Shown here: piece after piece, positions 1 to 38,444 of the stretch
Position numbering within the stretch: position 1 is the first letter of the stretch
Layout of the letters: every line of letters starts with the position of its first letter
Origin: Archaeoglobales archaeon
Lineage (GTDB): Archaea > Halobacteriota > Archaeoglobi > Archaeoglobales > Archaeoglobaceae
Assembly (NCBI GenBank): GCA_029984855.1
Contig: JARQZL010000125.1
Location: 1-38,444, forward strand
Reading direction: 5' to 3'
DNA: 38,444 nucleotides
Translations under genes and position numbers: made by a program
Notes under the pieces: generated by a model
Seen by the model: the letters and a program-made list of their open reading frames with translations, nothing else
Told to the model about the DNA's origin: nothing
Database searches by the model: none

Positions 1-2
1 AA

Positions 3-98
3 GAGCTAAAGGAAGTGATTTCGAGTAGCTTTTACATGCTAACTCTGAAGAAGAGTTTTGTTGAGAAGTGGATTAGAAGGTTTTTGAGTTTTGGTTAA
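3..98 (+). CDS. C-terminal fragment of an unidentified protein (cut by window edge)
   Basis: An open frame runs from the window edge to a TAA at 96-98 and encodes the last 31 residues of a protein that begins outside the window. The tail is basic and hydrophobic (it contains KKSFVEKWIRRFLSFG). I do not recognise the family. A transposase or other mobile-element protein is possible but nothing visible proves it. It converges on radC, which ends at 250 on the other strand. Confidence 0.4.
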   Translation, partial: ELKEVISSSFYMLTLKKSFVEKWIRRFLSFG

Positions 99-158
99 AG
101 AAGTTATGTCAGATACTATAAATTATAGAAGTGTGGTGAAAGTGCAATTTTGTTCTTC

Positions 159-185
159 GAGGGGAGCATGCGATGCTCCAACCTC
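159..185. terminator. Hairpin between convergent genes
   Basis: The sequence GGAGCAT-GCG-ATGCTCC (163-179) is a perfect 7-bp inverted repeat with a 3-nt loop. It is nearly extended outward by GAGG on the left and CCTC on the right. It lies between the end of the left partial gene and the end of radC, so a shared transcription-end structure is the simplest reading. A subterminal hairpin of an insertion sequence ending here is an alternative. Confidence 0.4.
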
Positions 186-249
186 TTCCGTTATCAGCCC
201 TTAATGCATTTCTTTGACTGACAATAATAAAACAAAATCTCATCCACAA

Positions 250-1197
250 TCATTTCCCAAGCAACCCCTTCTCCAGAAAACTCACATAATCCTCCCTGTT
301 CTTCCCTATTATAACGTGGTCAAGAACTCTCACTCCAATCAAACCGCAGGCCTCAGCTATCCTCTTTGTAACCCTTATATCCTCACCGGAAGGTTCTGCT
401 TCACCACTCGGATGGTTATGTGTAAGAATTATTGACGCTGCCCCTTCTCTCGATGCTTCTCTCACAATTTCCCTGATGTCAACAACGCTTGCCTCAAGAC
501 CTCCCTTACTCACCTCGATATTCTTAATGGGTTTATTACCGCTGTCAAGCAAAATCACGTTAAAGAACTCCTTCTTTGAATCTCTCAGATAGGGTGAGTA
601 GTAATCAAACACGTACTCAACCACATCCTCAACACAGCTTATCCTCTTCTTTTTCTCAGCATTCTCCCTTAGTAATCTTTTTCCAATCTCCAGAGCCGCC
701 TTAATCTGTGCTGCCTTCGCCACTCCAATACCCTCAATCTCACATAATTCGGTAATTGAAGCAGAATCTATTGCCCTCAGACTCCCAAAATGGTTGAGTA
801 ACTTTCTTGCTAAATCCTCTGCACTTATTCCATCGCTACCCGTCCTCAATATTATTGCCAGCAGCTTTGTAGAGCTCAGATTCTCCGCTCCATGTTTTAC
901 CAGCATCTCTCTCGGCCTCTCATCTCTGACCCACTTATTTATCGGCCTGTTTGTTCTCCGTTCTGCCACCTTTTCCCTTACAGCATTCCTTATCCTTTCG
1001 CAGCTCTCTTTATCTCTTAGGCTTAGTTTTTCAATAATTTCATCCTTAAACTTATCAAACAGTTCATTACTGCTCTTCCTAACAAAAAAGACCTTACCTT
1101 TCCTACTGCACACCGGATACGCCTTTACTGTCGCAAGAAACTCTATTATCTCCTCTTCGCTTTCCAAGGGACGGGCATCCATGGTATATGCATCCAT
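250..1197 (-). CDS. radC: RadC-family JAMM protein with an added N-terminal domain
   Basis: RadC (JAB1/MPN metal-binding family) was historically linked to DNA repair, but its biochemical role is unsettled. The 315-residue product has a helix-hairpin-helix at about 145-170 (EIEGIGVAKAAQIKAALE). A C-terminal JAMM domain shows the metal motif H260-N-H262-PSG with S270 and D273. Usual RadC proteins are about 220-230 residues. This one carries about 85-90 extra N-terminal residues (KGKVFFVRKSSNELF and a charged helical part) that I cannot assign. The ATG at 1197 lies 28 nt from a TATA-like AAAATATTTA at 1221-1230, which supports this start and means the extra domain is probably translated. It lies downstream of trpS on the same strand but seems to have its own promoter. 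Confidence 0.9.
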   Translation of the reverse strand: MDAYTMDARPLESEEEIIEFLATVKAYPVCSRKGKVFFVRKSSNELFDKFKDEIIEKLSLRDKESCERIRNAVREKVAERRTNRPINKWVRDERPREMLVKHGAENLSSTKLLAIILRTGSDGISAEDLARKLLNHFGSLRAIDSASITELCEIEGIGVAKAAQIKAALEIGKRLLRENAEKKKRISCVEDVVEYVFDYYSPYLRDSKKEFFNVILLDSGNKPIKNIEVSKGGLEASVVDIREIVREASREGAASIILTHNHPSGEAEPSGEDIRVTKRIAEACGLIGVRVLDHVIIGKNREDYVSFLEKGLLGK

Positions 1198-1220
1198 GCC
1201 ATATCATGCTGTAAATGCCA

Positions 1221-1253
1221 TAAATATTTTTCAGATTGTTTTATTGCAATCTG
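1221..1253 (-). promoter_or_regulatory. radC promoter with upstream inverted repeat
   Basis: A TATA-like AAAATATTTA (minus strand, 1221-1230) lies about 28 nt before the radC ATG, consistent with a leaderless transcript. Immediately upstream is a perfect 7-bp inverted repeat, CAGATTG (1232-1238) and CAATCTG (1247-1253), with an 8-nt spacer. It abuts the BRE/TATA region, so it could be an operator. It could equally belong to the end of the trpS transcript, 45 nt after the trpS stop. Confidence 0.4.
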
Positions 1254-1298
1254 CCTGAATATACATGGAACGAATTCACAATTTCATCAACTGTTAAC

Positions 1299-2591
1299 TT
1301 ATTTCATTGCAATCTCATATTCGTCAAGTTCCACTGTTTGCATGTTCTCCTTGAGTTCTTTCAGGAATTTACCAGCGAGCTCAGCAGCCCTCTTCTTGCA
1401 GTGCCCGCATAGAAGTTTTCCACCCCTGCACTCATCTCGCAGCTCTTCAAGCTCTCTATCATCCAGAAGCAGGTGGATTGTATACAGTTCGAAGACAGAG
1501 CACTTCTCCGGCTCACCACCAAGCCTGCGCTGTTCTTCAGCACTGCCCCTTCCGCCAGTTATTGCTTTCCTAATCTTCTTTCCCGCAACCTCTGGTTCAT
1601 CAAGAAGGGAGATGTAACTTTCCGGCCTGCTGCTCGACATTTTTCCCCCCGTCAGGCCGGTTGTAAAGCGGTGGTATGTTGAAGAGGGCGGAATGAAAGC
1701 ATAACCTCCAACCTCAAGTTCTATCTGCCTCACTTCATTCTCTATATCCTTTCTATCACCAAAAACATCTATGTGCTCTTCATAAACATTCTTCTCGAAT
1801 TTGAGCTTTCGAAGCTCTCTTAGATATTCACTGTTCTTCCTGCTTCTTATCCTCATTCCACCCTCTATTGGTTCAAAAGCAAATACGCTGATACGAGCTG
1901 CCAGATCTCTCGTCAGCCTTATGTGCGGATCCTGATCAGCCCCAACTGGAATCACAACAGGCTTTGGCCCTCCAAACTCTCTGAGCTGGGGATGGAGGAT
2001 GTCTGCAGCCTGAATAGAAGTTGTGAACATTTTTGCCAGCTGGGTCTCTGAAGTGAATCCGTATATGGCCTTCAGCTCGCTCCAGTTGACTTCCGTCGCC
2101 AGTTCGAACGCCAAATCCTTTACTGCATTGCTTGCAGACTGAAAGTAGATTATTGCATTCTCTGGTTTCAGGCCAAGGGCTGCAATACTCCTTACATACA
2201 TCAACCCGATCTCCTTCGTTTTTTCCCATGGTAGCCCTCTGACTGCATGTGCCTCCATGTCTGCAATCGCAACGAATGCCATTCCCCCCATCTGCTGGTG
2301 CCACACGATTTCATCCATCGTCATCTTGTGGCCGAAGTGAGGCATTCCGGAGGGCATGAAGCCGGACATCACAGCCCAGGGGCTCTTATTTACAATTGCA
2401 TTAATTATCCTGCCATAATCACGATGACCGAAGATGATGCCTCTTCGCATGAGATGGTTTGGCTCAGGAACTTTATCAAGCAACTCCGCAAAGGATTGCA
2501 TCCCGAACTCTTTGATGAGCCTTTCATAGTCAATGATACCTTCGACCTCCCAAGGGGTGACCTTCATGCTTCCGGTTTCTTGATCTTCCAT
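1299..2591 (-). CDS. trpS: Tryptophanyl-tRNA synthetase
   Basis: This cytoplasmic class I aminoacyl-tRNA synthetase charges tRNA-Trp with tryptophan using ATP. The 430-residue product has the archaeal/eukaryotic-type signature motifs HFGH (85-88, in SGMPHFGHKM) and KMSSS (317-321). AIDMEAHA and VGADQDPHIRL are also typical of this enzyme. A second possible start at residue 9 (MKVTPWEVEG) cannot be excluded. The ATG at 2591 has an AT-rich AAATATTAAAT upstream and is kept. The C-terminal region (LCGHCKKRAAELAGKFLKEL) is the usual helical tail. Confidence 0.96.
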   Translation of the reverse strand: MEDQETGSMKVTPWEVEGIIDYERLIKEFGMQSFAELLDKVPEPNHLMRRGIIFGHRDYGRIINAIVNKSPWAVMSGFMPSGMPHFGHKMTMDEIVWHQQMGGMAFVAIADMEAHAVRGLPWEKTKEIGLMYVRSIAALGLKPENAIIYFQSASNAVKDLAFELATEVNWSELKAIYGFTSETQLAKMFTTSIQAADILHPQLREFGGPKPVVIPVGADQDPHIRLTRDLAARISVFAFEPIEGGMRIRSRKNSEYLRELRKLKFEKNVYEEHIDVFGDRKDIENEVRQIELEVGGYAFIPPSSTYHRFTTGLTGGKMSSSRPESYISLLDEPEVAGKKIRKAITGGRGSAEEQRRLGGEPEKCSVFELYTIHLLLDDRELEELRDECRGGKLLCGHCKKRAAELAGKFLKELKENMQTVELDEYEIAMK

Positions 2592-2647
2592 GACTCCCGC
2601 TTTTACTTGCGATTTAATATTTTTCTGCTTTTAAAGCCATGAATCAA

Positions 2648-3250
2648 TTAAACCTTGCCTGTCAAAGAGGAAAAAAGAGCTTTTATCACATCGTAAATTG
2701 AGAAAGGCTTTGACTTCTCCTTCTGTGGTGTTGCCTTCACACCAACTTCCTTCTTCAGTTCTGCAAACTTATATATGACCTTGCCGTGGCATGCAACACA
2801 TATATCATTGAGAATCTCGCCATGAATTTCGTGGATTCCGCCCTTGTGGCAGTAGTAGCAGTTTGCAGACTCAGGTTTGGTCACAACGCCCTCTCCATGG
2901 CATGCTGAACAATTGATGTTTGTATGGGGGATGTGAACTGCTATAGCATCAAGGTTATTGCTGCTGTATCCAGCACCAATATGGCATTTGATGCAGGGAT
3001 TGAGGCCATGGAGCTTTGAGAGCTTTTCCATGTTGATATGAGTGCCACTCCATATGTCAACGCTGTGACACCTGCAGTGGGACAGTTTGGATATCTGTTC
3101 CTGCTTGCTTAGAAGCAAATCGTGACAGGGGAAGCATATCTCACCGTAACCTGGAGGGTGCTGACTGCCCTTGAGGACTGCTGCAGCACACCCTACTGAT
3201 GATGTCAAGATTGCCAAGGTCAAGGCAAGCTGAATATACCTTCTCGGCAT
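2648..3250 (-). CDS. Small secreted multiheme c-type cytochrome
   Basis: The protein probably carries electrons outside the membrane. From the chosen start it has 200 residues: a hydrophobic signal segment at about 5-25, then covalent heme sites CFPCH (39-43), CIKCH (86-90), CSACH (114-118), CYYCH (131-135) and CVACH (151-155). An aberrant C-R-C-H at 59-62 has one residue fewer than the canonical motif. About 45 residues without heme motifs follow, ending in a short hydrophobic helix. A longer frame begins at 3307, but a TATA box (ATTTATACTC, minus strand, 3270-3279) lies inside that extension 25 nt before the ATG at 3250, so the shorter start is preferred. No specific family (c7, NrfH and so on) could be assigned. 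It lies near a second multiheme cytochrome at 4878-5660. Confidence 0.85.
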   Translation of the reverse strand: MPRRYIQLALTLAILTSSVGCAAAVLKGSQHPPGYGEICFPCHDLLLSKQEQISKLSHCRCHSVDIWSGTHINMEKLSKLHGLNPCIKCHIGAGYSSNNLDAIAVHIPHTNINCSACHGEGVVTKPESANCYYCHKGGIHEIHGEILNDICVACHGKVIYKFAELKKEVGVKATPQKEKSKPFSIYDVIKALFSSLTGKV

Positions 3251-3269
3251 TAAATACAATTTCAAAAAA

Positions 3270-3279
3270 GAGTATAAAT
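3270..3279 (-). promoter_or_regulatory. TATA box deciding the cytochrome start
   Basis: ATTTATACTC on the minus strand is centred 25 nt upstream of the ATG at 3250. This fits a leaderless archaeal transcript and rules against the longer reading frame from 3307. Confidence 0.6.
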
Positions 3280-3439
3280 CAGTTTTTGTTTTTTGATCAA
3301 AAAGCAAAGAAACTGGAAGCCTGTGTTGTTGATTGTTGATGCCAGCAATTGCTCAAGAGGGAAATGTAAAAAACTTCTCTTCTCAGGAATCTTTAGTGCT
3401 ATGCACTTAACCAAATCTCAGTTTGGTTCCCTAAATGAT

Positions 3440-3464
3440 ACCAAAATTTAAATATTTTGGTTCC
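3440..3464 (+). promoter_or_regulatory. TATA region inside a perfect palindrome (possible operator)
   Basis: ACCAAAAT (3440-3447) and ATTTTGGT (3454-3461) are perfect 8-bp arms around TTAAAT, and the whole element contains the likely TATA sequence AATTTAAATATT. The start ATG chosen for the downstream ATPase (3477) is about 26 nt further on. A direct repeat TTTGGTTCC also occurs at 3422-3430 and 3456-3464. The arrangement suggests repression by a dimeric protein that covers the TATA box. Confidence 0.45.
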
Positions 3465-3476
3465 TCATATGATCCC

Positions 3477-4784
3477 ATGAAGGGGGAGATTCTTAAGAGG
3501 GTAATAGTTGAGTTCCACGAATCCGAACTGCCAGAGTTAATCGAAAGGAAGATAGTCGATGTTGATTTTTTAGAGACGGGGAAGATAATCAGTATCGTTG
3601 GTCCGAGAAGGTGCGGGAAAACGTATTATCTCTACTACCTCATGAAGAGGTTGATCCGACAAGGTGTCGATAAAACGAGGTTGTTATACGTGAATTTCGA
3701 AGACGAGAGGATTTTACCTTTTAGCGTGAAGGAGTTCGACTTAATCCTCGAAGCTTATTTTGAACTCTACCCAGAGAACAAAGGAAAGGAAGTATACGCA
3801 TTTTTTGACGAAATCCAGAACGTGGTAGGATGGGAGGTAGCCATAAGAAGGCTGTACGACAGAGAAAAAATGAGAATATTCGTCACTGGTTCAAGTTCAA
3901 AGTTGCTGAGCAAGGAGATCGCAACTGCTCTGAGAGGAAGAACGATAAGCTACGAACTGCAACCGTTCTCGTTTCTCGAAATCTTAACGACAAAAGGCGT
4001 TAAAGTTACGCCAGATCTACCGTATTCGAGCAGAAGATTCTACGTTAAGAAAATTCTTGATGAGTACATGAAGCCTGGTGGCTTTCCGGAAGTTGTACTC
4101 GAAGATAATGAGAATACTAAGATAAGGGTACTTCAGGAATACCTCAACACGATTTTTTTCAGAGATTTGGTGGAAAGGTATTCGGTAAGAAACACCATCC
4201 TGCTGAAAGAACTCATCAGATTTCTTATATCAAATATTTCGAGATATTTCAGCATATCCAGATTCTACAAACTGGCCAAGCAGAACTTCAGAGTTACCAA
4301 AAGGACAATTCTCAACTACTGCTCATACCTCGAAGACGTAAGGCTAATACTCTTCGTTAAAAAGTTTGGAGGTCTTAAAGAGCAGATTGTCAATCCCAGA
4401 AAGGTATACAGCATAGATGTCGGTTTCAAAACTGCAAGCGGATTCTACACATCCGAAGACCTTGGAAGGATTGCGGAAAATCTGGTTTTCCTCAAGCTGA
4501 GGGAGAGGTGGCTTAGAGATCCACTTACAGAAATATACTACTGGAAGCAAAAACACGAAGTTGATTTTATTGTTAAGAGAGGTAGAGCCGTTGAAGAAAT
4601 CATTCAGGTGTGCTGGGATGCTGAGGAAGCTAAGAAAAGAGAAATCAGGGGTCTGTTAGAAGCTTCAAGGTTTTTCGGAATTAAAAGAAGTGTCATTGTG
4701 ACAGGAGATTTTGAAGGGGAAGAAGAAGTAGAAGGCGTAAAAATTGAGTACATACCTCTCTGGAAGTTTTTGGCTTTAATTTAG
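3477..4784 (+). CDS. AAA+ ATPase with C-terminal DUF4143 domain
   Basis: This is one of the abundant archaeal ATPases of unknown role, often found in accessory regions. Counting from the ATG at 3477 (435 residues), the Walker A motif is GPRRCGKT at 42-49 and Walker B is YAFFDEIQ at 107-114. A sensor region TGSSSKLLSKEIATALRGR follows. The C-terminal half has the DUF4143 pattern, ending with YYWKQKHEVDFIVKRG, which resembles a PD-(D/E)XK nuclease-fold core. A longer frame starts at 3435, but the TATA-like sequence at about 3446-3457 lies within it, so the ATG at 3477 is preferred. It stands alone between two cytochrome genes transcribed on the opposite strand. Membership of the family is clear; the substrate and role are not. 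Confidence 0.85.
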   Translation: MKGEILKRVIVEFHESELPELIERKIVDVDFLETGKIISIVGPRRCGKTYYLYYLMKRLIRQGVDKTRLLYVNFEDERILPFSVKEFDLILEAYFELYPENKGKEVYAFFDEIQNVVGWEVAIRRLYDREKMRIFVTGSSSKLLSKEIATALRGRTISYELQPFSFLEILTTKGVKVTPDLPYSSRRFYVKKILDEYMKPGGFPEVVLEDNENTKIRVLQEYLNTIFFRDLVERYSVRNTILLKELIRFLISNISRYFSISRFYKLAKQNFRVTKRTILNYCSYLEDVRLILFVKKFGGLKEQIVNPRKVYSIDVGFKTASGFYTSEDLGRIAENLVFLKLRERWLRDPLTEIYYWKQKHEVDFIVKRGRAVEEIIQVCWDAEEAKKREIRGLLEASRFFGIKRSVIVTGDFEGEEEVEGVKIEYIPLWKFLALI

Positions 4785-4877
4785 GATAATGGTTTTTGAA
4801 TTTGTTGATCTTATGGCATTACAAGCCTCGTTTGCCGCAAATATTTTTCCACTTTACTTTTAAAAAATTAAAGAAAA

Positions 4878-5660
4878 TTACTGATAGTTCACGCCGGGAA
4901 CGCTGCCTGGCCAGTTGTTCGCATTATAGGTTGTACTTCCGTTTCCAGTAGTGTTACCCCAAGAGTACGCTGTAGCAGTACCGTTGTATGCCCAGTCAGT
5001 GACAGTCCAGTTGTGCGGGCCGTTTACAGTCGTAACCGGGTTGCCAAGACTGAGGTTGAACTCCAAGCTTCTCGCATGCTGCCATCTGATCTTCACTGCA
5101 ACATGGGTGTGACATGCAATACATGCCTCATTAGAATCCTGCAGTGTACCGTTCTGTATTGCTCTTGCAACGAACGCGTTGTGTGCTTCATACTTTCCGT
5201 TGTATGTTGCGTTTGAGTAGTCGTATGGCGAGCTAACGCCAAATCCACTTATATTGAAGCCTCCCGCATAGTATCCTGCATAGTTTGTTGCTGCAGCAGA
5301 GTTGTTCTGGTGGCACATCATACACGCAACAACGCTTGCTGCATGTGCCTGTTGACCCGGTGTGTAGCTGGTGTAGCTGCCATTCACGCTTGCATAGGTT
5401 ATGCTTCCGTTACCCCTGTGACACGCTTCACAGTCATGTCTGTCTGCAGTATTGGGATCTCCCCAGTGTATGTGGAAGTTGCTCTGGCTCAGTTCTTCAA
5501 AGACATCAGCATGACATTTCTCGCACGGCACGTTGTTACCAGTTCCGCTGAGATTGTACCAGTAGTGCTGTCCTGCGAACATTGAGACTGTCGAGGGTAA
5601 AACTAATATGCCCGTAGCAGCCAATGTTACCGCTATCAGTATCAGCTTTCCACCGTTCAT
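4878..5660 (-). CDS. Secreted tetraheme cytochrome, candidate extracellular nanowire subunit
   Basis: The 260-residue protein begins with a classic signal segment (KLILIAVTLAATGILVLP). It has exactly four heme sites: CEKCH (46-50), CEACH (77-81), CMMCH (113-117) and CIACH (180-184). Nine other histidines (32, 63, 65, 75, 106, 160, 186, 195, 216) could supply distal ligands. There are 11 N-glycosylation sequons (N36, 84, 93, 136, 150, 170, 202, 217, 226, 236, 240) and a Tyr/Asn/Thr/Gly-rich tail with no membrane anchor. Polymerising tetraheme cytochromes of this size form extracellular cytochrome nanowires in Archaeoglobus veneficus. Heme count, size, export signal and glycosylation potential all fit that model, but identity with that family is inference. 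A strong TATA box and a GGGGTGA Shine-Dalgarno suggest high expression. Confidence 0.75.
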   Translation of the reverse strand: MNGGKLILIAVTLAATGILVLPSTVSMFAGQHYWYNLSGTGNNVPCEKCHADVFEELSQSNFHIHWGDPNTADRHDCEACHRGNGSITYASVNGSYTSYTPGQQAHAASVVACMMCHQNNSAAATNYAGYYAGGFNISGFGVSSPYDYSNATYNGKYEAHNAFVARAIQNGTLQDSNEACIACHTHVAVKIRWQHARSLEFNLSLGNPVTTVNGPHNWTVTDWAYNGTATAYSWGNTTGNGSTTYNANNWPGSVPGVNYQ

Positions 5661-5666
5661 TTTTAT

Positions 5667-5703
5667 TCACCCCAGTTAAAAGTGTCTTGAGGACAATATT
5701 TAA
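5667..5703 (-). promoter_or_regulatory. Strong promoter and Shine-Dalgarno of the tetraheme cytochrome
   Basis: On the minus strand, TTAAATATT (5695-5703) is a good TATA box about 40 nt before the ATG. GGGGTGA (5667-5673) sits six bases before the start codon and matches the 16S anti-Shine-Dalgarno. Most neighbouring genes look leaderless, so a short leader with a strong ribosome site stands out here. Confidence 0.55.
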
Positions 5704-5836
5704 GCTTTTTGAAAAAAAGTTGATGATAAGACTATTGTAATTATAACCACTTTGATAGCGGCTCGTTTCATTTTAAAGCTATTTTCAAAGCAGAAGTTGA
5801 AACAGTTTTGATTAGTATGAATAAATTCTTTTGGCT

Positions 5837-6835
5837 TTAAAAAATTGCAAAGTCGGAAAGTCTTTTCTGGCCGGCCATATATGGAGTAGCTTTTTTAACG
5901 CTGAACCCCATCCTCTTCAGATCTGCAAGGCTGTAACCCTTCTCAATTAGTTTTGCAGCCCTTGGACCTATTCCAGGAATGTCTATCGGCCTTGCTATTC
6001 CAAATTTTTCCGCAAGCAGAACCTTTGGATCGTCTTTAAGCATTCCGTCTTCAAGAACGTCACGTATGCGCCTTGCGTCGAACCCGTAAAGCCTTATGAG
6101 TGCATCGATGCTGTAAAGCCTTGCTGCCCTTTTTCTGCTCTCACTTCTGCAATTCTCCATGGGTGTGTTCTTCAAGGGCGTAAAGGGCGATATGTAGAAC
6201 CTTGAGATGCCGTATTCCTCATACTGCCTTTTCATGCATGCTATGATATCAGCATCGCTCTCTCCAAGCCCCGCTATAACCTGTGTGGTGTGGCTTTTAG
6301 AGTTACCATATCTCCTTACTTCTTCAGAAATCCATCGCTCTCTCCTCAGAATATCATATCTGCTCTTCACACTTACCACTTCGTTAAGCATCGATGGTTT
6401 GGCCACCTCAATATTTATGCTAACCCTGTTTGCAATTTCAATTGCCTGCCTTATCTGCTCTTTGTTTGCCCCTGGAACTATTTTAAGGTGGACGTAACCC
6501 TTAAATTCTTTCCTTATGAGCTGTCCCGTCTCGATTATATCCTCCATCACTTTTTCTGGATCTGAGTGCATTCCTGAACTCACAAATGCACCATCCACAA
6601 GCCCACGCCTTCTAAGGTTTAGAAAGGCTCTGGCAAACTCTTCAGGTGTTACTGATATTCCTTTTCTCCACGGGTTGGGGCAGTATGCACAATCAAACCT
6701 GCAGTTGCTTGAGAGCAGAGCTTTGAACAGCCTGGCCTTTTTGCTCATGGCGACGTAGATGAGTCCATTGAACTTGCAGTCCCCGCAAACATCGAATCTG
6801 CTCTCTGCTGCAAGCCTTGCTATTCTGGCATTCAC
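5837..6835 (-). CDS. Radical SAM protein with C-terminal helix-hairpin-helix
   Basis: The radical SAM cluster motif is C45-x3-C49-x2-C52 (CRFDCAYC), preceded by a CxxC at 17-20. The C-terminus has a DNA-binding-type helix-hairpin-helix IPGIGPRAAKLIEKG (286-300). The architecture (332 residues) resembles the radical SAM proteins annotated as putative DNA modification/repair, which in bacteria are often next to a uracil-DNA-glycosylase-like gene. No such partner is visible here. The start is GTG at 6835, which lies in a divergent intergenic region shared with thrC. The substrate is unknown. Confidence 0.8.
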   Translation of the reverse strand: MNARIARLAAESRFDVCGDCKFNGLIYVAMSKKARLFKALLSSNCRFDCAYCPNPWRKGISVTPEEFARAFLNLRRRGLVDGAFVSSGMHSDPEKVMEDIIETGQLIRKEFKGYVHLKIVPGANKEQIRQAIEIANRVSINIEVAKPSMLNEVVSVKSRYDILRRERWISEEVRRYGNSKSHTTQVIAGLGESDADIIACMKRQYEEYGISRFYISPFTPLKNTPMENCRSESRKRAARLYSIDALIRLYGFDARRIRDVLEDGMLKDDPKVLLAEKFGIARPIDIPGIGPRAAKLIEKGYSLADLKRMGFSVKKATPYMAGQKRLSDFAIF

Positions 6836-6898
6836 ATAAGCTGGTTGGTGAGAAACTTAATCTCTCTTTTGAGTGGTGCGAAAGTTGAATGCACAAGC

Positions 6899-6906
6899 TT
6901 AAATAT
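6899..6906 (+). promoter_or_regulatory. thrC TATA box deciding the start
   Basis: TTAAATAT is centred about 24 nt upstream of the ATG at 6927. This supports a leaderless mRNA and argues against a TTG start at 6909, which would lie too close to the TATA box. Confidence 0.55.
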
Positions 6907-6926
6907 CTTTGTTACAAGCGGATTCC

Positions 6927-8108
6927 ATGGAATACTACCTTCGATGCATCGAGTGCGGTAAAAAATATGAGAGAGAGGACATATACACATGTGAATGTGG
7001 TGGATTGCTTGAGGTTGCCATAAATTTTGATAGCGTTGAAATTGACTTCAGGCTTGACAGTAACAACTTAAGCGTCTGGAAGTACCGCTGTCTGCTCCCC
7101 ATTAAAACGGAGCCGGTATCACTGAAAGAGGGTGGAACACCTTTATATCATACAAGGCTTGAAGAAGAGCTTGAATGCGGAATTTACGTCAAGCATGAAG
7201 GAGCGAACCCGTCTGGCTCATTCAAGGACAGAGGTATGACTGTTGGAGTTACGAAAGCTATAGAACTTGGAAAAAAAGCTGTTGCCTGTGCATCAACAGG
7301 CAATACCTCAGCATCTATGGCGATGTACGCTGCGAAGGCTGGCTTAAAGGCCTACGTTTTGCTTCCGGCAGGTAAGGTAGCCTTAGGCAAGGTCGCTCAA
7401 GCCTTAATGCACGGTGCGAGGGTTATAGGCATCAGAGGAAACTTCGATGAGGCGCTTGCCCTCGTAAGGCAGATTAGCGAGGAGGAGGGCTTTTATTTGC
7501 TCAACTCCGTCAATCCTTTCAGGCTTGAGGGACAGAAGACGATAGCTTACGAGATAGTGGACGAGATAGGTGTACCTGACAGGGTTGTTCTGCCTGTTGG
7601 CAATGCCGGCAACATTTCTGCAATTTACAAGGGATTCAGAGAGCTGAAGGAGCTCGGTCTGATAGATTCAATTCCAAAGATGACTGGAGTGCAGGCTGAG
7701 GGTGCAAATCCCATTTATCGAGCAGTTAAGTGTGGAAAGGAGGCCATAGATCCAGTCATGAATCCGGAGACTGTTGCAACGGCTATAAGAATAGGCCAGC
7801 CTGTGAATGCGAGAAAGGCACTCAGGGCAATATACGAGTCGAATGGGACAGCGGTTCAGGTAAGCGATGACGAAATCATTCAGGCTCAAAAAGATCTTGC
7901 GAGGGAAGGTATTGGCGTTGAACCTGCCTCGGCAGCATCAGTTGCAGGATTGAGAAAACTCATGGCTGAAGGAGTTATTGAGAGGGATGAAGTTATTGTA
8001 TGTATAACCACCGGCCATCTGCTCAAAGATCCTGAAGCAGTCATAAGGGCATGTGGAAAGCCTGTTGAGGTTGATGCAAGTCTGGAGGCCATTAAAGAGG
8101 TTCTCTAA
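6927..8108 (+). CDS. thrC: Threonine synthase
   Basis: This PLP enzyme converts O-phosphohomoserine to threonine, the last step of threonine synthesis. The 393-residue product starts with a zinc-ribbon-like N-terminus (C7, C10, C22, C24), as in many archaeal and bacterial ThrC proteins. The PLP lysine is K100 in NPSGSFKDRG. Other signatures are CASTGNTSASMAMYAAKAG and the phosphate-binding LPVGNAGN. The end overlaps the 3' end of thiE tail to tail by 17 bases. Confidence 0.95.
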   Translation: MEYYLRCIECGKKYEREDIYTCECGGLLEVAINFDSVEIDFRLDSNNLSVWKYRCLLPIKTEPVSLKEGGTPLYHTRLEEELECGIYVKHEGANPSGSFKDRGMTVGVTKAIELGKKAVACASTGNTSASMAMYAAKAGLKAYVLLPAGKVALGKVAQALMHGARVIGIRGNFDEALALVRQISEEEGFYLLNSVNPFRLEGQKTIAYEIVDEIGVPDRVVLPVGNAGNISAIYKGFRELKELGLIDSIPKMTGVQAEGANPIYRAVKCGKEAIDPVMNPETVATAIRIGQPVNARKALRAIYESNGTAVQVSDDEIIQAQKDLAREGIGVEPASAASVAGLRKLMAEGVIERDEVIVCITTGHLLKDPEAVIRACGKPVEVDASLEAIKEVL

Positions 8109-8727
8109 CTTTTTCTTTCTCTAAATTCTCAATCAAATCAAGCAGTTCTCTTGCAGCCTTCTCTGGATCATCAGCCATCGCAACGGCAGAGACGACTGCA
8201 ACGCCGGCAACACCTGTTTCTAAGACTTCTAAAACGTTCTCCCTGTTTATACCACCTATGGCAACAACAGGAACCGATGTTGCTTCAACTATCCTTTTCA
8301 CACCCTCAAGTCCTATAACCTCTGTCTCTTTTGTTCCTGTTGGAAACACTGAACCTGCACCAAAATAATCTGCATGCCTTTCTGCTCTTTTTGCCTGCTC
8401 TACCGTCTTGACCGATACGCCGATGATGCCATCGAAGATTTCAGCAACAATTTCTACTGGCATGTCTTCCTGACCCACGTGAACGCCATCAGCATTGCAT
8501 GCGATCGCAACATCAACCCTGTCGTTCACTATAAGCGTTGAATCGTACTCGTCACACAGCTTTCTTATTCGCCTTGCCTCCTCAACCATTATTTTTGCTG
8601 GTGCCTCCTTTTCCCGGTACTGGATGATTTCAACTCCCGCTTTCAATGCCGCTTCTGCAACCTCCTCGTGCTTCCATCTCCTGTTGCCTGTTATAACGTA
8701 CAGGCTGAGATTTAGCATACTGCTCAT
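8092..8727 (-). CDS. thiE: Thiamine-phosphate synthase
   Basis: ThiE joins hydroxymethylpyrimidine diphosphate and thiazole phosphate to make thiamine phosphate. The 211-residue TIM-barrel protein shows the family signatures IIQYREKEA, LIVNDRVDVA, ADGVHVGQEDMP, FGAGSVFPTGTK and VPVVAIGGI. It starts 22 bases after the beta-propeller gene and is probably co-transcribed with it, though no functional link is evident. A second ATG three codons downstream (8718) is also possible. Confidence 0.95.
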   Translation of the reverse strand: MSSMLNLSLYVITGNRRWKHEEVAEAALKAGVEIIQYREKEAPAKIMVEEARRIRKLCDEYDSTLIVNDRVDVAIACNADGVHVGQEDMPVEIVAEIFDGIIGVSVKTVEQAKRAERHADYFGAGSVFPTGTKETEVIGLEGVKRIVEATSVPVVAIGGINRENVLEVLETGVAGVAVVSAVAMADDPEKAARELLDLIENLEKEKVREPL

Positions 8728-8749
8728 TCAACCTGCCTGCTGAAGTATT

Positions 8750-10606
8750 TTACACTTCCAGCTCGTTCACCTTCTCCCACGTATTCTCATCAAAAACAAC
8801 CACTCTGTTTCCTATGATGTAAAGGTAGTCTCCGATGTAGATGGCTCTCAACGCTGATACATCCACTGCCTTTAAAAGCTCCAGCTTATCCTTATACGAG
8901 AAGATGTAGCCACCCCTGCTTCCGGGCAAAAAGAAAATCTCATGTTTTTTGTCGATCAGGAATGCATGGTGTGTCCTCAAAATGTCAGACCAGTATTCAT
9001 CGAGCACATATCTATCAATCTCTTCTGGATTTTTGCGTGACACGTCAAACAGTGAAATTTTAACATTTCTTCCCTCTTTTCCTATTCCGAGGATTGTGCT
9101 TTCATTTATCGGATGCAGATCCGAGGAGTATCCCGGGATCTTCAGCTCACCTTTAAGCTGCGGATTTTCTGGATTTGAGAGGTCAATCACAAAGAAGGGG
9201 TCTGTCCGTCTGAAGGTTACAACATATCCCTTATCTCCAGCAAACCTGACTGCATATATTCTCTCATCTTTGCCAAAATCCTTGATTGAACCAACAACGT
9301 CCAGATTTTCATCGAGAACATAGAGGTCGTTGGTATCTCCAACGGTTACTGCAATCCTCAGATGGCCCTTGTATTCATCTAAGGCAAACTGGTTCAGTGG
9401 CCTACCGGGAACTTCACCACCTGCAAGCAACTCGAGATCCAATCCAATTTTTGCAATTCCCGTCCTCTCAAGCTCTCTTTTATGCTCTTTCATGTATTCA
9501 TAAAACCTGTTCGAGAGTTCATTTCTGAACTTCAGCCTTTCATCCCTGCTCAAAGAGCTAAAGTACTGGGACATGATTACTCCAAGCTCAACCTGTTTTG
9601 CCCTGCTGCTGATGTCGTAGTTCAGCAACTTTCCAACCTTTTTAATAACCTCGGGGGGAATTAAATCGGTGTTCTTCTTTAAAAAGTCGTATGTGAACCT
9701 CACCGGGTCTGCATGGCGGGAATAGGTGATGTAGATTGCGTTTTTTGACATGTAAACGATTGATGAGCCAGAAGTACCCATAAAGGAGATGGCCCTCTCA
9801 ACGCCTCCGGTCTTTGGATTCAGAACCATTACATTGTACGAAACATCGACGGGAACAGGTTGAACTGGATGGTATATTCTCGAATGATCGATCACCACAT
9901 TGCCTGATTTAAGGGGTCTTATGGGGCACGGATTGTAGAAATCAACCCATATTCTTGTAACCAGATATATTCTGTCACCGTAAAGCCTTGCCGATACCAG
10001 ACTGCCATTCAATTCAATATTCCATGCTTTTTCGGGTTTTTTAGATACGTTGTATCCGTATATCCTGTCATGCCCAAAGATTATCAGTGTATCGTTGTGG
10101 AGTAGAAGTTCTCCACCTTTGTCTATCTCTGAATCAAGTTTAAGAGATTCTGGAGGGTAGGCTTTGATTATCTTTGTTTTTCGTATTGCTGGATAATTTA
10201 GATAATAGTATCTCCATTGAGAGAAATAGATGTTTACGCCATCCGTTTTCACAATGTCTGGCTCATCAATCCCTGCAACCTGAACATTTGTCTCTGAAAC
10301 CCTTTCTGCTTTGGAGCAGGGAGTGGAAGTGGGAACCGGCAGAGGCGTTGCTGCAGGAGTAACAGTTGGCGTAGGAGTCTGTTCAGACAGAGGTATGCTT
10401 CTACTCACTACTGGAATAGGAGCATAATACATCATACTCATTCCAAAGCCTGAGCATTCAGCAGACTGGAGATACGTTTTTACCTCCTCATCAGAAGAAA
10501 AACTGGAGAAATTCTGTATTGAGGATTTTTTTGCATTCTCTGCACAGCCAGCGATTGCGATGACAAGAAAGAGTACAATAAGAATTAGCAATTTCGACAC
10601 TGCCAT
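8750..10606 (-). CDS. Secreted lipoprotein with beta-propeller domain (PF09826 type)
   Basis: From the ATG at 10606 the protein has 618 residues. A hydrophobic leader ends in the lipobox-like AIAGC (C21). A Thr/Pro-rich linker at about 75-98 (EQTPTPTVTPAATPLPVP) follows, and then a large domain beginning SETNVQVAGIDEPDIVKTDG. That sequence is the hallmark of the archaeal/bacterial C-terminal beta-propeller family, whose function is unknown. Blades are visible as repeated hydrophobic-Gly patterns (LLLHNDTLIIFG, RLYGDRIYLVT, RFAGDKGYVVTF). A longer frame begins at 10627, but TATATAAT at about 10628-10637 directly abuts it, whereas it is 28 nt from 10606. It is likely anchored outside the membrane. 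Confidence 0.8.
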   Translation of the reverse strand: MAVSKLLILIVLFLVIAIAGCAENAKKSSIQNFSSFSSDEEVKTYLQSAECSGFGMSMMYYAPIPVVSRSIPLSEQTPTPTVTPAATPLPVPTSTPCSKAERVSETNVQVAGIDEPDIVKTDGVNIYFSQWRYYYLNYPAIRKTKIIKAYPPESLKLDSEIDKGGELLLHNDTLIIFGHDRIYGYNVSKKPEKAWNIELNGSLVSARLYGDRIYLVTRIWVDFYNPCPIRPLKSGNVVIDHSRIYHPVQPVPVDVSYNVMVLNPKTGGVERAISFMGTSGSSIVYMSKNAIYITYSRHADPVRFTYDFLKKNTDLIPPEVIKKVGKLLNYDISSRAKQVELGVIMSQYFSSLSRDERLKFRNELSNRFYEYMKEHKRELERTGIAKIGLDLELLAGGEVPGRPLNQFALDEYKGHLRIAVTVGDTNDLYVLDENLDVVGSIKDFGKDERIYAVRFAGDKGYVVTFRRTDPFFVIDLSNPENPQLKGELKIPGYSSDLHPINESTILGIGKEGRNVKISLFDVSRKNPEEIDRYVLDEYWSDILRTHHAFLIDKKHEIFFLPGSRGGYIFSYKDKLELLKAVDVSALRAIYIGDYLYIIGNRVVVFDENTWEKVNELEV

Positions 10607-10627
10607 GGTGAGATGTTGTTTTAGCAT

Positions 10628-10640
10628 GATATATAATTTT
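10628..10640 (-). promoter_or_regulatory. TATA box of the beta-propeller lipoprotein gene
   Basis: AAAATTATATATC (minus strand) is centred about 28 nt before the ATG at 10606, which supports that start over the one at 10627. Confidence 0.5.
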
Positions 10641-10715
10641 TTAATTTGTTATATTTTATATTTGAATTTTGTCTAAAAAATTTTGCAAATTTCGAAAAGA
10701 GAGATATTTAAAGGC

Positions 10716-11186
10716 TTACGGGCTCATAACGAGCTTTGCCGACCATACAGGATTTCCTGTATCAGTGTCTATCACAGTTACCTTGAAGGTGTCCCCCACC
10801 GCTATGCTGAGCCTGATGTCAGGCCCCGTAAACCTTGCGCCCCATGCACTCTTGGTAAAACGGATGAACGCCGTATCTCCGGGAGAGATGTAGTCTGCAT
10901 GCGGTGAGAAAGTAACATTGCTCATGTTTACGTAGCCCGACGTCAGTGGATGCGATGTCTCAATTCTTATTCTTAGGTTGGACTTATAAAGCGTGTCTCC
11001 ACTGAGCATGTCCAGCCTTACGTATCCATCGCTGTACGATGCACGTGCATCGAACTGTGCATTGGGGGTTCTATCCTTCAGGGGTATCGATCCTGTGTAA
11101 GAGCTGACCGCTGCCGCAAGCAGCACTGTAACAACGAGCATCAGCATCACGCCGATTACCGGACTTACAGCTTTTTCTTTCTTCAT
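10716..11186 (-). CDS. Archaeal type IV pilin (Pilin_N family)
   Basis: The 156-residue protein has a class III (prepilin) signal: a short basic head followed by KAVSPVIGVMLMLVVTVLLA, the PF07790 Pilin_N signature. A globular C-terminal beta-rich part follows. A prepilin peptidase would cut near KA/VSP; no such peptidase gene is visible in this window. The start overlaps the stop of the preceding pilin as ATGA, so the two are translationally coupled. The first 28 or so codons contain an 83-base stretch identical to the neighbouring pilin gene, while the rest differs completely. Confidence 0.85.
   Translation of the reverse strand: MKKEKAVSPVIGVMLMLVVTVLLAAAVSSYTGSIPLKDRTPNAQFDARASYSDGYVRLDMLSGDTLYKSNLRIRIETSHPLTSGYVNMSNVTFSPHADYISPGDTAFIRFTKSAWGARFTGPDIRLSIAVGDTFKVTVIDTDTGNPVWSAKLVMSP
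11095..11177. repeat. 83-bp direct repeat, copy 1 (pilin N-terminus)
   Basis: All 83 bases are identical to 11745-11827, an offset of 650. The match includes third codon positions of the pilin signal and hydrophobic helix. Identity stops sharply on both sides, where the coding sequences diverge completely. Confidence 0.9.
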
Positions 11187-11833
11187 ACTCCCTCACCCTC
11201 CACCATGACGTCCTTATGCCAGATGACGGTGTTTGCCGGGAGATACACTATTTTGACTGTAATGTAATGGCCCGGAGTGACGTTCCAGCCATCAGCGATG
11301 CATGCGCAGAATCCTGTCACGTTGCCCCCTTCGTATTCTGTAACATTCCACGGAGCTTGCGGATAATTCTCGTACCAGTCTGCAGTCATTGTTATGCCTG
11401 GAAAAATAGTGTAGTTTCCGAAGTCAACTGCCGGGTTGTTACCAAACCAGCCCTTTGACATATCGTTTAAGTACGGTGAAGTGCCATTCTTCCATCCACT
11501 CCAGCTTGTATAGTAGTGCGTGTTCCTGCTGCACGGCAGAACCTCCATAGTCTTTCTTCCATAAGCATCTGGATTGTACGTGATTATCTTCAAATCCTTT
11601 GTAGGAATCCTGTCTCCCGAAATCTGCTTTATCTCCATGTATGACACTTTGTAGCTGTAACCGCCCATGGACATTGTAGCATTCTTTACTATCCTTGCAT
11701 CAAACACTGCACTTGGCGCTGGCTTCTCTGTCTGAACGCTGCCGGTGTAAGAGCTGACCGCTGCCGCAAGCAGCACTGTAACAACGAGCATCAGCATCAC
11801 GCCGATTACCGGACTTACAGCTTTTTCATTCAT
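11183..11833 (-). CDS. Archaeal type IV pilin (Pilin_N family)
   Basis: The 216-residue pilin has the N-terminal signature KAVSPVIGVMLMLVVTVLLA and a larger, Trp/Tyr/Asn-rich head domain. Several N-x-S/T sequons are present (for example NAT, NGT, NYT, NVT). It has its own promoter 109 bases after the upstream pilin gene: TATA-like TTTAAATAC at about 11881-11888 and a GAGGTG ribosome site before the ATG. It overlaps the next pilin by four bases. This may be the major or a regulated pilin. Confidence 0.85.
   Translation of the reverse strand: MNEKAVSPVIGVMLMLVVTVLLAAAVSSYTGSVQTEKPAPSAVFDARIVKNATMSMGGYSYKVSYMEIKQISGDRIPTKDLKIITYNPDAYGRKTMEVLPCSRNTHYYTSWSGWKNGTSPYLNDMSKGWFGNNPAVDFGNYTIFPGITMTADWYENYPQAPWNVTEYEGGNVTGFCACIADGWNVTPGHYITVKIVYLPANTVIWHKDVMVEGEGV
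11745..11827. repeat. 83-bp direct repeat, copy 2 (pilin N-terminus)
   Basis: Partner of 11095-11177, with all 83 bases identical. It encodes the same pilin N-terminal helix in the upstream pilin gene. Such identity points to recent duplication or gene conversion. Confidence 0.9.
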
Positions 11834-11942
11834 TTTCTAACACCTCTACTTAATTTGACTTAATGTCAAGTAAATTTGAGTATTTAAACTTATCTACTCT
11901 TTTTGATTGACTGTCAAAAATATTTGTCATTATTCATTAAAA
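11834..11942 (-). promoter_or_regulatory. Internal pilin promoter with two TTGAC/GTCAA palindromes
   Basis: In this 109-base gap, TTGAC-TTAAT-GTCAA (11855-11869) and TTGAC-T-GTCAA (11907-11917) share the same 5-bp arms with spacers of five and one bases. They bracket a TATA-like TTTAAATAC (minus strand, about 11881-11888). The first palindrome covers the expected transcription start and the second lies just upstream of the TATA box. This is a typical arrangement for a specific regulator of the two downstream pilins. Confidence 0.5.
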
Positions 11943-12686
11943 TTAGTACAGTCTCACATCGAAATCCCTGATCTCAAGTGTCAGATTGACGTTCGTCTTG
12001 CTCCCAGTAGCTGTGTTTCCCGTAGAGATCACCCTGAAACCGGCGTTTTTCATTGCATCAATCCAGTAGTCTTTAAAAATTGCATCATTTACAGTTACTG
12101 TCACATTTACGTTTGTGAAGGAGTAAATTCTGCTGTTACTGTGGATTGTAATGTACGCAATACTGTTGCCGGCAACTTCCTGTTCACCCGAAATCAGGTT
12201 ATCAAGAAAGATGCGGATCAGGCCTGCATTGCTGTGGATCACGTCCGGAGGCTTTCTTGTGATATTTTTACCGTACTGGTAAATCCTGACTCCCCCCTCA
12301 GAGAAAAGCGTCGTTCTGTCGGGTATGCGTGTGCTGAACGTTGAGAGGTTGAGAGCGAAGAGCTTTGTATTGTAAGATACATCCGATACATTCTGTGCAC
12401 TCACCTTTACTGCAACGTCCCCACTGCTCCACAGATGAATACTTGATGTTGTCTGAACAGAATTAAGAATGGTCGTTCCACCACCGAGTTCGAGTACAGC
12501 CGTTCCATTTCCGGGATACATACTGGCTATTTCAAGAAAGGATGATGTCAGCCTCTCCTCCTGCAGGATTTCAGCCCTCTTCTTCAACACGGGCAGATAG
12601 TGAGATCCAATTGCCGCAATCGATGTTGATACGATTGCAAGAACGAGAATCATTGCCACAAGGGTTGAAACTCCTCTCTCCGACAT
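11943..12686 (-). CDS. Pilin-like membrane-anchored protein
   Basis: The 247-residue protein starts MSERGVSTLVAMILVLAIVS, a short basic head plus hydrophobic helix typical of archaeal pilin-like or minor pilin proteins. The rest is beta-rich with many N-x-S/T sequons (NVS, NLS, NIT, NVT). The ATG has a GGTGGT ribosome site and lies eight bases after the upstream pilin stop, so it belongs to the pilus operon. It may be a minor or tip pilin. The exact family is not recognised. Confidence 0.7.
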   Translation of the reverse strand: MSERGVSTLVAMILVLAIVSTSIAAIGSHYLPVLKKRAEILQEERLTSSFLEIASMYPGNGTAVLELGGGTTILNSVQTTSSIHLWSSGDVAVKVSAQNVSDVSYNTKLFALNLSTFSTRIPDRTTLFSEGGVRIYQYGKNITRKPPDVIHSNAGLIRIFLDNLISGEQEVAGNSIAYITIHSNSRIYSFTNVNVTVTVNDAIFKDYWIDAMKNAGFRVISTGNTATGSKTNVNLTLEIRDFDVRLY

Positions 12687-12694
12687 GCGACCAC

Positions 12695-13099
12695 CTACTC
12701 AAAGAAAAGCCTGCAAAGCACCTGTCCATCAGCAGCAATTGATATCGTAACGCTGCTACCGTAAGTCCGACTTATATTCAGGTTTTCACCAAAATCCCAG
12801 TATCCGTTCTCATTTTCGTCGTTGATTGCTGACAGAATTTGGGATGTATCAAGGGAAGTAATCGTTCCATTATCTATGACAATCTTCAAATCGGCAAGGT
12901 TTATGGAGTCTCCCCCCTCATGAACGATCGTGTAGTTATCTCCGTTTATTCTTCCAATAAAGCTCGCATACGGCACATCTTTCAGGTTAGGAATCAGGTT
13001 TCCCATACTTGCTGAAAGAGCTGCGGCGAGTACGACAACTATCACGAGCAGGAGCATCTCACCGAGCACTTCAGAGATGGCGTGCTCTCCCCTTTCCAC
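12695..13099 (-). CDS. Short archaeal pilin
   Basis: The 134-residue protein begins at a GTG (13099) with VERGEHAISEVLGEMLLLVIVVVLAAALSA in two overlapping parts: a basic, acidic-containing head and a long hydrophobic helix of the Pilin_N type. No in-frame ATG is available nearby. It sits 45 bases after the TadC-like gene and eight bases before the next pilin-like gene, inside the pilus operon. Confidence 0.75.
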   Translation of the reverse strand: MERGEHAISEVLGEMLLLVIVVVLAAALSASMGNLIPNLKDVPYASFIGRINGDNYTIVHEGGDSINLADLKIVIDNGTITSLDTSQILSAINDENENGYWDFGENLNISRTYGSSVTISIAADGQVLCRLFFE

Positions 13100-13144
13100 C
13101 TCTATCCCTCCATCTTCCTGTTTTCATACCAATCCTCCCGTTAT

Positions 13145-14836
13145 TCAGATCATGAACTCAAACATCAGCAGAGAGGCCACTGCAAATACACAGACGTGCT
13201 TCAGACCGTGGAGGATATGACCTTTCTCCATCTGTCCGGCAAGAACTCCTGAAAAAAGAGCAGTAATCAGTGTCGTTCTGTACATGAGCCCCTCTATTCT
13301 TCCTCCCGAAGCCGAGAGATTGAGAAGAAATGAGTGTTCAAGGGTGTAGGCGGTGTACAGCAGGACGAAGAAGGATATGTATACTATCACGAGGTACGCA
13401 AAGCCGACTGTAAACCTCATATTCTTCATCTTTAAGCCGTACTCAAAGTCCTCAATTGTTATCAGCAGCACGTCTCTTATACTTTCAGTCACCTCACTTG
13501 CACGTACGAGTGAGGAAATTGCCCTCCTTACCTCTGCAACTCCCACTCTGTTGACAAGCTCGATGAATGCTTCACCCACAGTCGCTCCCCATTCAATGTC
13601 CGAATCAACGAGCCTGATTTCCCTGCTCAGCACGCCAAGCTTGGACTCTTTCAGCATCTTCACAACGCCCTGCAGGGTTAAGCCGACATCTCTGAGGTTC
13701 AGGATCTGTCTGAGCAAATCCGGTATTTCTTTCTCAACTCTCCTGACGAACCTCGCCCTGTACTCGAATGCCACGAGAAGAGGGAGCAGCAGGGAGAGAA
13801 GGATTACCGCAATAAAGCTTTCTTCAAATTTGAATTTAATGCATCTTGCACTAAGAAATGTGGCAGAGAGGAGAAGAGGACTGAAAAAGAGGGCATTGTA
13901 GTAATTCTCCCTCACTGCCGTAAATCCGGAAAATCTTTTTTGTTTTCCTGTATCTGTCGCATAATTTTTTACCCTTTTCGACAGTATGGATGTTGAGAAG
14001 TGATGCCCCCTCATTTTAACCCTTGTAATGCTCAGATCTTCCTTTATGTTGATCAGATCTACCAGATATACCAGTATTCCACCGCCAACCGGAATAAAGA
14101 AATACATATATGCAAAAAACTCCCTCTCCAATCCCCCCTCTAAAAACTGAGCAGTTGAGACCATTATAAGAAGGAATACCGGTAAGGCGACGAAGAATAC
14201 CACAAACACCTCTGCAAGAATTTCAAGGGTTTTCATGTGAACCTCAAGCTGTCTTCTTGCCTTCTCCCTGAGGTTATTCGTTTTAGATGCCATGTAGTCC
14301 TTCATATCTCCTCCGCTCTCAAAAACCATAATCAATCCTTCAAGAAATTCTTTCAGGCTTTCTGAGGGAGTTGAGTCCATCAGATTGGTCATGGCCTTAA
14401 CAAGGTTCTCTCCAAACAGCTCCACATCCCTCACTATAAACCCAAACTCTTCCGAAACCTCACCATACAGGTCTTTCTCTGAAAATATCTGCCTGAATAC
14501 TTCATACAGCGGCATCGCACCACACAAAGAGCGCATATACGTTATCGCATGAGGCAACTTCAAATCGATGGCTGTTTTTCTGCTCTTTGCAGCAGCGTAG
14601 GGGTAGATAAGTGCAGAGGAGTAGAAGAGGATAGAGAACACGAAAGGGACGAAAAATGGAAAGGAGGAATGAACAGCATATTTTTGCAGGAGATATCCCG
14701 AAAGAGCTCCAGTAATACCGGCAGCGGTAGCTGTCCATGAAAGTTCTTCCGGAGTAAAATCCAGCATTGCCTTTCTCAGTACTTTTTTCATCTCGCACCT
14801 TCGTACCGGCAGAAGATAGAGTTCAGAGATTTTCAT
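13145..14836 (-). CDS. TadC/PilC-type pilus assembly membrane protein
   Basis: The 563-residue polytopic protein corresponds to the archaeal type II/IV secretion membrane platform (T2SSF domains, like ArlJ or TadC). Hydrophobic segments occur at about 30-75, 205-260, 315-360 and 475-560. Two cytoplasmic helical domains (about 80-200 and 365-470) are the two T2SSF-like repeats. The start at 14836 overlaps the ATPase gene by 14 bases. An ATG at 14791 (MKKVLRKAML) is an alternative. Together with the ATPase it forms the assembly motor for the pilins encoded downstream. Confidence 0.88.
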   Translation of the reverse strand: MKISELYLLPVRRCEMKKVLRKAMLDFTPEELSWTATAAGITGALSGYLLQKYAVHSSFPFFVPFVFSILFYSSALIYPYAAAKSRKTAIDLKLPHAITYMRSLCGAMPLYEVFRQIFSEKDLYGEVSEEFGFIVRDVELFGENLVKAMTNLMDSTPSESLKEFLEGLIMVFESGGDMKDYMASKTNNLREKARRQLEVHMKTLEILAEVFVVFFVALPVFLLIMVSTAQFLEGGLEREFFAYMYFFIPVGGGILVYLVDLINIKEDLSITRVKMRGHHFSTSILSKRVKNYATDTGKQKRFSGFTAVRENYYNALFFSPLLLSATFLSARCIKFKFEESFIAVILLSLLLPLLVAFEYRARFVRRVEKEIPDLLRQILNLRDVGLTLQGVVKMLKESKLGVLSREIRLVDSDIEWGATVGEAFIELVNRVGVAEVRRAISSLVRASEVTESIRDVLLITIEDFEYGLKMKNMRFTVGFAYLVIVYISFFVLLYTAYTLEHSFLLNLSASGGRIEGLMYRTTLITALFSGVLAGQMEKGHILHGLKHVCVFAVASLLMFEFMI

Positions 14837-16364
14837 AGAACCTTATCCTGTAATCATTTATTTTCTCCACAAGCTCCCTCATCCTACACCCCATTGCCTT
14901 GAGATCATTCAGGAAGCAAGCTCTCCTTTTTATTTCTCCTTTTACCTCTCTGTGATTCATTCCGTACTGTTTTGCCATGTCTTCTATTAGCTGTGAGCCA
15001 TGCCAGGTGAAGCCTTCTTTTTTCCTGTCTCTAATAAAAACGGGATTGTAAACGATTCTGTCGTTCTCGTCGAGGTACACGTCGTATAAAGCCTGCAACC
15101 TCCTCACCACCCTTCCACCTGCATGTTCTATGTCGAGGAGCATTATCAGGTTCAGTGAATCAAACATCGAAACGGGAACATTGATTGGCTTGTGGATAAG
15201 TCTGTTTATCGCAGAGCTGACGTCTCCCGCATGCAGTGTAGAGTATGTTGTATGTCCTGTATTCATGGCTTGGAAAAGAGTTATGGCCTCCTTCCCTCTT
15301 ATCTCCCCAAAGAGTATGTACTCCGGTCTCTGTCTCAGACATGCCTTCAGCATCTCAAACATCTCTTCGCTACTCTTTGCGAGCAGAGCCAGCCAGTTCT
15401 CGTGAGGAAGCATCACCTCCCTCGTATCTTCTATTGAAATTATCTTGGATACGTACGGTATGAACAGGGATACCGCATTGAGCATCGTCGTCTTTCCGCT
15501 TGCAGTACTGCCGATAATGAGCATATTCTTCCTGCAATCAATACAGAGCCACAGAAATGCCATAACTTCAGCGCTCACGCTGTTCCAGGCTATGAGATCG
15601 AGTGGTGTGATTGCCTCTTCGCTGAACTTCCGAATCGTGAATGATGCCCCTCTCGTGCTTACAACACTTCTGTACGTAACCTGTAACCTCTCTCCGGTTG
15701 GAAGCGTTGCATCTGCAAGCGGGCTCTCAATTGAGACCTGGGCATTCGCTTTCTGAGACAGTTTGAGAACAAAACTGTCGAGTTCCGGTTCATCAAACAC
15801 AATGTTTGTTGGCATACTGCCATAGGCCCTGTGGTAAACGTAAACAGGAAGGTTGTAGCCACTGCAGGAGATGTCCTCAACATGTCTGTCTTTAAGAACA
15901 GCGTCTATTTTTCCATAGCCTGTGAACTCCCTGTTCAGATAGTACCAGACCTTACCGACAGATTGCATGCTGAGGCTGGAGTTCGTCCTTCGAAGGTGAT
16001 CGATCACCTCGTCAAACAGAAGATTCCTCTTTTTCTCGAGCTCTCTTTCACTCTTCAGTATTATTCTGTCTCTTATAGAGATGTAGGCGTTCTCCAAAAC
16101 CTGAAACTCTTCACGGCTGAGCTTTGGTTCGAGCACCTCGTATTTCGTGATCCTGTCCTCATGTATTACTGCCATTGCAAAAGGTCTGCTAAGCCAGTAC
16201 TTCTCCAGAATACCATTTTCGGAAATGTCGCACTCAAAGTATGTTTCATAATTGGCTGAGATTATTTTGTTCCAGATTTCCCTGTACTTCTCTTTCTCTC
16301 CATTCTGCTTTTTACGTTTGTCTCTTCGAAGAACTTTGGCAATGAAATCCAATGAAGCTGACAT
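14823..16364 (-). CDS. Type IV pilus assembly ATPase (GspE/PilB/TadA family)
   Basis: This cytoplasmic hexameric ATPase powers pilin insertion. From the ATG at 16364 (513 residues) it has Walker A GSTASGKTT (285-293), an Asp box ISIEDTRE (310-317), Walker B ILFGEIRGKEA (350-360) and a His box GHTTYSTLHAGD (370-381). A longer frame starts at a TTG (16385), but a TATA box AATTATAAG (16387-16395) abuts it and is 27 nt from the ATG at 16364, so the ATG is chosen. It is the first gene of a six-gene pilus operon. Being linked to Pilin_N pilins and not to archaellins, it serves an adhesion-type pilus and not the archaellum. Confidence 0.92.
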   Translation of the reverse strand: MSASLDFIAKVLRRDKRKKQNGEKEKYREIWNKIISANYETYFECDISENGILEKYWLSRPFAMAVIHEDRITKYEVLEPKLSREEFQVLENAYISIRDRIILKSERELEKKRNLLFDEVIDHLRRTNSSLSMQSVGKVWYYLNREFTGYGKIDAVLKDRHVEDISCSGYNLPVYVYHRAYGSMPTNIVFDEPELDSFVLKLSQKANAQVSIESPLADATLPTGERLQVTYRSVVSTRGASFTIRKFSEEAITPLDLIAWNSVSAEVMAFLWLCIDCRKNMLIIGSTASGKTTMLNAVSLFIPYVSKIISIEDTREVMLPHENWLALLAKSSEEMFEMLKACLRQRPEYILFGEIRGKEAITLFQAMNTGHTTYSTLHAGDVSSAINRLIHKPINVPVSMFDSLNLIMLLDIEHAGGRVVRRLQALYDVYLDENDRIVYNPVFIRDRKKEGFTWHGSQLIEDMAKQYGMNHREVKGEIKRRACFLNDLKAMGCRMRELVEKINDYRIRFYENL

Positions 16365-16386
16365 TATATCAAAGAAACTTAACAAT

Positions 16387-16395
16387 AATTATAAG
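16387..16395 (-). promoter_or_regulatory. Pilus operon TATA box
   Basis: CTTATAATT on the minus strand lies 27 nt from the ATPase ATG at 16364. It is the likely promoter for the whole pilus operon, divergent from the aCPSF2 promoter (ACATATATATC at 16484-16494). Confidence 0.55.
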
Positions 16396-16517
16396 TTTTT
16401 CGGGAACGCACGTAAAGAAAGTTAAATGATCTAAAAATTAATAAATCATCTTGAATTAATTTGGAGAGATCAGAGTGACCAAAACATATATATCTTCTCA
16501 TTCCCAAGCATTGGGGT

Positions 16518-17741
16518 ATGGCTGTACTTCAGTTCCTTGGCGGATGCAGAGAGGTAGGGAGGTCAGCGATAATGGTAGACTCCGTTATCCTCGATTACGG
16601 AATGAAACCCTCGCATCCTCCAGAATTTCCTCTTGATGGTGTTTCACCGAGTGAGGTTATTATTTCTCATGGTCATCTCGACCATGTTGGCGCTGCACCA
16701 GATCTGATGGATTTTAATCCACCGGTTTACATGACACCTCCGACGAGAGATCTTTCAACAGTGTTGTTAAAGGATTCAATGAACATAATGGAACATCCTC
16801 CATACACCAGGAGAGAGTTCAGGCAGTTCGAGAGCAATGTTGTGGAGGTTGACTACTGTGAGCCATTTTATGTTGACGGATGGGAGGTCACAATGTACAA
16901 CGCTGGTCACATTCCGGGGAGTGCAATGGTGCACATGTCCAAAGACACAAATCTCCTGTATACTGGAGATCTAAAGCTGGAAGAGATGCGTCTTCTGGAG
17001 CCAGCAGATATGAAGTTTCCTGAGGTAGATGCACTCATCGTGGAGAGCACGTATTTCGGTGTTGAGCATCCGGATAGAAAAAAGCTTGAAAAAGCATTTG
17101 TTGAGTCTGTTGTATCCACGGTCGAGAATGGAGGGCATGCTATAATTCCCGCCTTTGCAGTCGGCAGGACTCAGGAAGTCCTTATGATTCTTGAAAGGCA
17201 TGGTGTCACTCCTTATGTTGATGGAATGGGTAGAGAGGTTGGAGAAATACTTGAAAGGCATCCAAAATATGTCAGGAGTGCAAGACAACTCAGAAGAGCA
17301 ATTAAAAAGGCCATTCCAGTTGAGAGAGGGAGAAGAGAAGAAGCTCTTACAGAGCCTGCCGCAATAGTAACAACTGCGGGAATGTTAAACGGAGGGCCAG
17401 CTTTATTCTACATTTCCAGACTTTACAATGACGAAAAATCCAGAATTCTGCTTACAGGCTATCAGGTTGAGGGAACCAATGGAGATATGGCTCTGAAAAC
17501 GGGTATGCTCAATCTCGGAATGAGAGCGGTAAAGTTAAGAATGGGCGTGGAGCAGTACGACTTCTCCGCCCATGCGGACGATGCACAGCTCAAAAATGTT
17601 GTCGAAAGAGCGGCAAACAAAGGAGCAGAAATAGCATTTACAGTGCATGGAGAGAAAACTGAGGAGTTTGCAGAATGGATAAAGGATAACATTGGGATAG
17701 ATGCCTATGCACCAAAGAACGGGGAGGTTTACGTAATCTGA
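16518..17741 (+). CDS. Beta-CASP metallo-beta-lactamase ribonuclease, aCPSF2 type
   Basis: This is an RNA-processing nuclease of the archaeal CPSF family. The 407 residues contain the metal motifs H51-G-H53-L-D55-H56, H131 (AGHIPGSAM), D151 (YTGDLK) and E176 (ESTYFG). The beta-CASP part has PAFAVGRTQE, TTAGMLNGGPAL, LLTGYQVEGTNG, H352 (FSAHADDAQL) and H377 (VHGE). It lacks the N-terminal KH domains of aCPSF1/FttA, so the shorter aCPSF2 class fits best; aRNase J is less likely. A TATA box ACATATATATC (16484-16494) precedes a leaderless ATG. It overlaps the CYTH gene tail to tail by 13 bases. Confidence 0.9.
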   Translation: MAVLQFLGGCREVGRSAIMVDSVILDYGMKPSHPPEFPLDGVSPSEVIISHGHLDHVGAAPDLMDFNPPVYMTPPTRDLSTVLLKDSMNIMEHPPYTRREFRQFESNVVEVDYCEPFYVDGWEVTMYNAGHIPGSAMVHMSKDTNLLYTGDLKLEEMRLLEPADMKFPEVDALIVESTYFGVEHPDRKKLEKAFVESVVSTVENGGHAIIPAFAVGRTQEVLMILERHGVTPYVDGMGREVGEILERHPKYVRSARQLRRAIKKAIPVERGRREEALTEPAAIVTTAGMLNGGPALFYISRLYNDEKSRILLTGYQVEGTNGDMALKTGMLNLGMRAVKLRMGVEQYDFSAHADDAQLKNVVERAANKGAEIAFTVHGEKTEEFAEWIKDNIGIDAYAPKNGEVYVI

Positions 17742-18256
17742 CTGTCTGACTCCATGAGCATCTCAAGATAGGACTTCCTTATGCTCTCTCCTTTCAGCCC
17801 GAGACTTCTCGCAATTTCAAATATCTTTTTCTTTGCATTTCCGATATCATCACTTTCAATCTCAACTTCAACGAACTTTCCAATGCTTTCAAGCTCGTCG
17901 AGGCAAACGATGGCTTCATCGATACGGTATATCTTTCTTCTCTTCCTCACCCATCTTACCGGTGTGAAGCCGAGTTTTTCAAGGATTTTCCGGCATCTTT
18001 TAAAGCTCTCAATTCTCAGTTTTATCTCCTCTCTTGTTTTTGTTTCTGTATCGATCTTCTTCCCCTTGTACGTTAGCGTTATACCTTCGCTGTCCTTTCT
18101 TATCCTCAAAGCCTCATCACTTTCTCTAAAATCTCTCCATGGAGAATTGAAATAGAGATCCTCTTCAACCTTCTCTGTAACAAATTCCCCCGCTTTAACG
18201 AGCCTCTTCTCGATCTCTCCAAAATCTTCAATTTTGAACTTTACTTCTACTTCCAT
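17729..18256 (-). CDS. CYTH-domain protein (CyaB class IV cyclase/thiamine-triphosphatase superfamily)
   Basis: CYTH enzymes bind triphosphates in a beta tunnel and act as class IV adenylate cyclases or triphosphatases. The 175-residue protein begins with the EVEVK form of the ExExK motif (2-6). It has the expected alternating charged residues (LRIRKD, LTYKGKK, REEIKLRIE, RKRRKIYRID, CLDELESIGKFVEVEIE). Archaeal members are usually annotated as CyaB-like, but their real substrate is unknown; triphosphatase is the safer guess. The motif at residue 2 fixes the start. Confidence 0.88.
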   Translation of the reverse strand: MEVEVKFKIEDFGEIEKRLVKAGEFVTEKVEEDLYFNSPWRDFRESDEALRIRKDSEGITLTYKGKKIDTETKTREEIKLRIESFKRCRKILEKLGFTPVRWVRKRRKIYRIDEAIVCLDELESIGKFVEVEIESDDIGNAKKKIFEIARSLGLKGESIRKSYLEMLMESDSQIT

Positions 18257-18267
18257 ACCTACCCAAC

Positions 18268-18310
18268 CTTTTTATATCCTTCAGCATCCCCGTAAAAAAA
18301 CTTGTGGAGG
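18268..18310 (+). promoter_or_regulatory. FKBP promoter and Shine-Dalgarno
   Basis: CTTTTTATATCC (18268-18279) is a TATA box about 45 nt before the ATG at 18317. GGAGG (18306-18310) lies six bases before that ATG. The site supports ATG 18317 over an upstream TTG at 18302. The same AT-rich core read on the other strand is rather close (about 18 nt) to the CYTH start. Confidence 0.5.
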
Positions 18311-18316
18311 GATGGT

Positions 18317-19087
18317 ATGGCTATCAAACCTGGGGACTTTATCAAGGTCAGCTATACAGCAAAGCTTGAGGACGGGACGGTAATAGATACAACTATCGAA
18401 GAGGTGGCAAGGGAGCACGGAATATACAATGAGAATGCGAGATATGGAGACATAGCGCTCGTTGTTGGGGAGGGTCATGTTGTGAAGGGGCTCGATGAGG
18501 CCCTTGTTGGAAAAGAAATAGAGTTCAGAGGAGAAGTTGTAGTCCCGCCTGAAAAAGCATTTGGAGAGTATGACCCGGAGAAAAAGGAAGTTGTGAGTAT
18601 AACAAAGTTCAAGGAGAAGCCCCAACCGGGACAGAGAGTCCGTGTTGGTGAGAAGGTTGGCACTGTTGAGAGAATCATTGGCAGAAGGGTGATTGTAGAT
18701 TTAAACCATCCACTTGCCGGTAAAACTCTCACCTTTGATGTTGAAGTTAAAGAGCGAATAGAAGATCTTGCAGAGAAGGTAAAAGCTCTCTTTTTGATAG
18801 CCACAGGCATTGATGTGGATGTGGTTGTGGACGGAAAAAAGGCGGTTGTTAACCTGCCCAAAGGAGCGTACTTCAATCAGTACTTCACAATTGGTAAATT
18901 TTCGGCTGTAAATGCAGTATTCAAACATCTTGATATTGAGGAGATTGATTTAGTTGAGAAGTTTACAAAGGAGGAGGAAAAGGCGATAATGGAGGCTGTA
19001 GAGGAGGCAAAAAGCGAGGGTGAGGAAGAGAAAGTAAAAGAAGAGAAAGTAAAAAACAAAATTGATGAAGAAAAATCGGGAGATTAA
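18317..19087 (+). CDS. FKBP-type peptidyl-prolyl cis-trans isomerase
   Basis: It catalyses proline isomerisation and probably acts as a chaperone. The 256-residue protein has the FKBP core with the SlyD-type insert (VSYTAKLEDGTVIDTT, LVVGEGHVVKGLDEALVGKE, PPEKAFGEYDP, RVIVDLNHPLAGKTLTFDVEV). An additional C-terminal domain of about 90 residues and a strongly charged Lys/Glu tail follow. The length matches the long archaeal FKBP class. A perfect 15-base tandem repeat in the tail encodes EEKVKEEKVK. It ends in a four-base tail-to-tail overlap with the next gene. Confidence 0.92.
   Translation: MAIKPGDFIKVSYTAKLEDGTVIDTTIEEVAREHGIYNENARYGDIALVVGEGHVVKGLDEALVGKEIEFRGEVVVPPEKAFGEYDPEKKEVVSITKFKEKPQPGQRVRVGEKVGTVERIIGRRVIVDLNHPLAGKTLTFDVEVKERIEDLAEKVKALFLIATGIDVDVVVDGKKAVVNLPKGAYFNQYFTIGKFSAVNAVFKHLDIEEIDLVEKFTKEEEKAIMEAVEEAKSEGEEEKVKEEKVKNKIDEEKSGD
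19025..19054 (+). repeat. 15-bp tandem repeat (two copies) in the FKBP tail
   Basis: GAAGAGAAAGTAAAA occurs twice in perfect tandem (19025-19039 and 19040-19054), encoding a charged Lys/Glu repeat at the FKBP C-terminus. Length polymorphism between strains is likely here. Confidence 0.8.
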
Positions 19088-19572
19088 TCCAGCCGGTATC
19101 CCAGTTCTTCAACGAGCTCCCTTCTTTTATTTCTCTCCTCTTCGTTTTCTATTTTTGTAACGGCAGTACCATCAACAGCCCCGAGAACCGCTCTTCCAAG
19201 CTCCGTTTCTGCCACGATTATCTCCACTGGGTTTGAAGTGGCAACAAAAACGTTGCACACCGCTGGATGCAATTTAATGGCATTTAGGACGTTAATGGGG
19301 AATGCATTTGAGGTTACAATTACAAATACGTGACTTCCCCCTATTGCAAGACAGTTCTTCGCTGCAATCCTCTTCAACTCCTCGTCATTTCCCGTCACTC
19401 TCACAAGCTTTGGCTGAGCCTCGTTCATTGCAACTGCACATTTTATCCCCGGAACTGCTGTTAGCAATGTTTTAAACAGATCGTCGCAGGTAAAAACGGC
19501 GAAGTTTCCCTGACCCACAATTACCTGATATCTGCATTCAGGGTTCTCTAACCCGACGGCCTCGATTTTCAT
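19084..19572 (-). CDS. Adenosine-specific kinase family protein (PF04008)
   Basis: The 162-residue protein belongs to the small conserved family called adenosine-specific kinase. Signatures are IVGQGNFAVFTCDDLFKTL, GIKCAVAMNEAQPKLVRVTG, HVFVIVTSNAFPINVLNAI and ELGRAVLGAVDG. The biochemical role rests on structural work on a homologue and is not firmly established. A TATA-like TTTATCC lies about 25 nt before the ATG. It is monocistronic between convergent and same-strand neighbours. Confidence 0.85.
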   Translation of the reverse strand: MKIEAVGLENPECRYQVIVGQGNFAVFTCDDLFKTLLTAVPGIKCAVAMNEAQPKLVRVTGNDEELKRIAAKNCLAIGGSHVFVIVTSNAFPINVLNAIKLHPAVCNVFVATSNPVEIIVAETELGRAVLGAVDGTAVTKIENEEERNKRRELVEELGYRLD

Positions 19573-19621
19573 AGAAGTACTTGCACAAAAAGGGATAAAT
19601 CCATTTCTATATCGATTCTTC

Positions 19622-21085
19622 TCACTCTATTTCTATACCAACAGCCGACAGGAACCGCCTTTTTATTGCTTCAGTCACAAGTCTGCCCAGAGCCTCCTTA
19701 TCTGTTGTACTGCCAAAGATCCCGAGAGGTATCTGCCCTCCTGCAGCGTGTGCATGCCCGCCTGCACTTCCAACGTCCTCGAATGCTCTTCTCAATACTT
19801 CTCCCATGTTGATTCTGACATCCTTGTTTCTTGCAGACAAATAGACCGTATCCTTCACAACACCAAAAACGAGAACAGTTGAAATACCTTCAAGCCTGAG
19901 CAGGAAGTCGGCAGCCTGGGGCAAAGCATCTCTGTCATTTATAAATCCAGCAAAGCTTATCAGGAAACTGGAGTAAATCTGCCTGTTCTTGATAGCTGCT
20001 CCAAGCACGTCGAGCGTCTCTGTTGATATTGCCGGCCCCTCCATCTTTTCTATAAGCTCGTGGTCGACAAATGGATACAGATAGGCTGCTGCCGTAAAAT
20101 CAGCCGTGCGGGTGTTCTTCTTGAAGTCATCCGTCTCCGTTCTTATTCCGAAGAAGAGGGCTGTTGCTACAGTTCGGCTTGGAACAAGCTTCAGTTCTTT
20201 CAGGTACTCCGTTAGAATTGTTGCAGTAGCACCAACATCGGCTCGCAGGTCGAGGTACTCCGCTTCAATTCCCTCAGCTTCATGGTGGTCGATAACGATG
20301 TGAAGTGGTATATCCGCCGGAATGGAGTTGTTGGCTCCCGGTTTTGAAGCATCTACAATAGCAAACTTTGAGTATTCAGAGAGATTCGTCTCGCTTCCTC
20401 TCATCAGCTGAATTTCGAGAAGATTTACCATTGCCTTGTTCTCCTGATGGTAGATGTCCCCGTAGTATATTATATCAGCGCTGACACCGTAATTCTTTGC
20501 TATTTCCTTCAATGCCAGAGCGGAGGATATCGCATCCGGATCTGGATTATCATGAGTAAATATGCCGAGCTTGCCTTCTATGCTTTCAAGAGCACTCTTA
20601 AACTTTTTGATTTTTCTGAATGTATCCATTTTGTTTATGGCGGTAATGACAGCACTTTTCAGGGCTTCGGGAAGAATTATTACAAAATCCGCTCCGAGTA
20701 GCTCCATCTCTTCCTTGCTCTTGTAGCTTGTCCCTCTTGCAACTATGAATACAGATCTGCTGATTGATCTTATCGCCTTTATTGCAGCCTTATTGACTTC
20801 TGCATCGGGAGTGAGAAGGAGAATAACAGAGGTTTTTGAGAAATCGAACTTTTTGTAAAGGTTACTATCTTTTGCATCACCCACAATGGCATCGTAGTGT
20901 TCATCTCTCATAACTTCAACGCGCTCCTCTGAAATATCAACTGCAAGAACTCTCTTGTTTTTCTTTACAAGCTCTTTAACGACGCCAAATCCAGGAGCTC
21001 CGCAACCTATAACCACATACTCGTGGTCAAATACTGCAGGCTCTTCAGATATTTCTTCAGATAATGACTGCATCTCTTCAGGCAT
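19622..21085 (-). CDS. TrkA-N domain fused to DHH/DHHA1 phosphoesterase
   Basis: From the ATG at 21085 (487 residues), an N-terminal Rossmann TrkA-N domain (VVIGCGAPGFGVVKEL at about 24-39, acidic VDISEERV) spans about 22-150. A DHH phosphoesterase domain follows: HDNPDPDA at 178-185, VDAS at about 244-247, and DHH at 266-268. DHHA1 carries GGHAHAAGG near 450. The DHH part predicts cleavage of a nucleotide such as a cyclic dinucleotide, pAp or short oligonucleotide, while the TrkA-N part may bind NAD(H) or a nucleotide. The longer frame from 21142 is rejected because TATA GTTTTAAATAC (21107-21117) falls inside it, 27 nt from the chosen start. Confidence 0.88.
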   Translation of the reverse strand: MPEEMQSLSEEISEEPAVFDHEYVVIGCGAPGFGVVKELVKKNKRVLAVDISEERVEVMRDEHYDAIVGDAKDSNLYKKFDFSKTSVILLLTPDAEVNKAAIKAIRSISRSVFIVARGTSYKSKEEMELLGADFVIILPEALKSAVITAINKMDTFRKIKKFKSALESIEGKLGIFTHDNPDPDAISSALALKEIAKNYGVSADIIYYGDIYHQENKAMVNLLEIQLMRGSETNLSEYSKFAIVDASKPGANNSIPADIPLHIVIDHHEAEGIEAEYLDLRADVGATATILTEYLKELKLVPSRTVATALFFGIRTETDDFKKNTRTADFTAAAYLYPFVDHELIEKMEGPAISTETLDVLGAAIKNRQIYSSFLISFAGFINDRDALPQAADFLLRLEGISTVLVFGVVKDTVYLSARNKDVRINMGEVLRRAFEDVGSAGGHAHAAGGQIPLGIFGSTTDKEALGRLVTEAIKRRFLSAVGIEIE

Positions 21086-21106
21086 TAACGCTGAATTGGC
21101 GTGGTT

Positions 21107-21153
21107 GTATTTAAAACATCCGCTTGGAAGCATCATCGCCAAGATATTTTATA
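21107..21153. promoter_or_regulatory. Divergent promoters of the DHH gene and mazG
   Basis: GTTTTAAATAC (minus strand, 21107-21117) is about 27 nt before the DHH ATG at 21085. TATTTTATAC (plus strand, about 21145-21153) is about 24 nt before the mazG ATG at 21174. Both point to leaderless transcripts. Confidence 0.55.
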
Positions 21154-21173
21154 CTATAAGAGTTTGTCTCCGT

Positions 21174-21461
21174 ATGGAGTTCGAGTACATTCAGAGAAAA
21201 ATAAAGGAAAAGTACTACAAAACCGACGTAAAATCTGGAAGACTCTTTCTTCTTGCTGTTCTGTTCGAAGAAGTCGGAGAGCTTGCCGAAGCTGTGAGAA
21301 AGAACGAGAAGAAAGAAGTTGAGGAGGAGCTGACTGATATCCTCTTCGTACTCTTCAGCATCGCGAACCTTTTTGGAATAGAGGTCGGTAGGAGGCTGGT
21401 GGAGAAGTACATTGAAGGCGATCCAAGCCATCACTGGGATCTTCCAAGCTCATTACCATAA
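21174..21461 (+). CDS. MazG-like nucleotide pyrophosphohydrolase
   Basis: The 95-residue all-alpha NTP pyrophosphohydrolase probably hydrolyses non-canonical or excess nucleoside triphosphates. The metal-binding pattern is visible as FEEVGELAEAVRK followed by VEEELTDILFVLFSIANL (EExxE and ExxD). A much longer open frame begins upstream at 20955, but the TATA box at 21145-21153 lies within it, and the MazG core starts at MEFEYIQRKI. A helix-turn-helix gene with its own TATA follows. Confidence 0.88.
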   Translation: MEFEYIQRKIKEKYYKTDVKSGRLFLLAVLFEEVGELAEAVRKNEKKEVEEELTDILFVLFSIANLFGIEVGRRLVEKYIEGDPSHHWDLPSSLP

Positions 21462-21557
21462 TTGTCACTTTCAAAATTTTTAAAAAAGGATTTACCGTTA
21501 GTTCACCAAAAGAGTAAAAACATAAAATTTAAACCCAAAAAGAACAACGCAAACACT

Positions 21558-21818
21558 ATGCGAGACATAATAAGAATGTTCATTAAAGACCTCGACATCA
21601 TCAGACTTGTTGGGGAAAATAGCGGGGTCTGCATATCTGATGTTGCGAGGATGCTTGGAATACCCTATTCGACTGCATATGTAAGAGTACACAGGCTTGA
21701 AAAAGCTGGACTTCTCAGTTTTGAGTACGCATCAGGAAAAAAAGCCATAAATCTAACCGATATTGCAGCAGACCTTATAAAAGCTCTTGAAACTATAGAA
21801 AAAGAGGAAAAGAGTTAG
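21558..21818 (+). CDS. Small winged-helix transcription regulator
   Basis: From the ATG at 21558 the protein has 86 residues and consists almost entirely of a winged helix-turn-helix (ISDVARMLGIPYSTAYVRVHRLEKAGLLSFEYASGKKAINLT), close in pattern to MarR/ArsR-type domains. The reading frame is open back to 21462, but TATA-like AAAATTTAAAC (21524-21533) lies 29 nt before this ATG, and the upstream part is AT-rich and low in complexity. Its target is unknown. It ends in a four-base tail-to-tail overlap with UPF0179. Confidence 0.75.
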   Translation: MRDIIRMFIKDLDIIRLVGENSGVCISDVARMLGIPYSTAYVRVHRLEKAGLLSFEYASGKKAINLTDIAADLIKALETIEKEEKS

Positions 21819-22267
21819 GGCTCCCTTTTCAGTTCCACGACTTTCAGACTGAAACCGTTCTGACACTTTTCTGGGGCATCTCCTATTATTCTCTCCACAA
21901 AAACTGCATCACCATTCTGCAGCTCCACGGGGCTGCACAGATTGTACATCGGACAGTCGATGATGTTACACCTTTTTTCAAAGTGCAGCTTTGCCCCCTC
22001 CACGGCCATCTTCGAGTCAATCAGGGCGATAATCGGCAGCTCAACCACTTCAACGGCAACAACGCCCTCATCATGAAGTGAACATTCCTGCGGTGTGCCA
22101 TCTCGAAGCCCCACTATTTTATACTTTGAGCCAGCTCTAAGCCTTAAACAGGTTCGCTTTAGTTTGCAGCTTTCGCATTCAGCTTTTCCACCGAGGTATG
22201 TGAATTCAGTACCCACTTTTGCCCAGTCTCTACCGCAAAGAGTGACGATTTTGTCAACTTCTTCCAT
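21815..22267 (-). CDS. UPF0179 family cysteine-rich protein
   Basis: This is a conserved euryarchaeal protein of unknown function (150 residues). It has nine cysteines in patterns suggesting metal or Fe-S binding: C31-x2-C34-x5-C40, C62, C100-x4-C105-x5-C111 and C135. The ATG at 22267 is favoured over one at 22276 because AGGTGAT, complementary to the 16S tail, lies four bases before it. TATA-like TTTAAAT is at about 22297-22303. Confidence 0.88.
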   Translation of the reverse strand: MEEVDKIVTLCGRDWAKVGTEFTYLGGKAECESCKLKRTCLRLRAGSKYKIVGLRDGTPQECSLHDEGVVAVEVVELPIIALIDSKMAVEGAKLHFEKRCNIIDCPMYNLCSPVELQNGDAVFVERIIGDAPEKCQNGFSLKVVELKREP

Positions 22268-22379
22268 AAGCATCACCTTTCAAGCCTCGACACAACACTA
22301 TTTAAAGTTTGAGAATGTTAAAAAGGGATGTTAAAAAAAGGATGAAACATTTTTAAAGCCAGCTCAACCTTCATGCTTA

Positions 22380-23600
22380 ATGATTCCACTACCCGAAGTC
22401 AATATAGGTATGATAGGTCACGTTGATCACGGTAAGACCACTCTTGTAGCGGCTCTGAGTGGTGTCTGGACTGACAGGCACAGCGAGGAGTTGAAGAGGG
22501 GGATATCTATAAGGCTTGGTTATGCAGATGCTACATTCAGGAAATGCCCGCTTTGCAAAGGCATGAAGGCATATACTGTTGAAGAAAAATGCCCGATACA
22601 CGGTGTTGAGACCGAAATACTCAGAACTGTGAGTTTTGTTGACAGTCCCGGCCATGAAATGCTAATGGCAACTATGCTCAGCGGAGCAGCCTTAATGGAT
22701 GGGGCGGTCCTCGTTATTGCTGCAAACGAGAAATGTCCCCGTCCGCAAACCAAGGAGCATCTGATGGCGCTTGAGATTATAGGAGTAAACAGGATAGTTA
22801 TAGCTCAGAACAAGATAGACATAGTCTCGCAGGAGAGAGTTGTAGAAAACTATCGGGAGATAAAGGAGTTTGTAAAGGGAACAGTTGCTGAAAACGCTCC
22901 GGTCATTCCAATTTCAGCCCAGCAGAAGGTGAACATGGATGCACTCATCGAGGCCATTGAAGAAACCATTCCAACACCAGAAAGGGACTTTGATGCTCCC
23001 CCATTTATGCACATAGCCAGGAGCTTTGACGTCAACAAGCCAGGCACACCACCAGAAAAACTTATAGGCGGTGTTGTAGGCGGTAGCCTTCTGAGAGGAA
23101 AGCTCAGAGTGGGTGATGAAATAACGATTAAACCGGGCATAAAGGATGAGAAGAGAAGAACGTGGGATGAATTGCATTCAGAGGTAGTCGGGATTATGGC
23201 TTCTGGCAAATCGGTTGATGAAGCAACACCTGGAGGGCTTATAGGAGTTGCAACAAAGCTCGATCCCTACCTCACAAAGAGTGATGCACTTGTTGGCAAC
23301 GTTCTTGGACATGAGAACTCACTGCCAGATATACTCTCAGAGTTTGCTATGGATGTGCAGCTTCTCGAAAGAGTTGTGGGGACTGAAGAGGAGCTGAGGG
23401 TTGAGAAAATCAAAATGAACGAGCCGCTCATGCTCAGCGTCGGCACGGCGATAACTCTTGGGGTTGTGGTCTCTGCAAGAGACGATGTCGTTGAGGTTAA
23501 ACTGAAAAGACCTGTTTGTGCTGAAAAAGGTTGTAGAGTGGCAATAAGCAGAAGGGTAGGCTCGAGATGGAGATTGATAGGGGCGGGAACGATAAAGTAA
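22380..23600 (+). CDS. Translation initiation factor aIF2 subunit gamma
   Basis: This GTPase subunit of aIF2 delivers initiator Met-tRNA to the small ribosomal subunit. The 406 residues show G1 GHVDHGKTT (13-21), G3 DSPGH (88-92), G4 NKID (144-147), followed by the two beta-barrel domains. The zinc-knuckle insertion reads C56-x2-C59 and C71-x2-H74, so the fourth ligand position is His where I would expect Cys. TATA-like TTTTTAAAG lies about 26 nt before the ATG. The 3' end overlaps the PIN gene by 34 bases, as in many euryarchaea where these two genes are coupled. Confidence 0.96.
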
Positions 23601-23974
23601 GATGTGCAGTTGTTGATACGAATGTGCTGATGTACGTTTTTCTTAAGAAAGTAGATGTGATTGGTCAGCTCAGGGAGCTTGGCTATCGCAGGTTTATTGT
23701 CCCCAAGCAGGTTGTGGAGGAGCTCAGAAAACTTGAAGCAAGCCTTGCCGGGAAAGAGAAAAGAGCTGCAGGTTTCGCTCTAACAATTGTACAGCGGAAC
23801 TTTGAGGTTATAGAGGAGGAGGCTGGAGGAGCGGATGTATCTCTAATCAGCCTTGCAAAAAGACTTGGATGTGTTTTAATTACAAACGATAGAGAGCTAA
23901 AGAAAAAAGCCATAAAAAAAGGGATTCAGGTTGGATGCATAAGAGGAATGTCAAGGGTCGAAGTTGAAGAGTAA
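23567..23974 (+). CDS. PIN-domain ribonuclease-like protein
   Basis: The 135-residue protein has the PIN acidic residues D17 (VVDTNVL), E51/E52 (VVEELRKLE), D90 (GADVSLI) and D108 (LITNDREL). This resembles the Fcf1/Utp24-like archaeal PIN group more than toxin VapC. Its start lies inside the aIF2 gamma gene (34-base overlap), which suggests translational coupling and a ribosome- or rRNA-related role. No antitoxin gene is next to it. Confidence 0.85.
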
Positions 23975-24040
23975 CTGAAGGGCAATAAAGACAGATAATA
24001 CCATAAACTTCATAAACCCTCTCATGGAGCTTAACTACCA

Positions 24041-24128
24041 GGGCCCGTGGCTCAGCCTGGTTAGAGCGCTCGCCTGATAAGGTAACGCAGAAAGCGAGAG
24101 GTCCGGGGTTCAAACCCCCGCGGGCCCA
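24041..24128 (+). tRNA. tRNA-Ile (GAU) with predicted 13-nt intron
   Basis: A full cloverleaf can be drawn. The acceptor stem GGGCCCG/CGGGCCC, D stem GCTC/GAGC, anticodon stem CTCGC (24069-24073)/GCGAG (24094-24098) and T stem CGGGG/CCCCG are all perfect. The anticodon GAU is at 24076-24078, the discriminator A is at 24128, and CCA is not encoded. The anticodon loop closes only if 24080-24092 is removed as an intron between positions 37 and 38. The intron fits a bulge-helix-bulge: C32, U33 and G34 pair with CAG at 24088-24090, with 3-nt bulges at both splice sites and a GUAA tetraloop at the tip. TATA-like CATAAACC lies about 27 nt upstream. Confidence 0.92.
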
Positions 24129-24225
24129 CTTGATTTGTATTTTGTATTGCTGATTTTTCAGGTTTTAAACCCCTGCTACATAGAAGCAAGAAACACTTTT
24201 TTATCCTGTCCCGCTTTCTGCCCTG

Positions 24226-24993
24226 ATGCTGAGGATAGGAAAATTCGGTCTGATAAACAACTTTCTACCGTATTACTGGCTTGAGAGAAACTCAGAGTGC
24301 GAGATAGTCGTAGCTACACCCAGACAGATGGCTTCGCTGATCCACTCGGGCAGCATTCATTATGCTCCTGTCCCATCTTTCTTCTTCATCAGCAAGAAAG
24401 ACGAGCTGAAGAGCTACAACTTCTGTATAGCCTCCAGGGATAGAGTTCTGAGTGTGGTTGTTGTTTCGAAGGAAAGAAAGTTCGATAACAGCCCCATTGC
24501 CGTCACAGCCGACACAATGACCTCTGTTAACCTCCTCAGAGTGATTATGAATGAGAGAGGAATGAAGAACGAGCTGGTTTTTTCGGATTCGGGGAAGGCC
24601 TGTGAATTGCTTAAAAATTGCAGACATGCACTGGTAATAGGTGATGAAGCCATAAAGGCCAGAATGATGTACCGCGTTGTTATGGATCTCGGTGAGGAAT
24701 GGTACGAGCTCACGGGTCTTCCAATGGTCTTCGGGATTTCTTCATCACTCAAGAGTGTTGACGCCAGTGAAGTAGACAGATTGCTTGTAAGATCCATAGA
24801 GTGGGGGCTTGAAAATATTGGAGAGGTTGTAAGTGAGGCAACAACAAAGTTTAACATGCCAGAGGAGTTTTTAGAGGAGTACTTTAAGACCCTGAGCTAT
24901 AGAATGGGGAGCAGAGAAAGAAAAGGTCTCGAAAAGTTCGAGGAGATGTGCCGTGAAAGCGGAATTATCCGAGTACATCAGGAAGAACTTTGA
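24226..24993 (+). CDS. mqnA: Menaquinone biosynthesis protein MqnA-like (chorismate dehydratase)
   Basis: MqnA dehydrates chorismate to 3-enolpyruvyl-benzoate, the first step of the futalosine route to menaquinone. The 255-residue protein has a periplasmic-binding-protein-like fold (IGKFGLINNFLPYYWL at the start, IAVTADTMTSVNLLRVI, LVIGDEAIKARM, WYELTGLPMVFGI). MqnD is the related alternative, but the N-terminal pattern fits MqnA better. TTTTTTATCC lies about 26 nt before the ATG. The gene overlaps mqnC by 41 bases. Confidence 0.85.
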   Translation: MLRIGKFGLINNFLPYYWLERNSECEIVVATPRQMASLIHSGSIHYAPVPSFFFISKKDELKSYNFCIASRDRVLSVVVVSKERKFDNSPIAVTADTMTSVNLLRVIMNERGMKNELVFSDSGKACELLKNCRHALVIGDEAIKARMMYRVVMDLGEEWYELTGLPMVFGISSSLKSVDASEVDRLLVRSIEWGLENIGEVVSEATTKFNMPEEFLEEYFKTLSYRMGSRERKGLEKFEEMCRESGIIRVHQEEL

Positions 24994-26029
24994 AGGAGAA
25001 AATCTGAGCTTTGATGAAGCTCTGGACCTCTTTAGCCTGCCGCTGCCAGTAGTCGGAAGAATTGCAGATGATATAAGAGAAAAGAGATGCGGAGACCTCG
25101 TAACCTTTGTAATTGACAGAAACATAAACTACACGAACGTTTGTGCATCAAAATGCAAATTCTGTGCATTCTATGCCCGTAACAGGGAGGAAGGATACAT
25201 TCTGAGTCTTGAGGAGATCCTGAAGAAGATAGAAGAGGCTGTTGAGGTAGGAGCCACCCAGATATTAATGCAGGGGGGACTGAACCCCGATATTGGCATT
25301 GAGTGGTTTGAGTACGTGTTTTCAGAAATAAAGAAAAAATTTCCTGAAGTTCAGCTCCACGCTCTGTCTCCGCCAGAAATTCACTTCTTGGCGAGGCATG
25401 AAAAGACAGGAATAAGGGACATCCTCGAAAGGCTGAAAGATGCTGGTCTGGATTCTCTGCCTGGTGGCGGAGCTGAAATACTCAGCGACAGAGTCAGGAA
25501 GCAAATCAGCCCCAATAAGGTTGACAGCAGTGGCTGGCTTGAGGTGATGCGAACAGCACATGAGATCGGCCTTAAGGGAAGTGCCACAATGATGTTCGGT
25601 CATATAGAGAGCGATGAGGATATAGTTGAACACTTATTCAAAATCAGAGATTTGCAGTCTGAAACCGCAGGCTTTACAGCTTTCATACCCTGGACTTTTC
25701 AGCCAGAGAGAACAGAACTTTACAGCACAGTTAAGCAGCCAGCCCCGGCAACGAGATACCTGCAGGTGCTTGCGGTATCGAGGATAGTTCTGCACAACAT
25801 AAGAAACATTCAGGCTTCCTGGCTCACTCAGGGCTTTGATGTTGCGTGTCTTGCTCTGTTTTTTGGAGCAAACGATTTTGGTGGTACTATGCTTGAGGAG
25901 AACGTTGTAAGGGCTACAGGCAAGCCATTCCAGCCTGCAAGGGTTGAGGATATAGTAAGGGCTGTAAAGTCTGTTGGAAGGCCAGTAGCGCAGCGTACAA
26001 CGCTTTACGAGATCTTGAGGCACTATTGA
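24953..26029 (+). CDS. mqnC: Cyclic dehypoxanthinylfutalosine synthase MqnC (radical SAM)
   Basis: This radical SAM enzyme of the futalosine menaquinone pathway has 358 residues from a GTG start. The cluster motif is C64-x3-C68-x2-C71 (CASKCKFCAFYA). Typical MqnC segments are ILMQGGLNPDIGIEWF, LHALSPPEIHFL, SLPGGGAEILSDRVR and AFIPWTFQPERTEL. MqnE is a paralogue with similar motifs and is the main alternative. The overlap with mqnA implies co-expression, and the quinone would feed the respiratory chain expected for a cytochrome-bearing anaerobe. Confidence 0.88.
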   Translation: MKAELSEYIRKNFEGENLSFDEALDLFSLPLPVVGRIADDIREKRCGDLVTFVIDRNINYTNVCASKCKFCAFYARNREEGYILSLEEILKKIEEAVEVGATQILMQGGLNPDIGIEWFEYVFSEIKKKFPEVQLHALSPPEIHFLARHEKTGIRDILERLKDAGLDSLPGGGAEILSDRVRKQISPNKVDSSGWLEVMRTAHEIGLKGSATMMFGHIESDEDIVEHLFKIRDLQSETAGFTAFIPWTFQPERTELYSTVKQPAPATRYLQVLAVSRIVLHNIRNIQASWLTQGFDVACLALFFGANDFGGTMLEENVVRATGKPFQPARVEDIVRAVKSVGRPVAQRTTLYEILRHY

Positions 26030-26091
26030 ATCTTCAGGAGTTTAAACATTTTAAAAGCATCAAATGCAAATACGGCAAATGTATTAAGCAG

Positions 26092-27114
26092 TTAAATCCA
26101 GATCCCGTAAATTTCCTTTCCACACTCCGGGCACTTTCCATTCTTTATCCGATTTTCGACAGGAGTGAAGTGGTACCTCTTCACAAGTAAAGCCCCGCAC
26201 TGCGGGCAGCAGGTGTTTTCAAATTTATGTCCGGGAACGTTTCCAATGTAGGCGTATTCAATACCCTCCTTTCTCGCAATCTTAACAGCCTTTTCGAGTT
26301 TTGAAATGTCGGTCGGGGGTTTATCAAAGAGAAACGCCGGAAAATAGCGGATAAAGTGGACTGGAACTTTGCTACCAGCGTACTTCAGATGCTTCTCCAC
26401 GACCTCCCGTACCGACTCTTCATCGTCATTCACGTCTCTTACAAGCAGGCTTACGACCTCAATGTGAACTCTCTTGGCAGCAAATCTTACGTTTCTCCAT
26501 ACATGGATGTCGCTTTTACCGCCGCAATACCTCCTGTAAACTTCTTTATCACCCTTGACATCGATGTTTATCGCATCGAGTCCCGCATCTACCAGACTCT
26601 TAAGCGCCTTTGGCATCATGTAGCCGTTAGAGACCATGGTATTTCTCAACCCCGCCTCTTTTGCAAGGGGAAAGAGGTCGAGAAGATACTCAAAAAGAAG
26701 CGTAGGTTCATTGAAGCTTGCACACGTACTTAGATCTCCGGCCTTAATTGCTGATTTGATGACCTCCTCTGGAGGAACTGCCCGGTAATTTTCCCGAGGA
26801 AGACTCCTCGATGACGTCCAGTTCTGGCACCACATGCAGGAAAGATTGCAGGAGTATGTTGAGAACGTCATGGACGTTGTTCCGGGCATGAAGTGGAAGA
26901 AGGGTTTTATCTCCACAGGTCTGCTCTCCATTGCACTTATATTCCCGTACGTGAGTGTATAAAGCCTTCCAGAGACGTTAATTCTCGTATTACACCTCCC
27001 CCTCAGTCCATCATCTATACTACAGAGATTCCAGCAGAGGTGACATCTAACTCTCTTTTCTCCTCCTATCGAGTAGAGCGATGCCTCTTTCACCTCATGG
27101 AGTCTGGTGGTCAA
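26092..27114 (-). CDS. amrS: AmrS-type radical SAM protein (AmmeMemoRadiSam system)
   Basis: The radical SAM core motif is C89-x3-C93-x2-C96 (CNLSCMWC). It is flanked by an N-terminal cysteine cluster (C24, C27, C31, C41) and a C-terminal zinc-ribbon-like pair (CCPQCG, CPECG). This is the domain plan of the AmmeMemoRadiSam radical SAM protein, which has homology to pyruvate-formate-lyase-activating enzymes. The AmmeMemo partners (AMMECR1 and MEMO1) are not in this window. The start is uncertain: TTG at 27114 or GTG at 27093. The substrate is unknown. Confidence 0.85.
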   Translation of the reverse strand: MTTRLHEVKEASLYSIGGEKRVRCHLCWNLCSIDDGLRGRCNTRINVSGRLYTLTYGNISAMESRPVEIKPFFHFMPGTTSMTFSTYSCNLSCMWCQNWTSSRSLPRENYRAVPPEEVIKSAIKAGDLSTCASFNEPTLLFEYLLDLFPLAKEAGLRNTMVSNGYMMPKALKSLVDAGLDAINIDVKGDKEVYRRYCGGKSDIHVWRNVRFAAKRVHIEVVSLLVRDVNDDEESVREVVEKHLKYAGSKVPVHFIRYFPAFLFDKPPTDISKLEKAVKIARKEGIEYAYIGNVPGHKFENTCCPQCGALLVKRYHFTPVENRIKNGKCPECGKEIYGIWI

Positions 27115-27184
27115 ACAAGAAATAGTTGTTGATAATAGGGGTGAAACCGGAGAAAAGATTTCCTGTGATTTTCGGCAGGCTCTG

Positions 27185-27448
27185 TTATGACTTTCCGCCT
27201 CCCCTTCTCAGTCTTTCGAGGAGAGGAAGAGATAGAAACCCGAAAATGCCGGTCTCAACCCTGAACGAACCGTCGAAGAAAGTCGCATCTATCGCCGAAG
27301 CAAGCATGGCAAGAGCTGAAAGGGTTGCGAAGCAGACTGCAAGCAGCGATGCTGCAAAGGTATAGGTCTTACTCTTACTGGTCCCCCCTCTGAGATAAAT
27401 TGCTGCGATGGTGAGAAGGACGAAAGCGTTTAGCAGGGAGTTTCTCAC
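27185..27448 (-). CDS. Small FeoB-associated membrane protein (start unclear)
   Basis: The 87-residue product from a GTG at 27448 is hydrophobic and resembles the small protein encoded behind the other FeoB at 29339-29698 (shared FVLLTIAAIYLRGG against FVLLVISATFLRGI, and a matching central helix). The frame continues open upstream to about 27512 and encodes another hydrophobic segment (IISLVYALTFAVLAAIE) that matches the N-terminal helix of the other copy. No ATG, GTG or TTG is found there. Either translation starts at an unusual codon right after feoB, or the gene has lost its start. The function is unknown. Confidence 0.6.
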   Translation of the reverse strand: MRNSLLNAFVLLTIAAIYLRGGTSKSKTYTFAASLLAVCFATLSALAMLASAIDATFFDGSFRVETGIFGFLSLPLLERLRRGGGKS

Positions 27449-27500
27449 CTCTATGGCTGCGAGAACTGCAAAAGTTAAGGCGTAAACGAGCGAGATGATT

Positions 27501-29207
27501 TTACCACCCCCACAAACTCAGTAATTTTATGAGAGTCAGAGATACGATATATGCTACAGCAAAGCTGTACATAACGGCGAGACCAGCCCATTTCCAGCTC
27601 CCGGTCTCACTTTTTATGACCGCAAGTGTTGCGAGGCACGGCATGTATAGCAGGGAGAAAACCATGAATCCAAATGCCTGAGCTGGAGTAATCAGTGCTG
27701 TGAGATTGCTGACCGTTATGCCTATGGTTTCCACCACAACCTCTTTCGCAACAAATCCCATGATTAGGGCAATCACAAGCTTCCAGCTCCAGTGCATGGG
27801 CATAAATAAAGGCTGTAATGCCTTTCCAAGCATGCCTGCATAGCTGTTTTCGATGCTGCTCGAAGGATAGTTGGTAAGGAACCATATAACTATTGACATC
27901 GCAAGAATAACAGTTCCTGCTTTTTCAAGGAAGTGCTTGACCCTGCTCCACGTCAGCTTTGCAATAGCAGAGAGCTTTGGAACCCTGTAGGGGGGCATCT
28001 CCATTATGAACTCCGCCTCTCCTTTGAAAACAAATCTTCTGAGAAGACAGGCCGAGATTAAAGCGAGCACGACACCGAGGAGATACATGGACATTATAGC
28101 TGCACTCGCCATTGAAGGGAAAAAGGTTCCGGCGAAGAGGATGTATATTGGCAGTCTTGCACTGCACGACATGAACGGATTGACAAGGATTGTCGTGAGT
28201 CTAACTTTCCGGTCATCTATAGCTCTTGTGGCCATTATTGCCGGCACGTTGCATCCAAAGCCCATAATAAGGGGGATGACAGCTCTGCCATTGAGACCAA
28301 ACCTGCTCATGGTTCTGTCCATTATAAACGCTGCTCTCGCCATGTACCCGCTCAGTTCCATGAAGGCGAGGGCTATGAAAAGAAATGCTATGTTCGGTAC
28401 AAAAACGAGAACACTGCCAACACCTTTTATCACTCCGTGGCTCAGGAGAGATGCCACAGCACTCTGGCTTCCTATTGCATCTGCTACAAAGCTGAAAGCA
28501 AGGTCAATCGCATTAACGAGTGGAGATGCAACGTCGTAGGTAAAACGGAAGAGCATCCACATCACGGAAAAAAATACCGGTATGCCCAGCAGGGGGTCTG
28601 TAAATACCTCGTCAAGAGCATCCAGGTGTGTTGAGGTTTCTCTCTTCCTTACCACCCTTTCAACTATCTGCTCTGCAAGTTTTTGCCTGTTTTCGACCTC
28701 AATTCTGCAAACGGATGGATTGAAAAGAGACCCTTTAAGCCTTTCTATGCCTTTTCCCTCAATTGCTACAGTTTCAACAACGGGTACAGAGAGTATCTCC
28801 TCCAGTTTCTTCGAATCTATCTCTATCCCTCTCTTCCCAGCCTCGTCAAGCATGTTTAGAGCTACAACCATGGGGATGCCGAGTTTGCAGAGCTGAAGAG
28901 TCAGATAGAGGTTTCTTTCAAGGTTGCTTGCATCAATGACATTCAACACCACATCCGGCCTCTCATTTACAAGATAATCTCTTGCTATCATCTCATCCAG
29001 GCTGTAAGCTTCAAGGCTGTATATTCCCGGCAGGTCAACGAATTCAACCTCGACACCATTCATCCTTGTTCTGCCTTCCTTCTTCTCAACTGTTGTACCT
29101 GGAAAATTCCCGACCTCAAAGCCTCCTCCTGTTAATGCGTTGAGTAATGCTGTTTTTCCAACGTTTGGATTGCCGACCATTGCGACTCTTATTGACTTCT
29201 GCATCAT
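27501..29207 (-). CDS. feoB: Ferrous iron transporter FeoB (fused form)
   Basis: FeoB imports Fe2+ across the cytoplasmic membrane. The 568-residue protein has an N-terminal GTPase domain (G1 GNPNVGKT 12-19, G3 DLPG 58-61, G4 NMLD 118-121) and a short linker. The permease part has Gate motifs, including GFGCNVPAIMATRAIDDRK and LLYMPCLATLAVIKSE with their conserved cysteines. It is shorter than typical bacterial FeoB (about 770). The start uses a GGGTGTG ribosome site, with a TTTATATCC-like TATA upstream. It is not preceded by its own feoA and is followed directly by the small membrane gene. Confidence 0.94.
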   Translation of the reverse strand: MMQKSIRVAMVGNPNVGKTALLNALTGGGFEVGNFPGTTVEKKEGRTRMNGVEVEFVDLPGIYSLEAYSLDEMIARDYLVNERPDVVLNVIDASNLERNLYLTLQLCKLGIPMVVALNMLDEAGKRGIEIDSKKLEEILSVPVVETVAIEGKGIERLKGSLFNPSVCRIEVENRQKLAEQIVERVVRKRETSTHLDALDEVFTDPLLGIPVFFSVMWMLFRFTYDVASPLVNAIDLAFSFVADAIGSQSAVASLLSHGVIKGVGSVLVFVPNIAFLFIALAFMELSGYMARAAFIMDRTMSRFGLNGRAVIPLIMGFGCNVPAIMATRAIDDRKVRLTTILVNPFMSCSARLPIYILFAGTFFPSMASAAIMSMYLLGVVLALISACLLRRFVFKGEAEFIMEMPPYRVPKLSAIAKLTWSRVKHFLEKAGTVILAMSIVIWFLTNYPSSSIENSYAGMLGKALQPLFMPMHWSWKLVIALIMGFVAKEVVVETIGITVSNLTALITPAQAFGFMVFSLLYMPCLATLAVIKSETGSWKWAGLAVMYSFAVAYIVSLTLIKLLSLWGW

Positions 29208-29338
29208 TCACACCCGTGACATTAGGGCGCAAATCTCGGGGATATAAAAACTTGACCAACTTTTCACTTTTGCTTATTAAAAAAGAGAAAAACGGGAGAA
29301 AAGGGAGAATACTCCTTTAAGGCTGGCAATTAAAAGCC

Positions 29339-29698
29339 TCATGCTCCAACCTCTTTTCTTACCCTGTTCATCAGCCAGACCCCGGGTAAAGCTAATGGAA
29401 TGAACAGTATCTCAGGTCTCATGTTGCTGGCCGGGCTCCACTCGTCCCCGAGTATTACAGCATCAAGGCCATTTGCAAGGAAAACAAGCAGATAAAGAAC
29501 GCCAAAGACTGCGAGCATCAGAGAGGCAAAGTAGAAGTAAGCTGGTTCATTTCCAGCAATTCCTCTCAGGAAGGTTGCCGAAATAACGAGCAGCACAAAT
29601 CCACCGAAGATGTCGTTCGGTACAATGCCAGCTCCAGAAATCTCGAGCAATCCTGTTATCAGAGTCAGTATAAAAAGCAATGAGCCGTATATCCTCAT
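29339..29698 (-). CDS. Small FeoB-associated membrane protein
   Basis: The 119-residue protein has three to four hydrophobic helices (LLFILTLITGLLEIS, IFGGFVLLVISATFLRG, YFASLMLAVFGVLYLLVFLANGLDAV, ILFIPLALPGVWLM). Its ATG directly follows the TGA of the upstream FeoB permease gene, so translation is coupled. It resembles the protein at 27185-27448, which also lies immediately after a feoB. I do not recognise the family. Context suggests a partner or regulator of FeoB, but this is inference. Confidence 0.75.
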   Translation of the reverse strand: MRIYGSLLFILTLITGLLEISGAGIVPNDIFGGFVLLVISATFLRGIAGNEPAYFYFASLMLAVFGVLYLLVFLANGLDAVILGDEWSPASNMRPEILFIPLALPGVWLMNRVRKEVGA

Positions 29699-30976
29699 TC
29701 AGGCCACCCCCACAAGCTTACAGCCCAGAAACACAATTCCTGCGACCATATACGCAAGCACAAGTTCGTAGGCGACCACAAAACCTGTCCATTTCCACCC
29801 TCCAAGCTCCTGTCTCAGAATCCCGATGGTTGCTAAGCATGGCAGGTATATGAGAGTTATAACCATCATCGCCAGGGCAGAGGCGGGAGTGAAATGAGAT
29901 ACTATTGCACTTGCAACATTTTCCTCTCCTACACCGTAAACAATTCCAAGAGTTCCAACAACAATCTCCTTAGCCATAAAGCCGGCAAACAGAGCTATGC
30001 CAGCAGTCCAGTCCAGACCGAGCGGTCTTATTAACGGCTCAACTGCATGGCCGATCACTGCAGCGTAAGAGTTCTCAACAACACTGCCACCCTCTGTTGC
30101 CTGCCAGGGATGCGTAGAAAGGAACCATATTGCTATTGCACCAATGAACAGAACTGTTGCTGCTTTTTTCAAGAAAACTCGGGTTCTCACCCATGCACTT
30201 GTGAAGACACCTCTGAGAGTTGGAACTGTGTACGGAGGCATCTCAAGCAGCAGTGGCGATGGTTTTCCGCCGAATACTAACTTTCTGAAAAGGGTTGCCA
30301 TCAGCGCTGCAAGGAGTATGCCCAGCAGGTACATCGAGGTTATCACCGCTCCTGCATATTTCTCGAAGAACACTCCGGCAAAAAGTATGTAAACTGGCAG
30401 TCTTGCACTGCACGACATCAGAGGATTAACCATTATTGTTATCTTTCTGTCAATCTCATTTTCTATCGTTCTTGTGGCCATTATTGCCGGTACGTTGCAT
30501 CCAAAACCGAGAAGCATAGGAATAAACGATTTCCCCTGCAATCCAACCTTTGTCATCGCTCTGTCCATGACAAAAGCAGCTCTCGACAGATAACCTGTAT
30601 CTTCAAGCACGGCCAATGCCATAAAAACAAATGCTATCGGTGGAAGGAATACAAGGACAAAACCGAGTCCACCGAATATTCCGTCACCGATAAGAGATGC
30701 AAGCTGTGGATCTGTTATGGTGTTCTTGGCCCAGTCAGAGCAGGCTGAGAAGAATACGTCTACTGCATCGCTGAAAGGTGCGGAAACGCTGAATGCAAAC
30801 TGGAACACTGCCCACATCAGGGTGAGGAATACAGGAATCCCCAGATATCTGTCCAGCACGACTTTATCAATCATATCGGAGAAAGATTCTGGCTTTTCAA
30901 CTCTCTCCATACATCTGCCAAGTATCTCTCCTATTCGCTCGTATCTCGCCATTGCAATCTGAGCTGCGAAGTCCAT
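29699..30976 (-). CDS. feoB: FeoB permease half (split FeoB)
   Basis: The 425-residue protein is the membrane part of FeoB without the GTPase domain. It starts MDFAAQIAMARYERIGEI, which in fused FeoB lies in the linker after the GTPase. It keeps both Gate regions (MLLGFGCNVPAIMATRTIENE, LIYLPCLATIGILRQE) and the Nramp-like core (NPLMSCSARLPVYILFAG). Its ATG lies four bases after the stop of the GTPase gene, in the +1 frame. The open frame extends further upstream over the GTPase gene end, so a frameshift in one long feoB is possible. A genuine split into two proteins is equally compatible. Confidence 0.88.
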   Translation of the reverse strand: MDFAAQIAMARYERIGEILGRCMERVEKPESFSDMIDKVVLDRYLGIPVFLTLMWAVFQFAFSVSAPFSDAVDVFFSACSDWAKNTITDPQLASLIGDGIFGGLGFVLVFLPPIAFVFMALAVLEDTGYLSRAAFVMDRAMTKVGLQGKSFIPMLLGFGCNVPAIMATRTIENEIDRKITIMVNPLMSCSARLPVYILFAGVFFEKYAGAVITSMYLLGILLAALMATLFRKLVFGGKPSPLLLEMPPYTVPTLRGVFTSAWVRTRVFLKKAATVLFIGAIAIWFLSTHPWQATEGGSVVENSYAAVIGHAVEPLIRPLGLDWTAGIALFAGFMAKEIVVGTLGIVYGVGEENVASAIVSHFTPASALAMMVITLIYLPCLATIGILRQELGGWKWTGFVVAYELVLAYMVAGIVFLGCKLVGVA

Positions 30977-30980
30977 CAGA

Positions 30981-31646
30981 CTATACCTCCGTTCTCTTTC
31001 CGGCCTTTTCGAGAATTGTCTTGTCTCCTTCGAGCAACTTTATTGCAACAAATCTTGACGGATACTCCGGCAGAATTCTCTCCTTAGTTACCTTTTTCTC
31101 CATTTCTCCAATTGCCTCTTCAACCTCGTCGCTGTATCTGATTGCGGGCTTCTTTGGACTATTTGCCGCATGCACAACTGTCTGCTTGAGCTCTTCGACC
31201 CCCTCGTTTCTTATTGCAACCATCGGAACAACAGGTAAACCGATCTCGTTCGAAAGCTTCCGCACATCTATTCTGTAGCCCTTTGATTCCGCAAGATCCA
31301 TTTTGTTCAAAGCTATGACGAGATTTGCCTCCATCTCCATCAACTGCATCGTCAAGTAGAGGTTTCTCTCGATGTTCGATGCATCGACTATGTCAACAAC
31401 AACATCTGGCTTTTCATCGAGTATGTAATCCCGTGCAATTTTTTCATCTATGGAGCTTGCAGTCAGGCTGTATATCCCCGGCAGGTCGGTTACCTGAATC
31501 TCCGTTCCTTTGTAGTTACAAATACCCTCTTTCTTCTCAACCGTCACTCCAGGCCAGTTTCCAATTTTCTGCTTTGCCCCTGTTAGCGCATTGAATATCA
31601 CGCTCTTTCCAACGTTTGGATTCCCGGCAAGCGCTGTTCTTATCAT
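30981..31646 (-). CDS. feoB: FeoB GTPase half (split FeoB)
   Basis: The 221-residue protein holds the G domain, with G1 GNPNVGKS (8-15), G2 region GVTVEKKEG, G3 DLPG (54-57) and G4 NKMD (114-117), and the helical GDI-like region ending RFVAIKLLEGDKTILEKAGKR. It then stops with TAG at 30981-30983. It overlaps feoA by four bases (31643-31646), giving the order feoA, GTPase, permease, small membrane protein. See the permease half for the frame relation. Confidence 0.9.
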   Translation of the reverse strand: MIRTALAGNPNVGKSVIFNALTGAKQKIGNWPGVTVEKKEGICNYKGTEIQVTDLPGIYSLTASSIDEKIARDYILDEKPDVVVDIVDASNIERNLYLTMQLMEMEANLVIALNKMDLAESKGYRIDVRKLSNEIGLPVVPMVAIRNEGVEELKQTVVHAANSPKKPAIRYSDEVEEAIGEMEKKVTKERILPEYPSRFVAIKLLEGDKTILEKAGKRTEV

Positions 31647-31867
31647 CGCTCCACCACCAGGACTTTTTCTGCCTCAACCTTTCGAATTGAGAGGTTGTAG
31701 CCTTTCACCTCTATTTCCATCGGGTCTTTCAGAGGGGCATTCCTCACAACCTTTACTTCAGCACCTTTTATGAGGCCCATATCCAGCAGTTTCTTTCTGA
31801 CTTCTGGATTTCCATGCACATCAGCAATGACAACAACACTTCCGGGTTCGACCTCACTGAGTTTCAT
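31643..31867 (-). CDS. feoA: FeoA
   Basis: FeoA is a small cytosolic SH3-like protein needed for FeoB function. The 74-residue product shows the family pattern (LSEVEPGSVVVIADV, VRKKLLDMGLIKGAEVKVV, APLKDPMEIEVKGYNLSIRK). It is the first gene of the iron operon, overlaps the FeoB GTPase gene by four bases, and has a TATA box about 24 nt upstream of its ATG with an adjacent palindrome that may be an iron-responsive operator. Confidence 0.93.
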   Translation of the reverse strand: MKLSEVEPGSVVVIADVHGNPEVRKKLLDMGLIKGAEVKVVRNAPLKDPMEIEVKGYNLSIRKVEAEKVLVVER

Positions 31868-31885
31868 AAAGGGAGTGTAATTTAG

Positions 31886-31918
31886 CTGTATAAATAATTA
31901 ATCCTAATATATTTAGGA
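31886..31918 (-). promoter_or_regulatory. feoA promoter with adjoining palindrome
   Basis: TATA-like ATTATTTATAC (minus strand, about 31886-31896) lies about 24 nt before the feoA ATG. Directly upstream, TCCTAA-TATAT-TTAGGA (31902-31918) is a perfect 6-bp inverted repeat with a 5-nt AT spacer. Half-sites of TTAGG type occur in binding sites of DtxR/IdeR-family metal-dependent repressors, so control by iron is likely. No such repressor gene is visible in the window. Confidence 0.5.
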
Positions 31919-32055
31919 ATTTGTTTTGGTTCTCTACTGGATAAAGGTTTTTAGGCTGATGGCCAAATAACCTTTTTACAGAAATTGCCGATGACCGAAG
32001 GAGAGCAGGGCTGATTTACGCATCAATTTAAATACCCATCCGCAAACTCCTTGCG

Positions 32056-33729
32056 ATGTTCAGGCAGTTCAGAAGTGACGTTCTCAAAGCTCTGGAGGGT
32101 TTTAGTTTTAAAGCCGAGAGTTTCGTAAAGGAGAGTGAGCATGCAGATTTAGCATGCACAGTAGCATTCAAGCTGGCCAGAGAAGAGAAGAAGAGGCCCC
32201 AGGAAGTTGCGGAGGAAATTGTTTCGCAGTTAAAGATTGAAAGCGACTACATAGGCAGCGTTGAGGTTGTAAATGGCTATATAAATTTCTTTGCCAGCTA
32301 TGAGTTTATTGAGGATACAATAAACTACATCCTCGACAGCGATGAAAATTACGGCTCTTTAAACCTCGGAGGAGATGTGCTTATAGAGCACACCTCAGCC
32401 AATCCTGATGGGCCATTACACATCGGCCACATAAGGAATTCCATCATAGGCGACACTCTTGCCCGCATCTTCGAAAAAGCTGGTGTTGACGTTACAACTC
32501 ATTATTACGTAAATGACATGGGAAGGCAGGTTGCGCTTACGGTTCTCGGTATTGAGATGTTTGGTTTCGAAGATGAGAAGCCGGACCATGCTGTAGCAAA
32601 GGCCTACGTAGCGATAAACAGGTACATGGATGAACATCCCGAGAAGAAAGAAGAGATTGAGGCAAAAGTTGAGGAGCTAATGAGCCGTTACGAGGAAGGG
32701 GATGAAGAGGTCTCAAGGCTTTTCAGGAGTGTTGTGGAGAAGGCACTGGAAGGCGCAGGAGAGACACTGAAGAATCTCAACGTCACTCACGATGAATACG
32801 TGTGGGAGTCCAGGTTTGTGAGAAATGGATATGTTGACCGCATCATATCAATGCTCGAAGAAAAAGGGCTTATACAGAAGGACAATGCGTGGACTGTTGA
32901 CCTCAGTAATTTCGGATATGATAAAAATGTCGTAATCAGAAGGGAGAACGGAACAACGCTGTACGTCACAAGAGACCTCGCATACCACCTCTGGAAGAAC
33001 GAGAATTTTGAGCGCTTCATAAATATCCTTGGCTCAGATCACAAGCTCATAGGCAACCAGCTTTCTGATATTCTGAAGATAATAGGCCTTAAACCTCCCG
33101 AAATTGTCTTCTTTGAGTTCGTTTCTCTGCCTGAGGGTTCAATGAGCACAAGAAAGGGCAAGTTCATATCAGCAGACGAATTAATTGAAAAGGTTTACAG
33201 AGAGGCGTACGAGATTATCAGAGAGAGGGAGTTCAGTGAGGAGCAGAAGAGGGAGGTGGCAAGAGCTGTTGCAATTGCTGCGTTGCGCTATGATTTCATC
33301 AGGGTCTCACCTGAGAAGCCGATAACGTTCGACTGGAAGAAGGCTCTTGACTTTGAGAGGCAGACTGCAAGCTACATACAGTATTCCCATGCAAGAGCGT
33401 GCAGCATTCTGCGTAAGGCTGTAGGCAACGGTATGCCTTATTTGGAGTTTGCAGGCGAGCTGTGCACACCGCAGGAAAGGAAGCTCGTCATGCTTCTTTC
33501 CAAATTTTCTACAGCTGTGGAGAGAGTGATCAGAGAGCTCCGCCCCAATGTCTTTGCAGACTACGTCATGGATGTCGCTATAGCCTTCAACGACTTCTAT
33601 ACATCTCATCCGGTTCTGAAAGCTGAAAAAGAGATCAGAATGCACCGCCTTGCCATCGTCGATGCTTGCAGGATAGTCTTGAGGAATGGTCTTGAGCTTC
33701 TTGGAATAGAGCCACTTGAGAGGATGTAA
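32056..33729 (+). CDS. argS: Arginyl-tRNA synthetase
   Basis: This class I synthetase charges tRNA-Arg. The 557-residue protein has the N-terminal Add1 domain (about 1-90), EHTSANPDGPLHIGH with HIGH at 122-125, a KMSKS-equivalent MSTRKGK at about 361, and the DALR anticodon-binding domain near 430-557 (QTASYIQYSHARACSILRKA). TATA AATTTAAATAC (32025-32035) lies 27 nt before the ATG. It is divergent from feoA and converges on cbiB with a three-base gap. Confidence 0.96.
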   Translation: MFRQFRSDVLKALEGFSFKAESFVKESEHADLACTVAFKLAREEKKRPQEVAEEIVSQLKIESDYIGSVEVVNGYINFFASYEFIEDTINYILDSDENYGSLNLGGDVLIEHTSANPDGPLHIGHIRNSIIGDTLARIFEKAGVDVTTHYYVNDMGRQVALTVLGIEMFGFEDEKPDHAVAKAYVAINRYMDEHPEKKEEIEAKVEELMSRYEEGDEEVSRLFRSVVEKALEGAGETLKNLNVTHDEYVWESRFVRNGYVDRIISMLEEKGLIQKDNAWTVDLSNFGYDKNVVIRRENGTTLYVTRDLAYHLWKNENFERFINILGSDHKLIGNQLSDILKIIGLKPPEIVFFEFVSLPEGSMSTRKGKFISADELIEKVYREAYEIIREREFSEEQKREVARAVAIAALRYDFIRVSPEKPITFDWKKALDFERQTASYIQYSHARACSILRKAVGNGMPYLEFAGELCTPQERKLVMLLSKFSTAVERVIRELRPNVFADYVMDVAIAFNDFYTSHPVLKAEKEIRMHRLAIVDACRIVLRNGLELLGIEPLERM

Positions 33730-33732
33730 AGG

Positions 33733-34575
33733 TTACAGCAGAAGTGCAGTAGAGAGCAGTATGGTCATAAACGAGAGCTTCCAGAAAACAGAAGTGGCTT
33801 TTTCAATATCTTTTTCATCCGGCTCTCTTCCAGCATCTATTGAATAGCATCCAGGTTTTTCAAGGGAAACTCCAAGAGTATATGCCATTGCCACCATCGC
33901 ATGGCCATTCAGCTTAACGGTGTGCCTGTACGCTTTGAGGCTGGCAGGATTCAGCAGGGCAAATAGCAGAACTGAGATCCTTGCCGGTAAAAAGTTTGCC
34001 ACATCATCCAGTCTTGCTGCAAATTTACCAAACTTCTCGTATTCTGGAGTTTTATAACCAATCATAGCATCGCATACGTTTATGGCTCTGTAAACCATGG
34101 CTCCTGGCAGGCCGAAGATAGAGAAGTAGAGAAGGGGGGCAAATACGCCATCAACAAAGTTTTCGGCAATTGACTCTATGACCGCTGAACAGAGCTGATT
34201 GCTGTTGAGCATGCGTGTATCTCTGCTCACAATCATCTGAACTTTCCTTGAATCAATTCCATTTGAAATCGTTGCCTTCGCATGTTCCACCATACTCCTG
34301 ATTGATATGCAGGAAAAAAGGAAATAGGCAGAGATTATAGGGGAAAGAGGGTGCGGAAGCAGGAAAGGTAGCAGTGAGAGGATCAATGCAAAAGTTACAA
34401 CTACAAGTGTGAAAAAAGTACCAGCGGCAAAATCAATCTTCTGTCTTCTCCACTTAGAGTCGAAAAAACCAATGAGCCTGCCAGACCACACTACAGGATG
34501 GATGGCTTCTGGTGGCTCAACCATTACAAGATCAAGGATGATTGCAAGGATTAAAATCAGTATTTCATCATACAT
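33733..34575 (-). CDS. cbiB: Adenosylcobinamide-phosphate synthase CbiB/CobD
   Basis: CbiB is a membrane enzyme that attaches the aminopropanol side chain during cobalamin assembly. The 280-residue protein shows LDLVMVEPPEAIHPVVWSGR near the N-terminus, VSRDTRMLNSNQLCSAVIE and ESIAENFVDGVFAPLLYF. YRAINVCDAMIGYKTPEYEKFGKFAARLDDVANFLPAR is present as consecutive conserved segments. At least four hydrophobic segments fit an integral membrane protein. No other cobalamin gene is next to it. Confidence 0.93.
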   Translation of the reverse strand: MYDEILILILAIILDLVMVEPPEAIHPVVWSGRLIGFFDSKWRRQKIDFAAGTFFTLVVVTFALILSLLPFLLPHPLSPIISAYFLFSCISIRSMVEHAKATISNGIDSRKVQMIVSRDTRMLNSNQLCSAVIESIAENFVDGVFAPLLYFSIFGLPGAMVYRAINVCDAMIGYKTPEYEKFGKFAARLDDVANFLPARISVLLFALLNPASLKAYRHTVKLNGHAMVAMAYTLGVSLEKPGCYSIDAGREPDEKDIEKATSVFWKLSFMTILLSTALLL

Positions 34576-34633
34576 GAACTGCCAACAGCATCATCGCTTT
34601 TCACACTTTCGCAGCATACAAAAAGACTTTAAG

Positions 34634-34692
34634 ATGTTTATGTAAACATGGGCAAGGTGTATGAATGAAAACATGGCAAGGTGGAGTGAATG
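34634..34692 (+). promoter_or_regulatory. radA leader: 16-bp palindrome and duplicated initiation region
   Basis: ATGTTTA-TG-TAAACAT (34634-34649) is a perfect palindrome just downstream of TATA-like CTTTAAG (about 34626-34632). It is followed by two tandem 24-base near copies (34644-34667 and 34669-34692), each containing CAAGGTG and ending GAATG. The second ends in the radA start codon. The first holds a possible six-codon frame at 34648-34668. A further out-of-frame 23-codon frame (34661-34732) overlaps the radA start. Confidence 0.45.
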
Positions 34693-35700
34693 GCAGAAGA
34701 GGCTGAAAAAACAGGAGAAGTTGAGGAGATGATAGAAGTTGAAAATGCCATCGATCTTGAGGATTTGCCAAGTGTTGGGCCCGCAATAGCGGAGAAGCTC
34801 AGAGATGCAGGTTTTTCAACCATTGAAGCTATTGCTGTCGCTTCCCCCACTGAACTAAGCTCAGCTGCCGAAATTGGTGAGTCAACAGCGGCAAAGATAA
34901 TTGCTGCGGCAAGAAAAATGGCAGATATTGGTGGATTTGAGAGCGGTGATAAAGTTCTCGAGCGCAGGAAACGCATAAGCAAGATAACTACAGGGAGTAA
35001 AGCTCTTGACGAGTTGCTCGGAGGTGGAGTGGAAACACAGTCTATAACGGAGCTGTTTGGTGAATTCGGGAGTGGGAAAACTCAGATATGCCACCAGCTT
35101 GCTGTAAACGTCCAGCTACCAAAAGATGCTGGAGGACTTGAAGGTTCCGTGATTGTTATTGATACGGAAAACACGTTCAGGCCTGAAAGGATCATGCAGA
35201 TGGCAAAGGCCAGGGGTCTTGACGCAGAAAAAGCTTTGAAAAACATATATGTTGCGCAGGCATACAACTCGAATCACCAGATGCTCCTCGTTGACAATGC
35301 AAAGGAGCTTGCAAACAGGCTCAAAAAAGAAGGAGAGCAAGTGAAGCTTCTGATAGTGGATTCCCTGATGGCTCACTTCAGAGCAGAATATGTTGGAAGA
35401 GGAACCTTAGCAGACAGGCAGCAGAAGCTCAACAGGCACCTCCATGATCTGATGAGGTTTGGGGAGGTATTTAATGCTGCAATAGTTGTCACCAATCAGG
35501 TTCAGGCTAAGCCAGATACGTTCTTTGGCGATCCAACAAAGCCTGTAGGTGGGCATATAGTTGCGCATACGGCAACCTTCAGAGTCTATCTCAGAAAGAG
35601 TAAGGGAGAGTTAAGGGTTGCAAGATTGATAGACTCCCCACATCTACCGGAGGGGGAAGCCGTGTTCAAGGTTACCGAAACCGGGATAGAGGACAAGTAA
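34690..35700 (+). CDS. radA: DNA repair and recombination protein RadA
   Basis: RadA is the archaeal RecA/Rad51 recombinase that forms filaments on single-stranded DNA and drives strand exchange. The 336 residues include an N-terminal helix-hairpin-helix domain ([24 protein letters not shown] within about 22-75), a linker with the polymerisation-type motif GFESGDKVL and Walker A GEFGSGKT at 124-131. Walker B-type [15 protein letters not shown] and loop L2 region [21 protein letters not shown] follow. The ribosome site AAGGTGGAG precedes the ATG. An unusual palindrome and tandem duplication lie in the leader. Confidence 0.97.
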
Positions 35701-35775
35701 CCATTAATTTTTTAAGCAGCTTTCATTCACTCCAAATATGTATTTCTACCGGAAATTTTATAAGATTTTACATCT

Positions 35776-35792
35776 CCACTTTAAGTGGTGAT
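35776..35792 (+). promoter_or_regulatory. Palindrome and Shine-Dalgarno before the KaiC-like gene
   Basis: CCACTT-T-AAGTGG (35776-35788) is a perfect inverted repeat near the expected transcription start, given TATA-like TTTTATAAG at about 35756-35764. The right arm overlaps the ribosome site GGTGAT (35787-35792), which lies four bases before the ATG at 35797. It could be an operator or a small start-site hairpin that hides the ribosome site. Confidence 0.4.
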
Positions 35793-35796
35793 AACA

Positions 35797-36648
35797 ATGA
35801 GAATGGAGATGCGAGTTGAGACCGGGGTTTATGGTCTTGACGAACTCCTTGATTCTGGTTTTCGGCCAAATACAGTTAATGTAGTTCTTGGTTCTACTGG
35901 AACAGGTAAAACAATCTTTTCTCTTCAATTCCTTCTTAAAGGGCTTGAAAGAGGAGAAAAGGGGATATTCATTTCATTTGATATGGATGTTAAGGACGTT
36001 GTCGATGTTGCAAGTGCGATTGGCTGGGAAGAAGTCGAAGATTATGTTGATAGCGGGATGCTCGTCATAAACAAGTTTTATGCAGAAAATGTCTCATATA
36101 TAAACAACGATTTGCTTACATTTATTGTATCGGAATCTGGAGAGACAACACGGATAGCAATAGACTCATTCACACCACTCATCTCCTCCTTAAGCTATGA
36201 AATGAGGAACGACGTCAACTGGTTCTTCTCGAAACTGAGAGAGGCTGGAACCGCCGTTATTACACTCGAGGAGCCCCTTAACGGGGATATGAGTGAGCCA
36301 TCAGTAGTTATCCCGCTCTTTCTCGGCGATAGCGTTATACAGCTCAAGAACATTGGATATGGGGAAGCGTTCAACAGAACACTCAGGGTGATAAAACACC
36401 GGGGTTCATGGCATGCAGAGGGCGTTTTTCCATACAGAATTCTCGAAGGACTCGGGATGATTGTAGAGGGAGGAGAGTTCGTCGAGTCGATGAGAGAGCC
36501 GGTAGACCTCAATCAGACTCTGGAAAAAGCCGGGATAAAGAGGGAAAAAATAGACAAAGATATGCTCAAAAAGCTTCAGAGAGTTGCAGAAAGTAGAACT
36601 GCTAGAGCAGAAGAGATAATCGTGAATATTCTGAAAAAATATGCTTGA
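35797..36648 (+). CDS. KaiC-like RecA-fold ATPase
   Basis: The 283-residue single-domain protein (from the ATG supported by GGTGAT) has Walker A GSTGTGKT (32-39) and a Walker B-like RIAIDSFTPLISSL with D123. At the position where KaiC proteins usually carry a catalytic Glu-Glu (after GIFIS), it has F-D-M-D, so hydrolysis may be weak or altered. The C-terminal 50-60 residues are helical and charged. It is followed after nine bases by a small roadblock-like gene. Such archaeal KaiC homologues are thought to act in signalling; the role here is unknown. Confidence 0.85.
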   Translation: MRMEMRVETGVYGLDELLDSGFRPNTVNVVLGSTGTGKTIFSLQFLLKGLERGEKGIFISFDMDVKDVVDVASAIGWEEVEDYVDSGMLVINKFYAENVSYINNDLLTFIVSESGETTRIAIDSFTPLISSLSYEMRNDVNWFFSKLREAGTAVITLEEPLNGDMSEPSVVIPLFLGDSVIQLKNIGYGEAFNRTLRVIKHRGSWHAEGVFPYRILEGLGMIVEGGEFVESMREPVDLNQTLEKAGIKREKIDKDMLKKLQRVAESRTARAEEIIVNILKKYA

Positions 36649-36657
36649 GGTTGGAGG

Positions 36658-37017
36658 ATGATCTCCAGGGTATCCTTTATACTTTACCCGATTTATTCAG
36701 ATCCTGAAGTGAAGATGACGGCACTGTACAGGATAGATGGGATACCGGTCTTTCTTAAGATAAACGCACCTAAGCGGGAGATGGCAAGCACCCTTTACTG
36801 GCTTGAAGGGCAGATAAAAGACATGCTCCATCAGATATTTAACCGAAATCTGAGCGAGGCAAGCTTCAGATTTGGAGATGTGAGAATACACATGTATCCT
36901 GTTTCAAGAACAATAGTTCTGGCTATAATGGCCAGCGAAGAGGTTTCGATGTACAAACTGGAGGTTGATGTGAGAACCGCTCAGACACAACTTGCAAGAC
37001 TTGTTGGCTGTGAGTAA
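36658..37017 (+). CDS. Roadblock/LC7-like small protein
   Basis: The 119-residue protein has the alternating beta/alpha pattern of roadblock (MglB-like) proteins: ALYRIDGIPVFLKI, a helix at about 45-65, VRIHMYPVSRTIVLAIMASEE and a C-terminal helix TAQTQLARLVG. Family membership is a pattern judgement, not proven. It is preceded by GGTTGGAGG, nine bases after the KaiC-like stop, so the two form a two-gene unit. Roadblock proteins often partner GTPases or ATPases. Confidence 0.6.
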   Translation: MISRVSFILYPIYSDPEVKMTALYRIDGIPVFLKINAPKREMASTLYWLEGQIKDMLHQIFNRNLSEASFRFGDVRIHMYPVSRTIVLAIMASEEVSMYKLEVDVRTAQTQLARLVGCE

Positions 37018-37074
37018 ATGTTCTCCTCACCTGCAATCAATTTCTCATTTTTCTTTCATCAAGCACTCAGGCAA

Positions 37075-37848
37075 TCACTCAAACCTGATAACTCTGCAAC
37101 CTTTACCGTAGTTTTCGGGGTAGACTCCTTTCAATTTTCCGCTGCACACCGGACATTTGGGATTGCTCCGCAAGTCAACGGTTACAAACTCCATTGATGA
37201 CAGGTCAATTCTCAGATATTTTCCGCCGAGGGTTTGCAGACCGGCAATCAGCTTTATGGTTTCAGCAGCCTGAATGCATCCGAAAAATCCTGCTGTGAAA
37301 CCCATTACACCTGCAATCTCTCTGCTACCGTACTCAGGCGCTTCAGGAAACACACAGCGATAGCATGGAGATCGTGTTACAGTCATAATCTCTCCTTCAA
37401 AACTTCCTATTGCTGAGTGGACAAATGGCTTTCCGGTGAGCATGCATGCATCGTTAACAATATACCTTGTTGCGAGGTTATCCGGACAGAGAACGACAAC
37501 ATCGTACCTTTCCAGAATTCCCATTATGTTGCTGGCAGTAATATCGAATGGATATGCAACAGCTTTAACATCGGGATTCAGGTTTTCAACAAAGAGTTTT
37601 GCAGATTCAGCCTTGTTCATCCCTATTTTACCGGCATGGATTATCTGCCTCTGGAGATTGTGCTCCTCCACAACATCTCCATCTGCTATACCGATTTCTC
37701 CAACTCCCGCTGCTGCGAGGTAGGAAATTGCAGAACTCCCGACCCCTCCGGCCCCCACCACAAGAACTTTTGCTTTAAAAAGTTTCTCCTGCCCCTCTTC
37801 CCCGAACTCCGGTATCATTACCTGCCTGATGTATCTTTCCATTTTCAT
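37075..37848 (-). CDS. E1-like adenylyltransferase (ThiF/MoeB/HesA family)
   Basis: This ubiquitin-activating-type enzyme adenylates the C-terminal glycine of a small beta-grasp protein (MoaD, ThiS or SAMP-like). The 257 residues contain GAGGVGSS (32-39), the ATP-binding DGDVVEEHNLQRQ (56-68) and two zinc CxxC pairs (C162/C165 and C232/C235). At the position of the usual catalytic cysteine before AGV there is Arg176 (SREIAGV). This would still allow MoeB-like adenylation but not thioester transfer from that site. The start has GGGGTGC upstream. No beta-grasp partner is visible nearby. Confidence 0.88.
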   Translation of the reverse strand: MKMERYIRQVMIPEFGEEGQEKLFKAKVLVVGAGGVGSSAISYLAAAGVGEIGIADGDVVEEHNLQRQIIHAGKIGMNKAESAKLFVENLNPDVKAVAYPFDITASNIMGILERYDVVVLCPDNLATRYIVNDACMLTGKPFVHSAIGSFEGEIMTVTRSPCYRCVFPEAPEYGSREIAGVMGFTAGFFGCIQAAETIKLIAGLQTLGGKYLRIDLSSMEFVTVDLRSNPKCPVCSGKLKGVYPENYGKGCRVIRFE

Positions 37849-38007
37849 TCCAGCACCCCGTAGCTTACCGCTTATTTATCCCATCTACTAATTATTATTT
37901 CCGTTCTTTACCTGATGGCATGTTTCACTCAATTATTTTCATTTATTTTAGCAATAAAAACCAGATCCGGGCAAATATTTTTAAATGTGGTTGGGATATT
38001 AAAAGCT

Positions 38008-38444
38008 GTGAGAAATCGGATAGTTTACTCACCGTCCAATGATGTGAAAGAAGCTTACAGGCAGCTTGTTAACCAGCTTGAACAGATTGACTTTGAGCCA
38101 AATTTTTTACTGCTGTTTTTAACCGAAGGAGTATGGAAGAACTACAGGGTTTTTACTGAGTTATTCAAGAAGAGATTTCCGGATGCTAAGATGCTTGGTT
38201 GCACGGTGGAGGGTTATCTCGTCAAAAATGAGATATGGATGAGGGGAGTTGCTGCCTTACTTGGGGAATTTGATGGAAAGGTGGAGGTTTTCCGGGCCAA
38301 AGACAAGACAGCGACCAGAACAGCAGAGAAGCTTGGCGGGATGATCGGAAAGGGTTGGGATGCAATTTTGCTGATGTTTCCAGCTTTTTACTTTCCCGGG
38401 AAGTTCGAGTTTTTGAAGGCTTTTTTGAATGACAGGAGGTATTA
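38008..38444 (+). CDS. FIST-domain sensor protein (N-terminal part, cut by window edge)
   Basis: A frame from GTG at 38008 stays open to the window end (145 codons). The product shows FIST N-domain features: NFLLLFLTEGVWKNYRVF, KMLGCTVEGYLV and an acidic GKVEVFRAKD stretch, then WDAILLMFPAF. FIST domains are thought to bind small ligands in signalling proteins. TATA-like TTTTTAAAT (about 37978-37985) lies about 27 nt before the GTG, which supports a leaderless start. The rest, which may carry an output domain, is outside the window. Confidence 0.75.
   Translation, partial: MRNRIVYSPSNDVKEAYRQLVNQLEQIDFEPNFLLLFLTEGVWKNYRVFTELFKKRFPDAKMLGCTVEGYLVKNEIWMRGVAALLGEFDGKVEVFRAKDKTATRTAEKLGGMIGKGWDAILLMFPAFYFPGKFEFLKAFLNDRRY

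Follow-up and report, generated by a model that had tools for sequence, protein, structure and literature searches.

Baquero et al. are said to have described, in 2023, an extracellular cytochrome nanowire of Archaeoglobus veneficus, AvECN. In those parts of the literature that treat the structure, PDB entry 8E5G is the A. veneficus cytochrome filament AvECN, UniProt F2KMU8 (PMC12954529, PMC12203936, PMC11936953), and three of its four hemes receive their distal histidine from another subunit (PMC12203936). A tetraheme AvECN homolog, MmcX, is encoded by the Methanocellales archaeon Met12, and a nanowire has been proposed for it from its predicted structure (PMC11176372). Chadwick et al. (2022) also described, in ANME, Geoglobus and Ferroglobus, a signal peptidase together with an 8x TMH protein and proposed a maturation role for both; their genes adjoin giant S-layer cytochromes in some groups (PMC9012536).

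Our analyses show that the window, the whole 38,444-nucleotide stretch of DNA studied here, from a sister species in the genus of A. veneficus, carries a gene that joins the known AvECN family as a new member. The open reading frame, which starts with ATG (Table 1), has 8e5g as its sole PDB match (phmmer, E 1.4e-71), over the full length (query 1-255 versus chain 1-259). In this PDB search 8e5g alone was found at E <= 1, without any sequence match to PcECN of Pyrobaculum or to Geobacter OmcS, OmcE or OmcZ. The AF2 model of the tetraheme protein, a single chain without hemes, is of moderate quality (pLDDT 68, pTM 0.49); Foldseek nevertheless retrieved 8e5g with it (E 5.6e-13, TM 0.55/0.63) and nothing else below E 0.001. 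The first-pass annotation had taken the gene for an A. veneficus ECN-type subunit and suggested alignment to that protein; this full-length alignment, the fold, the ligand positions, the chromosomal place and the promoter all agree with that reading. The protein also scores above the cut-off of PF14522 (Cytochrome_C7; 26.9 versus 24.8 bits), at residues 42-118 only and probably owing to its CxxCH spacing. One genome of the window's genus (G001) contains a gene (L107:9818-10591) letter-identical to 8e5g at residues 2-259, the 258 residues compared, and we take it as A. veneficus for this reason. Overall identity between AvECN and the window tetraheme is about 52%. By homology to AvECN, the window protein would form filaments, and its hemes would be ligated across subunits in the window species as well.

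Table 1. Coordinates of the features discussed, numbered from the first letter of the window.
Feature	Position	Strand	Basis
ECN-family tetraheme nanowire subunit gene, 260 aa, four CxxCH	4878..5660	-	ORF, PDB search, fold search
Signal peptide, about residues 1-30	5571..5660	-	model and family conservation; approximate end
H32, candidate distal ligand, directly after the signal peptide	5565..5567	-	near-invariant in family alignment
Heme site 1, CEKCH	5511..5525	-	motif
H63 (H65 in another alignment), candidate distal ligand	5472..5474	-	near-invariant in family alignment
Heme site 2, CEACH	5418..5432	-	motif; CxCH in 11/153 aligned family members
H106, candidate distal ligand	5343..5345	-	near-invariant in family alignment
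Heme site 3, CMMCH	5310..5324	-	motif
H160, candidate distal ligand	5181..5183	-	near-invariant in family alignment
Heme site 4, CIACH	5109..5123	-	motif
Promoter region shared with AvECN	5661..5740	-	alignment with A. veneficus upstream region
Radical SAM protein, syntenic flank; A. veneficus counterpart 79% identical	5837..6835	-	comparison
Threonine synthase-like protein (sequence-based name), flank, 89% identical in A. veneficus	6909..8108	+	comparison
AAA_14/DUF4143 ATPase between both cytochromes; not at this position in A. veneficus	3435..4784	+	profile and locus comparison
Linked multiheme cytochrome, five CxxCH and one CxCH, hydrophobic C-terminal helix	2648..3250	-	sequence and homologs
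CRCH (CxCH), putative sixth heme site	3065..3076	-	alignment with homologs

The four CxxCH motifs begin at residues 46, 77, 113 and 180 and span 139 residues to H184, close to the 140 or so first given; 20,000 shuffles of the mature sequence yielded a mean of 0.013 such motifs and a maximum of 2. There are indeed nine histidines outside these motifs (32, 63, 65, 75, 106, 160, 186, 195 and 216). We aligned 129 short members of the family from Archaeoglobaceae, Methanophagales, Syntrophoarchaeum, relatives of Methanoperedens and Hydrothermarchaeota, and exactly four of the non-CxxCH histidines proved near-invariant (H32, H63/H65, H106 and H160, in 98-99% of the homologs), which is the number required for four bis-His hemes. 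The four CxxCH motifs and these histidines are each kept in 127-129 of the 129 sequences, except for the first cysteine of site 2 (120/129), and all eight candidate axial-ligand positions are common to the window tetraheme and 8e5g. N-glycosylation is suggested by the abundance of sequons, of which we count 12 (residues 36, 84, 93, 119, 136, 150, 170, 202, 217, 226, 236 and 240) rather than the 11 initially listed, compared with a mean of 4.2 in shuffled sequences (P(>=12) = 2e-4); six positions, as read from the alignment, are common to AvECN. The signal peptide and unanchored polar tail proposed earlier were both recovered: the AF2 model has an N-terminal hydrophobic helix (residues 3-28), and the mature protein ends in a polar, beta-rich tail with no C-terminal anchor, so that, judged from its sequence, the tetraheme would be secreted and free of any membrane anchor in its mature form. 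A motif around the signal cleavage region, LPSTVSxFxGQHxWY, is conserved throughout the ECN family; such conservation is atypical of signal peptides.

The window and A. veneficus share the same gene order, strands included: threonine synthase-like protein, radical SAM protein and ECN, with the small cytochrome on the other side of ECN. Between the two cytochromes lies a five-heme paralog in A. veneficus and an AAA_14/DUF4143 ATPase gene in the window. The promoter is also shared, with 71 of 83 alignment columns identical in the comparison of the 80 bases upstream of ECN and AvECN. As noted at first pass, it contains a strong TATA-like element (CTTAAATAT, 5696-5704) and a Shine-Dalgarno sequence (GGGGTGA, 5667-5673, minus strand), and both are conserved in A. 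veneficus. The window gene is the positional counterpart of AvECN, a claim carried by synteny and not by the tree. One-to-one orthology from the tree alone was rejected, as AvECN pairs there with its own five-heme paralog and not with the window gene. A palindrome, TTGTCCTCAAGACA (5683-5696, minus strand), overlaps the promoter and is identical in A. veneficus, making it a possible operator; as the mark of a regulon it was discarded, since the genome has a single site besides that at the ECN promoter and A. veneficus has no other, which does not exceed the control. Further along the window, at 10716-16385 on the minus strand, four small proteins have pilin-like hydrophobic N-termini, two of them starting alike with KAVSPVIGVMLMLVVTVLLAAAVSSYTGS, and are followed by ORFs that resemble, by sequence, a type IV pilus membrane platform and ATPase.

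The window's genome has about eight genes or gene fragments belonging to the ECN family. One of them, on contig C152, is 86% identical to the window gene, with stretches of 98% identity alternating with others of 60-80%. Gene conversion is suggested as the simplest reading of this patchwork, and it would explain why the window gene and AvECN are only 52% identical compared with 79-89% for the flanks. Likewise, a four-heme and a five-heme gene of one locus (L113:9537-10325 and L113:8167-8979) share 252 identical bases at their 3' ends, suggesting recent conversion of the C-terminal domain in this pair. Five-heme variants with one extra CxxCH occur at L095:6548-7399, L014, L015, L017, L113:8167-8979 and L107:8819-9640.

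We consider it very probable that the gene codes for a secreted tetraheme c-type cytochrome, the positional counterpart of AvECN, and that its product forms heme-wired filaments by polymerising extracellularly. Following the AvECN example, each subunit would contribute four bis-His hemes to an unbroken stack, distal histidines would be swapped between adjacent subunits, and electrons would hop down the filament to an external acceptor. The hexaheme protein at 2648-3250 might hand electrons toward the filament base, and a signal peptidase, a membrane protein and an Ig-like surface protein, whose genes lie on a different contig of the genome, could process, export or anchor the subunits. With about eight ECN paralogs in the genome, another copy could supply the main filament subunit. 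The window copy might then be a minor ECN-fold component (initiating, terminating or regulatory) of a filament made mainly of another paralog, such as the close C152 copy, which is immediately followed by a short ECN gene and a nine-heme fusion. We regard this as unlikely, since the AvECN position, the promoter and the N-terminal MNGGKL are kept by the window copy and not by the C152 copy, and it is AvECN that makes up the filament observed in A. veneficus. Many tetraheme cytochromes act as monomers, and the window protein could in principle be another soluble or surface-bound electron carrier that does not polymerise; its homology to a proven filament subunit over the full length, which takes in H32 and the beta-rich C-terminal part, makes this very improbable.

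The small cytochrome linked to ECN is probably a hexaheme protein, with an unusual CxCH as its sixth site. At the position of its CRCH, homologs have CxCH, CxxCH (L021, L113, L115, L117) or CxxxCH (L054, Methanoperedens). In the set of 12 sequences, six histidines outside CxxCH are conserved (one at 90%), a number consistent with six hemes. Its AF2 model was too weak for a fold search (pLDDT 52.7, pTM 0.35). In A. veneficus, the run of genes that contains AvECN ends with a counterpart 68-76% identical; this linkage and the co-occurrence with ECN described below lend support to the earlier side guess that the small cytochrome is a putative electron donor. Putative CxCH sites occur in both cytochrome families, aligned where homologs have CxxCH, and ECN homologs having them include L093:587-1327, L109:6226-6957, L027, L029, L031-L034, L036 and L037. 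CXCH is already among the search motifs of a cytochrome-finding pipeline (PMC11218250). From these alignments we infer that CxCH may bind heme at ECN site 2 and in the hexaheme; if shown to do so, it would widen the natural set of heme attachment motifs.

The ECN family also includes 24 fusions that combine an ECN-like N-terminal domain, with 16/16 ligand positions kept, and a C-terminal part with further CxxCH motifs. All 24 fusion genes directly follow an ECN-family ORF, mostly overlapping it, and one of these preceding ORFs is itself a fusion. This architecture suggests that they may be filament caps, docking subunits or adaptors. At four loci (L009, L010, L011 and L012), an ECN ortholog adjoins both a gene pair that by its sequence resembles a [NiFe]-hydrogenase and a gene for a tetraheme protein with similarity to an ECN heme domain in its C-terminal part; this arrangement may represent a filament base. 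ECN genes also have giant ORFs as neighbours, each with 29 to 40 CxxCH (L059:2708-7918, L117:11795-16795 and L115:7620-11999). No relative turned up when viral contigs were scanned with the ECN alignment.

In many archaea the neighbours of ECN include an S26 signal peptidase, a multi-TM membrane protein (gene B), a large Ig-like surface protein (CARDB/Wzt_C-type, with a C-terminal hydrophobic segment) and the hexaheme cytochrome. Across 75 ECN loci, many of them on short contigs, the peptidase was counted at 23, the multi-TM protein at 15, the Ig-like protein at 14, the hexaheme at 11 and all four at ten. In the window's genome the first three lie together on contig C54 and the hexaheme is in the window. 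Among 36 Archaeoglobaceae genomes, 18 have ECN, and each partner is found in 17 of these 18 and in none of the 18 others (Fisher 4e-9 per partner against ECN, shared ancestry ignored; a weak generic peptidase match in G022, 5e-13, was left out). Each partner has one miss: three are lacking in G030, a genome that is 72% complete, and the hexaheme is lacking in G027. By contrast, cytochrome c assembly proteins (PF01578, chosen since counting CxxCH patterns in the DNA of each genome gave too much noise to split ECN-plus from ECN-minus genomes) are present in 36/36, implying that the partners follow the presence of ECN and not that of c-type cytochromes in general.

The peptidase/8-TM pair is already known and has been read as general cytochrome maturation; a link of the partners to ECN was not found in the literature searched, which did not include the original Cell 2023 AvECN paper. 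We tentatively propose, at not quite an even chance, a dedicated set for AvECN-type biogenesis and docking, in which the peptidase would act on LPSTVSxFxGQH, together with the multi-TM protein, an anchored Ig-like protein, a CxCH hexaheme at the base and fusions for capping or docking. The partners might instead serve the maturation of multiheme cytochromes generally and co-occur with ECN because both mark extracellular electron transfer, in line with the published proposal and the genes next to giant S-layer cytochromes (PMC9012536). We take this seriously and rate it somewhat below even: the confinement of the partners to ECN-bearing genomes, when PF01578 is found throughout the family, and their joint presence at ten ECN loci of several lineages argue against it. 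The locus and its relatives in any case name concrete candidates for nanowire processing, anchoring, electron feeding and termination, in genomes near a cultured species with a solved filament structure.

Compared with known systems, the Geobacter OmcS and OmcE filaments work alike, as polymerised multiheme cytochromes with inter-subunit histidine ligation, but gave no PDB sequence match to the window protein, and the folds are described as unrelated (PMC12203936). The peptidase and 8x TMH pair of ANME, Geoglobus and Ferroglobus, matched by description and hosts, probably corresponds to our S26 peptidase and gene B (PMC9012536); it was tied to multiheme maturation in general, whereas here it tracks ECN in Archaeoglobaceae together with the Ig-like protein and the hexaheme. 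MmcX is, like the window protein, a tetraheme AvECN homolog, but comes from a different order, habitat and locus. AvECN itself differs from the window protein at about half of the residues, in its sequons (9, versus 12 in the window) and in formal charge by simple count of the mature proteins (-11, versus -6 in the window), and the window locus departs from that of A. veneficus in having the five-heme paralog on another contig and the ATPase gene between its two cytochromes. The two nonetheless share full-length homology, fold, four CxxCH motifs, four distal histidines, position, promoter and a nearby hexaheme.
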